Shown here piece by piece: positions 1 through 64,000 of a stretch of 64,000 nucleotides of DNA. Below the pieces are notes generated by a model. The model had not been told where the DNA came from. It saw only the letters and a program-made list of their open reading frames with translations, and did no database searches. Each line of letters opens with the position of its first letter. Positions within the stretch are counted from its first letter, which is position 1. The DNA is from Gracilimonas sp. (GTDB taxonomy: Bacteria > Bacteroidota > Rhodothermia > Balneolales > Balneolaceae), in the NCBI RefSeq assembly GCF_040218225.1, contig NZ_JAVJQO010000006.1, forward strand, positions 558,001 to 622,000, in the 5' to 3' direction. The translations under genes and the position numbers were made by a program.

Positions 1-973
1 ACTGAGATGCAAAGGCTTCGTTCAGCTCAATCAAATCAATATCTGATAATTTCAATCCGGTTTTAGAAAGTACTTTCGGAACAGCTTCTACCGGACCGAT
101 GCCCATAATTTCAGGAGCAACCCCCGCTACCTGGAAGCCAACGTAACGTGCCATAGGCTCCAAACCTAATTTTTTAACCATCTCCCCACTCATCACCACT
201 ACACCCGCTGCGGCATCATTCATTTGGGATGAATTACCGGCCGTAACACTACCTCCGTTTTTAAAAACAGGCCGAAGTCCTGATAAGGCTTCAACTGAAG
301 TATCTTTGCGTGGACCTTCATCCTTTTTAAAAGTGAATGATTCTTCCAGAACTTCACCATCAGCAGTTACTTTCTTTTCTTGAACTTGTACCGGAGTCAT
401 TTGGTTGTCAAACTTTCCATCCTCCCAGGCTTTAATTGCCCTCTGATGACTTTGATAGGCAAACTTATCCTGATCTTCCCGGCTAACTTTGTATTTATCG
501 GCTACATTTTCTGCGGTGATGCCCATGCTAACATACACGCCGGGTTTATTCTCGACCAGTTCAGGGTTGGGCTGAAATGACATTCCTCCCATCGGTACCA
601 AACTCATGGATTCCACTCCACCAGCTATAATCACATCGGCTCCACCAGCCATAATTCGTTCGGCTGCCATGGCAATAGTTTGCAATCCTGAAGAGCAAAA
701 TCGATTCACCGTTACACCCGGAACCGAATCCGGTAGACCTCCTAATAAGGCAACCTGACGAGCCATATTCAATCCCTGAGAAGCCTCTGGAAACGCGCAC
801 CCCATAATCACATCCTCAACCTGCTCGGGATTTAACCCTTTTGTTCGATTGAGTAAGTCCTTAACTATTTCTCCCCCCATTGAATCGGGTCGTGTAAACC
901 GAAGCGATCCTTTGTTAGCTTTACCACAAGCTGTTCGGGTTGCTGCAACAACGAAAGCATCTCTGTTTGACAT
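1..973 (-). CDS. fadA: Acetyl-CoA C-acyltransferase (thiolase), 3' part outside window
   Basis: Thiolase performs the last beta-oxidation step, cleaving 3-ketoacyl-CoA with CoA to acetyl-CoA and a shortened acyl-CoA. The frame starts at an ATG reading [18 protein letters not shown] and stays open to the left edge (about 324 codons). Visible are the nucleophile-Cys motif [10 protein letters not shown] near residue 90 and the NEAFA motif just before the edge. The C-terminal GHP and CxG motifs must lie outside the window, so the gene is truncated by the window and not broken. It starts 27 bases after the upstream bifunctional enzyme stops, in the same operon. The symbol follows the FadN-FadA arrangement and is inferred. 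Confidence 0.93.
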
Positions 974-1000
974 AATTTTTAATTCCTCAATTTAAAATTC

Positions 1001-3346
1001 CTAATTTCTAAGCGGCTTCCCTTTTTTCAGCATGTGCTCCATTCGGGCCAGGGTTCGGTCATCCTGTAGGCATTCAAGGATTGCCTCCCTTTCCAGTTTC
1101 AGGAGATAGGATTCGGGGACTTCCTGCTCTTCGCTTAAATCTCCACCAGCCAATACATAAGCCACTCTCTCAGCTACAACCTGATCATAATCGGTGATAT
1201 ACTTGCCTTCATGCATTACATGGAGCATGAGTTTCATGGCTGATAACGCAGTTTTTCCCAGAACTTTCATCGAAGTTTCTGCCGGCGGGTGATATCCAGC
1301 CTGCACCAAATTCAACGCCTCTTCTTTAGCCGTTTTGATCAGCAAGTCGCGGTTCATAACAATAGTATCGGAGGGCCTCAAGTACCCGAGCTCTCGGGCC
1401 AAATGGGCGCTTTCCGATACTTTTGCCATCCCGATAGTCTTGAATACTTCCCGTATAAACGGCAGCGGATCTGCATCACCTTCCAGTTTCTGCATAGCTC
1501 TTCGGAGCAGCTCCGTGGTTCCCCCTCCGGCCGGAATTAACCCAACTCCAACTTCTACCAAACCCATGTAGAGTTCATGATGAGCCACCACTTTATCCGA
1601 ATACAAACAAAATTCTACTCCCCCGCCCAAGGTTTTCCCAAATGGCGCCGTAATAACAGGAAAAGGCGCATACCTTAATGCAACCGCCGTTTTCTGGAAG
1701 TTTTCCACGGCCTGCACAACGCTGTCCCAATCGTCATTTTGTTTAGCAATCAGGGCCTCTTTAAGATTTGCTCCAAAAGCAAAGTTATCAGCATCATGGC
1801 TGATAACCAGAGCATCAAATTGTTCTTTAACCAGATTCAGCGACTTATAAAGTGATTGAACCAGCTCACTTCCCAGCGTTGAATTAGGTGTATGAAATTC
1901 AAATAGCGCAACACCATCTCCCATATCATGGACAGAAACACTTTCGTTCTCCATCACCGGAGCATTCTGCTTTCGTAAATGATGAACTTTGATTTCTCCT
2001 TTTGCTTCAGGAGGAATGTCCACCATAGATTTGGACAGAGGATTGTAAACTTTTCCGTCCTCATAGAATGATTTTATATCAGCATCCAGCATAGTACAAA
2101 TTAACTCAGGAATCTCATTTCCTTCTTTTTTGAGCCGATCAACCATCTCCTCGATGCCCAGCGCATCCCAGCGCTCAAATGGCCCCATTTCCCAGTTAAA
2201 CCCCCATTGCATAGCGCGGTCGATGGAAAGTGGAGAATCTGTTATCTCAGGAATCCGGTTTGCTGCATATAATAGTAAGTCACGATGCACATTCCAGAGG
2301 AAGTCACCAATCTTATCATCAGAAAAAACCAGAAACTTCAATCGGTCTGCCGTGTCTTTGATTTTTTGGGCTTCTCCCAGGATTGGGTCCTCCAGTTTTT
2401 GCTGCGACTCATATTCAAACGTTTCCGGGTTTATGACCAGATACTCCCCATCCTTCTTGGAATAGAAACCTTTACCGGCTTTATTCCCGATCATCCCTTT
2501 TTCCACCATTTTTCCAAACTCTTCAGGTAAGTTGAAGGTCTCCTGCATTTCGTCATCAGGGATAGATGGATAGAGGTTTCTGGCTACATGATTGGTCACA
2601 TCCAGCCCAGCCATATCTGCCGTTCGAAAGGTCGCGGCTTTGGAATATCCGGTTAGAGTCCCGGTCAGTAAATCAATATCTTCAGCACGGAAGTCGCCAT
2701 CAAAGAAATAAGGCATGATGTTGGCTATAGAGAAAATCCCAATCCGATTGGCGATAAAGTTCGGCGTATCTTTACAAATAACCACGCCTTTACCCAGTGT
2801 CTTTTCACAGAACCGATGCATGAATTCCGTCACATCTTCGGAAGTTGTTTCAGTTGGAATCACCTCCAGCAACTTCATATATCTGGGAGGATTAAAAAAA
2901 TGCGTTCCGAGGAAATGAGCCTTATAATCATCGTTACAGTCTTCAGAAATCTCTCCAATTGGCAAGCCTGATGTATTTGAACTGACAATGGTTTTCGGCT
3001 TTCGGATCTTTTCAATACGAGACATCATATCTTTTTTGATGTCCATCTTTTCTATGATAACCTCACAAATCCAATCGGCTTCTTTCAGTTTTTCAAAATC
3101 ATCCTCGAAATTTCCTACTTCGATTCTCCTGGCAAAATCCGGCTTTCCAAATGGTGCCGGCTTCATCTTCGAAGCTTTTTGTAAGCTCTCTTCAGCGATT
3201 TTATTCGGCCGGTTGGGGTCATCACTTTTCAGATCCAATAAAATTACATCCAACCCCGCATTTACACAATGTGCGGCTATCTGACTTCCCATTACTCCTG
3301 ACCCTAATACGGCTACTTTCCTGATCGAATATTTTTTCGTGCTCAT
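1001..3346 (-). CDS. fadN: FadN-type 3-hydroxyacyl-CoA dehydrogenase / enoyl-CoA hydratase
   Basis: Bifunctional beta-oxidation enzyme of 781 residues that hydrates enoyl-CoA and oxidises the 3-hydroxyacyl-CoA with NAD+. The Rossmann GxGxxG motif (VAVLGSGVMGSQ) is at residues 11-22, followed by the dehydrogenase C-terminal domain, then the crotonase domain from about residue 470. The crotonase domain keeps both expected glutamates (GGGVEF and VEVGVG). Dehydrogenase first, hydratase last is the order of Bacillus FadN and the reverse of E. coli FadB. It lies 12 bases downstream of the acyl-CoA synthetase and is followed by the thiolase, so the three are probably one transcript. Domain borders are estimated by eye. 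Confidence 0.95.
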   Translation of the reverse strand: MSTKKYSIRKVAVLGSGVMGSQIAAHCVNAGLDVILLDLKSDDPNRPNKIAEESLQKASKMKPAPFGKPDFARRIEVGNFEDDFEKLKEADWICEVIIEKMDIKKDMMSRIEKIRKPKTIVSSNTSGLPIGEISEDCNDDYKAHFLGTHFFNPPRYMKLLEVIPTETTSEDVTEFMHRFCEKTLGKGVVICKDTPNFIANRIGIFSIANIMPYFFDGDFRAEDIDLLTGTLTGYSKAATFRTADMAGLDVTNHVARNLYPSIPDDEMQETFNLPEEFGKMVEKGMIGNKAGKGFYSKKDGEYLVINPETFEYESQQKLEDPILGEAQKIKDTADRLKFLVFSDDKIGDFLWNVHRDLLLYAANRIPEITDSPLSIDRAMQWGFNWEMGPFERWDALGIEEMVDRLKKEGNEIPELICTMLDADIKSFYEDGKVYNPLSKSMVDIPPEAKGEIKVHHLRKQNAPVMENESVSVHDMGDGVALFEFHTPNSTLGSELVQSLYKSLNLVKEQFDALVISHDADNFAFGANLKEALIAKQNDDWDSVVQAVENFQKTAVALRYAPFPVITAPFGKTLGGGVEFCLYSDKVVAHHELYMGLVEVGVGLIPAGGGTTELLRRAMQKLEGDADPLPFIREVFKTIGMAKVSESAHLARELGYLRPSDTIVMNRDLLIKTAKEEALNLVQAGYHPPAETSMKVLGKTALSAMKLMLHVMHEGKYITDYDQVVAERVAYVLAGGDLSEEQEVPESYLLKLEREAILECLQDDRTLARMEHMLKKGKPLRN

Positions 3347-3358
3347 AAATATCTATTT

Positions 3359-5152
3359 CTAAGATTCTTCCTCTTCTTCCGCGTAAATACTGTCGATTTG
3401 TTCTTTGTATTTCTCGTTGATCACATTTCTCTTAATTTTAAGTGTGGGTGTGATTTCTCCGCCATCAATCGTGAACTGATCTTCCAGCAACTTGAACTTT
3501 TTCACTTTCTCCCATTTGGAAAGCTCCTGATTCACCTTATCTATTTCTTTCTGTATACGCTTGATCACAAACTCGTTTTCAGTAAGATTTTCATCGGGGA
3601 AATCATGTCCTGTTGACTTAAATCTCTTCTTCATGTTTTCCCAGTTCGGCACAATTAATGCCCCACAAAATTTGTGTTCACTTCCGACAACAACGGCTTG
3701 TTCAATGAACCCGCTATTCACCAAGGCATTCTCGATCGGTTGTGGTGCTACATACTTACCCGTCGAAAGCTTAAAGAGTGACTTCTTGCGATCAGTAACA
3801 AATAACCATCCTTCTTCATCAAGGTGGCCAATATCACCGGTGTGGAACCAGCCTTCCCCATCTATCGCTTCTTCCGTTTTGTCCGGCATTTTATAATACC
3901 CTTTCATGATGTTCGGACCTTTAGCCAGAATCTCTCCGTCTTCCGCAATTTTAATTTCTACATCTACGAGTGGTTTTCCCGAAGAACCGATTCTGAGTTC
4001 ACCTATCGGCGGGCCGGTCAGTACCGGAGAAGTTTCCGTAAGTCCATATCCCAGCCCACAATAGATTCCAATGCCGTTCATAAACCGCGCAATATTGGGA
4101 GAAAGAGCGGCTCCACCAACATTTAATCCCACTAAATTCCCCCCAAACATCTCCCGAATTTTAGCATACACCAGTTTATCTGCAATTTTCCATTTCCAGG
4201 CAGCGGGTGGATTTTCCGGATCATATTCTTCGGCCAAATTCACTGCCCAGTAATATAGTTGCTTCTTCAGTCCGCTGAATTCCTGTCCCTTAACTTTAAT
4301 ACCCGTTACGATCTTCTCCAGCAACCGGGGGACTGTTACCATATAGATTGGCTTCACCGTCTGGAAATCATCCCGGATATCATCTACTTCATCAATGTAA
4401 TAAGGCGGAACGCCTACATAGGCATAGATATACGATGCTGTGCGTTCGAACATATGTGCCAGTGGCAGGTATGAAAGTACTTTGGGTTCGTCATGTTCCT
4501 CTGGATTGAAAGGGAAAATCTCGTGGGAGGCAAGGGCATTTCCTGCGATGTTATTATGAGTTAGCATCACGCCTTTGGGTACACCTGTAGTCCCTGAAGT
4601 ATAGATCAGCGTAGCAAGGTCGTCGGGTTGTACATCACTGCGAAGTTTATCAAATAAATTCGGATCTTCCTCAGCTTTCTTATGCCCCATCTCCAGAATA
4701 TCGTCGAACGTTTTGAGTTTCTCATGACTGGAACCGAGGATTGAAATGATAGCATTTACACTTTCTATGCCTTTGATAAGCGGCTTGGTTTCCGCAAACA
4801 CCTCATCATCAGATACGAAATGAACCTTCGCTTCTGAATTCTCCAGAATGTACTTAATCTGCTCTCCGGGCTGTGTAGTATAGATAGGCACTACAACCGC
4901 TCCCAATGATAAAATAGCCTGGTCTATCACCAGCCATTCCGTGCTGTTCTCGGCATGCAGAGAAACCTTATCCCCTTTTCGAACGCCTAGTTCATACAGC
5001 CCCATAGCCAAGTCGTGCACCATTTGATTGAAGTCATCGATGGTTGTTTCAATCCATTCCCCATCCCGCTTTACAGCTGAATATATCCCTGTCTTATTCT
5101 TTTCAACTCCTTCAGAGACGACAGACAAAATCGTGGTAGGTTCGTATTTCAT
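3359..5152 (-). CDS. Long-chain fatty-acid--CoA ligase (AMP-forming)
   Basis: ANL-superfamily adenylate-forming enzyme, 597 residues, which activates fatty acids to acyl-CoA with ATP. The AMP-binding P-loop-like motif YTSGTTGVPKGVMLTH lies near residues 190-205. Also present are a GYGLTETSP adenylation motif and a GWFHTGDIG motif followed by DRKKSLFKLSTGKYVAP. The length and the extended C-terminal region fit the bacterial FadD15-like long-chain class. First gene of the minus-strand operon that continues with fadN and the thiolase. It diverges from a thioesterase gene across a 116-base gap holding a perfect palindrome. Chain-length preference cannot be told from the sequence. Confidence 0.94.
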   Translation of the reverse strand: MKYEPTTILSVVSEGVEKNKTGIYSAVKRDGEWIETTIDDFNQMVHDLAMGLYELGVRKGDKVSLHAENSTEWLVIDQAILSLGAVVVPIYTTQPGEQIKYILENSEAKVHFVSDDEVFAETKPLIKGIESVNAIISILGSSHEKLKTFDDILEMGHKKAEEDPNLFDKLRSDVQPDDLATLIYTSGTTGVPKGVMLTHNNIAGNALASHEIFPFNPEEHDEPKVLSYLPLAHMFERTASYIYAYVGVPPYYIDEVDDIRDDFQTVKPIYMVTVPRLLEKIVTGIKVKGQEFSGLKKQLYYWAVNLAEEYDPENPPAAWKWKIADKLVYAKIREMFGGNLVGLNVGGAALSPNIARFMNGIGIYCGLGYGLTETSPVLTGPPIGELRIGSSGKPLVDVEIKIAEDGEILAKGPNIMKGYYKMPDKTEEAIDGEGWFHTGDIGHLDEEGWLFVTDRKKSLFKLSTGKYVAPQPIENALVNSGFIEQAVVVGSEHKFCGALIVPNWENMKKRFKSTGHDFPDENLTENEFVIKRIQKEIDKVNQELSKWEKVKKFKLLEDQFTIDGGEITPTLKIKRNVINEKYKEQIDSIYAEEEEES

Positions 5153-5240
5153 ATTATTTTCCTATCATGTTTGCGTGTATTTTCTAAATATACACTTTCA
5201 CTGTTCATTTGAAAGCGGTTCCACTCTTTATTTTAATAAC

Positions 5241-5253
5241 TTAACACTGTTAA
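5241..5253. promoter_or_regulatory. Candidate operator: perfect 13-base palindrome between divergent fatty-acid genes
   Basis: TTAACA-C-TGTTAA is a perfect palindrome of two 6-base arms around one base. It lies 16 bases before the thioesterase start and 88 bases before the acyl-CoA synthetase start. A weaker pair, CTTTCA at 5195-5200 and TGAAAG at 5210-5215, is nearby. The location suits a repressor of fatty-acid degradation (TetR/FadR type), but no such regulator is in the window, so this is inference. Confidence 0.35.
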
Positions 5254-5268
5254 TCAAATTCAACTTTT

Positions 5269-5706
5269 ATGTTTATTGAAGAAGATTTAAAAAAGAAAGC
5301 TGAAATCTACTTCAACTTTTCGCACAAGCACATGGGGCATGCATTAGGAATGGAATTCCAGCATGTCGCAAAAGATAAGATGATGGCCACCATGCCCGTG
5401 AATGAGAATTCTGTTCAGCCATTTGGAGTACTACACGGCGGAGCTTCTGTGGCTTTGGCCGAAACCTTGTGTTCGGTAGGCGGCTGGTTTCAATTGGAAG
5501 ATATAAACCAAACGGTAGTGGGTGTGGAGATCAATGCTAATCACATTCGGTCGGTGAAGATGGGAGGCAAAGTAACCGGAACCGCACAGCCTGTTCATGT
5601 GGGGCGAAAAATACAGGTTTGGGAATGCGAGCTTCGCGATGAACGAGATAAGCTCGTGTGTTCTTCAAGGTGTACATTAGCTGTAATCAACACCCCCGAG
5701 AGTTAA
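5269..5706 (+). CDS. Hotdog-fold acyl-CoA thioesterase (PaaI/YdiI-like)
   Basis: 145-residue protein of the PaaI/MenI/YdiI type of hotdog thioesterase, which hydrolyses acyl- or aroyl-CoA thioesters. The signature is the helix motif GVLHGGASVALAETL (residues 48-62), with the HGG stretch and a downstream acidic residue typical of the active site. A VGVEINANHIRS strand follows. Length is normal for the family. It is transcribed divergently from the acyl-CoA synthetase, which suggests a role in CoA recycling. A menaquinone-pathway role (1,4-dihydroxy-2-naphthoyl-CoA hydrolase) is an alternative that the sequence does not exclude. Confidence 0.88.
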   Translation: MFIEEDLKKKAEIYFNFSHKHMGHALGMEFQHVAKDKMMATMPVNENSVQPFGVLHGGASVALAETLCSVGGWFQLEDINQTVVGVEINANHIRSVKMGGKVTGTAQPVHVGRKIQVWECELRDERDKLVCSSRCTLAVINTPES

Positions 5707-5864
5707 TTAAATCACAAATCGATCATTCTGTCCATCCACCTAATCACATTTCTTCAACATATTTGTAAGAATGATGCTTAAAGAAATAGGGAAGTAGACT
5801 TTAATGGTTGATGTTCAGCATTCAACAGACTTTCAAAAGAAAAACACTTTAGCTATTATCGGGC

Positions 5865-5984
5865 ATGGAAAACAAACCGACTTCAGAACCTAAGTGGCTT
5901 AAAGACTACTCTATCGTATTGGTATTGGGTGTTGCTTACATCTTGCTCTTTTTGATCTTCACCACAACCTTCAATCTGCCCTGA
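5865..5984 (+). CDS. 39-residue single-span membrane protein upstream of a symporter
   Basis: Small open frame reading MENKPTSEPKWLKDYS, then one hydrophobic span (about residues 16-36, IVLVLGVAYILLFLIF), ending NLP-stop. The stop is 3 bases before the ATG of the sodium:solute symporter, so the two are very likely co-transcribed and translationally coupled. Small membrane subunits encoded just before SSS-family transporters are known in several lineages, and this looks like one. I see no strong Shine-Dalgarno, which is usual in this group. The function as a symporter accessory subunit is inferred from the tight spacing and topology. Confidence 0.7.
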   Translation: MENKPTSEPKWLKDYSIVLVLGVAYILLFLIFTTTFNLP

Positions 5985-5987
5985 TAT

Positions 5988-7715
5988 ATGAGCTGGATTG
6001 ACTGGTCGGTTTTAATCGCTTTTCTCGGGTACACCGTTTGGGACGGAACCCGTCAGGGTAAAGATGCCTCTACCATAGAAGGCTATCTGCTTGCCAACCG
6101 CTCGATGCCATGGTGGGCGGCCGGGCTTTCGGTCATGGCAACCCAGGCCTCAGCCATTACCTTTATCGGAACCACCGGTATTGCTTATGTAGAAGACATG
6201 CGGTTTGTGCAAACCTATCTGGCCATTCCTTTTGCCATGATTTTCATCTGTATGTTTCTTGTTCCCTTTTTCAACAAGATGCAGAACTTTACCGCTTATG
6301 AGGTTCTCGAAGAACGCTTTGGGCTGAAGACACGGCTTACCACGGCTGGCCTGTTCCTTATTTCCCGCGGACTTGCATTGGGTGTAGTGATTGCAGCTCC
6401 TTCTTATGTTTTATCATTGTTGCTGGGACTTCCTCTGAATGTCACCATCATAATCATTGGAGTAATCGCTACAGCTTACACCACCGTTGGCGGAATTGCA
6501 GGTGTAATCAATACCGATGTAAAGCAAATGGCCATTATGATGTTTGGGCTCATATTCTCTTTTGGGTTAATCTGGCACAATCTGCCTGAAAATGTTCATT
6601 TTGGAGATGCTCTTTATCTCGCCGGAAGCCTTGATAAACTAACCGCTCTTGACCTGAATTTTGACCTCTCTGAAAAGTATAATGTTTGGAGCGGAGTGAT
6701 TGCCGCCTTCTTTCTTATGGCTTCCTATTTCGGGACCGACCAAACGCAGGTTCAACGCTACCTAACTACTGACTCTGTTAAAAACGCCCGTAAATCACTG
6801 TTGCTAACTGCTTATGCCAAAGTGCCCATGCAGTTTTTCATCTTGCTTCTTGGAGTGATGCTGTATGTATTCTTTATTTTTAATCCAGCCCCTGCTTCTT
6901 TCCGTGCCACCGAACCTGTTGCCGAAACACAGGAATACCAGTTGGCGGAAGAACGAATTCTGAAAGAATATCAATTAGCTCATATTGCACGAGAAGATGC
7001 TGCTCTTGCCGCCGTTCAGAACCGGAATCCGGAAACCCAACAAGCGTTTGTTAATGCCGACCGGGAGATGAATGAAGCCCGGCAGGCCGACTTAGCACTG
7101 CAAGCCGAGATACGACAAGCTGACGTAAACGACACGAATTACATCTTCCCCTATTTCATTCTCAATCATGTCCCCATAGGTATTATTGGATTGATCGTTG
7201 GAGGGATTTTTGCAGCCGCACTCAGTAGTATTGACAGTGAGCTAAATGCACTAACTACCGTCTCCATTGTGGACTGGTATCAGCGACTCAAAGGTGATGT
7301 ACATACCGAAGCGCATTATGTTAAATCATCAAGAGGTGTGACTTTTATGTGGGGCGCTATAGCTACTGTTTCCGCCCTGCTGCTCGGAGAAACCAAATCT
7401 ATTATTGAATTGGTAAACCAAATTGGCAGCTATTTCTATGGTTCTATTTTAGGTGTATTTGTACTTCTGCTGTGGGTAAAAAGAGCTAGTGGAACAGGAG
7501 CTTTGATTGGCTTGATTTCCGGGATGCTCTCTGTTTTCACCTTCGACCGACTTTTCTACAATGCCACAACTGCTGACTACTCATTTATTTTTCCTTGGAA
7601 TGAAATCCCCGATGGATATGCCAAAGCTATTGAGTTCCTGTGGCTAAACCCAGTCGGAACCGCTGTAGTTGTGCTCGTTGGATTCATAGTTAGCATTTCA
7701 TTTAAAGATAAATAA
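5988..7715 (+). CDS. Sodium:solute symporter (SSS family)
   Basis: 575-residue polytopic membrane protein of the SSS family, which couples Na+ entry to solute uptake. The early segment GYLLANRSMPWWAAGLSVMA (residues 32-51) and the QASAITFIGTTG stretch are typical of TM1-TM2 in the family. Unusually, residues about 297-385 form a long hydrophilic, Ala/Glu/Gln-rich, probably helical insertion between two membrane segments. After it the family motif FAAALSSIDSELNALTTV resumes. It directly follows the 39-residue membrane peptide. The substrate (sugar, sialic acid, amino acid, carboxylate) cannot be assigned. Confidence 0.9.
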   Translation: MSWIDWSVLIAFLGYTVWDGTRQGKDASTIEGYLLANRSMPWWAAGLSVMATQASAITFIGTTGIAYVEDMRFVQTYLAIPFAMIFICMFLVPFFNKMQNFTAYEVLEERFGLKTRLTTAGLFLISRGLALGVVIAAPSYVLSLLLGLPLNVTIIIIGVIATAYTTVGGIAGVINTDVKQMAIMMFGLIFSFGLIWHNLPENVHFGDALYLAGSLDKLTALDLNFDLSEKYNVWSGVIAAFFLMASYFGTDQTQVQRYLTTDSVKNARKSLLLTAYAKVPMQFFILLLGVMLYVFFIFNPAPASFRATEPVAETQEYQLAEERILKEYQLAHIAREDAALAAVQNRNPETQQAFVNADREMNEARQADLALQAEIRQADVNDTNYIFPYFILNHVPIGIIGLIVGGIFAAALSSIDSELNALTTVSIVDWYQRLKGDVHTEAHYVKSSRGVTFMWGAIATVSALLLGETKSIIELVNQIGSYFYGSILGVFVLLLWVKRASGTGALIGLISGMLSVFTFDRLFYNATTADYSFIFPWNEIPDGYAKAIEFLWLNPVGTAVVVLVGFIVSISFKDK

Positions 7716-7791
7716 ACATATTTAGACTCAAATCTTTCTTGCCATTTTATTAATATCGCGCAACACTACAATTCCATCTTTACTTTAAATT

Positions 7792-8409
7792 ATGAATCCC
7801 GAAGTTGATCAATATCTCGATATCGGTTGCGGGCGCTGCCCACTGGGCGGAACTCCTGAATGTAAAGTCCATGACTGGCAGAATGAACTTAAACAGTTAC
7901 GGCTCATCATCCTAGAAACGGGGCTTACGGAGGAAGTTAAGTGGAGTGTGCCCTGTTATACTTACCAGAGTAACAATGTGCTTATCCTTAGTGCATTCAA
8001 AGACTATTGTTCAGTCAGCTTTTTTAAAGGCTCATTGCTGAATGATCCCCATAATATCATGGTAAAACCTGGGAAAAATTCACAAGCGGCAAGGCTTTTT
8101 AAATATACCAGCGTAGATGAAATCACGGATACCGAACATATTCTGAAAGAGTATATCAAAGAAGCCATCAAGATTGAAAAAGCAGGAAAGAAGGTGAAAT
8201 TCAAAAAGAATCCAGAGCCTATACCTGAAGAATTACAGACAAAGTTTAACGAAGACCCGGTTCTGCAAGAGGCCTTTGAGGCGTTAACCCCCGGACGACA
8301 ACGCGGCTACATTATTCACTTCTCCGGGGCTAAACAATCTTCAACACGCCAGCGAAGAATTGAGAAATACATCCCAAAAATTATGGAAGGAAAAGGTTTT
8401 CACGATTGA
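7792..8409 (+). CDS. DUF1801/YdeI-OmdA-type protein with N-terminal Cys cluster
   Basis: 205-residue cytosolic protein. The central part (VKWSVPCYTYQSNNVLIL, then KDYCSVSFFKG) is the DUF1801 iron-transport-chaperone-like fold. The C-terminal part (EAFEALTPGRQRGYIIHF, then ARQRRIEKYIPK-like helices) is the OmdA/YdeI 'bacteriocin-protection' domain. Before these lies a short CGRC...PEC..H cluster (C13, C16, C24, H27) that could hold a metal. Its function is not established. It ends 3 bases before the end of the convergent sterol-desaturase gene. Confidence 0.8.
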   Translation: MNPEVDQYLDIGCGRCPLGGTPECKVHDWQNELKQLRLIILETGLTEEVKWSVPCYTYQSNNVLILSAFKDYCSVSFFKGSLLNDPHNIMVKPGKNSQAARLFKYTSVDEITDTEHILKEYIKEAIKIEKAGKKVKFKKNPEPIPEELQTKFNEDPVLQEAFEALTPGRQRGYIIHFSGAKQSSTRQRRIEKYIPKIMEGKGFHD

Positions 8410-8412
8410 CGG

Positions 8413-9282
8413 CTAATCTTTGTCAGACTCACTTATATCTGCTTCATCTCCAAATTTAGAACCTATCGGTGGCCTGTAAGACTGAAAAGGAATCTTAAGT
8501 AAATTTCCAAGATTGTCGTTTTCAGCCGGATCCATATGCGTATCGATACCATATTTTAGTTCCGTCATTTCATCTACCTGAGCAAAAGTCCCAAACATTC
8601 TATCCCAAACTGCAAAGATATTCCCATAGTTAGTATCGGTTAGAGGCTGGGTATAATGGTGATGGACTTTATGCATCAATGGAGTTATGAATATCCACGA
8701 CAAAGCACGATCTATCTTTCTGGGCATGTTTATGTTGGCATGGGTAAGATGAGCAAACAGCGCCGAAATACTCTGGTATAGGAATACAATCCAGATTGGC
8801 GCTCCAACTAATATTACGCCTAATATCGTAAAAACCATTCGGAACACGGCTTCGCCAGGATGGTGGCGGAGTCCGGTAGTGACATCAACCGTAGTATCGC
8901 TGTGATGAACCAGGTGAAATTTCCACATAAAAACGACTTTATGTTCAATCCAATGGATCAGATATGCCCCAAAGAAATCGAGAAGCATCACCCCAACAAC
9001 TGCCTGAGCCCATAATGGCATTTCTACCCATTGCAGCACTCCAAATCCATTGTTGGTCACATAGTTGGATGACCATACTAAAAGCCCGGCAAAACCCAGC
9101 CCAATCACTACAAAAAATCCGTTCAGAACAAGGTTAATGGCTGCATGACGAACCTTTTTATATCCAAACTCAAAGAGAGGAAAAACACCTTCAATAATCC
9201 AGAATAGAAAAATTCCTCCTACCAACATCCTGGCTCTGAAAACAGTGGGTACATCTTCAAAAAATTCAATTAGTGGTTCCAT
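8413..9282 (-). CDS. Sterol desaturase / fatty acid hydroxylase family membrane protein
   Basis: 289-residue integral membrane di-iron oxygenase-family protein. The clustered histidines expected of the family are visible: HWIEHK and HLVHHSD (about residues 113-130), then HHPGE and a late MHKVHHHYTQP. Hydrophobic segments flank them. Such enzymes hydroxylate or desaturate lipids (carotenoids, sterols, fatty acids), and the substrate is unknown here. It is alone on its strand, separated from the metalloprotease gene upstream by a strong terminator. Confidence 0.88.
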   Translation of the reverse strand: MEPLIEFFEDVPTVFRARMLVGGIFLFWIIEGVFPLFEFGYKKVRHAAINLVLNGFFVVIGLGFAGLLVWSSNYVTNNGFGVLQWVEMPLWAQAVVGVMLLDFFGAYLIHWIEHKVVFMWKFHLVHHSDTTVDVTTGLRHHPGEAVFRMVFTILGVILVGAPIWIVFLYQSISALFAHLTHANINMPRKIDRALSWIFITPLMHKVHHHYTQPLTDTNYGNIFAVWDRMFGTFAQVDEMTELKYGIDTHMDPAENDNLGNLLKIPFQSYRPPIGSKFGDEADISESDKD

Positions 9283-9354
9283 AGAAATAAACGTTGATGA
9301 TTAACTGCCATCCAAAGATGCTAAAACAGCAGATGATCTTCAAAACCAGATAAT

Positions 9355-9388
9355 AAAAAAGCCCCTGCACAAAATTATGTACAAGGGC
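9355..9388 (-). terminator. Rho-independent terminator after the metalloprotease gene
   Basis: Read on the minus strand, GCCCTTGTAC and GTGCAGGGGC form a 10-pair stem (two or three G-T pairs) around an 8-base loop, followed by a run of T residues. It lies 28 bases after the metalloprotease stop. Confidence 0.85.
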
Positions 9389-9416
9389 TCAAAGAGTTCT
9401 TTAGCTGACTCAGCGG

Positions 9417-11942
9417 TTAGTCATCGCCATCTAAAATATCTTGTATTCTCATTTGTGCGTCTTCGAGGTGCACACGGGTTGAACGGTCAAATCCGCCGCT
9501 TCTTAGTGCGCGATCGATATCACGATTCAGGATAGTTAGCTGATTTCGGACAATCGGACGAATATCAGACTGACTTACATCAACCTGAGTCCATCCAAGA
9601 AACTGTCTCCACTGAGCCGGAATATTTGGTAGCTCATCAGTCATCAGCGATTCCATCTGCTCGATGTAAGCACGCTGCAGATTTCTGCGGTGTACATCTA
9701 TATTTTCGTTTGCACGGACTTCCGTAAAGATTCCATTCCTTAAGTCATCCATCATCTCGAAGGCTGTATAAACGTCACCAGAAGCGCGGCGCTCGAATTC
9801 AATCAGGCGAGCAATTCGCTGTGCATCAGCTACACTACCAAGAACATTTTCCTGATAATTTCTGAAGTTGTCGATTGCAGAAGCTTGATTTACGCGACTT
9901 AGAATTTCATCGCTAAAGGCCCATGTTGGTGAGCTAAATGCATGTTGTTGCAAAAATTCCATAGCATCACGCTGAGTGGCTTCATCAACTGGTTCGTAAA
10001 CAGGTCCATCCTGCTCATACGTTTTATGGTTCTCATACACACCACCAATATTGCTGAGTGCATGCCCCATGTAACGATACCACTGGCTAAGTACATTACC
10101 ATAAAGCTCATCGAGTTCTTCGAAGTTTGCTCCATCGCGTTCGGTCCATTCAATCAGGTTTTCAGTAATTACCTGAAGGTTCGCAAGACCAAGCTCGCCT
10201 GCTTCCATTGCATTGTTGGTTAGATCTTCGTTTTGAGAACGAGGGTCAATCTTGCTACCTGTTTGACGGCCATAGAAATAAACAGGGTCATCTGCTCTTT
10301 CCAGGGTCCATTCATTCAGTCTAGCTTGAATCTCTTCGTCACTCCAGTCATCCGGGAACCAGGTATAACCCCACTTGGTCACCCATTTGTCATATTCACC
10401 GACTGCAGGATAAAAATTGGTTACGCCATCGCCTGGTTGTGCAACATAGTTGAAACGTGCATAATCCATAATAGATGGAGCTGTACCATGAGTAGAAGTG
10501 AATTCAGGGTCACGAAGCTGATCGACTGAGTAGGCAAAACTTGAACCCCAGTTATGAGGGAACCCAAGTGTGTGTCCTACCTCATGCGCAGAAACAAAAC
10601 GAATAAGTTCACCCATAATCTCATCGTCAAACTCTACACCACGTGCATCCGGATTGGCTGCTGCTGTCTGGATGAAGAACCAATTTCTGAGCAGATTCAT
10701 AACATTATGATACCATCCAATGTCACTTTCCAAAATCTGTCCGCTCCTTGGGTCATGCACATGCGGACCGTAAGCATTTTGTATTGGAGAGGCAAAATAT
10801 CGGATTACAGAATAACGAACATCTTCAGGACTGAACTCAGGATCTTCCTCTTTTGTAGGAGGTTCTTTACCAATAATAGCATTTTTGAAACCAGCCGCCT
10901 CAAAAGCTACCTGCCAGTCATCAACACCCTGAATAAGATATTCTCTCCATTTCTCAGGAGTTGCAGGATCAACATAATATATAATTGGGTTTTCTGGTTC
11001 TACCAGTTCGTCACTTTCTCCGTTCAACCAAGCTGTATAAGCTTCTTTGTCTTTCGGAACTAATTTCCAACGGGTAATATGCTGAATTTGCTTGGCTTTC
11101 TGAGCATTATCTGTGTACTTGGTTTTCTGTACACTGAAGAATCCAACTCGTTGATCATAATCCCTTGCCCGCATTTCTTCCTCAGGAAGAACAATCATAC
11201 TGTGATTTAGTTCAAGCGAGATAGTTCCAGTCGCTGAGTTTGAGGGAGGGTTATTTGAATCGTAAGTAATCAGGTTACGAGCTTCAATATTCTTAGGATA
11301 ACTGTTGATGTGTTCAATAAATGTTCGGTTACCATCAACACGACGCACCTGATACTCCCGTCGATCTCCGCTATCTAATCCTAATGACGGAATATCGTCA
11401 GTAAATAAGCTTGTGATTTCAACTACGGAACCAGTAGAATCTTCGTTCAGAGCAGCAATATCGAAAGAGGCTATAATTGGCTCAAAGTTTGAATTTCTTA
11501 CGGCTTCGTAAATAGGCATCGTATCTGAGGCAACATTCTCATAAGAGACATGGCGAAGAAGAATCTTCTCCTGCTTCTTTTCCCAACGCACGATCTGAGT
11601 ATTTAATTTTTCTCCACCGTAGCCAAGATTGTCCACTGTTTTTGCAATTCTTGAAACCAAGAGCATTTCCCGATTCAAAAGTTCATCTGGTATTTCATAA
11701 TAATACTTATCATCAACTTTATGGACGTCAAACAAACCTTCGTCTGTTTTCGCCTCTTTGGTTATGACATCGCTATATTTTTTCATTCCATCATCTCCGC
11801 CGGGTCCGCCTCCGCGCATTCCTTGTGATGGTCTTTCAGAAGAACTTGCAGCTTTCTCAGCTGTTTTACACCCTGCAAATACAAAGGTAAAACTCAGCAA
11901 AAGAACTGCAAATCTGTTAATAGTTACTTTTCCGTAGTTCAT
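9417..11942 (-). CDS. Zinc-dependent metalloprotease lipoprotein (DUF5117/DUF4953 family)
   Basis: 841-residue exported lipoprotein with a hydrophobic signal and lipobox FAGC (Cys25). The metzincin-type zinc motif HEVGHTLGFPHN is at about residues 453-464 and supplies three zinc ligands and the catalytic Glu. The N-terminal part (EIPDELLNREMLLVSRIAKT) matches the DUF5118/5117 layout of a Bacteroidota zinc-dependent metalloprotease family. It is probably anchored in the outer membrane or periplasm. Target proteins are unknown. The gene ends at a terminator. Its upstream neighbour, the SusC/SusD pair, has its own terminator, so the metalloprotease is a separate transcript. Confidence 0.92.
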   Translation of the reverse strand: MNYGKVTINRFAVLLLSFTFVFAGCKTAEKAASSSERPSQGMRGGGPGGDDGMKKYSDVITKEAKTDEGLFDVHKVDDKYYYEIPDELLNREMLLVSRIAKTVDNLGYGGEKLNTQIVRWEKKQEKILLRHVSYENVASDTMPIYEAVRNSNFEPIIASFDIAALNEDSTGSVVEITSLFTDDIPSLGLDSGDRREYQVRRVDGNRTFIEHINSYPKNIEARNLITYDSNNPPSNSATGTISLELNHSMIVLPEEEMRARDYDQRVGFFSVQKTKYTDNAQKAKQIQHITRWKLVPKDKEAYTAWLNGESDELVEPENPIIYYVDPATPEKWREYLIQGVDDWQVAFEAAGFKNAIIGKEPPTKEEDPEFSPEDVRYSVIRYFASPIQNAYGPHVHDPRSGQILESDIGWYHNVMNLLRNWFFIQTAAANPDARGVEFDDEIMGELIRFVSAHEVGHTLGFPHNWGSSFAYSVDQLRDPEFTSTHGTAPSIMDYARFNYVAQPGDGVTNFYPAVGEYDKWVTKWGYTWFPDDWSDEEIQARLNEWTLERADDPVYFYGRQTGSKIDPRSQNEDLTNNAMEAGELGLANLQVITENLIEWTERDGANFEELDELYGNVLSQWYRYMGHALSNIGGVYENHKTYEQDGPVYEPVDEATQRDAMEFLQQHAFSSPTWAFSDEILSRVNQASAIDNFRNYQENVLGSVADAQRIARLIEFERRASGDVYTAFEMMDDLRNGIFTEVRANENIDVHRRNLQRAYIEQMESLMTDELPNIPAQWRQFLGWTQVDVSQSDIRPIVRNQLTILNRDIDRALRSGGFDRSTRVHLEDAQMRIQDILDGDD

Positions 11943-12075
11943 AGATTTTGGGTTGATTCTTATTTTAAGGTATTAAATACGTAGGTGTATGAAAGTGGGG
12001 TTAGTTTATAAGCTAATCAAGTAGCTAAACCGATTAAATGTGTAAAAAGAATTAAATCAGGACGAAAATTGATCT

Positions 12076-12108
12076 AAAAAAAAAGCGCCGTTTTGCTAAC
12101 GGCGCTTT
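12076..12108 (-). terminator. Rho-independent terminator of the SusC-SusD operon
   Basis: On the minus strand, AAAGCGCCGTT and AACGGCGCTTT form a perfect 11-pair stem around a 5-base loop, followed by a T run. It lies about 22 bases after the susD-like stop. Confidence 0.92.
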
Positions 12109-12129
12109 CAGTATAAATGACTGTACTTT

Positions 12130-13494
12130 TTATTGCTCGTAATAGTCGTTTTGATCCAGACTTGTATTTACATCTATTTCACGTTGTGGAATAGGATAAG
12201 TAATCTGCCCGGAATCGTAAGAGATATCTCCTACATCTTGCTGAGTTCTTTTCAGGTCATGCAGAAGCTGACCTTCAAACATCAGTTCAAGCTTACGCTC
12301 AAGCAGAATGTCATCAAGATCAAATTCGGTTGGAAGTGTGTATAATGGAAGGTTAACCCGGCCTCGAACTTCATTAAGATCAGCCATTGGAGCAGCTCCA
12401 ACATAGGGAGCACCTTCACGGAAATTACCTTCTGCACGTGTCAGGTACATTTCGGCCAACCGAACGACACCAATGTTACCAAATTGATTCGACCATTTCC
12501 CGGTTCGGGTATCACTATCATAAAACAGGTTAAGTCGGTCATCACCAGCTTCATAAAGGCTGATATGTGGGGGGCGAACCAAAATATCACCACGCCCACC
12601 ATTCGCAGATGATGCATAAAACAGGTTCATTGAGTTTGCACCATCCTGTTCACTAACCTGAATGGAGAACACGTCTTCCGTGCTGTTCGATGTACGGTTG
12701 AAAGCATCCGCATAATTTGTTGTAAGGGTATAATTACCAGAACTAATCACACGGTCAGCAGCCTCTCGGGCTAAATCATAGTTGCCCATTTGTAAATGAA
12801 CACGAGACAAGATAGCCGCAGCTACAGGGGCAGAAGCATAAACTCCATTTGTAGGAGGCAGTAAGCTTTCAGCATTCTGTAAATCAGTTAGCACCCGCTG
12901 ATAACCAGCTTGAACGGTTTCCCTGGGAATTTCACTTTCTTCGTTTATCTCATCCGTTGGTGTAGTTACCAGGGGCACCCCCAGATTTGTACCAACATTA
13001 CCTGCACTATATGGCAAGCCATACAGTTTGAGTAGGTTGAAGTAGATAATACCACGGATAAACAGCGCTTCTCCTTCCACGCGATCTCTGATATCTTCAT
13101 CTACCACATCAAGTGCTGAAAGTACATTATTGGTTAGGTTGATGGCATTATAAGCAGCCGACCAAGTAGCTGAAACCTGTCCATTTTCAACCTGGATATC
13201 TTTTCTCCAGATTTGCTCTGGTTCTTCAAACGTTCCGGTCCATTGTACTTCGTTATTTAAATTATTGTCTGCAAGAAGGTCTGGTTCAAACAGGATTTCT
13301 CCTCCAAACAGATCATCATCAGATAGAGCATTATAGGCTCCTATAAGAACAGCCTCAACGTTATCAGATGTATTGAGCGCTACCTCTGCGTCAATAGATT
13401 GCTTGGGATTAATGTCCAGCAATCCATCGCAACCTGCGGCAAAAAACACCGTCAGTACAAGCGTGTATAGAATTTTACTTTTTATGTTTTTCAT
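12130..13494 (-). CDS. SusD/RagB-family outer-membrane nutrient-binding lipoprotein
   Basis: SusD-like lid protein that sits on the SusC transporter and captures the nutrient. I start it at the internal ATG at 13494 (454 residues). That start gives a clean lipoprotein signal, MKNIKSKILYTLVLTVF, with lipobox AAGC (Cys22), then DGLLDINPKQS, a classic SusD N-terminus. An upstream in-frame ATG at 13536 would add 14 hydrophilic residues before the signal. TPR-like helices and the C-terminal RLAEMYLTRAE motif of the family are present. It follows the SusC gene by about 42 bases. The substrate (glycan or peptide) is not indicated, as no glycoside hydrolase is nearby. Confidence 0.93.
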   Translation of the reverse strand: MKNIKSKILYTLVLTVFFAAGCDGLLDINPKQSIDAEVALNTSDNVEAVLIGAYNALSDDDLFGGEILFEPDLLADNNLNNEVQWTGTFEEPEQIWRKDIQVENGQVSATWSAAYNAINLTNNVLSALDVVDEDIRDRVEGEALFIRGIIYFNLLKLYGLPYSAGNVGTNLGVPLVTTPTDEINEESEIPRETVQAGYQRVLTDLQNAESLLPPTNGVYASAPVAAAILSRVHLQMGNYDLAREAADRVISSGNYTLTTNYADAFNRTSNSTEDVFSIQVSEQDGANSMNLFYASSANGGRGDILVRPPHISLYEAGDDRLNLFYDSDTRTGKWSNQFGNIGVVRLAEMYLTRAEGNFREGAPYVGAAPMADLNEVRGRVNLPLYTLPTEFDLDDILLERKLELMFEGQLLHDLKRTQQDVGDISYDSGQITYPIPQREIDVNTSLDQNDYYEQ

Positions 13495-13536
13495 AATAGG
13501 AAATATTAAATCGGTTATAGATTCTTTGGCTTTCAT

Positions 13537-16500
13537 TTAAAACCCTAAGTTGATACCAACTTCAAATGTTCTGGGCTGAGGTGCGGCATAAAAATCCGTC
13601 CCTAATGTAATGTTACTTGCCGTGAAGTCAGTATTCACTTCAGGATCCCATCCATCGTAATCGGTAAATGTCAACAGATTTAAACCGGTGAAGTACAATC
13701 GTGCTTTTCTGAGTGAAAGACGATCCATTAAACTTTGCGGAAGGGTGTATCCAAGTGTCAGTGTCTTCAAACGAAGGTAACTGCCATCGCTTAAATATCT
13801 TGAAGATTCACCGGTTCCATTTCCACCGAGTAGTCGGGCCTGAGGCACATCGGTAATATCACCGGGCTGTTGCCACCTGTCCATTTGGTCTACGGTTTGA
13901 TTATCAAAGAAATCAGCGTTGGCAGACTGGAACGTTCCTCCACCATTATAAATATCATTTCCATATACATACTGGAAGAAGATATTCAGATCAAATCCTT
14001 TGTAATTGAAGGTATTACCAATTCCACCCTGAAAATCAGGATTGGGATCACCTATAACCACGCGGTTAGCAGCATTGAAACTGTTAGTAGTGCCCGCACT
14101 GTAGTCTTTACCATCAGGGCTATGAACGTAATACAGCGCATCACCATTATCAGGATCTACACCTGCATATTCACGAGCAAAAAACACCCCTATCGGTTCG
14201 CCTTCAACAGCTTGACTCACAAATGATCCTTCAATTACCTGTCCGTCAAGATTGGTAATTTTGTTCTCATTAGCTCCAAAATTGAAGGTTGTTGACCAGC
14301 TAAAGTCACCAACAAAGTTTCGGGTCGTAACTACAAACTCAAAACCATTGTTCTCTAGAGAACCAACATTTCTGGTTTGAGTTGTAAAGCCTGTGGTTGC
14401 CGGCACATTTACACTCAGCAGTAAGTCTTCTGTATTTTTTGAGTAGTAGTCAATTTCGGCAGTAACACGATCAGAGAACAGACCAAGATCAACACCAACA
14501 TTAAACTGTTTGGTTGTTTCCCATTTAAGATCCGGATTAGGTGACTGTGTGGGCGCCAAACCTGAAGCTCCACCATAAGCACCGGCTCCAAAAAGTCCAC
14601 GAGATGGGAAGTTTCCAATTTCAGCATTCCCGGTAAAACCATAACTGGCCCGGAATTTCAGGAAACTTATTTGATCTACATCTTCAAGGAAATCTTCGTT
14701 AGATAAAATCCAGCCAGCAGATGCTGCGGGGAAGAATCCGTACCGATTGTTTTCTCCAAATCGGGAAGATCCATCAACAGTACCGCTTATGTTCAGCAGA
14801 TACGTATCATCAAAACTATAGTTTGCCCGTGCAAAGTAGCTGGTAAAACTATAGGAAGTATTTGTTGCATCACCCGCATCAATAGTTGCAGCACTAGCTA
14901 CCTGACGGAAAAGATCATTCGGAAAATCAATTCCACTAACATAAACCTGGTCAGTTTCAACCTGTTGGGTTGAAAGACCTGCTGTAATGTCAATGGATTG
15001 CTCTTCAGTTAAATCTTTAATGTAGTTTGCATACGCCTGAGACGTAATGTTCACTACCCGAACATATCGGTTATCAGCCGTTCCTCGTGTTGCACCTGTA
15101 AACTGGCTAACAGAACTACCATACCATCGTTCTTCATTCTGATCCAGAACATCTGCTCCGAATTCTCCTCGTAAAATCAAATTATCAATAGGCTCATAAT
15201 TGATAAAAGCATTACCTAAAGCGCGAAATACCGTAGTCTCAAATGATGCTCCATCTCTGAAAAGCAAGCCATTATCGTATACAGTTTCTCTTGAAGGCTC
15301 TCCCTCGTCATTAAATGGACGCTGAACAGGTGGCAGTGCCACTAACTGAATAGGAGTTGAGAAGGCATTATCTGTAGAAAGGCGATTGTTAACAGACTTT
15401 ACAACATTCAAATTTGTTCCAATTTGAACTTTGTCGTTAGCAGTGTGATCTAGGTTCAGGCGACCACTAATTCTGTCAAAAGTATTATCAATTATAATTC
15501 CTTCCTGACCACTATACTGACCACTTACACGAAAACGGGTTTTATCATCCCCGCCACTTGCACTCAGGTCAAACTTATGAGAGGTGTTATCCTGGAAAGC
15601 GAGTTCCTGCCAGTCCGTGTCATAACCCTGATCCCATCCAGGAATGAAGGTATCAAAAAGTTCATCGCGGGTAAATCCAAAAAGGGTCCCGTTAATTGTA
15701 CCATCAGTAGATGAATTTGCAAAAGCTTCATTAAACAATTCTAAATACTGATCTGCATTTAACCAGTCTTTTTTTCCGGAAGGCTGGCTGGTGCTTATTG
15801 AATAATTTGCATCAAACTGAGTAGCGCCAGATTGACCGGATTTGGTGGTAATCAATACAACACCATTAGATCCTCGGGATCCATAAATGGCTGCAGCTGA
15901 AGCATCTTTCAGAATATCAATCGATTCAATATCGTTAGGGTTGATATCTGCAAGGGGATTCGTAGCCGCTGCATTAATTGAGAGATTTGCTGTTGTAACA
16001 GGAATTCCATCAATAACATATAACGGCTGATTACTGGCAGAAACAGAAGCAGAACCACGTACACGTACCTGGATTCCCTGCCCTAGCTTACCATTGTTCG
16101 TTTGAATGAACACCCCAGCGGCTTTACCCTGTACGGCTTGTTCCAAACTATTAACCGGAACTCCTTCAATATCGGAAGCCGAAACACTGGAAATGTTTCC
16201 GGTTACTTTTTCTTTAATCTGCGATCCAAATCCCACGACTACAACTTCATCCAGAAGCTGCGTATCTGTGGCTAATTCAATATTAATTTCTGATCGGCCA
16301 TTAATGGGAACTGCTTGCTGGATAAATCCAACACCAGAAAATACTAATGTACCATTTTCGAATTGATCGCTATTAAGATTTATCTCGTATTCACCTTCCA
16401 AATTTGTAGCAACACCTGTATTAGTGCCTTGCAAAAGGACGGTAATACCTGGTAATGTCTGACCATCTTCAGCTGAGGTGACAATACCCGAAACTGTTTG

Positions 16501-16575
16501 GGCGTGTATATACCCAGTGGTTGCGAAAAGTAACAGTACCAGTATACTGCTTAGTAGTCGTAGCTTTTTCATCAT
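13537..16575 (-). CDS. SusC/RagA-family TonB-linked outer membrane transporter
   Basis: 1,012-residue TonB-dependent transporter. It begins with a signal peptide ending near the Ala-Gln of GYIHAQ. A carboxypeptidase-regulatory-like domain follows (VSGIVTSAEDGQTLPGITV, about residues 29-110), then the plug with the SusC hallmarks EVVVVGFG and LYVIDGIPV and a DASAAAIYGSRGSNGV segment. The rest is a large beta-barrel ending in GINLGF, with a terminal aromatic. Length is typical of SusC. First gene of a two-gene operon with the SusD lipoprotein. The 199-base region upstream is AT-rich and must hold the promoter, but I could not identify a convincing -33/-7 pair. Confidence 0.96.
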   Translation of the reverse strand: MMKKLRLLSSILVLLLFATTGYIHAQTVSGIVTSAEDGQTLPGITVLLQGTNTGVATNLEGEYEINLNSDQFENGTLVFSGVGFIQQAVPINGRSEINIELATDTQLLDEVVVVGFGSQIKEKVTGNISSVSASDIEGVPVNSLEQAVQGKAAGVFIQTNNGKLGQGIQVRVRGSASVSASNQPLYVIDGIPVTTANLSINAAATNPLADINPNDIESIDILKDASAAAIYGSRGSNGVVLITTKSGQSGATQFDANYSISTSQPSGKKDWLNADQYLELFNEAFANSSTDGTINGTLFGFTRDELFDTFIPGWDQGYDTDWQELAFQDNTSHKFDLSASGGDDKTRFRVSGQYSGQEGIIIDNTFDRISGRLNLDHTANDKVQIGTNLNVVKSVNNRLSTDNAFSTPIQLVALPPVQRPFNDEGEPSRETVYDNGLLFRDGASFETTVFRALGNAFINYEPIDNLILRGEFGADVLDQNEERWYGSSVSQFTGATRGTADNRYVRVVNITSQAYANYIKDLTEEQSIDITAGLSTQQVETDQVYVSGIDFPNDLFRQVASAATIDAGDATNTSYSFTSYFARANYSFDDTYLLNISGTVDGSSRFGENNRYGFFPAASAGWILSNEDFLEDVDQISFLKFRASYGFTGNAEIGNFPSRGLFGAGAYGGASGLAPTQSPNPDLKWETTKQFNVGVDLGLFSDRVTAEIDYYSKNTEDLLLSVNVPATTGFTTQTRNVGSLENNGFEFVVTTRNFVGDFSWSTTFNFGANENKITNLDGQVIEGSFVSQAVEGEPIGVFFAREYAGVDPDNGDALYYVHSPDGKDYSAGTTNSFNAANRVVIGDPNPDFQGGIGNTFNYKGFDLNIFFQYVYGNDIYNGGGTFQSANADFFDNQTVDQMDRWQQPGDITDVPQARLLGGNGTGESSRYLSDGSYLRLKTLTLGYTLPQSLMDRLSLRKARLYFTGLNLLTFTDYDGWDPEVNTDFTASNITLGTDFYAAPQPRTFEVGINLGF

Positions 16576-16774
16576 ATGCGAATTTTGATTTATTGTTTCT
16601 ATTGGAACAATCTAATTTCCACCCCTTACAATAAATCAAATTTTAACGAAATGAAACAAATTATATTAACAGGAAGCGCTTTTAATTAATTTTTTTGGGC
16701 TTAACACACTTTATAATTTAATAAAAGCACTATTAATCCTGTTTAGCATAACTAATTTATTGTTTAATGCTAAG

Positions 16775-17650
16775 CTACTTTAAAAACTCCACAAACCAAC
16801 CTTCCGTCCATTCCAGTACTTCGGCAAATGGTTTTGGAAAATCCTGATCTTCAAAAGGATGTGCTGCACCATAGGTATGTGTACCATTAGCGACCAATCG
16901 AAGCTCCTTATCTCTGGCCTCACAGGCAATATGAAGTTTTTCAGAATTAGTGTACGGCACCGATTCATCATCTCTTCCATGGATAAATAAGGTAGGTATC
17001 CGTAAGTCTTTGACTCGCTCTATCGCAATAACCCGATCAGCATTATCAATAGAATCTTTGTAAACCACTTCTCCGACTTTCATTTTCTGGCCGGTGCGGC
17101 TGTTTTCGATTTCAGTATATCCCTGCTCTTCCCAGTCTTTTTTCATGTCATCAGTCCAGCGTTCCCGGTAGTCTGCTACTGCCGACCAGGTTACTAAACA
17201 TTGTACCGGGTCATATTCTACAGCCGCAGCAATAGCTGTATGTCCTCCACGGGAATGTCCCAGCAAACCAATTACATCAGTATTCAGATTGGAGTGATTA
17301 TCTGAAATCTCTCCCTTCTGAAGAGCATCAATCACAGTTCCAATATCATCCAGGTCCTGAGAAAAAGTCTCCCGCTCAAATAAGTCCATTTCGGTAAACT
17401 CAGTCTTATCATCCCCGATTCCGTTCAACGAAAAATTCATAGCAACTACACCATACCCTGCTCTCGACAGTTCTTCACAAACATCCGGAAAAGGCCCCCA
17501 ATCTTTGAAACCTTTAAATCCGTGCAGGAAAATGATAACCGGAAAACTCAGCCCGTTTCTTGAAATAGGTGAATATAAATCATAACGAATAGGCAATCCT
17601 TCTTTAGATTTTACCTGTCCTGATGAAATCGAAATACTGCTAATCTCCAT
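16775..17650 (-). CDS. Alpha/beta hydrolase (dienelactone hydrolase / acetyl-esterase-like)
   Basis: 291-residue cytosolic hydrolase. The oxyanion region FLHGFKGFKDWG (about residues 41-52) and nucleophile elbow GHSRGG (about 131-136) are clear. A late aspartate (HGRDDESVP) and histidine (GTHTYG) complete a Ser-Asp-His triad. The substrate is unknown. It ends the long minus-strand run and starts 11 bases after rluB, so it is probably the last gene of that transcript. Confidence 0.87.
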   Translation of the reverse strand: MEISSISISSGQVKSKEGLPIRYDLYSPISRNGLSFPVIIFLHGFKGFKDWGPFPDVCEELSRAGYGVVAMNFSLNGIGDDKTEFTEMDLFERETFSQDLDDIGTVIDALQKGEISDNHSNLNTDVIGLLGHSRGGHTAIAAAVEYDPVQCLVTWSAVADYRERWTDDMKKDWEEQGYTEIENSRTGQKMKVGEVVYKDSIDNADRVIAIERVKDLRIPTLFIHGRDDESVPYTNSEKLHIACEARDKELRLVANGTHTYGAAHPFEDQDFPKPFAEVLEWTEGWFVEFLK

Positions 17651-17661
17651 GAAATATGTGT

Positions 17662-18504
17662 TTATTTACCTTTATTAAAGTCTAACGTCTCAAGCTTAAC
17701 CAATTTCCGCAGGTTATTAATTTCATTTTGGCGAAGAAATCTCCATCTCCCCATTGGAACATCTTTTAAGGTAAGTCCTGCATACTCAACACGTTTTAAT
17801 TTGGTTACCTCGGTTCCATGAAATTCTACCATCCGACGGATCAATCTGTTCCGCCCCTCAAAAACGGACATTTCAAATGCATGCGGATCGTCTACAAACT
17901 GGGTGATATTGTACCCTTTAGCGATTCCGTCTTCCAGCTCCACACCCTCTAAATATTGTTCAAGCTGACTTTCAGAAAGGGGTCGTTCAGTCGTTACCAA
18001 ATAGGTTTTCCGAACTTCATAACTTGGATGCATCAGCCTGTGAGCCAAATCACCATCATTTGTCAACACCAGCAACCCGGTCGTATTTCTATCCAATCGG
18101 CCTACCGGATATACACGGTATCCAGTCGCATCTTCAATTTGATCCATGACGGTGGTGCGGTCTCTGTCATCATCTGTGGTCGTAATCACATCACTTGATT
18201 TGTGCAATAACAAATACACAAATGGTTCCAGGCTCAGGTTCTGTCCATCAACTACTACTGTATCTTTTCGGCGAACCTTAGTACCCAGCTCTGTGGTAAC
18301 CTGTCCATTTACCTGAACTTTGCCAGCCGATATATACTCGTCCGCATCACGGCGCGAACAAAACCCAGCATGAGCTATAAATTTATTCAGCCTGATCTTC
18401 TCGTCTTTGGAGTAATTCTGATCGACGGTAGCTGCTTTTTTTGAATCTGCTTTATTCTTTGGTCGTCTCTTTCCTGATTGATTACCGCTTTTTTTATTGC
18501 TCAT
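17662..18504 (-). CDS. rluB: 23S rRNA pseudouridine synthase (RluB/RsuA family)
   Basis: 280-residue RNA-modifying enzyme that isomerises uridine in rRNA. A very basic 35-residue N-terminal tail precedes an S4 RNA-binding domain (about residues 37-84). The catalytic domain carries GRLDRNTTGLLVLTNDG, with the catalytic Asp at 138. Its ATG overlaps the scpB stop by four bases (ATGA), showing translational coupling. The scpB-rluB pairing is the classic context for RluB, which supports this symbol over RsuA or RluE. Confidence 0.92.
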   Translation of the reverse strand: MSNKKSGNQSGKRRPKNKADSKKAATVDQNYSKDEKIRLNKFIAHAGFCSRRDADEYISAGKVQVNGQVTTELGTKVRRKDTVVVDGQNLSLEPFVYLLLHKSSDVITTTDDDRDRTTVMDQIEDATGYRVYPVGRLDRNTTGLLVLTNDGDLAHRLMHPSYEVRKTYLVTTERPLSESQLEQYLEGVELEDGIAKGYNITQFVDDPHAFEMSVFEGRNRLIRRMVEFHGTEVTKLKRVEYAGLTLKDVPMGRWRFLRQNEINNLRKLVKLETLDFNKGK

Positions 18505-19298
18505 TCTTCTTCGTCCGTTTCTCCTTCCTCATTTTCATTTATGGGCTGAACCTGATCTTCTTCAGCCTCTTGATTCTCTTCTGATTCTCTGGCTGCTTTC
18601 TTTTCCTGATATTCAGACAACAACTCATCTGCTACGTCCTCTTTTGTTACTTCTTCATCATCCTCATCCATTTCTTCCATCATCAGCTGACGCTCCATTA
18701 ACAACTGACGGTGCTCCTCCATGTCATCATCTTTAAGGATTTCATCAATCTCACGTGGTTTCGGCAGCTCATCCACTGAATTAATCCCAAAGTGACGCAG
18801 GAAGTGTTTTGTCGTTCGATATAAAAGTGGTTTTCCGGGACTATCAGCACGGCCGGAAACTTCGATCAGTGCCTTTTCCATCAGCTGACGCAATATATAT
18901 CCGGAGTCAACACCTCTAATTTGGTCTACTTCCGGCTTTGTTATCGGCTGGCGATAGGCCACAATGGCCAACGACTCAATTGCTGATTGTGATAACTTTC
19001 GATAGGCATTTTCGTGCTGAAAAATACTCAGCCAGTAGTGGTATTTTTTCTCTGTCACGAAAGTGTACCCACCACCTAAAGCCTGAATGCGAAAGCTGAG
19101 TCCATTTTCATCATAGCGTTCATTCAACTTGTCGACAAAGTCAGATACGGTTTCTTCAGTAATCTCTATCTGCTCTTCATTCTCAACAATGATTTCCCGG
19201 ATTTTTGACCCGGGGATAGGTTCCTCACTGGCAAAGATCAGCGCTTCAATTACTGACGAAAGCCGGGTCCCGTCAATAAATTCGTAATCATTTTTCAT
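18501..19298 (-). CDS. scpB: Segregation and condensation protein B, with acidic C-terminal tail
   Basis: 265-residue ScpB, a winged-helix kleisin partner of SMC-ScpA in chromosome compaction. The conserved core reads ALIFASEEPI and SLAIVAYRQPITKPEVDQIRG (the second winged helix). The core ends near residue 190. The remaining roughly 75 residues are a low-complexity Glu/Asp-rich tail, making the protein longer than the usual 180-200 residues. scpA is not adjacent in this window. Coupled to rluB by an ATGA overlap. Confidence 0.93.
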   Translation of the reverse strand: MKNDYEFIDGTRLSSVIEALIFASEEPIPGSKIREIIVENEEQIEITEETVSDFVDKLNERYDENGLSFRIQALGGGYTFVTEKKYHYWLSIFQHENAYRKLSQSAIESLAIVAYRQPITKPEVDQIRGVDSGYILRQLMEKALIEVSGRADSPGKPLLYRTTKHFLRHFGINSVDELPKPREIDEILKDDDMEEHRQLLMERQLMMEEMDEDDEEVTKEDVADELLSEYQEKKAARESEENQEAEEDQVQPINENEEGETDEEE

Positions 19299-19400
19299 TT
19301 AAAAATTATTCAATTCAGGCTAAGAATTAACAAGGCACAAACTTACACAAAGTGTAGCCCATCAGACAAAATTTAATTTATAATTCTGAATGCAAATATT

Positions 19401-20357
19401 TCACTCGCTTTCTTCAACAATAAAGAATCCATCTTCACCCTGTTTCTGATAGAGCGGCATCAACACATAACCATCCCTTTGCGCCAGAATCTTACCGTGG
19501 CGGTCGTTAGCCAGCCATTGTCCCTTTTTGACTTTATCGAAGTTTTTGAAGCCAGGTCGCATCTTGAAGTTATCTTCCGGCTCTATGATGTGCTTGTACA
19601 AAAACTCTACTTTATGGGGAAGAGATTGTGTCTGCTTATTCAAGTAGTCATAGTAGCGAGTAAAATCTTCAATATTAGAAGCAGAAATACACCCTGCGGC
19701 TACTAACAAACACAAAATCCCTGCCGAGGCATTATCTTCTGCATTCTCACTAAAATGTTGTCCCGTTTCAAAGGCGAAGCCAATATTGCCGGTATTCTGA
19801 ATGTATTTGAGAGCCGTTCCATGCAGGGCTTTTTCGATACCAAAAATAAGGGGTACCCTGAGCTGAGCCAACAGTTCAATATTCTCTTCATCCCTTGTAG
19901 AGATTACAAATAATCCACTTTCAGCTGAAAAGCTATGAAGATCTACAAACACTACAGGTTGTGTATTCTCCTCGTCAAATATGATTGGGTCTATAATCTC
20001 CAGCAGCTTTTTGGTTTCCCGGCGTTCTGCCGTTTTCAACTCTTCAATGGGGGTGCGCCGAATCTTATCAAGAATAGAGGTAAACCAAATCCGGTTCATA
20101 TCTTCATCTATAAACCTCTTCTTTTTCTGGAGAGCTTCAATATTTCCGATCAAACCTAAAAAACGGCCCCTGAAACTTTCTTTTTTTGATTCCAGCTTTT
20201 CAATTACATGCCGGATAGCCTCAATTCCGGTAGGCTCATTCCCGTGTATACCAGCAAGGGCTATTACAGTGGGCCCTTGCTGTGCTCCTTTCAAATCTCC
20301 TATAATCCGATCTGAATACTCCACCTGAGGTATTTTTACTTCCTCTTTAATCTCCAC
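19401..20357 (-). CDS. Succinylglutamate desuccinylase / aspartoacylase-family zinc hydrolase
   Basis: 318-residue M14-like zinc carboxypeptidase-superfamily amidase. Zinc ligands are seen in GIHGNE (H38, E41) and VDLHSFSAE (H141), with the substrate-binding DMNR motif at 87-90 and the catalytic Glu in FETGQH (E197). The family removes acyl groups from N-acyl amino acids. It lies only 7 bases after the GCS2-CBS gene, an arrangement suggesting that the two act on a common glutamyl or acyl-amino-acid compound. That is an inference, and the substrate is unknown. Confidence 0.88.
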   Translation of the reverse strand: MEIKEEVKIPQVEYSDRIIGDLKGAQQGPTVIALAGIHGNEPTGIEAIRHVIEKLESKKESFRGRFLGLIGNIEALQKKKRFIDEDMNRIWFTSILDKIRRTPIEELKTAERRETKKLLEIIDPIIFDEENTQPVVFVDLHSFSAESGLFVISTRDEENIELLAQLRVPLIFGIEKALHGTALKYIQNTGNIGFAFETGQHFSENAEDNASAGILCLLVAAGCISASNIEDFTRYYDYLNKQTQSLPHKVEFLYKHIIEPEDNFKMRPGFKNFDKVKKGQWLANDRHGKILAQRDGYVLMPLYQKQGEDGFFIVEESE

Positions 20358-20364
20358 TTTATCG

Positions 20365-22308
20365 TTAGTCTTTTTCGTTATCTTTGTTTTTATCGTTTGC
20401 CAAAACCTGAAGCAATCGCCTTGTAATATTCATGAAGTTGTCTTCCGTAATCACCCCTACCAACCGACTGTTTTTAACAACCGGAAGGCATCCGATTTTT
20501 TGGTCCTGCATAATTTCCATGGCTTCCATAATAGAGGCTTCCGGATGAATGGTCACCGGATTTTGTTCCATGATATCATCTACTGTTTGATTGATTGAAG
20601 CTTCTTCATCTTCATTCACCACTTTCGTGTACTCACGTAACACTTTCCTCATGGTTATAAGTCCAACCAGATGCTTATGATCATCCTCTACAGGCACATA
20701 TCTGATACGTCTCCAATCCAATAAATTGGCTACAAACTCCAGGATATCATCTTTTCTCACTGTAAATAAATCTGTAGTCATAAACTCTTCTACCATCAAT
20801 TTTGATGGCTTCCAATGCTCCATGTCTTCAATTTTTGCCAGTCCCCATTTATGTGCTGGTTCACCTTTTTTCTGATTCTTGATCATGGCATTGGTAATAG
20901 CTGAAAGCGTTTGCTCACGATTTCCTTTTTTGATAAGGTTTCCGTATGACTTCACCACCCAATATGACCCTGTCTGAGCAGAATCTACCCGATCACCAAT
21001 TACACCTAAATAGGTATCAATATCAGATTTATTAATATCTGCTTTTTGAAGGCCGTGCTTAGCAATCGGTATCAATTCCTCTTTAATCAAATCAACCGCT
21101 GTGATCTTGCGATCACCGGTCCACACAAACTTGGTATCCAATCCAAGCTTTGAGGCGGCAAAGAAATTCATCCGGGCATCATCAAAGTCTAATTCCTGAG
21201 TTATATCCGCATATTCATCTTCAAACCCGTTCAACAAACCAAGCCAAAATGCAGCATTCGCCACCTCATCAACTACGGTTGGTCCAGATGGGAAAATCCT
21301 GTTTTCAATTCTTAGGTGTGGTTTCCCATTTCCAACTCCATAACATGGACGATTCCATCTGTAAACAGAAGAATTATGCACATTCAGCGCCATTAGTTTT
21401 GGAGCTTTTCCTTCTTTCATTAGCTGCTCCACTTCCTCTTCAACTTCAGCGCTCAGCATAACCCGATAGCGGGAAATATCTTCTTTATAGATATCCAGAA
21501 TACTGTCTTCCAGCCATTGATTCCCAAACGTTACCCGCGGACTGGAATCCCGAAGATGCTCTCCAACCTGCCGGGTATCAATAGATTGGTGGAAAAGAGC
21601 TACACGGGTTTCAGCCCATAGCCTCTTCCCAAACAAAACCGGTGAGTTTACCGCACATGCTAAAACCGGAGCCGTTACCGCCTGCGCGATATTGTATCGG
21701 TTTACAAATTCGTCAGGCTTGACTTGCAAATGCACCTGAAAACCTGTGTTACAGGCTTCCAAAAGCGGCGAATCAAATCTCATTAGCAGCTCGTCCATTC
21801 CCTGAATGCGAAGCTCAAACTCTTTTCCTCTTAACCTGTTTATGGCTTCACAAAGAGCTTCATACCGTTGCAGTGGCGTCAGGTTTTTGATATCTACATC
21901 CATTTTCCGGATGGTCGGCAGGATACCTGTCAACAAAATATCGCCACCCATTTCCCGAACGGTTTCCCGAACGTGTTCAACATCTTTATGAAGGTTATGC
22001 TCCATCTGTGAAAGACTGTTGCCGGTAAACTCCAATGGCTCCATGTTGATTTCCAGGTTGAATCGGGCAAACTCTGTTGTGTAATTACCTTCCCCAAGTG
22101 CCTCTAATACCTCCATTGACCTGGGAAATACTTTTCCATGGGGATCAACCATACATAGTTCTTGCTCGGCTCCTATCCTAATGGTATCGGTCTCAAACCA
22201 GTCGTCTTCAAGCATGGTTTTAAGGGCCCGCAAATCGCGGAACACATGCTTCATGAAGTTTTGCACCTGTTCGTTATCGTCTGCAAGCTTAACGCGCTCT
22301 TCTCCCAT
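20365..22308 (-). CDS. GCS2-family glutamate-cysteine ligase-like enzyme fused to a CBS pair
   Basis: 647-residue fusion. Residues about 1-470 are a carboxylate-amine ligase of the GCS2 (YbdK/EgtA-like) type, with IGAEQELCMVDP near the start and FGKRLWAETRVALFHQSID in the core. Residues about 512-640 are two CBS domains (TTDLFTVRKDD... then EQNPVTIHPEASIMEAMEIM), which usually bind adenosyl nucleotides and regulate the attached enzyme. The ligase part would join glutamate or a similar acid to an amine. The exact acceptor is not known. It is followed at 7 bases by the aspartoacylase-like hydrolase. Confidence 0.86.
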   Translation of the reverse strand: MGEERVKLADDNEQVQNFMKHVFRDLRALKTMLEDDWFETDTIRIGAEQELCMVDPHGKVFPRSMEVLEALGEGNYTTEFARFNLEINMEPLEFTGNSLSQMEHNLHKDVEHVRETVREMGGDILLTGILPTIRKMDVDIKNLTPLQRYEALCEAINRLRGKEFELRIQGMDELLMRFDSPLLEACNTGFQVHLQVKPDEFVNRYNIAQAVTAPVLACAVNSPVLFGKRLWAETRVALFHQSIDTRQVGEHLRDSSPRVTFGNQWLEDSILDIYKEDISRYRVMLSAEVEEEVEQLMKEGKAPKLMALNVHNSSVYRWNRPCYGVGNGKPHLRIENRIFPSGPTVVDEVANAAFWLGLLNGFEDEYADITQELDFDDARMNFFAASKLGLDTKFVWTGDRKITAVDLIKEELIPIAKHGLQKADINKSDIDTYLGVIGDRVDSAQTGSYWVVKSYGNLIKKGNREQTLSAITNAMIKNQKKGEPAHKWGLAKIEDMEHWKPSKLMVEEFMTTDLFTVRKDDILEFVANLLDWRRIRYVPVEDDHKHLVGLITMRKVLREYTKVVNEDEEASINQTVDDIMEQNPVTIHPEASIMEAMEIMQDQKIGCLPVVKNSRLVGVITEDNFMNITRRLLQVLANDKNKDNEKD

Positions 22309-22393
22309 AGTCGGTAAATTAGATGGGTTGAATTTTATTCACCCCTAAATACCGACTTTGTGTACCCTTTTGCAAGTTTTTTGAACCGGCTTT

Positions 22394-24829
22394 TTATTGG
22401 ATGGCGTCCACATTTACATTTACCCGTACGTATGAAAATCTGCCTTTTGTTTCGGCTTCATATACATCCATAATTTTTTTAATTACAGCTTCTATATACC
22501 CCGCCCCTTTTTCGGGGTCTATTTTCAGAGTCACTTCCCAGATATATTTTTTATTCATCCATGGAATTGCACCTGGTGAAGGGCCTAAAACAGGCAGTTC
22601 CGGAATCACTCTGCCTATAGATGAGGTAAGCTGATGTGCAGCCTGACTTACCTCTTGTTCTTTTGTTGATTTAAGCTCAAACCGGATTAAGCGTGAATAA
22701 GGCGGATAATACAGTGGTTTTCGAAACTCCATTTCCTGCCTGGCAAAACCACGGTGATCATGCTTTTTGGCAAACTGAATGGCCGGGTTTTCCGGTTGTC
22801 TGGATTGTAAAAATACGGTTCCGGCTTTTTCACCTCTTCCGGATCTTCCTGAAACCTGACTGAGTAGCTGATACATTCTCTCTGTAGCCTGAAAAGATGG
22901 AAAAGCTAATTCCGTATCTGTATCAATGACACCAACTACGGTTACATTTGGGAAATCAAGTCCCTTTGCGACCAACTGTGTGCCAATGAGTATATCTGCT
23001 TTCCCTTCCCCGAACGTATTCAGAATTTGTTCGTGAGCTCCTTTTCGGGAGGTTGAGTCACGGTCAAAGCGAATCGCTTTGGCTTCCGGAAATAAATCCT
23101 CAAGTTGCTCTTCAATATTTTGGGTGCCTGACCCTTGCACTTTCAAATTTACAGAACCACATTCTTCACAGTTGGTATCTGCCCGACGAGAGTACCCCGA
23201 GTAATGGCATATCAACAGATTCTTTCTTTTGTGATAAGTCAAACTAACGGAACACTCGGGACTTTGAGGAATATGCCCGCAGTCTTCGCATTGCAAGTAA
23301 CTGGCATACCCACGCCGATTATAGAGCAAAATAATCTGTTCTTTTTTCTTCAGTGCTTCTTCTATTGCCATAAAAAGAGGAACAGCCAATTCACCCCGCA
23401 TAGCTCCTTTATACTGTTTCAAATCCAGTACTTCTACAGCCGGTAACTTTGCGTGTGCATGACGTTCTTTTAGCTCCAAAAGCTCACATTTTCCTTTGGC
23501 AGCCATATTCAATGCCTGCATACTAGGTGTGGCCGAGCCCATTATGACAACGGAATCATTTTTCTTAGCACGAACAATAGCCGTTTCTCGGGCATGGTAC
23601 CTCGGTGCCGGGTCCATTTGTTTGTAAGAACTGTCGTGTTCTTCATCCAAAATGATAAGCCCAAGATTCTGAACCGGTGCAAAGACAGCCGATCTGGGAC
23701 CAATGGCAATGTTTTTTTTGCCCGAGTTCAGGTCTTTCCATGCCTGTAGTCGTTCACGGTTTGTCATACGGCTGTGAAGAACGGCGATTTTATTACCAAA
23801 AATCCTGTAAAACCGGGATACCGTTTGTGGTGTAAGGGCAATCTCAGGAACCAATACAATTCCACCTTTTCCACTTTCAACTACCTGTTTAAGAGCATGA
23901 ATATAGACTTCGGTTTTACCACTTCCTGTAATCCCGAAAAGTAAATAGTTCGCAAATTCTTCTTTAGTCAGTGAATCACTGATTTGCACAAAAGCTTTTT
24001 GCTGATCCTCGTTCAGTATTTTAATGGATTCTGGTTCATATTCCAGATGATCAATCTCGTTCTTCTTTTCAACTTCCCGATAAGTGATCCAACCTTCATC
24101 TCGTAGTTTTTTGAGAGTATAGGATGTTAAAACCGAGTCTTCAGAAATCTCAGATTGACGAATGGGGATTTTATCAGCGATTTGGGCTAAAGCAGAAATC
24201 CATTTTAAATCATTGTTAGACTCATCACTTTCTAAAAACTCCTGCACCGATTCTTCGTCTTTTCCTTTGCCCCAAATCCATTCCCGTTCGGTTGCAACCG
24301 TTACTTTTAAATCCGGCTCTTCCCAAATCTCAATCACTTTATTTTTTAAAAGCTTTGAGAATACTTTATTCAGGCCTGTACCCTTGTATCTTTTTTTAGC
24401 TTCTTTAAGTGTTATATCGGATTGTCGAAGATCTGTAGCAATTTCTTTTTCATCTTCTTCCAACTCTCTTTTGCCCACCGAATCAGAAACTTTAAGATAC
24501 TTTCGGGAAACGAAATTGAGTCCTGCAGGAAGAGCAGCCTGTATAGTTTCACCCCAGCTGCTGTAATAAAACCTGGATATCCATTCGGTGAGTTGTAAAA
24601 GTTCTCCTGATAAAAGCGGCTCTTCATCCAGTATTTTACGAATGGGCTTTGTTTTGAAGGACGGCGTTTGATTGTGAACACCTACAATCACCCCGATGGC
24701 ATAGTAATTTCTAAATGGAATCCATACACGCTGCCCGGCCTGAACGGTATTCATAAGCTCTTTTGGTACATGATAAGTAAATTGCTTTCGGACTGCTGCC
24801 GGTAAAGCTACATCAACAAAAGTGGACAA
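22394..24829 (-). CDS. priA: Primosomal protein N' (PriA helicase), zinc site 2 degenerate
   Basis: 811-residue replication-restart helicase that reloads the replisome at stalled forks. The N-terminal 3'-end-binding domain is followed by Walker A GITGSGKTE and the DEEH box (IILDEEHDSSYKQ), plus helicase C-terminal motifs (ATERMYQLLSQVSGRSGRG). In the Cys-rich insertion, CEDC and CEEC (zinc site 1) are intact. The site-2 pairs read SPEC and CHYS instead of CPxC and CHYC, so two of four ligands are Ser. All helicase motifs are intact, so the protein should be functional. Confidence 0.95.
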   Translation of the reverse strand: MSTFVDVALPAAVRKQFTYHVPKELMNTVQAGQRVWIPFRNYYAIGVIVGVHNQTPSFKTKPIRKILDEEPLLSGELLQLTEWISRFYYSSWGETIQAALPAGLNFVSRKYLKVSDSVGKRELEEDEKEIATDLRQSDITLKEAKKRYKGTGLNKVFSKLLKNKVIEIWEEPDLKVTVATEREWIWGKGKDEESVQEFLESDESNNDLKWISALAQIADKIPIRQSEISEDSVLTSYTLKKLRDEGWITYREVEKKNEIDHLEYEPESIKILNEDQQKAFVQISDSLTKEEFANYLLFGITGSGKTEVYIHALKQVVESGKGGIVLVPEIALTPQTVSRFYRIFGNKIAVLHSRMTNRERLQAWKDLNSGKKNIAIGPRSAVFAPVQNLGLIILDEEHDSSYKQMDPAPRYHARETAIVRAKKNDSVVIMGSATPSMQALNMAAKGKCELLELKERHAHAKLPAVEVLDLKQYKGAMRGELAVPLFMAIEEALKKKEQIILLYNRRGYASYLQCEDCGHIPQSPECSVSLTYHKRKNLLICHYSGYSRRADTNCEECGSVNLKVQGSGTQNIEEQLEDLFPEAKAIRFDRDSTSRKGAHEQILNTFGEGKADILIGTQLVAKGLDFPNVTVVGVIDTDTELAFPSFQATERMYQLLSQVSGRSGRGEKAGTVFLQSRQPENPAIQFAKKHDHRGFARQEMEFRKPLYYPPYSRLIRFELKSTKEQEVSQAAHQLTSSIGRVIPELPVLGPSPGAIPWMNKKYIWEVTLKIDPEKGAGYIEAVIKKIMDVYEAETKGRFSYVRVNVNVDAIQ

Positions 24830-24898
24830 AATATCAGCGTGATCTTGGGTTAATTAGAAGAGAAAGCTTATCCAATTTCAACGCTTGAATCAACCGAT

Positions 24899-24988
24899 TT
24901 ATAGAACTAATAATAAATAAATCAGAATAATTAATACCGGTAAACTAAATACCAGTCCGCCTCTCCAATATGCCGTTCTGTTTCTCAT
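24899..24988 (-). CDS. 29-residue membrane micropeptide
   Basis: Short frame preceded by an unusually good ribosome site: AAAGGAGA sits about 6 bases before the ATG. It encodes MRNRTAYWRGGLVFSL followed by PVLIILIYLLLVL and stop. The basic N-terminus and single hydrophobic span suggest an inner-membrane peptide with its N-terminus inside. It lies alone in the 292-base gap between priA and the S23 gene. I do not recognise a family. The strong Shine-Dalgarno in a genome with mostly weak ones is the main argument that it is translated. Confidence 0.6.
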   Translation of the reverse strand: MRNRTAYWRGGLVFSLPVLIILIYLLLVL

Positions 24989-25095
24989 AACCGTCTCCTT
25001 TCTAAGTATTTACCGCTGATGACGGATTTAGTTTCATCAACTTTAATTTTAAATAAATCATTCTCTCTTTACACCGCATAAACATGTGAACATTC

Positions 25096-25111
25096 AACAA
25101 GGAACATCGAA
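25096..25111. repeat. Left arm of inverted repeat flanking the S23 gene
   Basis: AACAAGGAACATCGAA on the plus strand. It is matched exactly in inverse orientation at 25511-25526, 400 bases away on the other side of the four-helix-bundle gene. Confidence 0.8.
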
Positions 25112-25121
25112 CGTTTAAGTT

Positions 25122-25487
25122 TCACCTTGTTAGGTTGTTTCTCGCCGTTTGGATGCTTTTTACAAAAATCGAGATGAGTTCGTTGTTCTCTTTTAAGGTT
25201 TCGTCCAGAATCAGATCAGCTAATATTCTTCTCTTTTTTAGTATGGATATATTGACCTGAGTCTCTCTAAGCTCCTTTACTGCTATTTTTAATTTGTGAA
25301 TGAAATCCTTTCTTGATTCTGCACTTTGTGCTTCCCCATGATGAAATGCCGGTGATGTTCCACTTTTTACCAATTGCTTCGCAAAATGAGTCCCCACAAC
25401 TGTTTTAGGAAGTTGATCAACAATTTCCAATATCATAACTGAAAAATTTATCAGCCTTTCCTGTAAATCATATTTTACCTTTTTCAT
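25122..25487 (-). CDS. Four-helix-bundle (S23 / 23S rRNA intervening-sequence-type) protein
   Basis: 121-residue helical protein reading MKKVKYDLQERLINFSV from the ATG at 25487. A frame from further upstream would run through a repeat and add atypical residues, so I use the internal start. The family features are QLPKTVVGTHFAKQLVKSGTS, HHGEAQSAESRKDFIHKL and a closing helix. These proteins form pentameric helical bundles. They were first seen in 23S rRNA intervening sequences and are frequent as free-standing genes in Bacteroidota, with no settled function. The gene is bracketed by an exact 16-base inverted repeat. Confidence 0.85.
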   Translation of the reverse strand: MKKVKYDLQERLINFSVMILEIVDQLPKTVVGTHFAKQLVKSGTSPAFHHGEAQSAESRKDFIHKLKIAVKELRETQVNISILKKRRILADLILDETLKENNELISIFVKSIQTARNNLTR

Positions 25488-25510
25488 AAGTAATAGTTTA
25501 GTGTACAACA

Positions 25511-25526
25511 TTCGATGTTCCTTGTT
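25511..25526. repeat. Right arm of inverted repeat flanking the S23 gene
   Basis: TTCGATGTTCCTTGTT on the plus strand, the exact reverse complement of 25096-25111. Similar words (AACATCGAAC, CATTCGATGTTC) recur between pntAA and pntAB. Confidence 0.8.
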
Positions 25527-25534
25527 CGGTGTTC

Positions 25535-27076
25535 TTATCCCAACCACCCTTCTCTATCTAAGCTTCGATATTGAATAGCTTCAGCTACATGGTTGGCCTT
25601 TATATCTTCAGAGTGATCAAGATCAGCAACCGTCCGGGAGACCTTCAAAATCCGGTCATAAGCGCGGGCGGAAAGCCCCAATGAAGTAATCGCTTTTTTA
25701 AGGATAGATGATCCGGCATCATCCAGCTTGCATACTTTTCGAACCGTTCTCGTACTCATCTGCGCATTGCAATAGACTCCTTTCATTCCCATAAACCGCT
25801 TGGACTGAATCTTCCTCGCTTCTACCACACGCTCCCGAATGTCCTTGGAAGATTCGCCCTTCGCCTTTCCTGAAAGTTCTTCGTAGCTGACTTTATGCAC
25901 CTCTATGTGAAGGTCAATCCGGTCTAAAAGCGGGCCACTTATCTTGCTAAGATAGCGCTGCATTTGCATTGAGCTGGTTCCATTCATTTCCTGCGGATCG
26001 TACCAATCACCTGATGGAGATGGGTTCATGGAAGCTACCAGCATCACACGGCTAGGGTATGTTACACTCATCCGTGCCCTCGATATTGATACGCTGCCAT
26101 CTTCCAGCGGCTGACGCATTACCTCCAGAGCACTTCGCTTAAATTCCGGAAGTTCATCCAGAAACAGCACTCCATTATGAGCCATAGATATTTCTCCCGG
26201 CATGGGAATGCTCCCGCCACCAACCAAAGCCACATCCGAAACGGTATGATGCGGTGACCGGAATTGTCTTTTGGTAATAAGTGCTTTTCCGGATTCCAAT
26301 ATTCCAGATACTGAATGAATCTTCGTTGTTTCAAGAGCTTCCTCTAAAGTAAGCGGAGGTAAGATTGTTGGAATGCGGCGAGCCATCATGGTTTTACCTG
26401 AGCCGGGTGGCCCAACCATAATCACATTATGGCCGCCGGCTGCGGCAATTTCTAGCGCACGTTTTACATTTTCCTGTCCGCGTACATCGCTAAAGTCCAA
26501 AGGATTGTGTTTTCCATTTTGATGAAAATACTCCTGCACATTACTTCTGAGTGGATCAATATTTCCCCGGTTCTCCAGCCAGTCTTTAACCTGATTCATA
26601 TGCTCAAATGGAAATACTTCGATGCCTTCTACTACAGCTGCTTCTCCTCCATTCTCTTTTGGTACAACCAAATATTTAAAACCCTTTCTTGCCGCTTCCA
26701 CTGCAACTGGAAGCACTCCTTTTACCGGTCGAATCTGTCCATCAAGCGCCAGCTCACCCAGCATCACGGTATCATCTAACTTGTCGGTGTGAATTTGCCC
26801 CGACATATTCAGAATTCCGATCGCCAGAGGAAGATCAAAACCATTTCCTTCTTTGGGCAAATCGGCAGGAGCCAGATTTGCAGTAATTCTACCCAGCGGA
26901 TAGTAGGAACCGGTGTTTCGGATGGCTGCCTCAACCCGATCCCGGGATTCTTTAACAGCCCGGTCGGGTAATCCAACTAAAAAGAATTTCACCATTCCAT
27001 TCGTGTGATGCGTTTCTACATCGATGATCTTGGCATCTACCCCGACCGTAGATGCGCAATAAACTCTTGAAAGCAT
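25535..27076 (-). CDS. yifB: YifB/ComM-family Mg-chelatase-like AAA+ ATPase
   Basis: I start it at the ATG at 27076 (513 residues), where the protein reads [20 protein letters not shown], the standard N-terminus. The longer upstream frame adds 31 atypical residues. An N-terminal Lon-protease-like ChlI domain is followed by the AAA+ domain with Walker A GPPGSGKT and Walker [10 protein letters not shown], then a C-terminal Mg-chelatase domain ([19 protein letters not shown]). In other bacteria ComM promotes branch migration in natural transformation, and that role is likely but not shown here. Diverges from the DUF4342 gene. Confidence 0.93.
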
Positions 27077-27167
27077 GTTTTGTACCTGAATCTTTTTTAT
27101 TGTGTTTACGTAGTTAGAGCGGTGAGAATCCAATTCCTTACAAAAAAATTCATAAATCACACATATC

Positions 27168-27617
27168 ATGAAAAAAGAAGAAGCGAAAGAGAAGGCTAAA
27201 ACGATCTACCAGGAAATCCAGGGCGGCGTTAATGAAGTGATCAAACAGATCAGAAACTTAATCAAAGAAGGAAGCGCCAGAAAACTGATTATCAAGGACA
27301 AAGAAGGGGAGATTAAATTTCAGACCCAGCTGGCTTTTGGAGTGAGTGGAGCAGCTTTGATTGGTGCGATGGCTCCCGTGATTTCAGCTATTGGAATGTT
27401 TGCCATGTTTATCAACGACTACCAGATTATTGTAGAAAGAGAGGTTACTGATGACGACGAATACTCAGTTGATGCTGAATTCATTGATATAAAAGATGAA
27501 GACGAGCAGGAAGAGGAAGAAGCCAAAACCAAATCTAAGTCAAAGTCTAAGAATGAAGACTCTGATTCTGAAGAAGAGGAAAAGGAAGAAAAAACGGTTG
27601 GTAAGAAAAAGAAGTGA
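27168..27617 (+). CDS. DUF4342 protein with charged C-terminal tail
   Basis: 149 residues. The N-terminal 85 residues match the DUF4342 pattern: an amphipathic basic stretch ([18 protein letters not shown]), then a hydrophobic span of about 25 residues ([20 protein letters not shown]). The rest is a low-complexity Glu/Asp/Lys/Ser tail containing a KSKSKSK run. Likely membrane-associated, function unknown. The UBA domain common in Firmicutes members is absent. Its TGA lies inside the left arm of the hairpin shared with the convergent trxB gene. Confidence 0.78.
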
Positions 27618-27673
27618 TATAGTGATTAGGTGATATGGTGAATTTTATCAATCCTCACCGTATCACTATATCA
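27615..27673. terminator. Bidirectional hairpin between convergent DUF4342 gene and trxB
   Basis: TGATATAGTGAT at 27615-27626 and ATCACTATATCA at 27662-27673 are perfect 12-base inverted arms. A further TGATATGGTGA / TCACCGTATCA pairing lies inside. The structure fills the 65-base gap between the two stop codons. The T tract is weak, so termination is inferred from position. Confidence 0.55.
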
Positions 27674-27682
27674 TCAATCCCC

Positions 27683-28660
27683 TTACTTCCAGTGTGATTC
27701 AGCGATGGCTTCTTCGCTTTCCAGCTCACCTAAATAACGTTCGGCATCAAGAGCAGCTTTACATCCGGTTCCAGCAGCTGTCACTGCCTGTCGGTAAACG
27801 GCATCCATAGCATCGCCACAGGCAAATAAACCGGGAAGGTCAGTCTCAGTAGATTGGCCTTTTGTTTTGATGTAGCCCACGTCGTCCATTTCAACAACTC
27901 CTTTAAACAAATCTGTATTTGGCTTGTGCCCAATAGCTACAAAAACTCCGGTTACATCATCTAATTCTGTTACTTCTCCAGTGTTACTATTCTTGATTTT
28001 CACACCATCCACAACTTTGTCGCCAAGTACTTCAATCAGTTCGCTGTCCCACATAAATTCAATTTTATCATTATTGAATGCACGGGTCTGCATTGCTTTG
28101 GAGGCTCGGAGTTCATCCCGACGATGAACAACGGTTACTTTGCTGGCAAACTTGGTAAGGAAAGTTGCCTCTTCCATGGCTGTATCACCACCACCAACTA
28201 CAACTACATGCTGATCGCGAAAGAAAGCTCCGTCACAAGTTGCACACGCTGAAACACCTTTTCCTCTCAGTTTCTGCTCGCTTTCCAGGTGTAGCCATTT
28301 TGCAGAAGCTCCAGTCGAAGCGATAATTGCATTGGCAAAAAGTTCGGTTTTTTCATCTACGGTAATTTTGTAAGGACGCTTACTGAAATCGATATCAGAC
28401 ACAAAACCATACCTGCAGTCGGCCCCAAAACGGGTGGCCTGCTCGCGGAAATCCTGCATCATCTTTGGCCCCATTACACCTTCCGGATAACCAGGGAAAT
28501 TTTCAACATCTGTGGTCGTCATAAGTTGACCACCAGGTTCAGGACCTTCAAAAACCAAAGGGCTTAAATCAGCACGTGCCGCATACAGGGCAGCTGTTAA
28601 TCCTGCAGGCCCACTTCCTACAATTACTACGTCAAATGTTTTTCCAGCAATATCTTCCAT
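27683..28660 (-). CDS. trxB: Thioredoxin reductase
   Basis: 325-residue FAD/NADPH flavoenzyme that reduces thioredoxin. The FAD GxGxxG motif (IVGSGPAGLTAALYAARA) is at residues 13-30. The redox-active CATC disulfide is at C139/C142, and the NADPH motif VVGGGDTAMEEA is near 155. The C-terminal FAD motif GLFACGDAMD is near 290. Length and order are standard. It diverges from the transhydrogenase operon across 292 bases, a sensible pairing because transhydrogenase supplies NADPH. Confidence 0.97.
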   Translation of the reverse strand: MEDIAGKTFDVVIVGSGPAGLTAALYAARADLSPLVFEGPEPGGQLMTTTDVENFPGYPEGVMGPKMMQDFREQATRFGADCRYGFVSDIDFSKRPYKITVDEKTELFANAIIASTGASAKWLHLESEQKLRGKGVSACATCDGAFFRDQHVVVVGGGDTAMEEATFLTKFASKVTVVHRRDELRASKAMQTRAFNNDKIEFMWDSELIEVLGDKVVDGVKIKNSNTGEVTELDDVTGVFVAIGHKPNTDLFKGVVEMDDVGYIKTKGQSTETDLPGLFACGDAMDAVYRQAVTAAGTGCKAALDAERYLGELESEEAIAESHWK

Positions 28661-28752
28661 ATTTCAAATCTTTTATTAATTCGACTTCAATAATAAGGTT
28701 TTGATAACAAAATAGTCTGTCTAATTCTCTATCAAATTCATAGAACAAGCTT

Positions 28753-28855
28753 ATGTTATCATGATAAATGTTCAACGTTCATACCAAATGTACAGATGCT
28801 TTTAATCCAGTATTTCTTACACACCTGGCGGATACGTGCTCTTACATGATAACAT
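28753..28855. promoter_or_regulatory. Inverted repeat in the trxB-pntAA divergent promoter region
   Basis: ATGTTATCATG at 28753-28763 is repeated in inverse orientation as CATGATAACAT at 28845-28855. The left copy is itself the centre of the palindrome TTATCATGATAA (28757-28768). Two inverted sites about 82 bases apart between divergent redox genes could be regulator sites. No regulator gene is adjacent, so the role is inferred. Confidence 0.4.
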
Positions 28856-28952
28856 CATTCATAAATCCATTTAAAAAAGCGCTCCCAACAATATTTGTGA
28901 TATTCACCGATTTCATTATGTTATTCAAAATGTTTTAACGGAGGATAAAAAA

Positions 28953-30071
28953 GTGATTGTTGGAGTTTTAAAGGAAACGGCAGAACATGAACGACGGGTT
29001 GCACTTACGCCTGAAGTCACCGATCAACTGGTTAAACAAGATTTAGAAGTTTGGGTAGAGAAAGATGCCGGACTTTCATCTAATTTCCTGAATAAGCATT
29101 ATGAAGAGTCTGGAGCTAAAGTAGCATCCAGCCGTGAGGAGGTTCTTTCAAATGCCGATGTTCTTTTAACTATTCAAACTCCTTCCGATGAAGAACTTAA
29201 GAAACTTAAAAAGGGAGCGATCTTAGTTTGCTTTCTTTGGGCCCTTCAACACCCTGAATTAGTCGAAACACTCAAAGAACTTGGAATTTCCTCTTTAGGG
29301 ATGGATGCTGTCCCACGTATATCCCGGGCACAAAACATGGATGCCTTATCTTCAATGAGTTCCATTGCCGGCTATAAGTCTGCCTTAATTGCTGCCAATG
29401 AGCTGGATAAGTATCTGCCCATGATGATGACTGCCGCAGGAACCATCCCCCCCTCCAAGGCTCTGGTTTTAGGTGCCGGAGTGGCCGGACTTCAGGCTAT
29501 AGCTACCAGCAAACGGTTGGGTGCTGTAGTAGAAGCTTTTGATATCCGACCGGAGGTCAAAGAACAAGTCGAAAGTTTAGGAGCTAAATTTGTTGAAGTT
29601 GAACTTGGAGATGAAGACACCCAGACTGAAGGTGGTTATGCCAAAGAGCTTGATAAAAGCAAGCAAGACCTACAGCGGGAAGCCATTCACAAACATGCCA
29701 GAAAATCTGATATCATTATTACAACTGCACTGATTCCTGGCCGACCCGCACCACTTCTTGTAACCGAACAAATGGTGAAAGACATGGCTCCAGGTTCTGT
29801 AATTGTTGATTTGGCTGCAGAAAATGGAGGTAACTGTGAATTGACTGAAGCTGGAAAAACAGTCATTAAACATGATGTTAAAATAGTTGGACCGATAAAC
29901 CTGCCAAGTCAGCTTTCCCATCATGCCAGTAAGCTCTACTCCAAGAATATGTATGCACTGCTTAATCTTCTCATTAAAGAGGGCCAGGCAAACTTCGATT
30001 TTGAAGACGAAATTCTACTTAAAACTACGATTACCCATCAGGGTAAAACCGTAAGTCCTATGTTGAAATAA
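28953..30071 (+). CDS. pntAA: NAD(P) transhydrogenase subunit alpha, part 1
   Basis: 372-residue NAD(H)-binding domain I of the proton-translocating transhydrogenase, which transfers hydride between NADH and NADP+. The start is a GTG, chosen because a textbook GGAGG lies at 28941-28945 and the product then begins MIVGVLKETAEHERRVALTP, the conserved N-terminus. The Rossmann motif VLGAGVAGLQAIATSKRLG is near residue 172, and AENGGNCELTE near 290. Domain I is a separate protein here, as in Rhodospirillum-type split enzymes. First gene of the pntAA-pntAB-pntB operon. Confidence 0.95.
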   Translation: MIVGVLKETAEHERRVALTPEVTDQLVKQDLEVWVEKDAGLSSNFLNKHYEESGAKVASSREEVLSNADVLLTIQTPSDEELKKLKKGAILVCFLWALQHPELVETLKELGISSLGMDAVPRISRAQNMDALSSMSSIAGYKSALIAANELDKYLPMMMTAAGTIPPSKALVLGAGVAGLQAIATSKRLGAVVEAFDIRPEVKEQVESLGAKFVEVELGDEDTQTEGGYAKELDKSKQDLQREAIHKHARKSDIIITTALIPGRPAPLLVTEQMVKDMAPGSVIVDLAAENGGNCELTEAGKTVIKHDVKIVGPINLPSQLSHHASKLYSKNMYALLNLLIKEGQANFDFEDEILLKTTITHQGKTVSPMLK

Positions 30072-30124
30072 ACATCGAACAAAGAACACCGGACTTCGAA
30101 GTTGGATGTTCGACATTCGATGTT
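30071..30124. repeat. Palindromic copy of the S23-flanking repeat between pntAA and pntAB
   Basis: AACATCGAA (30071-30079) and TTCGATGTT (30116-30124) bound a segment made of variants of GAACATCGAAC and CGACATTCGATG. The words match the arms around the S23 gene at 25.1-25.5 kb, but no gene lies inside. It fills most of the 70-base gap in an operon. Confidence 0.6.
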
Positions 30125-30141
30125 CAAAATTCATACACAAT

Positions 30142-30438
30142 ATGTCAGCCTTAATTTTTTCTTTATTCATTTTTGTTCTTGCCTGTTTTATCGGCTTTGA
30201 ACTTATTTCTAAAGTTCCTCCAACCCTGCATACCCCGTTAATGTCGGGTGCCAATGCCATCTCGGGAATCACCATAGTTGGTGCCTTAATTGTGGCCGGT
30301 CACTCTGGTGTTGATTCACAGATGAGTCAAATTATCGGGTTTGTAGCCATCGTTTTTGCCACCATAAATGTGGTGGGCGGATTTATGGTTACCGACCGCA
30401 TGCTGGAGATGTTCAAGAAAAAGGAGGATGACAAATGA
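30142..30438 (+). CDS. pntAB: NAD(P) transhydrogenase subunit alpha, part 2
   Basis: 98-residue membrane subunit with about three to four spans, forming part of the proton channel (domain II). I start it at ATG 30142 (MSALIFSLFIFVLACFIGFE), because the frame upstream runs through the palindromic repeat. The conserved segment PLMSGANAISGI is present near residue 35. Its stop overlaps the pntB start by four bases (ATGA). Confidence 0.93.
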   Translation: MSALIFSLFIFVLACFIGFELISKVPPTLHTPLMSGANAISGITIVGALIVAGHSGVDSQMSQIIGFVAIVFATINVVGGFMVTDRMLEMFKKKEDDK

Positions 30439-31853
30439 GTCAGTTTTTGCCAGACGCTTTTATTCCCTTTTTGCCAGATACCATTCAAATCATCTACCTG
30501 ATAGCGACTTTCTATTTTATTCGCGGGTTGAAGTTATTGAACTCCCCCGCCACCGCCCGTAAGGGTAATCAATATGCAGCTATTGGGATGTTGATTGGAA
30601 TTGTCGTCACTCTGTTCGATCAGCAAATAATTTCTTTTGAATGGATTATAGCCGGCGTCGTAATTGGTAGTTTGATCGGTGCCGTTCTCGCCAAAAAAGT
30701 GGCCATGACAGCCATGCCGGAACTTGTTGCCGTGTTTAATGGGTTTGGCGGAGGTGCTTCTGCTTTAGTCGCTTGGGGCGAATTTTCCCGGCTAACCGAC
30801 CCAACAACAATGACACCTGACAGTCTGGTAACAACGGGATTGGGTATTTTTATCGGGGCACTCACTTTTACAGGTAGCTTCATCGCCTTTGGTAAACTAA
30901 AGGGCTTTATTTCAGGCAATGCCATCACCTTTCCCGGGTTGAATGTTATCAATATTGGATCGATGATTGGAGTGGTAGCCCTTATCGGAGTCTTTACTTT
31001 CGATCCCACCAATCAAACTATCTTCTGGGTAATTCTGGGGCTTTCTCTACTGATTGGAATCACATCAGTCATCCCAATTGGCGGTGCCGACATGCCTGTT
31101 GTTATTTCACTTCTGAACTCCTATTCAGGAATTGCAGCATCTATGGCTGGATTCGTAATTGGCAATAATCTGCTCATTATTGCCGGTGCCCTTGTAGGAG
31201 CAGCCGGACTAATACTTACACAAATTATGTGTAAAGCCATGAACCGCTCGCTCACCAATGTGATTTTCGGAGCCTTTGGTGCGGCAGCCGGAAGCTCCGG
31301 AAGCGGTGAAGAAGGCGACAAAACCGTCCGCGAAACTTCAGCTGAAGATTTAGCTATTCAGGTTGCCTATGCTTCCAAAGTAATCATTGTACCGGGATAT
31401 GGATTAGCCGTAGCACAGGCTCAGCATATTATCAAAGAAGTAGCAGGTAAGCTGGAAGACCGCGGCGTGCAGGTTAAATATGGCATTCACCCTGTAGCCG
31501 GACGAATGCCCGGACACATGAATGTGCTACTCGCTGAAGCCGATGTACCTTACGATCAGCTGCTGGATATGGATCAAATCAATCCTGAATTCAAAACAAC
31601 AGACGTAGTACTGGTGATTGGCGCAAATGATGTGGTAAATCCGGTTGCCAAAACAGAGCCTGGAAGTCCCATTTATGGCATGCCTATCCTGAATGTGGAT
31701 GAAGCCAAGCGTACCATTGTATTTAAACGAAGCTTAAGTCCAGGTTACGCAGGTATCGACAACCCGCTTTTTTATGCTGAAAACAACCAGATGTTTTTCG
31801 GTGATGCCAAGAAAAGCCTGCAGGCTTTGAATGAAGCATTGAATGATGTGTAA
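30435..31853 (+). CDS. pntB: NAD(P) transhydrogenase subunit beta
   Basis: 472-residue subunit with the remaining membrane helices of domain II and the NADP(H)-binding domain III at the C-terminus (VIIVPGYGLAVAQAQH, then VGANDVVNPVAK-like text and GMPILNVDEAKR). Complete, ending in NEALNDV. The last 33 codons are almost exactly repeated 1,262 bases downstream, where they are followed by a terminator. The present 3' end may therefore have been replaced during insertion of the lipoprotein cassette. Confidence 0.96.
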   Translation: MSQFLPDAFIPFLPDTIQIIYLIATFYFIRGLKLLNSPATARKGNQYAAIGMLIGIVVTLFDQQIISFEWIIAGVVIGSLIGAVLAKKVAMTAMPELVAVFNGFGGGASALVAWGEFSRLTDPTTMTPDSLVTTGLGIFIGALTFTGSFIAFGKLKGFISGNAITFPGLNVINIGSMIGVVALIGVFTFDPTNQTIFWVILGLSLLIGITSVIPIGGADMPVVISLLNSYSGIAASMAGFVIGNNLLIIAGALVGAAGLILTQIMCKAMNRSLTNVIFGAFGAAAGSSGSGEEGDKTVRETSAEDLAIQVAYASKVIIVPGYGLAVAQAQHIIKEVAGKLEDRGVQVKYGIHPVAGRMPGHMNVLLAEADVPYDQLLDMDQINPEFKTTDVVLVIGANDVVNPVAKTEPGSPIYGMPILNVDEAKRTIVFKRSLSPGYAGIDNPLFYAENNQMFFGDAKKSLQALNEALNDV

Positions 31854-31873
31854 CGCTTACTCACTCATGTTAG

Positions 31874-32896
31874 TTATTGGTCGCTGGTACCAATGCCAGT
31901 GATTTGGGGGTACTCCCGCCTGGAGAAGAACGGAGTAATTTCCCCTGTTTCGAGATCAATTTTCTTCAACTCTGAATTTATTTGATTGTTATAAAGGTTT
32001 CTACGCTCAGTAAATATGAGATTTCCATCTTTAGTCCACATGGGATTACTGTTCAGATAACTTCCATTCCCAAACTCATTGAACACTTTACCTTCTAAGT
32101 CCGTAACGATTATTTTGTAGCCATCAAATTTATCTCCGTTTATATATCCTGCTGCAATAAGACTCAGTGAGTCATTCCAAGCCAAATCAAAAACACCTCT
32201 CTTTGTAATACCATCTTCATTTATACCGCTTATAAATGAATTGTTGATTTTATAAATGTATTTCCCATCTATTCCCATCAGATAAAATTCTAGTGTCTCA
32301 AATTCATTGGAAAATACAATTAAAGTATCCGATGAAATAATATCATGGGGATAAATGGCAAAAGGTGGAGAGCCTTTTATGATCTCTACTTTTCGGGTTT
32401 TCAGGTTGTAATAAAAAACGGATTGTAAAGCGCTAAAAGACTGCGCCGGATTGGTAAAGTAAAATCCCTCGCTATCCATATTCCATACCACATCAATACT
32501 TTCATGGCCAACGAGCTCTACCTTTTCACCTTCAAATATTTGGAATAGTAATTCTTTTTTTCCGGTTCTGGTGTTAAATAACCCATGTTGAGGTACGGAG
32601 CCCAGTCCTGTTTCATATTTATCCGTATAAATCAGCTTTTCTCCATCGGGAGATAACCGCAGATTATTATAGGCGGACTTTCCACTCGCAAGGAGTTTAA
32701 ACTCTTTAGGATTGTCATAATTAATAGCCACAATGCCATGCACCGGGGCTCCGTTTTTGTGGGTCTTTTCAAAAAATACATTTGCATATACCGGGTTTTT
32801 AAAGGGAACTTCTTTTTTATCATCACCTAACAAGCTACAACCAGTCATGTAAACAGAACAGCATAAAAAAAGGAGCAAATAGCGGTCTTTGAACAT
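31874..32896 (-). CDS. Lipoprotein with TolB/WD40-like beta-propeller
   Basis: 340 residues with a lipoprotein signal, MFKDRYLLLFLCCSVYMTGC (lipobox Cys20). Several repeats of the TolB-propeller kind follow (LRLSPDGEKLIYTDKY, DVVWNMDSEGFYFTN, PMWTKDGNLIFTERRNL). Its role is unknown. It is more AT-rich than the flanking pnt genes, runs opposite to them, and lies exactly between the pntB 3' end and a duplicate of that end. It was probably inserted as a cassette. Confidence 0.8.
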   Translation of the reverse strand: MFKDRYLLLFLCCSVYMTGCSLLGDDKKEVPFKNPVYANVFFEKTHKNGAPVHGIVAINYDNPKEFKLLASGKSAYNNLRLSPDGEKLIYTDKYETGLGSVPQHGLFNTRTGKKELLFQIFEGEKVELVGHESIDVVWNMDSEGFYFTNPAQSFSALQSVFYYNLKTRKVEIIKGSPPFAIYPHDIISSDTLIVFSNEFETLEFYLMGIDGKYIYKINNSFISGINEDGITKRGVFDLAWNDSLSLIAAGYINGDKFDGYKIIVTDLEGKVFNEFGNGSYLNSNPMWTKDGNLIFTERRNLYNNQINSELKKIDLETGEITPFFSRREYPQITGIGTSDQ

Positions 32897-33013
32897 ATCT
32901 CTTAACTATTTTTTTCTTGATTTAGACACTAAATATTCGATACGCAATGAGGGCAAATGTTACAAATTAATTTTGAATTTACTTCTTTCGTGCATAAGAA
33001 AAGTCTTAGCCAA

Positions 33014-33115
33014 GGTATCGACAACCCGCTTTTTTATGACGAAAACAACCAGATGTTTTTCGGTGATGCCAAGAAAAGCCTCCAGGCTTTGAATGAAGCC
33101 CTGAATGACGTTTAG
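33014..33115 (+). pseudogene. Remnant copy of the pntB 3' end
   Basis: 102 bases that translate in frame as the last 33 residues of PntB plus stop, beginning GIDNPLFYDENNQMFFGDA. Compared with 31752-31853 there are 8 base differences (about 92% identity). Only one codon changes the residue (Ala to Asp) and the stop is TAG instead of TAA. A weaker match (KKSLSQ against KRSLSP) continues a few codons upstream. A terminator follows 26 bases later. It has no start codon of its own and is a fragment. Confidence 0.92.
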
Positions 33116-33141
33116 TTAAACCAACATAAAGTACATTTATC

Positions 33142-33175
33142 TCGCTCCTGCGCTCTGTGTTGGAGCGATTTTTTT
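33142..33175 (+). terminator. Rho-independent terminator, probably the original end of the pnt operon
   Basis: TCGCTCC (33142-33148) pairs with GGAGCGA (33162-33168) around a 13-base loop, followed by seven T residues. It lies 26 bases after the pntB remnant, the expected position for the native pnt terminator. Confidence 0.88.
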
Positions 33176-33252
33176 GTGCAGAAAATTGTTCTTCTTAATT
33201 CTGAACCGCTTATCTTTTCAGCTTTCGAAAAACAAATTGACCTTTAGACCTG

Positions 33253-33759
33253 ATGCATTCATCCAAATTAAACAAAGTTTTAGTTCCCGCACTTTTTCTG
33301 CTTTTTGCTACCACTTCCTGCATTAATAACGATGGTTGTGGTCAAAAACCCAACACAGCCGTAAACCAGGATCAGTTGCAGTTAGATATTGAAGAAATTG
33401 AAGCCTATCTCACAGAAAACAATATTGAAGCGCAGGTTCATAAATCGGGTCTAAGATATATCATAAATGAACCCGGAGATGGGAAAAGAGCTACTCTGTG
33501 CGATCAGATAACCTTCAGTTATGAAGGTAGATTGCTATCCGATGGCAGTGTATTTGATGATAGCGATGGCAAAAACGTAGCCTTCCCGCTAACTCGCCTT
33601 ATCACTGGCTGGCAGGTTGGTATACCCCTGATCGAAGAAGGCGGAAGTATTACTCTCTTTATCCCATCATCTTATGGATACGGAAGTAGTGGTGCCGGCG
33701 ACGATGTTCCACCAAACGCCAACCTTATCTTTGAGGTCAACCTGGTCAGGGTTTTTTAG
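33253..33759 (+). CDS. FKBP-type peptidyl-prolyl cis-trans isomerase lipoprotein
   Basis: 168-residue exported prolyl isomerase. An N-terminal hydrophobic signal ends in TTSC (Cys23), a plausible lipobox. The FKBP fold follows from about residue 75 (ITFSYEGRLLSDGSVFDDS, RLITGWQVGIPLIEEGG, YGYGSSGAG...PPNANLIFEVNLV). It should assist folding of envelope proteins. Single-gene unit after the pnt terminator. Confidence 0.92.
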   Translation: MHSSKLNKVLVPALFLLFATTSCINNDGCGQKPNTAVNQDQLQLDIEEIEAYLTENNIEAQVHKSGLRYIINEPGDGKRATLCDQITFSYEGRLLSDGSVFDDSDGKNVAFPLTRLITGWQVGIPLIEEGGSITLFIPSSYGYGSSGAGDDVPPNANLIFEVNLVRVF

Positions 33760-33855
33760 AGCCTTTTTTATTTTCAATAAACAAAACCTATCACGGCTTA
33801 AAGGTTTATTGATTTTATCGGTACCCGAGTATTTCCTTTCTTTAAGTTATATTGA

Positions 33856-36138
<2,283 letters not shown>

Positions 36139-36161
36139 GTTCAATCACACATTTTGATATT

Positions 36162-36193
36162 AAAAAGCAGCCTCTAATCAGGCTGCTTTTTTT
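36162..36193 (+). terminator. Rho-independent terminator after katG
   Basis: AGCAGCCT (36166-36173) and AGGCTGCT (36180-36187) form a perfect 8-pair stem around a 6-base loop. An A run precedes it and a T run follows, so it may also work for the convergent creD gene. Confidence 0.92.
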
Positions 36194-36215
36194 ATTTCCA
36201 GGCCAAAATTATTTA

Positions 36216-37529
36216 TCAGGATTCGACAACATCTTCACCCTGACTGCTCATGATTTCAAACCAGTTGATATTTCTTGTTAAGTACATCACAACGGACAGT
36301 ACTACAAATAACCCAAGGCTTCCCAGCAATAATGCATAATCCTGTAATTGCAGTAAAATGTAGAGATAGCCATACAGGATGATTAGTACTCCGAAAATAA
36401 TTCCTGATTTAAGCTTGTCAGACAATACGCTATAGGAATAGATGGTAATCAACCCAATAATCGCAGCGGCTGCAATCAGGTAGGCAAGTTGAAACACCAC
36501 GTATTCTGAAATTGACAAAAGCAGGGTGTAAAAGATCAGCAAGGCAAAACCTATCAACAGGTATTGAATGGGGTGAATAATTTTCTTACTCAACAATTCA
36601 ATCATGAAGAACGTCAGGAAGGTTAGCGAAATGAACATGATTGCATACTTGGCTGTACGCATGGTTTTCTGATATTCATCTACCGCAAGCAACAACTCAA
36701 CCCCAAACATGGTATTCGTCACCTCCTGGTTTGGCCCTAACCACTGCTGTGAGAAATTCCGGTTCAGATGCAGTACGTTCCATTCTGAATTAAACCCGGC
36801 ATCCGTTACTTCTCTTTCAGACGGCAAAAAATTTCCCGTAAAACTAGGATTTGACCAGTCGGATGAAAGGTTAATGTTGGTTTGCTTTCCAACCGGGGAA
36901 AAATGCAGCCCTGTGCTTCCGTTTAAGTTCAGATCAAAACTGAACTCATACTTTTCTCCGGTAGAAAGGTCCGGTGAAATGGAAATCCCGGAGGCCAGCA
37001 CATCATTGGATTCAATGCCCGGATTTGCCAGGTATTCATTGTCATTCCACTTTATGTTCACAAAATCTTTAATCCCGGTCATATCAGAGATTCCCACTGA
37101 AACAAATGCATCATGAATCAAGAAGTCCTCAACCGGCACCTTAAATCCATTCAAGTCGATAGATGGAAAGTTACCAGATATAGATAAGTCGCTGTTATAG
37201 ACAATCACTTTATAAATGCCCCGGTATCGTACTTCTGTTGTTATAGATCCTGTCACATTTAAATTTTCCGGCAGGAAATGAGCATACCGTATAGTTTGCT
37301 CCACTTTGTCTTCACTATTGAAATAATATTTGTACGGAACACTGATAACCGGCCCAACCAAGACTTGCTCACTGCCCCACTTTTGGCTGATTTCATTTGC
37401 TACAGAATCTCTCCGGTTTTCCCGCTCTGAGATCAGGCTTTGAATCAGAAGTGCAGGGATGAGCAGTATCAGCGTTAGAAAGGCAATGATAAAGAGCCGG
37501 GTACCTAAAGAATGTTTTAAGTTTTTCAT
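36216..37529 (-). CDS. creD: CreD-family inner membrane protein
   Basis: 437-residue CreD/CbrA-like membrane protein linked to envelope integrity. An N-terminal membrane segment (RLFIIAFLTLILLIPALLIQ) is followed by a long periplasmic region (about residues 35-270). The C-terminus has five or six membrane spans (PIQYLLIGFALLIFYTLLLS). Length is slightly below that of E. coli CreD (450). In Bacteroidota creD often accompanies a winged-helix regulator, and one lies upstream in the same direction at 38.6-38.9 kb. The 201-base gap before it contains a dispersed palindrome. Confidence 0.92.
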   Translation of the reverse strand: MKNLKHSLGTRLFIIAFLTLILLIPALLIQSLISERENRRDSVANEISQKWGSEQVLVGPVISVPYKYYFNSEDKVEQTIRYAHFLPENLNVTGSITTEVRYRGIYKVIVYNSDLSISGNFPSIDLNGFKVPVEDFLIHDAFVSVGISDMTGIKDFVNIKWNDNEYLANPGIESNDVLASGISISPDLSTGEKYEFSFDLNLNGSTGLHFSPVGKQTNINLSSDWSNPSFTGNFLPSEREVTDAGFNSEWNVLHLNRNFSQQWLGPNQEVTNTMFGVELLLAVDEYQKTMRTAKYAIMFISLTFLTFFMIELLSKKIIHPIQYLLIGFALLIFYTLLLSISEYVVFQLAYLIAAAAIIGLITIYSYSVLSDKLKSGIIFGVLIILYGYLYILLQLQDYALLLGSLGLFVVLSVVMYLTRNINWFEIMSSQGEDVVES

Positions 37530-37579
37530 GATGGTGTTGGATTAAGAATGAAAAATTCAAAATTAAAAATGGGGGATTT

Positions 37580-37664
37580 GTTATTTCGAAGGAGCTTGTC
37601 GACAGAGAAATCTAAGGAGTGTTTATAAGCCCATCTTTAGATATCTCGCTCCGCTCGATATGAC
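37580..37664. repeat. Dispersed palindromic intergenic repeat, copy 1
   Basis: An 85-base imperfect inverted repeat bounded by GTTATTTCGA and TCGATATGAC, with inner AATCTAAGG / CTTTAGATAT arms and GGAGC / GCTCC pairs. It is flanked by another inverted AT-rich pair (AAATTAAAAATGG / TGTTTTTAATTTTT). It has the same plan (GTCAT-type ends, palindromic tips, AATCT inner arm) as the copies at 41.6 and 49.9 kb. Confidence 0.6.
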
Positions 37665-37730
37665 AAAAAGAGCCCCTGTTTTTAATTTTTCATTTTGAAT
37701 TTAATAAGTAAAACTGTTTTCGGTATTACC

Positions 37731-38303
37731 CTATTCTGATTGATGTTCTTCGGCTTCATTCTGTGCAGCATATCTGAACAGCAAAGCAGATACAATCCAT
37801 AAAGTAATGAAGAATCCATTCACAGCAAGTATCTCCATAACAGAACTAGGAGGCGATTGATAATACCCACCAAATATTGCCGCAGCTGCTATTACTGCTT
37901 GAGCAAAAGCAGCGACAAATAACGTAATAGTCATTCCTTCTGCTTCAAAACGGGCAATTAACGCTCCAATAATCCCGATTGCAATCACTCCGAAATAGAA
38001 TAGATTGATGAAGTTGTCTTCTGAACCGATAATCCCAACCGCGAGGTTTGACCAAATAAGAAAGAATCCGGTTCCAAGCGCAAAACCAACTGCTACCCGA
38101 TAAGCAGTAGTATGAGATTTTCTTGTTACGAACAGGTATGTGAAGCCTGTTCCGAACATAAGGATACCAGCAAAGACGAAATCACTTAACGTCCACACTA
38201 CTTCGGAAGTAAATTGCATAGCCAGAAAGGGAATCAACAGGATTGCCGACGTTACTACTGTAAGATAAAGGATTGACTTGGATAAGGGGTGTTCTGTATT
38301 CAT
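37731..38303 (-). CDS. Six-span membrane protein of unknown function
   Basis: 190 residues with about six hydrophobic spans (ILYLTVVTSAILLIPFLAM, FVFAGILMFGTGFTYLF, GFALGTGFFLIWSNLAVG, LFYFGVIAIGIIGAL, LFVAAFAQAVIAAAAIFGG, FFITLWIVSALLF) and a charged EAEEHQSE tail. No family recognised beyond a small Bacteroidota membrane-protein type. Same direction as the winged-helix regulator, 66 bases after the 64-residue gene. Confidence 0.7.
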   Translation of the reverse strand: MNTEHPLSKSILYLTVVTSAILLIPFLAMQFTSEVVWTLSDFVFAGILMFGTGFTYLFVTRKSHTTAYRVAVGFALGTGFFLIWSNLAVGIIGSEDNFINLFYFGVIAIGIIGALIARFEAEGMTITLFVAAFAQAVIAAAAIFGGYYQSPPSSVMEILAVNGFFITLWIVSALLFRYAAQNEAEEHQSE

Positions 38304-38369
38304 AAGTTAGACCTCTTGCATTTTATTTATTGAAAGTGCTTTGAATTGCAAAGTAGTTGGTTAAATTTT

Positions 38370-38564
38370 TTACTGAGAATAAATTTGCTGTGATTTAATC
38401 TTCGAGCGAATGATGAAAAACCACACGGTTCCGGCTACAATCAAAAGCAGTGGAATCGCACCCGGTTCATCCTCTACTACAATCATAAATACCAGCAGTA
38501 TAAACCCAAACAGGGTCGTTAGCATAGACAGTAATTTCTGCATTTTATAGTTCGTTGTTTTCAT
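38370..38564 (-). CDS. Small two-span membrane protein
   Basis: 64 residues with two hydrophobic segments (LLSMLTTLFGFILLVFMIV and AIPLLLIVAGTVWFFIIRS) separated by EDEPG. Its ATG overlaps the stop of the winged-helix regulator gene by four bases (ATGA), so it is translationally coupled and very probably a real gene. Function unknown. Confidence 0.75.
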   Translation of the reverse strand: MKTTNYKMQKLLSMLTTLFGFILLVFMIVVEDEPGAIPLLLIVAGTVWFFIIRSKIKSQQIYSQ

Positions 38565-38866
38565 GATTGTTTTTGTGCTTTTATAATTTCTTCCATCACG
38601 TTCAGGTAGTTGCCAAAGGCTTTTTTCCCTTCCTTAGTCATGGAATACTTGGTGTTGGGCTTGTTATCGATGAAGGATTTTTCCACTTCGATAAACCCCT
38701 CCTTTTCCAGCTTTTTGATGTGCGTGGCCAGGTTGCCGTCTGTCACATCCAGGAATTCCTTTAACGCGCTGAAATCGAGCGAATCGTTGACCGCCAGTGC
38801 TGACATAATCCCCAGCCGGACCCTGCTCTCAAATGCTTTATGTAGATCATCAAAGGATACGTTCAC
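38561..38866 (-). CDS. Winged-helix transcriptional regulator (HTH_34 type)
   Basis: 101-residue DNA-binding protein. The recognition region reads LKEFLDVTDGNLATHIKKLE (about residues 36-55), followed by a wing (FIDNKPNTKYSMTKEGKKAF). It matches the MarR/PadR-like winged-helix domain common in Bacteroidota operons with membrane proteins and CreD. It starts 6 bases after the 201-residue membrane protein and overlaps the next gene. It is probably autoregulatory and may sense an envelope signal. That is inference. Confidence 0.87.
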   Translation of the reverse strand: MNVSFDDLHKAFESRVRLGIMSALAVNDSLDFSALKEFLDVTDGNLATHIKKLEKEGFIEVEKSFIDNKPNTKYSMTKEGKKAFGNYLNVMEEIIKAQKQS

Positions 38867-38872
38867 TGCTGA

Positions 38873-39478
38873 TCACCGCTCATACCTGAAGTGCATGTAC
38901 ATTCCGTAAACAATATGAATCGCGCCGAAGCCAACGGCCCAAAGCACCAATCCATATCCAATAAACCAGGCGCCGGCTATGCCCAGTGCGATCTGTACCA
39001 TTCCCATTAATGTTACTTCCGGGATGGTATAGCGGCCCGCGTTTACCAGTGCGAGTCCATAGAACAACAACATCAGTGGTGCTATCAAACCAATAAGTCC
39101 TTTTGCTATAAGTACCAACATCAGAGCTCCGCCTGCTACTAACGGAATCGCCATACTGCTTAATAGTCGTCGGGATGTGGCATTCCAGATGTTTTCCCCA
39201 TTGCCATCTGCTTTTCGTTTGGAGAAATATATGGCGGTCACCAAAGCCAGAACCAGAACTCCGATGGCCAGCCAAATCACGTTAACCAAATTCGGGGAAG
39301 TATAGAGCAGCTCATCCGGGTTAAAACCAAAGGTACTGTAAGCCACATAAGCTCCAGCCAGTGCATATAGACCGGCCATAATTCCCGCCCAGCCTGAGAG
39401 CGATAAAAATTTAGAAGAACGCTCCATCATAGAGCGAATCTCAGCAATGTCTTTGATATAATCTTGTTCTTCTTTCAT
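38873..39478 (-). CDS. Six-span membrane protein, first gene of the regulator operon
   Basis: 201 residues. A short charged N-terminal helix (EEQDYIKDIAEIRSMMERS) is followed by about six membrane spans (LSLSGWAGIMAGLYALAGAY, LVNVIWLAIGVLVLALVTAI and later ones). It lies immediately before the winged-helix regulator, and the two may act as sensor and effector. No catalytic motif is visible. Confidence 0.75.
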   Translation of the reverse strand: MKEEQDYIKDIAEIRSMMERSSKFLSLSGWAGIMAGLYALAGAYVAYSTFGFNPDELLYTSPNLVNVIWLAIGVLVLALVTAIYFSKRKADGNGENIWNATSRRLLSSMAIPLVAGGALMLVLIAKGLIGLIAPLMLLFYGLALVNAGRYTIPEVTLMGMVQIALGIAGAWFIGYGLVLWAVGFGAIHIVYGMYMHFRYER

Positions 39479-39573
39479 GCAAAGTACTTTTTATTTAAAA
39501 GTAGATGAAAAAATTCAGTTCTGCAAGAGGGTCTAATTTATTTTTTTAGGATAGCAGAAAAAACTATACAGAA

Positions 39574-40155
39574 TTACACTTCAATCCCAATCAACTCAGG
39601 GTGACGGCTGATTACCCAAATAGCAAGTGCATCATAAATACTGTGCCAGGTAATTACCAAAAGCAGGCTTTCGGAGAAGTGATAAGTGAAACCCAATGCC
39701 AATCCAATCAAAGTGGTAATAACAAAGTAACCGACTGAGGCAAAGTGAAGTAATCCAAATCCAATGGCTCCAGCCAATATCGCAAGCTCAATCGACATGA
39801 AACCAGATAGCCAGGTTTGTAGGAATCCCCTGAAAAAAACCTCCTCTCCAATTCCCGCCATCAACGACAAAATCAGGACCTGTCCAACATTCATATTCTT
39901 AAACATAGGACGGAGCTGAGCTAAAATTGGTTTAAGAGATTTCGCAATTGGCAACCGACTCATCCCAGCTAAAATAATGTATAACAAAACACCAATCGCA
40001 GCTCCTAGCAAAAGAGAATAACCTATGCCACCAGTAGCAAATGACCATGGTGTTTTAGTAAAGTGAAGTAACGCTGCTCCGAGAATCAGACAGAATGCGG
40101 GAGCTGATATCATAGCTAACAACGAAGGAGTTTCTGCAGTTTGGTTGGTATCCAT
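39574..40155 (-). CDS. CPBP-family intramembrane metalloprotease (CAAX/Abi)
   Basis: 193-residue polytopic protein with the three CPBP motifs: GEEVFFRG (E104, E105, R109), FGLLHF (H137) and WHSIYDAL (H171, with Asp175 where Asn is more usual). These residues bind metal and cleave within the membrane in Rce1 relatives. Roles in the family include prenyl-protein processing and bacteriocin self-immunity. None is shown here. Single gene. Confidence 0.9.
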   Translation of the reverse strand: MDTNQTAETPSLLAMISAPAFCLILGAALLHFTKTPWSFATGGIGYSLLLGAAIGVLLYIILAGMSRLPIAKSLKPILAQLRPMFKNMNVGQVLILSLMAGIGEEVFFRGFLQTWLSGFMSIELAILAGAIGFGLLHFASVGYFVITTLIGLALGFTYHFSESLLLVITWHSIYDALAIWVISRHPELIGIEV

Positions 40156-40263
40156 CTCAATAAATTTTAAGAAATTTAAATTACCAGCCTCCCTACGAGC
40201 AAAAATCTATGGTGTTGCGAAACATCATTTCAACAGAATAATCATCCTTCACTCCCTAAAAAA

Positions 40264-41526
40264 CTATTCCACAACATCTTGTTCATAGCTCTTCATCGCC
40301 AGGAGAAAACAAAAAGTGGCCAACACCCCACAAATCGTAAATACCAACAGCAGCGCTTTTGAAGGTCCATAAACTCCGGTAAAGATATGATCGATCATCC
40401 AGCCAGTTATGGGCGGACCAATCCCAAACCCCACGATACTCACCACAAATAAATAGACCGCGCCGGCCATTCCACGCATGTCGGATTTCACAAAATACTG
40501 GATGAGGGCGGCAGCCACTCCGTTGTAAGAAGAGGAAATCACGTTGGCGAATCCAACGAGCAGAAAAGCCAACAATGCTGACTCTGCCATCAACCCGAAA
40601 TAGTAAAACGGTAATCCACCCAGCGCGGCTACAATACCCATGACAAAGCGTTTTTCGGATCCCCATTTTTTAGCGAAATAATCAGCCAGCCAGCCCGAGG
40701 CATTCACGCTTAATCCTGTCGCAAACATAAACCAGCCGTATTGTGAGATCAGCGAAGGCATTTCAAATGTATCATTAAGCACCGTTCCGATGAAAGCGAG
40801 AATGGTATATCCGCTCAGGGCCAGCAGGGAAAATCCAGCAAGGTGATACCGCACCGTTTTCTTTTGAAGGATGAATGTTAAGACGTTGAAAAAGTCAGTT
40901 ACCGAACGCTTATCCTCTTTTGATATTCGTTTCGGTTCCCGAATTAACAGGAATCCAATGACCACTAATATCAGACCCGGCCAACCTACAGTTTTCATTG
41001 CTACCCGCCAGTCGTAGAGTTCGGCAACCGAGCCGCCAATCAGAAATGACAAACCAACACCCACAAATATCCCGGATGCATATAAAGAGAAAACCCGCGC
41101 TCTTTTTTCGGGAGGAAAGTAATCAGCCAGTAAAGAATACACGGCCGGACTCAGTGCCGACTGGCTTACTCCTACAAAAAAACGGGCCGTTACCAGGAAT
41201 ATAAATGAGCTGGCAAAACCACTGACTACCGTCATCAGGCTCCAGATCAATAACCCGACGAGAATAATTCGTTTTCGTGAAAACTGATCGGCAAACCAGC
41301 CCATGAATATTCCACAGATGGCATAAATCAGAGAAAAAGCTGGTCCGTATAGCAACCCGATTTGCGTATTCGAAAATCCAAGGTCGTCGCGAATAGCCGT
41401 TCCCAGCACCGCCACAATCTGCCGGTCTACAAAGCTGGAGATATAAATCAGAAATAGCAGTCCCAACACCAGCCATGCATAGAATTTGGGCGATTTTGCT
41501 TCGAGCTTTTCATAAATGAATTTCAT
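40264..41526 (-). CDS. MFS transporter (spinster-like)
   Basis: 420-residue major facilitator with about 12 spans. The TM1 motif ISSFVDRQIVAVL and the loop GWFADQFSRKR (residues about 79-89) are the usual MFS signatures. PPEKRARVFSLYASGIFVGVG lies in the first half. The FVDRQ motif is typical of spinster-like carriers. Substrate unknown. Transcribed alone, with a repeat-filled intergenic region upstream. Confidence 0.9.
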   Translation of the reverse strand: MKFIYEKLEAKSPKFYAWLVLGLLFLIYISSFVDRQIVAVLGTAIRDDLGFSNTQIGLLYGPAFSLIYAICGIFMGWFADQFSRKRIILVGLLIWSLMTVVSGFASSFIFLVTARFFVGVSQSALSPAVYSLLADYFPPEKRARVFSLYASGIFVGVGLSFLIGGSVAELYDWRVAMKTVGWPGLILVVIGFLLIREPKRISKEDKRSVTDFFNVLTFILQKKTVRYHLAGFSLLALSGYTILAFIGTVLNDTFEMPSLISQYGWFMFATGLSVNASGWLADYFAKKWGSEKRFVMGIVAALGGLPFYYFGLMAESALLAFLLVGFANVISSSYNGVAAALIQYFVKSDMRGMAGAVYLFVVSIVGFGIGPPITGWMIDHIFTGVYGPSKALLLVFTICGVLATFCFLLAMKSYEQDVVE

Positions 41527-41615
41527 GGCTCCAAAGATAGAGCACAGATTGGTAGTATTGAAATTTTTAGGGGGTTATTGAACACGGATGCCGCTGATGG
41601 TCTCCGATCTGTGTT

Positions 41616-41706
41616 GTCATCTCGGCCGAAAGCGCGAGCCCCAGTTGCTTGATATAACTTAAAGATGTAATTCTGGCAACAAGATTCCTGCCTCCGCAGG
41701 AATGAC
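41616..41706. repeat. Dispersed palindromic intergenic repeat, copy 2
   Basis: Bounded by GTCATCTCGG and CAGGAATGAC. The right arm tip CCTGCCTCCGCAGG is nearly identical to the left tip of copy 3 (CCTGCGAAGGCAGG at 49.9 kb). Inner AGTTGC / GCAACA arms correspond as well. Confidence 0.7.
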
Positions 41707-41747
41707 GGTTGTAACTAACATTATTGCTAAAAACCACAATCCTGTTA

Positions 41748-41816
41748 ATCCTCTAATCCCACAAATCAAGGTTCACAATGCGTATCTTCGAACCATGATT
41801 TACAGGATTATAGGAT
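41748..41816. repeat. Long imperfect hairpin repeat before asd
   Basis: Two 27-base arms (41748-41774 and 41790-41816) pair with about five mismatches around a 15-base loop. The shared core includes TAATCC, AAATCA and GGTTC. It looks like a member of a different dispersed repeat family from the GTCAT type. Confidence 0.65.
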
Positions 41817-42002
41817 TCCCTTGATAATTAGCCGCATCTGTGTTATCCGTGTTCTATTCCCCGCTTTGTCAAGGGCACATATTTATTACTAACGCGCATC
41901 AATCTTATAGAAAAAACCTTTAATAAAAGTATCACATAAGGGATACAGAATGCTTATTTTTCAGGCTCATTAAATTTTGATTTAAATACTCACTCAATCA
42001 CA

Positions 42003-43055
42003 ATGATGAAAGTTGGAATTCTGGGCGCTACCGGTGCCGTTGGACAAAAATTTATTCGCTTGCTTCAGGGACATCCCTGGTTTGAAATTGAAGCCCTTGG
42101 TGCTTCGGAACGCTCAGCAGGCAAAAAGTATAAAGACGCCGCCAACTGGATTGAGGATGTGGTGCTTCCTGAGCATATCAAGGAAACAACGGTAAAAAAT
42201 TGCGAGCCGGCTGAATTCAGCGAAGTGGATTTTGTGTTCTCAGGACTGGATTCCTCTGTGGCTGGTGACATCGAGAAAGCTTTTGCGGAAGCAGGTATCC
42301 CGGTTATTTCGAATGCCAAAAATTACCGACAGGATCCCACCGTTCCGTTACTAATACCGGAAATCAATCCGGATCATGCCAATCTCATCAAGACCCAAAC
42401 TTTTTCAAAAGACGGTTCGGGCTGGATTGTGACCAACCCAAATTGCGTGGCCGTGCCTTTATCTCTGGCGCTAAAACCACTGCATGATTTATTCGGCATC
42501 GACGCACTAATTTTAACCACGATGCAGGCGGTTTCCGGAGCCGGATATCCCGGAGTAGCTAGTCTGGACATCTTAGGAAATGTGGTGCCCTTTATTTCCG
42601 GAGAGGAACCGAAAGTAGGCCCTGAAACCCGCAAGCTTTTGAGCACCTTGGATGGGGAAACACTCAAACTTCCAAAGTTTCCCGTTCAGGCAACGGCTAC
42701 ACGAGTTCCTTCCATCAATGGGCATATGATTTCAGCTACGGTTAAGCTCGAAAATCCTCCTTCTGATTTGGAAGAACTCAAAGAAGCATACAAGCATTAT
42801 AAAAATCCGGTTGGAGAACTTGATCTCCCCTTTTCACCTAAAGCGTTGTACAAACTTCATGAAGAGGAAAAATATCCTCAGCCCCGCCTTCACGCCGATT
42901 GGGAAAATGGGATGCAACTGCATTTGGGCCGGCTCAGAAAAGCAGAAGTATTTGACGTCAGCTTTGTAGCGATGGCTCATAACACTATTCGTGGTGCAGC
43001 TGGCGGAGCTATTTTAAATGCGGAATTACTGACCAAGAAAGGATTCCTGAAATAG
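42003..43055 (+). CDS. asd: Aspartate-semialdehyde dehydrogenase (archaeal/fungal type)
   Basis: 350-residue NADPH enzyme that reduces aspartyl phosphate to aspartate semialdehyde for lysine, threonine, methionine and diaminopimelate. The NADP loop GILGATGAVGQ is at residues 5-15. The nucleophile is in TNPNCVAVP (C148), and the base is His241 in SINGHMIS. Length and the DILGNVVPFISGEE segment fit the archaeal/fungal-type subgroup rather than the E. coli enzyme. Two ATGs lie in tandem at the start, and either could be used. Confidence 0.93.
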   Translation: MMKVGILGATGAVGQKFIRLLQGHPWFEIEALGASERSAGKKYKDAANWIEDVVLPEHIKETTVKNCEPAEFSEVDFVFSGLDSSVAGDIEKAFAEAGIPVISNAKNYRQDPTVPLLIPEINPDHANLIKTQTFSKDGSGWIVTNPNCVAVPLSLALKPLHDLFGIDALILTTMQAVSGAGYPGVASLDILGNVVPFISGEEPKVGPETRKLLSTLDGETLKLPKFPVQATATRVPSINGHMISATVKLENPPSDLEELKEAYKHYKNPVGELDLPFSPKALYKLHEEEKYPQPRLHADWENGMQLHLGRLRKAEVFDVSFVAMAHNTIRGAAGGAILNAELLTKKGFLK

Positions 43056-43065
43056 CGAACGTTCA

Positions 43066-43464
43066 TCAATCATGCTCCATATCTCCGAGGCGTTTCTGTG
43101 ACATATACAGATTTAGTTTAGTCGAAAACCGAATCGCCTCGTTTTTATCATTTCTTTTGATATTCAATTTAACCCTTCCCTGATCACTACCTGGCAGCGG
43201 TTCAAAAAACGCCCATTGATTCGCCTCCAGGATCAACTTCCCGCCAGAGAAAAATAAAAACCCTTTTTTATACTCTATCTTTTTGATGTGATCGAGCTGA
43301 ATAGAAAACTTGGAGAGGTTACTCAGTCCATTGCCCATCATATCGTACACCTTGTATTCAAAGAGTAGTTCGCCATCCATGAAACTCAGGATCCCCTTCA
43401 CCTCTTTGACCTTCACATTCACATCATCAGTTTCATACATCGAATAGTTAAAAGGGATGCTCAT
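43066..43464 (-). CDS. Uncharacterised protein, paralogue of upstream neighbour
   Basis: 132 residues, no signal peptide or membrane span. Beta-rich, with a middle stretch IKKIEYKKGFLFFSGGKLILEA that parallels the neighbour's LDMFEFKKGWFSGKLILHG. A helical end (STKLNLYMSQKRLGDMEHD) parallels SSNMNLKLSEQKLNELED. I recognise no family. The strand pattern recalls a PH-like barrel, but this is a guess. It starts 3 bases after the paralogue stops. Confidence 0.7.
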   Translation of the reverse strand: MSIPFNYSMYETDDVNVKVKEVKGILSFMDGELLFEYKVYDMMGNGLSNLSKFSIQLDHIKKIEYKKGFLFFSGGKLILEANQWAFFEPLPGSDQGRVKLNIKRNDKNEAIRFSTKLNLYMSQKRLGDMEHD

Positions 43465-43467
43465 AAC

Positions 43468-43845
43468 TTAATCTTCCAATTCATTTAGTTTTTGCTCAGA
43501 CAATTTCAGATTCATATTTGAAGAAATATTAGCGGCCACATCCCGGTGTTTTCGTTTTACTTTTAACACCCGTTCTGTTAAATCTTTACCAGGAAGCTCA
43601 CCAAAAGATGTGGCCCTTTTCCCATGCAAAATTAGTTTTCCGCTGAACCACCCTTTTTTAAACTCAAACATATCCAGCTCGGAAAGTGGAATCTTAACGG
43701 TCTTAAGTTCAGACTGATAAGCTTCAACCACGGCGTCTTTTTTCTGAAATTCAAACACCAGATTTTCACCTTCCACGCGCAGAATTCCCTCCACTTTCAT
43801 GAATCCGCCGTTTAAATTTTCGATAGAAAAAGGAAGACTTCGCAT
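43468..43845 (-). CDS. Uncharacterised protein, paralogue of downstream neighbour
   Basis: 125 residues, cytosolic in appearance. Begins MRSLPFSIENLNGGFMKVEG and shares the KKG-x(2-5)-GKLIL core and terminal N(M/L)xLxxxQKL helix with the next gene. The pair evidently arose by tandem duplication and is probably co-translated. The FEFKKGWFSGKLIL segment recalls membrane- or ligand-binding beta proteins of the GRAM/PH kind, without proof. Confidence 0.7.
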   Translation of the reverse strand: MRSLPFSIENLNGGFMKVEGILRVEGENLVFEFQKKDAVVEAYQSELKTVKIPLSELDMFEFKKGWFSGKLILHGKRATSFGELPGKDLTERVLKVKRKHRDVAANISSNMNLKLSEQKLNELED

Positions 43846-44112
43846 ATGCGTTATTGATTTTTAATGATTTAGACATTGTTTAAAAAACTTCTAAAAAAGT
43901 ACAAAAAATCTGTAAGGAGTGCGCGTTTCATCGCTCTAACTAAACAGCTAACAAAGAGAAAACTAATCATTGCCTTGAGAATGACACAACATTCTCAATG
44001 TCCTTCCAGGGGTAAGAGGTGGAACATCCTTTTACCCTATTTTTTTATCGGGGTATTTTTTTCTGCAAGTCATTAAACAATTGATTTAATTGACTTAATT
44101 AATTTTTCGAGC

Positions 44113-47100
44113 ATGAGGGTACTGCTATTAACGATATTATGGGGACTGCCCTGCATCGTTTTCGGGCAACAGGTCAACTTCGAAGATGATTTTTCGGATC
44201 AGGATATTTCAGGCTGGTCAGGAGATACCGGAAATTTCATCTTTTCGGAAGAAAACGGCAACATTCTGCTTCAGCAAAATGCTTCCGGCGCCGGCATTTC
44301 TTACCTGAGCATACCATCTACAAATACCGCCGGGTATTGGGAATTCTTTATAAGGTTTGATGGATTTAGTCCCTCTGACGGAAATAAAGCAGAAGTATAC
44401 CTGATGAGCGATAGTCAGGATTTGACCACAGCCCTCAACGGATACAAACTTCGGGGCGGGGAAAATGGCAGCGAAGATGTCTTTCGGTTATTCAGAATTA
44501 CCAATGGCAGTGAACAAAATGAAATCCTGACGGGCTCTACAGATATCAGTTCAGGTGGAGATTTCCGCGTTAAAGTAACCCGGGACGTTTCCGGCAACTG
44601 GACGCTTGAAGTAGGTCAAGGTTATGCAGGCGCGCTCACTGTTGAAGACACCGGAACCGACAACACCTATTCTTCTGCCTCTTTCTTTGGATTTAAGAAC
44701 ACCTATTCTTCCACCCGCTCCAATCTTTTCTACTACGATTTCAAAATTGACATCCCTCCTATTGAAGTAAGCTCTGTCTCTGTAGTCAACGAAACAGAAA
44801 TTGATGTCGCCTTCTCAAGAAGTATTGACTTTACTACCGTACAGTCGTCTGATTTTGTACTAAATCCCGGGGGCATAAATCCCCAATCTGTAAATCAGCA
44901 AAGTGGGGATACCATCCGTATTTCTTTTTCTTCGGCTATTTCCAGCGGACCGAATTCTCTCACCATTTCGGGAATTGAAGATGGTGCCAATGAAACTTCC
45001 CTGGCAGATACTACTTTTTCGTTTTTTGTATATGATGAATATCAGGCCGGAGATGTTATCATCAACGAGTTTCTGAAGGACCCGCCTCCCGGAACCGCAG
45101 AATATGTTGAGCTTCGAAATACCTCATCCCGGTATCTCAACCTCCAGAACTGGCAGCTTGGAGATAACAATTCCCTGAGTACGCTTTCTTTTACCGATTT
45201 CACTCTGCTTCCTGATAGTTTCGTCGTTATTTCATCTGATACTTCGACTCTGAATAATTTTTATGGGGAAGCGTATTATCTGCAGACTCCGCTGCCTGCT
45301 TTCAACAATGGGGAAGATCAAATTCGGCTTTTTGATGAGAACGGTGTTTCCATCGACTCCCTGCAGTATGACTCTGAATGGGGAGGCGAAGATGTGGCAC
45401 TGGAACGCCGGAATCCATTCGTATCTTCTTTTTTTAAGGAGAATTGGGGGAATAGTCCAAATCCTGATTTTGGAACACCCGGCACTTCCAATCAAATTCA
45501 ACCCGACAACACCCCGCCATTTATTCTCTCATTAGAAGTTGAAGACAGTGAAACGTTATTACTGATCGTTTCGGAGCGTTTGGAGTCGGGTTCTGCTCAA
45601 AATTTGAGTAATTATGTACTGAGTCAAAATCCTAAACCCGGCGCAGGTACTCCTGCTCTTCCCGGAATTTCAGCCATCAATCAGCTGGCATCAGACACCC
45701 TGCGAATTACATTGGATGGAGAATTGCAGGAATACAATGGAACCTGGACATTAACCACCAATAATCTCACCGATATTTTTGGAAACACTACTACCCGGGA
45801 AGTGGAGTTCAACTACTTTGTGATCTTTACGGCTGAGCCAAGTCAGGTTGTCATCAATGAATTTATGTATGATCCCGCTGATGGTTTTTCGGAATTCATA
45901 GAACTCTACAACCACTCCGATAGTTCGTTCAACCTTCAAAACTGGACGTTCAGTGATAATACCGGAGATGATGAAACCATCGTTAACAGCACCTTTGTAC
46001 TACCTGCCGGAGAGTATGTAATCCTCACTCCTGATAGCACCATCGCTACTTCCTTTCCCGACATTTCCCTCATTGATATGGGAAGCCGGTTTTCCTCCCT
46101 GAATAACAGTTCAGATGCCATTATTATCAAAAATAAGAATGGAATTATCATCGATTCCCTTTCTTACAAAAATGACTGGGGCGGTGAAGAAATTTCTTTG
46201 GAAAGAAGAACCCCTGAGGTAAACGGAACCTACAGAGAAAATTGGGGAGACTCCCCTTCAGAAAACTTAGCCACTCCCGGAGCCATAAATGAGATTACTG
46301 AGGATACAAATCCACCAGAACTTATTGAAGTTTCCCTAATCGAAGATGACATTGTCCGGGTTATCTACTCAGAAAGGGTACAAATAGGACCTGCAGAAAA
46401 CACAGGTAACTATATGCTGTCTGGAGAATCTCCAACTCTGCCGGGGCTTGAATCGGTCTCTGTTATTGCTCCAGATACCATTTTTCTTCAGTATGACACA
46501 GAATTTCAAAGCCCGGCAGAGGGAATTACCTATGTGCTTGATGTTTCTAACCAAATTGATGTTTTCGGAAATGTATCGGCCACCCTTTCCTCTTCTTTCT
46601 TTTTGATTGAATACGCTAAAGCTGATTCAGGAGAAGTAGCTCTTAATGAGTTTATGTATGATCCAACAGAAGGATTCTCAGAATTTGTGGAGCTGGTAAA
46701 TCGTACCGACAGCTCCTTCAATCTGCAGGGCTGGACGTTCAATGATAATTCCGGAAACAAACGGGTCATATCGGATACAGCTTATACTTTCCCTCCAAAC
46801 TCTTATCTGGTTCTTCTCCCCGACAGCACCCTCTTTGAGATATATCCCAATATACCTGCACTTTCAATCGGCAGTCGCTTTTCATCATTAAATAACTCCA
46901 GTGACGCCATTGTAATCAGGAATGAAAGCGGAGCACTTATTGACTCCCTCACCTATACATCTGACTGGGGCGGAAATGAACGCTCGCTGGAACGAAGAAG
47001 TCTTGACTATGCAGCTACTCTGCAACCCAACTGGGGTGATTCACCTGCTGAGGAAAGCGCCACCCCCGGAACTCCCAATCAGATCCAGCAAGATGACATT

Positions 47101-49863
47101 CCGCCAAACATTGAATCACTTGCTGTACTTAACGATAGTACGCTTAGAGTCATCTTTACAGAACAGGTTCAAGAGTCACCAGCCACAACCGCTGAAAACT
47201 ATGTTATAAGCTATCCTGCGAGTTTAGAAGAAGCGCCTGATGCTCCACAATCCATAAATTTCTCTGCTCCCGATACCGTGGTGATTTCATTTCCCTCCCG
47301 CATTCCCCGTGAACAAGATGGAACCATCTACACCCTCATTATAAACAATCAGGCTGACGTATTTGGCAATACAGCCGATGAACTGCAGGAAGATTTTTTT
47401 CTTATTGATTTAGCCACAGCCGGCCAAAATGATGTGGTGATTAACGAGTTCATGTATGAACCGGAAGATAACTTCACGGAGTTTATTGAGCTTTATAATC
47501 CCACCAACCAAAACTACGATCTCCGAAACTGGACGCTCAATGACAACACCGGAAACCGTCGGGAAATCATCTCAGAAAGTTATAAACTAACTTTAAACTC
47601 ATATGTCATTCTTGTGCCTGACAGTTCATTTCTGGAAATCTTTCCAAATCGGCCAACTATAGTACTGGGAAGTCGATTCTCTTCTTTGAATAACAGTACC
47701 GATGCGATTGTGATCCATAATGCCGACAGCGTGCTGATCGACTCATTAACCTATACGTCTGACTGGGGTGGCGAAGGAGTATCTCTTGAAAGACGAAGGC
47801 CTGATTTCCCCGCTGTATACAAGGAAAACTGGGGTGATTCTCCCAATCAACATAAGGCTACACCGGGACGTGCTAACGACATTGAGCAAGATGAACAGCC
47901 ACCGGTTTCAGAGGATGCGTTCATTATCGCTGCTGATTCCATCCGGGTTATTTTTGATGAGCGTGTTGATTCCATTCTGGCTAACAATCCCGACAATTAC
48001 TCCATTTCTCCGGCAATAGCCATCAGTGGAATTACGAACTATTCGGGCGATTCACTTACCATAGCTCTCGGTTCAAACATGACCAGCGGAGAGACCTACA
48101 CTATCACAGTACAGAATCTCGAAGACATATTCGGTAATGTTCTGACCTCAGTTTCCATTGAGCTTGAATACATCCTGGTTTCGCAGGTTAATCGCGGTGA
48201 TGTGATTATAAATGAGATTTTATATCGGAGGGAAAATGCTGAGTCTGAAGAGTTTATTGAGCTGTTCAACCGAACATCCAGCAATTTCGATCTTACAGGC
48301 TGGACATTTTCAGATGCCACCGGTTCAACAACCATTCCGGAAGGAACTCTTATCCTGAGCAACAAATACCTGGTGCTTACCGATTCGGAGGAGTTTGTAA
48401 ATGGAAATTCTTCTTCCAAACGTAAATCAGATATTAATGCGGTGTATCTATCTGGATTTCCGTCACTCAATGATGATGAAGATGCAGCAGTCATCAAAGA
48501 TGAAAACGGGGTGATTGTTGACAGTTTGTTTTATAGAGAAATATGGGGAGGAAATGAGCCGGGTGTTTCACTGGAGCGAAAAGATCCTGAATCGGCTTCC
48601 AACGATGCGAGCAACTGGGCTTCAAGCACTTCCGAAACCGGAAACAGCGCAGGAGAACAAAGTTCAACCTATGAACCCGATCAGACCCCACCGGAAATTG
48701 TCTTTGCAAAGCTGCAACCGGGTGGCAAGATTTATGTAGCTTTTTCTGAGTTTATACGCTCTTCTGGTACAGGGCCGATTTCCATAAATGACGCCCCGGC
48801 ATCTATAACGGAGTATGATGAGGACAATGCTAATATCGTCATTGTTGGAGATGATGCTTACCCAATCGGTGAGCCTTTGACGATAACATTCGGGAACGTA
48901 ATTGATTTCAGGGGCAATACTGCAGAAGATCTTGGCATCGAAGTTTCTCAGCCTTTGTCTGCCGGAAATGTAGTAATCAATGAAATCCTATTCGATCCAT
49001 TGGCCAATTCTGACGACAACCTCCCGGATCAAACCGAATATGTGGAATTCTATAATGGTGCAGATTATGCTGTCTCTCTGGAAGGCTTTTTTATTCATGA
49101 TGAACCGGACGAGAATGATGAAATAAGAACCATTGAACCTGTTTCCTCACAGTTTCGATGGATTCCAGCCAAAGGTACTATTGTGTTTTATGCGGAAGAT
49201 GAATCACAGGAATTTGCTGAAAGCAGACTTGCCCGGTATTTTGAATTGCAGGACGAAAATAGTCAGGCTTTTATACGTGCAGATAGATCCAATTTAAGCC
49301 TTGCTTCTTCTGATGACGCCATCTACCTGTCTGACAGTACGGGAGCAACCATCGACTCCGTATTCTATGATGAAAGCTGGCACAACCCGAACCTCTTCGA
49401 CATTAACGGAGTTGCTTTAGAACGCATTGATCCCGACGGACCCGGCAATGATGAATCCAACTGGAGTTCCAGTACAGAGGTAAGCGGAGGTACACCGGGA
49501 CGTCAGAATTCTATTTTTCAGCAAGCCGGAGCAGGACCCGATGATACCGGTATTGCCTTCACTCCCAACCCATTCTCTCCCGATGATGATGGCTTCGAGG
49601 ATAATCTCTTCATCAACTATAAACTTGAAGAAGCGGACTACCTGTTACGTGTCCGCATTTTTGATCGTTATGGACGGGAAGTCCGCGAACTGGCTGATGG
49701 AAAGCAAGCCGGTTTTGAAGGCTCTTTAATCTGGGATGGTTTGAAGGACGACGGAAATAAAAACCGGGTAGGAATCTACATTGTACTTTTCGAAGCCTAT
49801 AACAGCGCGGAAGGCAAGAATAAGACCTTTAAGAAAACGGTGGTGTTAGCAAAGAAATTTTAA
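44113..49863 (+). CDS. Giant secreted protein with six lamin-tail domains
   Basis: 1,916 residues. A signal peptide ends in VFGQ (about residue 19). Residues about 25-210 look like a concanavalin/LamG-type domain. Then come six lamin-tail (LTD) repeats starting near residues 314, 577, 841, 1107, 1363 and 1619, each opening with a form of VVINEFMYDP. They alternate with SbsA/Big_5-like Ig domains (PPFILSLEVEDSETLLLIV type), giving a period of about 260 residues. The C-terminal 100 residues (FTPNPFSPDDDGFEDNLF, RIFDRYGREVREL, SLIWDGLKDDG, GIYIVLFEAY) form a FlgD-like/type-B sorting-like Ig domain. It is probably cell-surface or released. Function unknown. Confidence 0.9.
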   Translation: MRVLLLTILWGLPCIVFGQQVNFEDDFSDQDISGWSGDTGNFIFSEENGNILLQQNASGAGISYLSIPSTNTAGYWEFFIRFDGFSPSDGNKAEVYLMSDSQDLTTALNGYKLRGGENGSEDVFRLFRITNGSEQNEILTGSTDISSGGDFRVKVTRDVSGNWTLEVGQGYAGALTVEDTGTDNTYSSASFFGFKNTYSSTRSNLFYYDFKIDIPPIEVSSVSVVNETEIDVAFSRSIDFTTVQSSDFVLNPGGINPQSVNQQSGDTIRISFSSAISSGPNSLTISGIEDGANETSLADTTFSFFVYDEYQAGDVIINEFLKDPPPGTAEYVELRNTSSRYLNLQNWQLGDNNSLSTLSFTDFTLLPDSFVVISSDTSTLNNFYGEAYYLQTPLPAFNNGEDQIRLFDENGVSIDSLQYDSEWGGEDVALERRNPFVSSFFKENWGNSPNPDFGTPGTSNQIQPDNTPPFILSLEVEDSETLLLIVSERLESGSAQNLSNYVLSQNPKPGAGTPALPGISAINQLASDTLRITLDGELQEYNGTWTLTTNNLTDIFGNTTTREVEFNYFVIFTAEPSQVVINEFMYDPADGFSEFIELYNHSDSSFNLQNWTFSDNTGDDETIVNSTFVLPAGEYVILTPDSTIATSFPDISLIDMGSRFSSLNNSSDAIIIKNKNGIIIDSLSYKNDWGGEEISLERRTPEVNGTYRENWGDSPSENLATPGAINEITEDTNPPELIEVSLIEDDIVRVIYSERVQIGPAENTGNYMLSGESPTLPGLESVSVIAPDTIFLQYDTEFQSPAEGITYVLDVSNQIDVFGNVSATLSSSFFLIEYAKADSGEVALNEFMYDPTEGFSEFVELVNRTDSSFNLQGWTFNDNSGNKRVISDTAYTFPPNSYLVLLPDSTLFEIYPNIPALSIGSRFSSLNNSSDAIVIRNESGALIDSLTYTSDWGGNERSLERRSLDYAATLQPNWGDSPAEESATPGTPNQIQQDDIPPNIESLAVLNDSTLRVIFTEQVQESPATTAENYVISYPASLEEAPDAPQSINFSAPDTVVISFPSRIPREQDGTIYTLIINNQADVFGNTADELQEDFFLIDLATAGQNDVVINEFMYEPEDNFTEFIELYNPTNQNYDLRNWTLNDNTGNRREIISESYKLTLNSYVILVPDSSFLEIFPNRPTIVLGSRFSSLNNSTDAIVIHNADSVLIDSLTYTSDWGGEGVSLERRRPDFPAVYKENWGDSPNQHKATPGRANDIEQDEQPPVSEDAFIIAADSIRVIFDERVDSILANNPDNYSISPAIAISGITNYSGDSLTIALGSNMTSGETYTITVQNLEDIFGNVLTSVSIELEYILVSQVNRGDVIINEILYRRENAESEEFIELFNRTSSNFDLTGWTFSDATGSTTIPEGTLILSNKYLVLTDSEEFVNGNSSSKRKSDINAVYLSGFPSLNDDEDAAVIKDENGVIVDSLFYREIWGGNEPGVSLERKDPESASNDASNWASSTSETGNSAGEQSSTYEPDQTPPEIVFAKLQPGGKIYVAFSEFIRSSGTGPISINDAPASITEYDEDNANIVIVGDDAYPIGEPLTITFGNVIDFRGNTAEDLGIEVSQPLSAGNVVINEILFDPLANSDDNLPDQTEYVEFYNGADYAVSLEGFFIHDEPDENDEIRTIEPVSSQFRWIPAKGTIVFYAEDESQEFAESRLARYFELQDENSQAFIRADRSNLSLASSDDAIYLSDSTGATIDSVFYDESWHNPNLFDINGVALERIDPDGPGNDESNWSSSTEVSGGTPGRQNSIFQQAGAGPDDTGIAFTPNPFSPDDDGFEDNLFINYKLEEADYLLRVRIFDRYGREVRELADGKQAGFEGSLIWDGLKDDGNKNRVGIYIVLFEAYNSAEGKNKTFKKTVVLAKKF

Positions 49864-49944
49864 CGTTAGTTGTTACCGGTAATAATTTAAATGATATTAA
49901 TAACCTGAGTTCGATTTATAATATGAACCAAAAAGCCAATGAAT

Positions 49945-50040
49945 GTCATTCCTGCGAAGGCAGGAATCTAATTGCTGCCACTTAATCAATAGATGATGCT
50001 TTAAATGCAATTAGATTTCGGGCATGCGCCGCGAAATGAC
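49945..50040. repeat. Dispersed palindromic intergenic repeat, copy 3
   Basis: 96-base palindromic unit bounded by GTCATT and AATGAC, with inner arms AATCTAATTGC and GCAATTAGATT matching perfectly. Both tips carry their own small palindromes (CCTGCGAAGGCAGG and GGGCATGCGCC). It lies between the giant LTD gene and the next small gene. Confidence 0.75.
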
Positions 50041-50100
50041 CACCAGATTTATCATAAATATTACTTTTTAATGCTTTCATCTGAACCGAAATCCTTCATT

Positions 50101-50628
50101 ATGAAAAAAGCCAGTCTGCTATTTCTAACCTTTGTTTTTGGGTTTACATCTATACAGGCACAGGATTCTACTCAAACAAGTACCTCATGGGTTCAAACTG
50201 GAATTGGTCTCAGTTTTGTTCAAAATATAGATGATGCAACTTCCGCACTTCTGGGATTTCAAATCCAGCACAATAATCACCTTTTCTCTTTCCGTACTTC
50301 AATTACGGGTAGTATTATCGGTACTTCTTATCAAGACTTTGGAATATTATATGGTCAAATTTTCACGCCTTTAGATTCCAGGTTTTTTGGATCAATGAGT
50401 TTAGGAGCCGGATTTAGTTTAACCAATCAAAGTAATCTTTGCCTTTTCGGGTGTGGATCGAGCTCTTCTTCCGTAAAGGCTAAGTTTACAGTACCTGTGC
50501 AAGCCAGTTTCCAGTATCGACCAATAAAGTTTTTAGGTCTTGGGATTACAGGAATAGGCAATTTCAGCACTTATCGAAGTTATTCAGGATTGTTATTTTC
50601 CATCCATTTAGGAAGATTCAGAGATTAA
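50101..50628 (+). CDS. Small outer-membrane beta-barrel-like protein
   Basis: 175 residues from the ATG at 50101, which gives a proper signal peptide (MKKASLLFLTFVFGFTSIQAQ). The frame upstream overlaps the palindromic repeat and is not credible. The mature part has alternating hydrophobic strands (TGIGLSFVQNIDD, NHLFSFRTSITGSIIG, ITGIGNFSTYRSYSGLLF), consistent with an 8-strand barrel. It contains a CLFGCG pair. AT-rich like the two genes that follow. Confidence 0.7.
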   Translation: MKKASLLFLTFVFGFTSIQAQDSTQTSTSWVQTGIGLSFVQNIDDATSALLGFQIQHNNHLFSFRTSITGSIIGTSYQDFGILYGQIFTPLDSRFFGSMSLGAGFSLTNQSNLCLFGCGSSSSSVKAKFTVPVQASFQYRPIKFLGLGITGIGNFSTYRSYSGLLFSIHLGRFRD

Positions 50629-50736
50629 AAATCCAGTGGGAATTCACGTTCAATTTTTTGAAACTTAAAATAGCCCCTTGAAAAAATAAACCTTTTAAAT
50701 AGTAGTTTAGCCCAGGAAATTTTAAATTGGATTACT

Positions 50737-51711
50737 ATGAAGCATTTGTTTTTAGTCTTGTTTATCTGTTCAGGTTTTTTTCAACATATTCTAGCACAGA
50801 AAAAAGCCCCAGGCTTCTTGGTTGTTTACTTCAATGGTGAGTCAGCAATCATTTCTCCAATTAATGACCAAAATTATATGATGGTGAATTATGGAGATAC
50901 TCTAGAATTTCAACCAGGTACTCACTCCTTGACTATATCGTACCCCAACTCATTTGACCGTAAATTCAATGTGCTTATTGAATCAGGACAAATCCACAAG
51001 TTTACATTTAATAACAGACAGCTAAGTGATAAAATTGAAGAAGGTTACTTTAAAAACAGTTCGTATTACTATTTATTAAATCAGGTAAATACAATTATTG
51101 TAAGTGACGAAAATGCCAATATATATCTGGGTGATAATAAAATAAGTACCGGAGTAGCTTTCCTTAACATCAATGAATCTTCATTTTCTATAAAAGCAGA
51201 GTTATCCTCAAAAAACTTTTCCAAGACTTGGAATCACACACATGTAACCGATTCTAGAAATTATTACCAACACTTCTTACGACCTGATAAAAAAATATTG
51301 CTTAGAAAAAGTTTTTTACCTGGAATGGCTCATTTTTATAAGTACGAACGTACAAAAGGAATGTTATTTTTAACAGGCTTTATAATAACATCTGGAACCT
51401 CTTTGGCTTTCCTTTCTTCTTATAAGAACCAAATGAATTCCTACAATAAAACTTATAGTAATTACAAGTCTGAAGAAGATGAAACAAGGGCAACAGAACT
51501 TGGAAAAATTTTATTCAATAAGGATAAAAAAATTACCAGAACAAGAAATATAATATATGCTACAAGCCTTTTAACAGCAGGTGTTTACATCTACAATATT
51601 ATTGACGGTCAAACTCCCCCAAGTATTGGTTTTCGTAACTCCGGTGATTCATATTTAAATCTTAGTATCGAGAATGATATGATTGGTCTTAAAGGTCTAA
51701 TAAGTTTTTAA
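50737..51711 (+). CDS. Exported protein with C-terminal membrane region (DUF5683-like)
   Basis: 324 residues with signal peptide (MKHLFLVLFICSGFFQHILAQ), a PEGA-like beta domain (VNYGDTLEFQPGTHSLTISY) and a C-terminal region beginning LPGMAHFYKYERTKGMLFL. That region has two or three membrane spans and a charged loop rich in Tyr/Asn/Lys, resembling DUF5683. Role unknown. The next gene begins 3 bases after its stop, so they form an operon. Confidence 0.65.
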   Translation: MKHLFLVLFICSGFFQHILAQKKAPGFLVVYFNGESAIISPINDQNYMMVNYGDTLEFQPGTHSLTISYPNSFDRKFNVLIESGQIHKFTFNNRQLSDKIEEGYFKNSSYYYLLNQVNTIIVSDENANIYLGDNKISTGVAFLNINESSFSIKAELSSKNFSKTWNHTHVTDSRNYYQHFLRPDKKILLRKSFLPGMAHFYKYERTKGMLFLTGFIITSGTSLAFLSSYKNQMNSYNKTYSNYKSEEDETRATELGKILFNKDKKITRTRNIIYATSLLTAGVYIYNIIDGQTPPSIGFRNSGDSYLNLSIENDMIGLKGLISF

Positions 51712-51713
51712 AA

Positions 51714-53069
51714 ATGAAACATCTTATTTATTACTTTTTGCTTGCAGTTTTCTTCATTGGTTGTGAAGTGCCTAACTTCTATCGTAATAACCCTAATGAT
51801 GCAGGCTCTAAATCATTTATACCAGACTCCGTTACAAACCTAAAAGCTGAAATAACCGACCGCCTTAGTTATCCCTTCCATGTAAATGATGTTGTTCGCT
51901 TAAGCTGGTCTGACGAAAGTGAGTTTGAAAAAGGGTTTCGGATACTTAGAAAAGGCCCAATTGATGAACGGATTTTAATTGCTGAACTTCCTCCTAATAA
52001 AACTTCAATTACTGATACGGTTAAGAAAGGCGGACATTATGTTTATGAAGTTCAAACAGTTGGTACTGAATCTTCAAGTTCTTCATTTAAAGTGTTAGAA
52101 GTATCACATATCGTTGAAGGGCCAAAAATGACTACCGATAAGTCATTGTCTGGTACTTACTTGGTTCCATTAAAAGATTTTAACTATCTGGTTACAGCTC
52201 AAAATGTAAACTCAAGAATTCAGCCTGAAATATATAATTTTGAAACTAACTCATGGAACGTAACAGACTTTCCTAGTACAGCTAGTAGCTTTACCGCTTA
52301 CTTACAACCTGATCACAACATTGTTATTGGCATGGATAAGTATGAGTATTTCTATTACAACGTAAATACTAAAAGTGCATCTTCAAAAAAATATTTCTCG
52401 GAGCTTAACAATAATTGGTCTAGAAAAAATTTCCACTCAGTTTATTTTGATCAAGAGAACATCCTAATTGTTACGATACATAGTGATGAAGTCTATCTTT
52501 TTAATCCTCTGGAACAAACACTTAATAAATTGTCATCCATGAATTTTGAGTATTCAACTAATTTTTCACTAGTAAAAATTAGTGATGAAGAAGCATTGGC
52601 AGTTGGTAGTGAAAAGATTAAAAAATTCGATCTCAAGAAAAGAAATTGGGAAACACTAACTGATTTAGAATTTACTCTTACCGATCCAGTTACAATAAAA
52701 ATTAATGAAGAAGAAATTCTCATCTTTGATAGAAACAATTCTTCTGGCGATACAAAATATCCGATATATAGATATAACTTTAGGGAAAAATCTTACCATT
52801 TATCAGCCTACCTTGAAAATAGACCAATTTATATTTATAACCCAGCATATAATAGTGTAACTTTTAAACTTGATAATGGTACTATTCTCATCTTTACTAA
52901 AAATTCATCTACTTACCAGATCTATAATCCTTCTAATGAAAAAGTCTCTCGACCAATAAGATCATTTATTTATAGGGATATAGTGGGCTCCGCAAAATTG
53001 CCAAATGGTGCTTTTCTTATACCTACATATTATTACAATAGTCACTTCTTTCGTCTTGACAGTGAATAG
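51714..53069 (+). CDS. Lipoprotein with fibronectin-III-like and propeller-like regions
   Basis: 451 residues. Lipoprotein signal MKHLIYYFLLAVFFIGC (Cys17). Residues about 40-130 resemble a fibronectin type III module (DVVRLSWSDESEFEKGFRIL, then HYVYEVQTVG). The remainder has kelch-like repeats (PEIYNFETNSWNVTDFP, KIKKFDLKKRNWETLTDL, YPIYRYNFREKSYHL). Probably surface or periplasmic ligand-binding. Low GC and coupled to the preceding gene. Its stop is 6 bases from the convergent TonB receptor stop. Confidence 0.7.
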   Translation: MKHLIYYFLLAVFFIGCEVPNFYRNNPNDAGSKSFIPDSVTNLKAEITDRLSYPFHVNDVVRLSWSDESEFEKGFRILRKGPIDERILIAELPPNKTSITDTVKKGGHYVYEVQTVGTESSSSSFKVLEVSHIVEGPKMTTDKSLSGTYLVPLKDFNYLVTAQNVNSRIQPEIYNFETNSWNVTDFPSTASSFTAYLQPDHNIVIGMDKYEYFYYNVNTKSASSKKYFSELNNNWSRKNFHSVYFDQENILIVTIHSDEVYLFNPLEQTLNKLSSMNFEYSTNFSLVKISDEEALAVGSEKIKKFDLKKRNWETLTDLEFTLTDPVTIKINEEEILIFDRNNSSGDTKYPIYRYNFREKSYHLSAYLENRPIYIYNPAYNSVTFKLDNGTILIFTKNSSTYQIYNPSNEKVSRPIRSFIYRDIVGSAKLPNGAFLIPTYYYNSHFFRLDSE

Positions 53070-53075
53070 TCTAAT

Positions 53076-55160
53076 CTAAAACTCAACATTCACCTTCATC
53101 CCGCCAAACCAATTACGGGGAGCTGCCGGCTGGTAGTAGCGTTCACCAAAAGCATTCAAGTCATTACCCAGGCTGTATTTTTCATCCAATAGGTTGTCGA
53201 TGCCCACAAAGAAATCGAAGGTCCAGTTTTCGATAAGTTCTTTTCTGAAACCTAGTTTGGTCTGCACCAGGTGATAAGGATTGGAATACACGGTGTTCCC
53301 GTCATTCAGCGGAATCTCATCAGTGAAGTTATAGGACAGATTCCCATAAAACCCGGGTTCTGTATTGGCATTGAGTGTAGAAACTACGGTATGTGGTGCA
53401 ACACCCGTTAATTTATTTCCGGAATAATCATTGCCATCTTTCACATAGTTTACGAATTCAAAATCGTGATAGGTGTAAGACAAACTCCAGTCCAGCTGCT
53501 GAAGAAAATTTGCCGGATTTCTGATAACCGCCCAGTTTGTAGCCAGCTCCACTCCATACTGATCAGTAGCGCCCGCATTCCTGAAAATAACGGTTGAGTT
53601 CCGATCTGACTGCTGTTGCACAATGGTTTCTTCCAGCTTGAAATAGAACGTGGTCAAATCATACGTGATTCGGGCTTCTGCAAATGTACCGCGGGCCCCC
53701 ACTTCAAAATTGGTTCCCTGTTCAGCCTCTAAGTCTAAAGCAATGCTTCCTTCATTGGTTCTGAACTCTTCAATGGTTGGAGGCGAAAACCCATAGCTGA
53801 TGCTGCCATGCAGAGAAAGCCCCGGACTAAATTTCTTCAACAACCCAATTCGGGGGATGATCTCAGGATCGAAAGTTTTTTCAGCGAGTCCGGTTGTATC
53901 GTCCGGAAGGTTCGTAACCAATCGGTTCAAACTATACTCCAGACGGTTGTAGCTGAGTCCAGCTGTAAGATAAAATTCAGCCGGCAAATCAATTTCCGTA
54001 TTTAAAAATATGAGTGATGACTGAATCTTGATTTCATCATCAAAGTTAAGTGCGCCCACTTTGCTGGTATCGTTTTCGAAATTTCGGGCTGCATAGTTCG
54101 CTGCCTGAAATTCACCACCGACTGTAAACCTCGTTCTCACTTCCCCGATGTCGGTATCAAAATAGAAACGGGTTCGTCCGCCGCCCGATTTCCGGCTGTC
54201 TTTTTTGTAATCCAGGTTGAAGGGATTTTCAAACGCGCTAAAGGTTCCATACACCGCAGTGAGATTGGAGATATTGTCCGAAATCTGAACATCATGACTG
54301 ATTCCTGCCAAAAAAGATTGCTGATCGATACTCGCGTTCGATTCCACACTTCCCAATACAAATGGATTTCCCGGCCGTGCCTGACTCGGATCATTCTGAA
54401 ATTGCTCCAGCGTTAATCCCCCCGGAATTCCATAATTCAAATCCGAATACAAGAAACTGGTTTTAATGACCTGTTTGTCATTTAGCTGAAAACGCCCTGA
54501 TAATTCTGCCGTCTGTCGGCTGAAGAACGTCTGGTCCCGGTAGCCATCGGCATGCTGATTGGAATAATTGAAACGCAAACTTCCCTGTTCAAATTGATTT
54601 TGGGCATAAGCGGTATACCGCAACAATCCATAGGAGCCAATCATGGAACCTGCTCCAACTTCATTTTGGTTCGACTGACGGCTTTCAAGTAGCAGAGCCC
54701 CTCCGTTTCCGGCTCCATAAATACTCCCGGCCGGACCGCGAATCACCTCAACTTCCTGCATATTGATTACATCCAGCAGATTCAGGAACGTGCTTCCGGA
54801 AGGTTCGGTAAAGGGAATCCCGTTCCAGTAGATTTTTACGTTTCGAACTCCAAACGGCGCTCTCAGAGAACTTCCCCGAATAGCTACCCTATAACTTCCC
54901 GGGGCTCTTTGCTCCAGTCGCACACCGGGAACCGTATTCAATCCATACAAAAGAGAACTTTCGTCAAACCCGCCAATGAGCTCTGCTTTAATATTGGTGA
55001 TGGCGCCGGGCGTTTCCATTACGCTTCGATTGCCTTCGTAGCCTACAACTACAACTTCCCCGAGGTCAGCTTTGAGAGTGTCAATATTCTGGCGGGCTAA
55101 AAGCTGGGCTGGAATGAGGTTACATGCTAATAATAGAAAAACTGCTGATTTTTTGTCCAT
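53076..55160 (-). CDS. TonB-dependent outer membrane receptor
   Basis: 694-residue receptor. A signal peptide is followed by a TonB-box-like stretch (LGEVVVVGYEGNRSVMETPG). The plug has VRLEQRAPGSYRVAIRGSSL and VEVIRGPAGSIYGAGNGGAL. The barrel ends GGMKVNVEF with a terminal Phe. It lacks the N-terminal carboxypeptidase-like domain and has no SusD partner, so it is of the siderophore/metal/vitamin class. The closest style is FecA-like, but the ligand is unknown. It diverges from murI over only 82 bases. Confidence 0.92.
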   Translation of the reverse strand: MDKKSAVFLLLACNLIPAQLLARQNIDTLKADLGEVVVVGYEGNRSVMETPGAITNIKAELIGGFDESSLLYGLNTVPGVRLEQRAPGSYRVAIRGSSLRAPFGVRNVKIYWNGIPFTEPSGSTFLNLLDVINMQEVEVIRGPAGSIYGAGNGGALLLESRQSNQNEVGAGSMIGSYGLLRYTAYAQNQFEQGSLRFNYSNQHADGYRDQTFFSRQTAELSGRFQLNDKQVIKTSFLYSDLNYGIPGGLTLEQFQNDPSQARPGNPFVLGSVESNASIDQQSFLAGISHDVQISDNISNLTAVYGTFSAFENPFNLDYKKDSRKSGGGRTRFYFDTDIGEVRTRFTVGGEFQAANYAARNFENDTSKVGALNFDDEIKIQSSLIFLNTEIDLPAEFYLTAGLSYNRLEYSLNRLVTNLPDDTTGLAEKTFDPEIIPRIGLLKKFSPGLSLHGSISYGFSPPTIEEFRTNEGSIALDLEAEQGTNFEVGARGTFAEARITYDLTTFYFKLEETIVQQQSDRNSTVIFRNAGATDQYGVELATNWAVIRNPANFLQQLDWSLSYTYHDFEFVNYVKDGNDYSGNKLTGVAPHTVVSTLNANTEPGFYGNLSYNFTDEIPLNDGNTVYSNPYHLVQTKLGFRKELIENWTFDFFVGIDNLLDEKYSLGNDLNAFGERYYQPAAPRNWFGGMKVNVEF

Positions 55161-55242
55161 AGGAACAAATTACAAAGCCTTGTATTAAGATTTAAGAATT
55201 GAATACCTTCTGACAACAAATAATTCACTACCGAGTACTCAT

Positions 55243-56052
55243 TTGCAAGATTTAAAGAACGCACCCATAGGCATTTTCGACTCAGGTATTGGCGGACTGA
55301 CTGTAGCAAAGGCGGTCATCGACGCACTGCCCAACGAAGATATCATTTATTTCGGGGACACTGCCCGGGTTCCATACGGAATCAAATCAGAAGAAACGGT
55401 ACGCGCTTATGCTCTTGAGATTACTAATTTTTTATTGAAGCGTGGCGTGAAGATGATCCTGATTGCCTGCAATACCGTTTCGGCATCGGCTAAAGAAGAG
55501 ATTATTCAGGCCGCCGGGGACATTCCAGTTTTAGACGTAATTACTGCAGGAACCAAAAATGCCATCAACCTTCCAAATCACCGGCATGTTGGAGTTATTG
55601 GAACGTTGGCCACAGTGAACTCCCAGGCTTATGCTAAATCCATTCATGCCTACGACCCAACCATCAAAGTTACTCAACAAGCCTGCCCGATTTTGGTTTC
55701 CTTAGCCGAAGAAGGCTGGATTGATAACGATGTGGCGATTCAAACTTTACATCATTACCTGGATGATTTTAATGAAAGCGGGATTCAGTCACTGATTCTT
55801 GGGTGTACGCACTACCCCTTGTTTAAAGATGTAATCCCTAAAGTTCTGAAAGACGGAACTATCGAAATCATTGACTCGGCAGAGTCGATTGCTGAATCAG
55901 CCAAATCTAAACTGGACGAATTAAGTCTGCTGAATGAATCCGGTGGTGACTTCCAGTGCTACGTGAGTGATCGCCCACAGCGATTTCACGAGCTTGCCGA
56001 ACGTTTTTTGGGCAAAAGCCTGAATGGCGTGGAAGTGGTAAGTTTGGGGTAA
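55243..56052 (+). CDS. murI: Glutamate racemase
   Basis: 269-residue enzyme making D-glutamate for peptidoglycan. The N-terminus reads PIGIFDSGIGGLTVAKA. The two catalytic cysteines are C76 (IACNTVSA) and C188 (ILGCTHYPL). The start is a TTG at 55243. No ATG or GTG lies at a suitable place, and the encoded text from there has the usual family beginning. The convergent OPT gene lies after a 71-base gap. Confidence 0.95.
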   Translation: MQDLKNAPIGIFDSGIGGLTVAKAVIDALPNEDIIYFGDTARVPYGIKSEETVRAYALEITNFLLKRGVKMILIACNTVSASAKEEIIQAAGDIPVLDVITAGTKNAINLPNHRHVGVIGTLATVNSQAYAKSIHAYDPTIKVTQQACPILVSLAEEGWIDNDVAIQTLHHYLDDFNESGIQSLILGCTHYPLFKDVIPKVLKDGTIEIIDSAESIAESAKSKLDELSLLNESGGDFQCYVSDRPQRFHELAERFLGKSLNGVEVVSLG

Positions 56053-56074
56053 AGAGCTTTCATCTAACAGATTT

Positions 56075-56112
56075 CAGCTGTCAGTTTTTGTGCTTGAAAA
56101 AACAGACAGCTG
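56075..56112. terminator. Hairpin between murI and the OPT transporter gene
   Basis: CAGCTGTC (56075-56082) and GACAGCTG (56105-56112) form perfect arms, with T and A runs inside the loop sides (GTTTTTG and GAAAAAAC). Position between convergent stops suggests a bidirectional terminator. Confidence 0.55.
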
Positions 56113-56123
56113 ATTACTGATAA

Positions 56124-58172
56124 CTACTCTCCTTTCTTAACAGCTACTTTGTATAGCCAAATCATAAAGCAAATAGCTGCTCCAACTCCCAGCAAGTCCG
56201 TTAGCCAGCCCAAACCCTCAGGCATAATACGCAGTGCATCCGTACTTTCGAAAAGGGCGAATGGAATAGCGAGAATAATCCCAATCAAGGCTTCCCCGGT
56301 AATCAAACCCGATGAAAACAGCAGTCCTTTACGCTCGGCTGAAGTTTCCGCTTCTTCAGGACTTTCCCCATTCTCAATGGCGCGATTTCTAACAAAGCGG
56401 GCAGCGGTCCAGGCAATCATTCCACCTATGAAAATGGGCACAGATAACTCTACCGGAAGATAGATTCCTACGGCAACAGCGAGAACCGGTGTTCTGAATT
56501 CACTTCCTTTACGTTTTAAAATCTGATCCAAAATGATAATCGCTACGGCAATCAAACCACCAATAATAATCATCGCCCATTCCAGATTTTGAGCAAATAC
56601 ACCTTCAGCAACCGATTGCATCAGGGTAGCCTGTGGAGCCGTCAGCATTTCTTCGGGATTCATCCCTTCCCGCGGGAAAACGCCACCCAACCCATACGCA
56701 TTGAATAATAAACTCAAAATCGGAGCGATTACTAAAGCAGCAGCTACCACACCAACTACCTGCATGATTTGCTGTTTGTAGGGCGTGGCTCCCACAATTT
56801 GTCCAGCTTTTAAATCCTGCAGATTATCACCAGCTAATGCAGCGGCACAAGCAATCATCGCACCTACAATAATTGCAGCTGCCGCAGCTGTCGTCGCTTT
56901 ATCCATATCAGCGGTAAAATCGACCTGACCTCCCAAAATAGCCAGCAAACAGAGCGAGGTTGCAAGCACCGTAGCTATCGTCACCCCAGAAATCGGGTTA
57001 TTGGATGAACCGACCAAACCGGCCATATATCCCGCCACAGACGAAAATAAAAATCCGGCAAAAAGTGAGAAAACAACTCCAAATGTAATAGCTGTCCAAT
57101 AGGCTCCGCTGCTTACTGCCAAATGCTCGATGTCAATGACATACATAAATACAATGAAGATCGGGATTGCCAATCCAATAATCCCCCACACTACAATATT
57201 GATAGGCGTATCCAATTCTGTTCTCGGGATGTTTCCAGCCCCATCGTTTTTCAATTCCTTCACTGCTGCCATCGATGATTTAATTCCATCTACCAGCGGT
57301 TTGGCCAGAGAAATCAGCGCCCAGACTCCCCCCACTACCATAGCACCTACGCCGAGATACCGTATTTTTTGACTCCAGATAGCCAGCGCAGCATCATATC
57401 CTTCAGCTGCTCCCACAATAGCCGCGATCTCTTCAGGGCTGCTAACTGCCATGTAAATCGGAATACCGAACAGCCATGAGATCAATCCACCCACAAAAAT
57501 GAGTACCGCAATATTCAACCCTACGATATACCCAACGGCTAAAAGCGCCACCGATAAATCGGCTCCCATCCCGAAAATGGATTTCCCTGCTTTTACGGAT
57601 CCTCCAACAGAACCGGCAAAAATCTTCAAGCCGGTCTGACTAAGCTTGAACAGAGCAGCGGCTATACCGGCCTGAATAATCGTCTTGATACCAGCTCCGC
57701 CTTCGGTTCCGGCTTTAAGAACCTCACCTGTAGCCACACCTTCCGGAAACTGAAGATCGCTTTCAACAATTAAAGCCCTTCTAAGTGGGATCGTAAAGAG
57801 CACTCCCAAAATTCCCCCAAACATGGCAATAGCAGCTGTTTCCATAAAAGGGAAATCCAGCCAGTATTTTAGCAAGATCAGTGCAGGGAGGGTGAAAATC
57901 ACACCCGCTGCGAGCGACTCACCTGCTGATGCTGCCGTTTGTACAATGTTATTTTCGAGGATATTGGATTCCTTAAAGAGCCTCAGTACTGCCATCGAAA
58001 TAACCGCTGCCGGAATGGACGCAGAAACCGTCATTCCCACTTTAAGACCCAAATAGGCATTCGCTCCGGCCAGAATCGCCGATAACAAAAAGCCCAGAAT
58101 AACAGCTTTGACAGTAATTTGTGGAAGATCATCTTCCGGGGACACAAACGGGGTAAATCCTTTCTTACTCAT
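56124..58172 (-). CDS. OPT-family oligopeptide transporter
   Basis: 682-residue polytopic protein with about 14-16 spans. Characteristic OPT segments include AILAGANAYLGLKVGMTVSASIPAAVISM near residues 36-64 and SVAGYMAGLVGSSNNPISGV in the middle. Also present are GDNLQDLKAGQIVGATPYKQQ and a final MIAWTAARFVRNRA region. It imports peptides or metal-chelate compounds by proton coupling. The bacterial branch substrates are mostly unknown. Single gene. Confidence 0.94.
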   Translation of the reverse strand: MSKKGFTPFVSPEDDLPQITVKAVILGFLLSAILAGANAYLGLKVGMTVSASIPAAVISMAVLRLFKESNILENNIVQTAASAGESLAAGVIFTLPALILLKYWLDFPFMETAAIAMFGGILGVLFTIPLRRALIVESDLQFPEGVATGEVLKAGTEGGAGIKTIIQAGIAAALFKLSQTGLKIFAGSVGGSVKAGKSIFGMGADLSVALLAVGYIVGLNIAVLIFVGGLISWLFGIPIYMAVSSPEEIAAIVGAAEGYDAALAIWSQKIRYLGVGAMVVGGVWALISLAKPLVDGIKSSMAAVKELKNDGAGNIPRTELDTPINIVVWGIIGLAIPIFIVFMYVIDIEHLAVSSGAYWTAITFGVVFSLFAGFLFSSVAGYMAGLVGSSNNPISGVTIATVLATSLCLLAILGGQVDFTADMDKATTAAAAAIIVGAMIACAAALAGDNLQDLKAGQIVGATPYKQQIMQVVGVVAAALVIAPILSLLFNAYGLGGVFPREGMNPEEMLTAPQATLMQSVAEGVFAQNLEWAMIIIGGLIAVAIIILDQILKRKGSEFRTPVLAVAVGIYLPVELSVPIFIGGMIAWTAARFVRNRAIENGESPEEAETSAERKGLLFSSGLITGEALIGIILAIPFALFESTDALRIMPEGLGWLTDLLGVGAAICFMIWLYKVAVKKGE

Positions 58173-58335
58173 AGGTTCTATATGGCTAAATTTGGGTTTG
58201 CCGTAAATAACGAATTTTCATCTTTGATGCATAATATTTGGTGGGCTGTTAGATTTTTAGGATAAAAATAGTAATGTCCCCTTTACTGTGACCCAATTGT
58301 TATATAGTTAACCCGATCATTATATATACATCGCT

Positions 58336-58821
58336 ATGAACAAACTTATCGTACTACTCGCACTGCTCATCGGAAGCTTTTCGGTTTCTGATTATGATGA
58401 AACCCCGGCTTCCGAAAATCTTTCAAAAACCAATTTTGACATCGATGATTTCAGCTGGCTGGTAGGCTCCTGGACCGGAGATGGTTTTGGGGGAATATCC
58501 CACGAAACCTGGGCTGAACCGGTGAACGGAACCATGATGGGGATGTACCGTCATATCAATGCAGATGGGGAACTGGTGTTTTATGAATTCCTGCTGCTGG
58601 ATGAAACCGAGCTTAAGCTGAAGCACTTCCACCCCGACCTGACCGGCTGGGAGGAAAAGGATGACATGACTTCATTCGAGATGATCAGCTTTACAAAGGA
58701 TAAAATTGAAATGAAAGGGCTGACTTTTGAAAAGAAATCAGATACTGAGATCGTTATTTCCCTTAGAATGAGGAGAAATGGGGAGCCTCATACTGAGGTT
58801 TTTAATATGAAGCGGGATTAA
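58336..58821 (+). CDS. DUF6265-family secreted protein
   Basis: 161 residues with a signal-like N-terminus (MNKLIVLLALLIGSFSVS). The family pattern is FSWLVGSWTGDGFGG...ETWAEPVNGTMMGMYRHI, then a beta-rich calycin-like fold ending VFNMKRD. No enzymatic motif is visible. Its TAA abuts directly the stop codon of the oppositely transcribed ATPase gene with no bases between. No terminator is evident there. Confidence 0.8.
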   Translation: MNKLIVLLALLIGSFSVSDYDETPASENLSKTNFDIDDFSWLVGSWTGDGFGGISHETWAEPVNGTMMGMYRHINADGELVFYEFLLLDETELKLKHFHPDLTGWEEKDDMTSFEMISFTKDKIEMKGLTFEKKSDTEIVISLRMRRNGEPHTEVFNMKRD

Positions 58822-60501
58822 TTAGTTATTAGAATGAAATACTCGTTGAATCCTTAATAACTCATCAATCAAAACTCTAAACCCCTCAAAATTCTCAACT
58901 GTATTATGTTCACCGTCATCAAAATTTGATTCGATGACCTTCTTTGCATCTCTTAGTTTACTTACATGACTATATTTTGAAGCATTATTAATTTTTTCTT
59001 CAAAAAACGGCTTGTAAAAAGACACGGGAAAGTAATCTTCTAATACAAAAAAACTATCGGTCCAGCCTGATGTTTTTTTATGATAGATAGATTTAATATT
59101 TGTCATACTAGAGTCACTTACAATTTCATCTACACCCTCTTTACCTCTGATGCCTTGGGTATCCTTATCGAATAAACAAATACATAATTGTTCATCCCTT
59201 AAATGGTTCATAAAAACCTCTTTCAGAACCTGTACTACATTCTGGGCACCACCACAAGGGAAAATTACAAATTCGAAATTTGTATACCCTAATAAATCCA
59301 AGGCTTTACTTAAATATTTGTAATCTGTTTTCCCTTCCACAAGTAGAATATCTCTAGTCGTTGTTAGGCCAAGATTGGCATCAAAAACAGTAAAATGCCC
59401 TTCCGTTAGTCTCTCAATTAATTGTAGTTTATCAATTTCTTTTATTCTTGATTCTCCACCCTCGCTTACCACCATTTCAATATTTTGATTTGGGAAAGAG
59501 TGCGTTAATGTCGGCGAATGAGTCGTTAGGATATTTTCTCGATTTGCATAGCCGCTAAATATATTCTTAAGCTCTTTTTTTCGAGAAATATGAACATGAG
59601 AGTCTGGCTCATCGAAGAGGATAAGAGAATTCTCATCGCCCAATACTTCTAAAATCAATTGAATCAATATTAACTTTTTCTCGCCTTCACTCAGTGATTT
59701 TACTGTTTGGCCATTATTAAATGATAACGTTACGCTCTTGACTAATTTATCCCCTTTCGGCATTGTTGCCGCCATGAGGTATTTAAAAAAGTCTACTTCA
59801 CTTGAAATCAGACGTTCAAGTAATCCTTTTAGCTCATCAAGAGTATAACTTTCTTCCCTTTTTTTATTCGGGTTAATAGTTCTGACAAAATTGACAACTG
59901 GGTTTTGTGGCCAACTATCTAATAACCTATTATTAAATTCAAAACTGATCTTATCTATAGAAGAAACACCCAAAGTTTCTACACAGAAATTTTTTATATC
60001 CTCAAAAGAATCAAAATCATAAAAAAAGAAGGTTAGTAAAGCGATATCCCAATAATATCGATTGACAAAAATTAGAGGTAGTTCAGGTATCTCACTACCT
60101 TTTAATGCCTGCACATAGTCATCATAGACTGGCTTATAATAAGCTGTCCAGATTCTGTCTTCCTCACCACTATAGCAGCAGATAACCTGATTTGGTAAAA
60201 ACTCATCTCTTATTCGGTCATCTTCATTGTCTACTTTAACTCTTAATTCGTCTGTAGTCGTTTTGTATACAATTTTTATTTCTTTTCCATCAAGATCATA
60301 ACTTAAGTCGTAGCTGAAACCTGGATTAAAACCTCTATCAAATAGCCCTCTAAAAATGGCACTAATAGCTTCTAAAATGTTGCTCTTTCCACTGCCATTG
60401 TTACCGATTAGAACAGTAATCCCATTTTTATCTTGAAAATCAATTTGTAACCCTTTAAGGTTTTTAAATGTTGTGGAAATCTTGAGTTTTTTTAGCTTCA
60501 T
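58822..60501 (-). CDS. OLD-like AAA ATPase with C-terminal TOPRIM nuclease domain
   Basis: 559 residues. ABC/SMC-type ATPase with Walker A GNNGSGKS (33-40), signature LSEGEKK (about 268-274), Walker B LILFDEPDSHVH (about 294-305) and H-loop TTHSPTLT. The C-terminal TOPRIM domain has the acidic residues VEGKTD (about 388-393) and FDKDTQG (about 445-450), the metal site of OLD-family nucleases. Such proteins act in phage defence (OLD, GajA and relatives). Its ATG overlaps the hsdS stop by four bases, so it belongs to the restriction-modification operon. AT-rich. The class within OLD proteins is not determined. Confidence 0.88.
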   Translation of the reverse strand: MKLKKLKISTTFKNLKGLQIDFQDKNGITVLIGNNGSGKSNILEAISAIFRGLFDRGFNPGFSYDLSYDLDGKEIKIVYKTTTDELRVKVDNEDDRIRDEFLPNQVICCYSGEEDRIWTAYYKPVYDDYVQALKGSEIPELPLIFVNRYYWDIALLTFFFYDFDSFEDIKNFCVETLGVSSIDKISFEFNNRLLDSWPQNPVVNFVRTINPNKKREESYTLDELKGLLERLISSEVDFFKYLMAATMPKGDKLVKSVTLSFNNGQTVKSLSEGEKKLILIQLILEVLGDENSLILFDEPDSHVHISRKKELKNIFSGYANRENILTTHSPTLTHSFPNQNIEMVVSEGGESRIKEIDKLQLIERLTEGHFTVFDANLGLTTTRDILLVEGKTDYKYLSKALDLLGYTNFEFVIFPCGGAQNVVQVLKEVFMNHLRDEQLCICLFDKDTQGIRGKEGVDEIVSDSSMTNIKSIYHKKTSGWTDSFFVLEDYFPVSFYKPFFEEKINNASKYSHVSKLRDAKKVIESNFDDGEHNTVENFEGFRVLIDELLRIQRVFHSNN

Positions 60502-61874
60502 TGACCTCGAAAAATTTCATCTTTAAATGCTATGATGGCATTAATATCATTATTTTTTGCATTTCTTTTTAGTTCTGCAATCTCTCTATATCTAGTTGCT
60601 AATTTATCCGAAATTTCATTTTGAATATCTAAAGGCAGCAATGGGAAAATAATTTTTTTCGTGTTTCCAATACCCAGCTCAGTCTGATTTGTAGATTGAG
60701 CTGACTTAATAAGGTTAATCTGTCTTTGACAATATTCTGAGTTAATCAAGAAAACAATAAACTGAGGATTTAGCTTTTTTCTATTTACCCTAAGTAATAA
60801 CATGTGGCTATCATACATTAATCCTTCAAATTCATTGGTAACATAACTCGCTCTGCCAATTGTACCTTCACCTGTAGAATTAATCAGAATATCACCCTCT
60901 TTGGTAAATTGGTTTTTATTAATTCCATCCAACCATTTCTTTTTTACTTTTCTTGCATGTTCTAATTTAATTTCATTCCATCTGTTACATTTCTGATTTA
61001 AAATAATAGCATCAGAATTTTTATCATAAACTGGACTCTTACCTCTTCTTAATTCTTCATAAAGAGAACTATCGGATTCAAAAGAGAATGTCGGATATGT
61101 TTTTGAATCAAATGAACTGTTAAACAACAGGTTATCTACACTCCATTCTAAAATTTCTTTATATCGAATAAACTGAAGACCATTAATATCCTTTTCTTTC
61201 GGCTTTTCAAGTCCTACTTTTTCGAATAGATAAGATTTCAACCTTAATTTCATTTCTGAAACCTTCTTTCGATTGCCTTTTGCCCGAGAGGAAAAATCTT
61301 TATAAATATTTAGAATCCTAATTTGTTCTGTTTTTTCTGGTAAAGGAACAGTTTGATTAAGAAACATTTCTAAATCAATTCTCTGCCTGTTGGTAGTACC
61401 ACTACTACAACTTTGAGCAAAAGAAATAAATTCTTTAGTAGATGTTAATAAGACAAAAAACTGAGGTAATATTTTTTCAGTATCAATATCAAAAACTGGA
61501 AAATCATTAGTCACCATCGCTCCATCTAACTCCTCCGGTACTATTCCAAAAGCTCCATTTCGAGCATCAATTTTGGACATAATAAACTGGCCCGCACTTG
61601 CCCTGTATTGTCGCTTTGTCCCAATATCTTTTCCAAATTTCCAGTCTCTTTCTTCAACACCATTTCCATTAATCTTTACCGTTACTTGTTGGTATTCCAC
61701 TTCATCTTGAACATGAATTATATCTCTTCTTCTTTTTAAAAAGCTTCCTATAGGAGCCAAGTCAAACTTTTCATTATAGGAAAAAGACGTTTCCAACAGG
61801 TAGCGCACACTCCAGTTCGTTAATTGGGCTAAACTTGTTTTCTGTAAATAAGAATTACCTATAAATGCCGTCAT
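60498..61874 (-). CDS. hsdS: Type I restriction-modification specificity subunit (HsdS)
   Basis: 458 residues with two target-recognition domains. TRD1 lies in the first 200 residues (QFIMSKIDARNGAFGIVPEE, then PLPEKTEQIRILNIYKDFSS leading into a central helix). TRD2 lies at about 235-430 (GDILINSTGEGTIGRASYV, then PLLPLDIQNEISDKL and a second helix). The helices pack the methylase subunits. The DNA target cannot be read from the sequence. It begins 18 bases after the methylase-fusion stop and is coupled to the ATPase gene by ATGA. Confidence 0.92.
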   Translation of the reverse strand: MTAFIGNSYLQKTSLAQLTNWSVRYLLETSFSYNEKFDLAPIGSFLKRRRDIIHVQDEVEYQQVTVKINGNGVEERDWKFGKDIGTKRQYRASAGQFIMSKIDARNGAFGIVPEELDGAMVTNDFPVFDIDTEKILPQFFVLLTSTKEFISFAQSCSSGTTNRQRIDLEMFLNQTVPLPEKTEQIRILNIYKDFSSRAKGNRKKVSEMKLRLKSYLFEKVGLEKPKEKDINGLQFIRYKEILEWSVDNLLFNSSFDSKTYPTFSFESDSSLYEELRRGKSPVYDKNSDAIILNQKCNRWNEIKLEHARKVKKKWLDGINKNQFTKEGDILINSTGEGTIGRASYVTNEFEGLMYDSHMLLLRVNRKKLNPQFIVFLINSEYCQRQINLIKSAQSTNQTELGIGNTKKIIFPLLPLDIQNEISDKLATRYREIAELKRNAKNNDINAIIAFKDEIFRGQ

Positions 61875-61892
61875 TTAAACATCCCTAATAAA

Positions 61893-64000
61893 CTATGCTG
61901 AGTAAAAAATCTCAGGTTCACCTTCACCTGCAATAGCTAAACGAGTAATCTCAGATTCGTCAGTTATATTGTAGGTCACATTCTTGTATTTATTTTCCCA
62001 AAGCTTATGGGATTCTCGATAATTTTTAAACTCTTTTGCCAATGGCTCCAACTCATTTTCTATTTTTGCTCCGGTTGTACTAATTCCTGCTTTTTCTACC
62101 TCAGCAATAGGAATTTCATAGTCAAACTCACGTTTAATTGTAGCCCTTATTTCTGTTTTAATTTGTTCTTTAAGATCGCGCAATTCTCTTCTTAATTCTT
62201 TTTTTCTTTCTTTTGAAGGAGCTTCTTTACCTTTTTTAGAAAGCTCTTCCTCAATAGGATCAACTTTCTCTTTGAAATCAGCCTCTACCTTTTTCTTCGA
62301 CTCCTTTGCAATTCTATTCCAATCAGCTGCTTCCTCTTCTGTAAACTTTTTAAAGAAAACCAAACTTGGCTTAACAGTAGCACCAGAGGCTACAAAAACA
62401 TCCTGAGGTATAGAGGTAATTAAAATGATTTTGGCTTTGCTTTCTACAAAGTCACGTACCCTCTGAAGATTAGTTGTATTTAGTACTCCCTCTGGTAATA
62501 CAATTCCCATTCGTCCACCGGGCTTGAGTAAATTCAAACATCGCTCAATGAACAAAACCTCGGTAAGTTTGCTCATTTTTCCAGTTTTAAATAGACTCAA
62601 AATAGGTTTATCAACATTATTATTAACCTGCTTTAAAGCCTCTTTATATGCTTTACCATACTTTTTTTGATACTTATCTATCTTTTCTTGATCAGTATAT
62701 CGGTCTGCTTCCGTTATTTTTAAAGATTTCTCAACCCTTGAACCAAATGGAGGATTAGTAAGGATAATATCAAACCGATTTTCAAAAATGCCATTTATAT
62801 TGAGCAACCCATCATTATGATGAACACCACCATGACCATCCCCGTGCATAATCATATTCATTTTTGCAGTTCTACTCATTCTTGGATTCGCATCCGTGCC
62901 ATAAATACAGTCATAGGAAAGAGCTCTTAACCGACTCTTATCATTGTTAATATCCAGCTCGGTATTAAGCTTATTGAATAAATCGTTTACCTTAGCATCG
63001 ACCTTTTCTTTTTCCTCTTCTGGTAAAGCTTCATAATCCTCTGTATAAAACTCACTCTTTATTTTTTCTTTCTCTTTATGAAGCTCTTCTTCTATTTGAG
63101 ATCTTACATATTCAAACGCTTTTATTAGAAACCCACCGCTCCCACAACAAGGATCACAAATTACTTCTCCCTCTTTTGGATCTAACACTTCAACTATAAA
63201 ATCAACTATGGTTCGTGGTGTAAAAAACTGTCCCAACTCTCCTCTAAAAGTTCTACCAAGAAATTTTTCAAATGCGATTCCTTTTACATCATCTGATGTT
63301 GTCGATAAATTATATTTCTCGAGCTCTTTTACAATTGCTTCAAAACTATTTTCTCGAATTCTAATAGTTTCATTCTCATCAAATAGATCATCATCTTTAA
63401 ATTCAGTTTTTGTTTTCTCAAACAACTTTTGATAAAAGGGAAGATCTGTTTTAGCCCTATACTTTGCGTCATGCTCTTTGCCCCTTTTAAACTCTTCTTC
63501 CGAAAATAATTGACCAGTTGAATTGTCCCTTTCGTACCTAATCTTTATAAATAGAATTTTGCTAATTTCATCAAATGCAGCTTCTGGCGAAAGCTTATCA
63601 TTATTACGAATTATATTGTGGCATTTGAAAAGTAGCTTCGAAAATTCATCTCTTGTAAACGCCTTAGTTTGGCTAAGAAGATCCTTAATTTTCTTTTCAT
63701 TGTTAATGTCTTTGGCATGAGGAATATCAATAATCTCATCCAGTTGCTTAGGCATCTTCCCTTTTAGAACATTAAATACTTTCGTCTCTTTTAGGTTTGA
63801 TGTTATAAAGAAATCAGCCCCTGCCCAAGCCGCATAATTGTAACCTTGAAAGTAATCTTCCTCAATAATAGTGATGTGTTCAGCCTTACACTCGACTACG
63901 ATTATTGGACTGTTACTTTTCAGCTTATCATTCTCACTTTTCCAAATAACAATATCTGCCTGTGCCCTTCCTTGTCCTCGTTGGGAATTATTCACCTGAA
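61893..64000 (-). CDS. Nuclease-methyltransferase fusion (HsdR-N-like domain + N6-adenine methylase), 5' end outside window
   Basis: At least 700 residues, frame open to the right edge. The first in-window start codon is a GTG at 63995, but the real start is probably outside. The N-terminal part shows a type I restriction HSDR_N-like PD-(D/E)XK site: ADIVIW, then VVECKAE (D14, E35, K37 counted from the GTG) and a following Q-x-Y stretch (DYFQGYNYAA). The methylase domain has GELGQFFTPRTIV, motif I DPCCGSGGFL (about 281) and NPPFGS (about 414). The last roughly 170 residues are charged and helical. The layout recalls BcgI-type fusions and differs from classical HsdM, since cutting and methylation share one chain. 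No separate HsdR is in the window. Confidence 0.88.
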   Translation of the reverse strand, partial: QVNNSQRGQGRAQADIVIWKSENDKLKSNSPIIVVECKAEHITIIEEDYFQGYNYAAWAGADFFITSNLKETKVFNVLKGKMPKQLDEIIDIPHAKDINNEKKIKDLLSQTKAFTRDEFSKLLFKCHNIIRNNDKLSPEAAFDEISKILFIKIRYERDNSTGQLFSEEEFKRGKEHDAKYRAKTDLPFYQKLFEKTKTEFKDDDLFDENETIRIRENSFEAIVKELEKYNLSTTSDDVKGIAFEKFLGRTFRGELGQFFTPRTIVDFIVEVLDPKEGEVICDPCCGSGGFLIKAFEYVRSQIEEELHKEKEKIKSEFYTEDYEALPEEEKEKVDAKVNDLFNKLNTELDINNDKSRLRALSYDCIYGTDANPRMSRTAKMNMIMHGDGHGGVHHNDGLLNINGIFENRFDIILTNPPFGSRVEKSLKITEADRYTDQEKIDKYQKKYGKAYKEALKQVNNNVDKPILSLFKTGKMSKLTEVLFIERCLNLLKPGGRMGIVLPEGVLNTTNLQRVRDFVESKAKIILITSIPQDVFVASGATVKPSLVFFKKFTEEEAADWNRIAKESKKKVEADFKEKVDPIEEELSKKGKEAPSKERKKELRRELRDLKEQIKTEIRATIKREFDYEIPIAEVEKAGISTTGAKIENELEPLAKEFKNYRESHKLWENKYKNVTYNITDESEITRLAIAGEGEPEIFYSA

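Follow-up and report, generated by a model that had tools for sequence, protein, structure and literature searches.

Three genes at the end of a 64,000-nucleotide stretch of the Gracilimonas sp. genome, the whole of which we refer to as the window, make up a restriction-modification (R-M) operon with an additional ATPase gene. All three are on the minus strand, where the sequence-only reading that preceded this study had placed them, and they and their conserved motifs lie at the following positions:

58822..64000, continuing to about position 10218 of L002 (~5.4 kb in all), no strand assigned: acquired island of exactly three genes, low in GC, with an empty site in sister genomes
61893..64000, minus strand, with its start beyond the window at G000:C6:622160: HSDR_N nuclease–N6-adenine methylase fusion, 755 aa in full
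63885..63956, minus strand: PD-(D/E)XK site of the fusion, D69, E90, and K92 in full-length numbering, invariant in 84/84 relatives
62745..62756, minus strand: NPPF methylase motif of the fusion, residues 469-472, invariant in 84/84
60498..61874, minus strand: hsdS specificity subunit, 458 aa, with two Methylase_S stretches (Methylase_S 1.4e-15)
58822..60501, minus strand: OLD-type ABC ATPase-TOPRIM protein, 559 aa, assigned from Pfam, residue conservation, and an AlphaFold model
60382..60405, minus strand: Walker A of the ATPase, residues 33-40, with G33, N35, G36, G38, K39, and S40 invariant in 24 homologs
59680..59694, minus strand: ABC signature LSEGE of the ATPase, residues 270-274, invariant in 24/24 homologs
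59605..59613, minus strand: Walker B DEP of the ATPase, residues 297-299, invariant in 24/24 homologs
59032..59352, minus strand: TOPRIM core, residues 384-490 (E389, D393, D445, D447, and E488), invariant in 24/24

The first gene of the operon combines restriction and modification in one polypeptide. From the part of the gene inside the window, a nuclease site at D14, E35, and K37 had been proposed to share a chain with an N6-adenine methylase; when the gene is completed at 755 aa by extension beyond position 64000, these residues become D69, E90, and K92, and Pfam calls both HSDR_N_2 (9.7e-13) at the N terminus and N6_Mtase (6.2e-36). The alignment reveals that the D69–E90–K92 triad and the NPPF motif are kept in 84 of 84 fusions whatever the downstream gene, and given this invariance the fusion should need no outside nuclease. 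Structurally, the fusion (model pLDDT 76.4) is most similar to the Type IIB enzyme BsaXI, in which mutagenesis identified the catalytic residues as E73, D90, E105, and K107 (PMC11997821). The corresponding E...D...ExK arrangement is found in the fusion as E28/E29, D69, E90, and K92, with the equivalence of the first glutamate being one that we infer. The window enzyme shares with BcgI and BsaXI the sequence-level features of Type IIB systems: an N-terminal PD-(D/E)XK domain and a gamma-class adenine methylase in one chain, a separate S subunit with two target recognition domains, and no hsdR. It differs from them in that they have no described third gene and in that the fusion is only ~19% identical to BsaXI. 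Type IIB enzymes cleave on either side of their recognition site without ATP-driven translocation, a behavior that the window enzyme may share.

The three genes are tightly packed. A spacer of 18 bp (61875-61892) separates the fusion gene from hsdS, and the hsdS TGA and the ATPase ATG share an ATGA overlap at 60498-60501, so that the coordinates bear out both the short gap and the overlapping start codon noticed in the sequence-only reading. Upstream of the completed fusion lie mscL and then phoH, rather than the complete hsdR gene that had been named as evidence against the proposed operon. No hsdR was found within or beside the three-gene unit, which thus lacks the separate, motor-bearing HsdR of canonical Type I R-M systems; the only hsdR-like match in the genome lies on a different contig (C4), in an ordinary Type I locus of its own (L165).

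The product of the third gene consists of an ABC ATPase followed by a TOPRIM domain with E and DxD motifs, the arrangement that defines OLD family nucleases. Pfam recognizes the ATPase (AAA_21 5e-18, AAA_15 4.8e-17) and makes no call for the TOPRIM domain, as DUF4435 reaches 16.2 bits and its cut-off is 27. The ATPase signature and TOPRIM acidic residues that had been picked out by eye are nonetheless confirmed, as E389, G390, D393, D445, D447, and E488 are invariant in the alignment of 24 of 24 homologs and the AlphaFold model (pLDDT 86.9) has OLD and GajA as its top matches, followed by retron PtuA and AriA. The whole-chain TM-scores of these matches are low (~0.3) and therefore leave the domain orientation unsettled. 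By sequence, the nearest proteins are PtuA and the retron Ec83 ATPase.

The base composition and the sister genomes both delimit the operon. GC content falls from ~0.45 in the flanks to ~0.33 across the three genes, and the stop codon of the ATPase gene abuts that of a convergent 161-aa ORF. Four sister genomes from the same genus have this ORF and mscL side by side, 9 to ~820 bp apart, without the operon, and from this empty site it follows that the acquired unit consists of these three genes alone. The unit is a recent acquisition and is probably self-sufficient. A phage origin was considered and set aside, as neither phage records nor viral contigs contain a match to the unit.

An initial contig scan with the ATPase alone gave no match, and related loci came instead from the methylase. 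Scanning species genomes with the fusion alignment yielded 80 more loci, for a total of 84 that includes the window, G393, G226, and a Flammeovirga plasmid and that spans about ten phyla, Bacteroidota, Campylobacterota, Bacillota, and Pseudomonadota among them. Downstream genes were counted in the 54 loci for which the downstream sequence extends 4 kb or more: 27 carry an ATPase-TOPRIM gene, 15 an HNH gene of the PtuB family, 12 neither, and none both. The HNH modules, which are Septu-like, are nearly always paired with a PtuA-like ATPase (L070 has no recognized ATPase), and PtuA with HNH PtuB constitutes a sister module in 17-18 related loci. Modules are thus present in 42 of 54 loci, whereas among 40 ordinary hsdM loci from the phylum of the window such an ATPase occurs in ~2 (Fisher p 3.7e-13, based on 2/39); the 42 of 54 describes this subfamily only, since the 84 loci were picked by similarity to the methylase family of the window. 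In 39 of 42 loci, no more than 25 bp separate hsdS from the ATPase gene, and the two overlap in 23. In searches that started from the ATPase, the gene immediately before each of the seven full-length TOPRIM-ATPases encoded HsdS or an M-S fusion; two of these loci seem to repeat ones in the methylase-first set, and one, G751, lies close to the end of its contig. The three-gene order therefore does recur in other genomes, contrary to an outcome that the sequence-only reading had named as refuting it. The proposed coupling of R-M to an OLD effector is real and conserved, and the effector is strongly enriched relative to ordinary hsdM loci. A chance neighborhood was rejected on the basis of this recurrence, the fixed gap, and the hsdM control set.

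While the restriction chassis is conserved, what follows it is exchanged. Parsimony places 12 changes of the TOPRIM/HNH label on the methylase tree, at least seven of which are required by well-supported branches; a 47-taxon methylase tree forces at least eight effector switches and the HsdS tree at least 10. On the ATPase tree, by contrast, all 31 TOPRIM proteins group in a single clade (SH-aLRT 94). Together, the repeated switches and the single clade indicate that whole, long-separate modules have been swapped under a conserved methylase. In two instances (L055/L017 and L039/L033), methylases with 95% identity are followed by different modules and paired with different HsdS subunits. The slot behind hsdS is elsewhere occupied by TIR (L063), Fic (L016), HATPase-DUF4325, or DGQHR proteins, and TIR and Fic are families known from toxic effectors. 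Effector type is tracked at most weakly by either the HsdS or the methylase tree; a matching of the effector to HsdS or to the methylase C terminus was rejected, as the tree tests gave no such signal.

Several known systems resemble parts of this operon. In the PrrC/EcoprrI pair, an ABC-ATPase-bearing nuclease is likewise encoded within an R-M locus: EcoprrI, the linked enzyme, keeps PrrC silent, and an anti-restriction peptide sets the nuclease off (PMC2610378, PMC12707154). The window operon also encodes an ABC-type nuclease among its R-M genes, but a C-terminal TOPRIM domain stands where PrrC has an anticodon-nuclease domain with another catalytic triad, and its R-M enzyme is a fusion, whereas EcoprrI is a Type IC system with hsdR. 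PARIS (AriA/AriB or fused AriAB) shares the combination of an OLD-like ABC ATPase with a TOPRIM nuclease, that of AriB cutting tRNA (PMC12409363), and its sensor–effector logic, which is aimed at anti-restriction proteins, may by analogy resemble that of the window unit. However, the window ATPase scores 157.8 bits against PtuA and 71.1 against AriAB, it falls below the cut-off of DUF4435, the Pfam family of AriB, and, unlike PARIS, ATPases of the window type are R-M-linked in every locus seen here. PtuA of Septu and type I-A retrons is the best PADLOC family of the window ATPase, yet the window protein has a TOPRIM domain of its own and no PtuB; the HNH PtuB that accompanies PtuA in Septu is absent from the window but occurs in sister loci, among them L006. 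Retron PtuAB depletes tRNA (PMC11555353), and no reverse transcriptase gene lies in or beside the unit. Gabija, a class 2 OLD system, would require an adjacent GajB UvrD-like helicase, where the window has the convergent 161-aa ORF. The MADS system comprises eight genes, as opposed to three, and, although its MAD2 methylase resembles that of the window across its N-terminal half, HSDR_N included, its MAD5 is HsdS-like, and its MAD3 is an AAA/ABC ATPase, all NCBIfam MADS scores are far below cut-off (265.6 of 720 for MAD2 and 51.5 of 400 for MAD5). Assignment to PARIS, Gabija, Septu, or MADS by name was not adopted, as their defining features are missing or, for PARIS, only partly supported by the scores.

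The sequence-only reading knew of no standard named system with this gene set, which stands for the exact set as far as checked but not for the general kind. R-M-linked OLD ABC ATPases with varied nucleases are already known: PMC12839542, citing Krishnan et al. 2020, describes a class of ABC-ATPase-anchored R-M-like systems in which OLD-ABC ATPases with TOPRIM, HNH, or other nucleases are linked to R-M genes, and the window operon is of the same general kind. Apart from that 2020 classification, neither the exact HSDR_N-methylase/HsdS/OLD set nor repeated swapping on one R-M chassis was found in the literature searched. The window ATPase scores 56.7 against TIGR04435, the NCBIfam "restriction system-associated AAA family ATPase," for which the cut-off is 300.

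Sequence comparison establishes the architecture, the intact nuclease, methylase, ATPase, and TOPRIM sites, the recurrence, the effector swapping, and the acquisition as one unit, and it suggests that the third gene is an exchangeable second-line weapon, probably a suicidal one. The explanation we favor, with moderate confidence, is that the operon encodes a self-contained R-M enzyme of Type IIB architecture together with a translationally coupled, exchangeable OLD-family effector that acts as its guard. In this model, the RM-S complex would methylate host adenines at a bipartite site defined by HsdS and would use the PD-(D/E)XK domain of the fusion to cut unmodified DNA. The ATPase-TOPRIM protein would be kept silent in normal cells and turn on once the restriction enzyme is inhibited, overwhelmed, or engaged with invading DNA; it would then cleave nucleic acid, either tRNA or DNA and most likely that of the host, such that the infected cell is stopped. 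The guard role is inferred by analogy with that of PrrC for EcoprrI or of PARIS for Ocr. The second-line effector had already been put forward in the sequence-only reading, and the self-sufficient nuclease, the exchangeability of the modules, and the presence of TIR and Fic in the slot favor it. Against a guard stand the 12 of 54 loci without either module and the trees, as direct contact between the R-M enzyme and the effector should lead to some coevolution and effector type is tracked only weakly. Moreover, OLD relatives such as GajA and Septu PtuAB can cut DNA directly and need not kill the host.

The main rival explanation, which we nevertheless consider unlikely, takes up this last point: the RM-S complex would mark or hold unmethylated DNA and the OLD or PtuAB nuclease would destroy it, the two forming one machine as proposed for BREX-/MADS-like systems. 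The fixed, often overlapping position of the module behind hsdS is consistent with such a partnership, as are two relatives (L170 and L012) whose methylase has no nuclease domain; the sequence visible at these loci contains no hsdR, which leaves the OLD module as the only nuclease in view. Phage DNA has also been reported as the target of Septu PtuAB in work cited in PMC11555353. Against a direct partner, however, speak the nuclease site that none of the 84 fusions has lost, the TIR and Fic proteins that take this slot at other loci, and the relatives of the window ATPase that coexist with a full hsdR (L172 and L009). More improbable still is that the operon merely joins two independent defense genes for expression and cotransfer in a defense island, with no functional link. 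Defense genes do cluster in general, and effector type follows neither the methylase nor the HsdS tree closely, but several findings argue for a link: the excess relative to ordinary hsdM loci, gene spacing that is short or overlapping almost throughout, the R-M linkage of all seven full-length TOPRIM-ATPases in the ATPase-first searches, and an acquired unit of three genes. The sequence-only reading had also entertained a replacement of the HsdR motor, with the ATPase driving translocation or loop formation for the nuclease of the fusion. The operon does lack hsdR, and the protein is an ATPase; yet OLD ABC ATPases are not SF2 translocases, this one has a conserved TOPRIM nuclease of its own, and BcgI/BsaXI-type enzymes cut without a motor. 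Because, in addition, the fusion nuclease is intact throughout, relatives coexist with hsdR, and the slot is elsewhere filled by nonmotor proteins, we regard this function as highly improbable.

PrrC and PARIS are the best-known defenses that watch over restriction enzymes. If the third slot of the operon described here holds a guard, then this strategy would be widespread, extending to about ten phyla in the 84 sampled loci, and modular, with many possible suicide effectors. More tentatively, these loci may represent a family of guards, in which one Type IIB-like enzyme serves as both sensor and silencer and the slot accepts ATPase-TOPRIM, PtuAB, TIR, Fic, and other proteins. The finding also bears on the repeated occurrence of OLD and Septu nucleases beside R-M genes. 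The near-identical natural pairs, with 95% methylase identity and different effectors, would permit direct module-swap experiments. If the model is true, unrelated suicide effectors would plug into one restriction chassis, and swapping the modules would test how an R-M system reports its own inhibition.

The gene position directly behind HsdS, filled in most relatives of the operon by an ATPase-TOPRIM gene or a PtuB-type HNH module, holds other proteins, or a doubled ATPase-TOPRIM, at the following loci:

L063:4101-5510, TIR protein, SpbK-like
L016:8611-9666, Fic protein with a VbhA-like start
L083:11643-14270, 820-876 aa protein, weak DGQHR match
L085:11679-14132, 820-876 aa protein, weak DGQHR match
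L088:11688-14150, 820-876 aa protein
L037:12679-13938, HATPase-DUF4325 protein, DrmA-like
L052:11612-15590, a tandem of two distinct ATPase-TOPRIM genes following a single HsdS

The DGQHR matches come from a domain scan of the L083 and L085 copies, with which the L088 protein is grouped by size and position. The tandem ATPase-TOPRIMs of L052 belong to separate branches of the ATPase tree. Apparently broken or split ATPase-TOPRIM genes were also seen, at L047:11682-14216 and in L053.

The methylase varies as well. At L170 (G316) and L012 (a Vibrio plasmid), a PtuA-like ATPase and a PtuB/TIGR02646 HNH protein follow M-S that lacks a nuclease domain, and hsdR is absent from the stretch seen. At another locus the ATPase-TOPRIM gene immediately follows a single chain:

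L180:3749-6259 (G804), 837-aa nuclease-methylase-specificity protein, its HSDR_N match slightly under the cut-off

Further genes lie downstream:

L037:13985-14809, 275-aa gene, GIY-YIG-DUF4357 by domain scan of this copy
L043:13407-15880, 130-aa protein and GmrSD-type Type IV restriction enzyme (domain scan) behind the ATPase-TOPRIM
L051:13414-15888, the same arrangement, the GmrSD type being scanned in the L043 copy
L007:7625-10240 (G393), large SMC-like ATPase, a fourth gene overlapping the ATPase-TOPRIM gene (PADLOC candidate PDC-S06, 1025 bits)

A 275-aa downstream gene recurs among many Bacteroidales loci; those of L033, L035, L038, L040-L042, L054, and L078 are grouped with the L037 copy by length alone.

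Related ATPases also stand beside complete Type I systems: L172 (G178), where the ATPase is an ATPase-TOPRIM, and L009 (a Pseudoalteromonas plasmid) each combine hsdR, M, S, and a related ATPase in one locus, and here the ATPase is clearly an addition to a full Type I system. The GmrSD-type gene of L043 and L051, in turn, looks as if it were a stacked third layer of defence.
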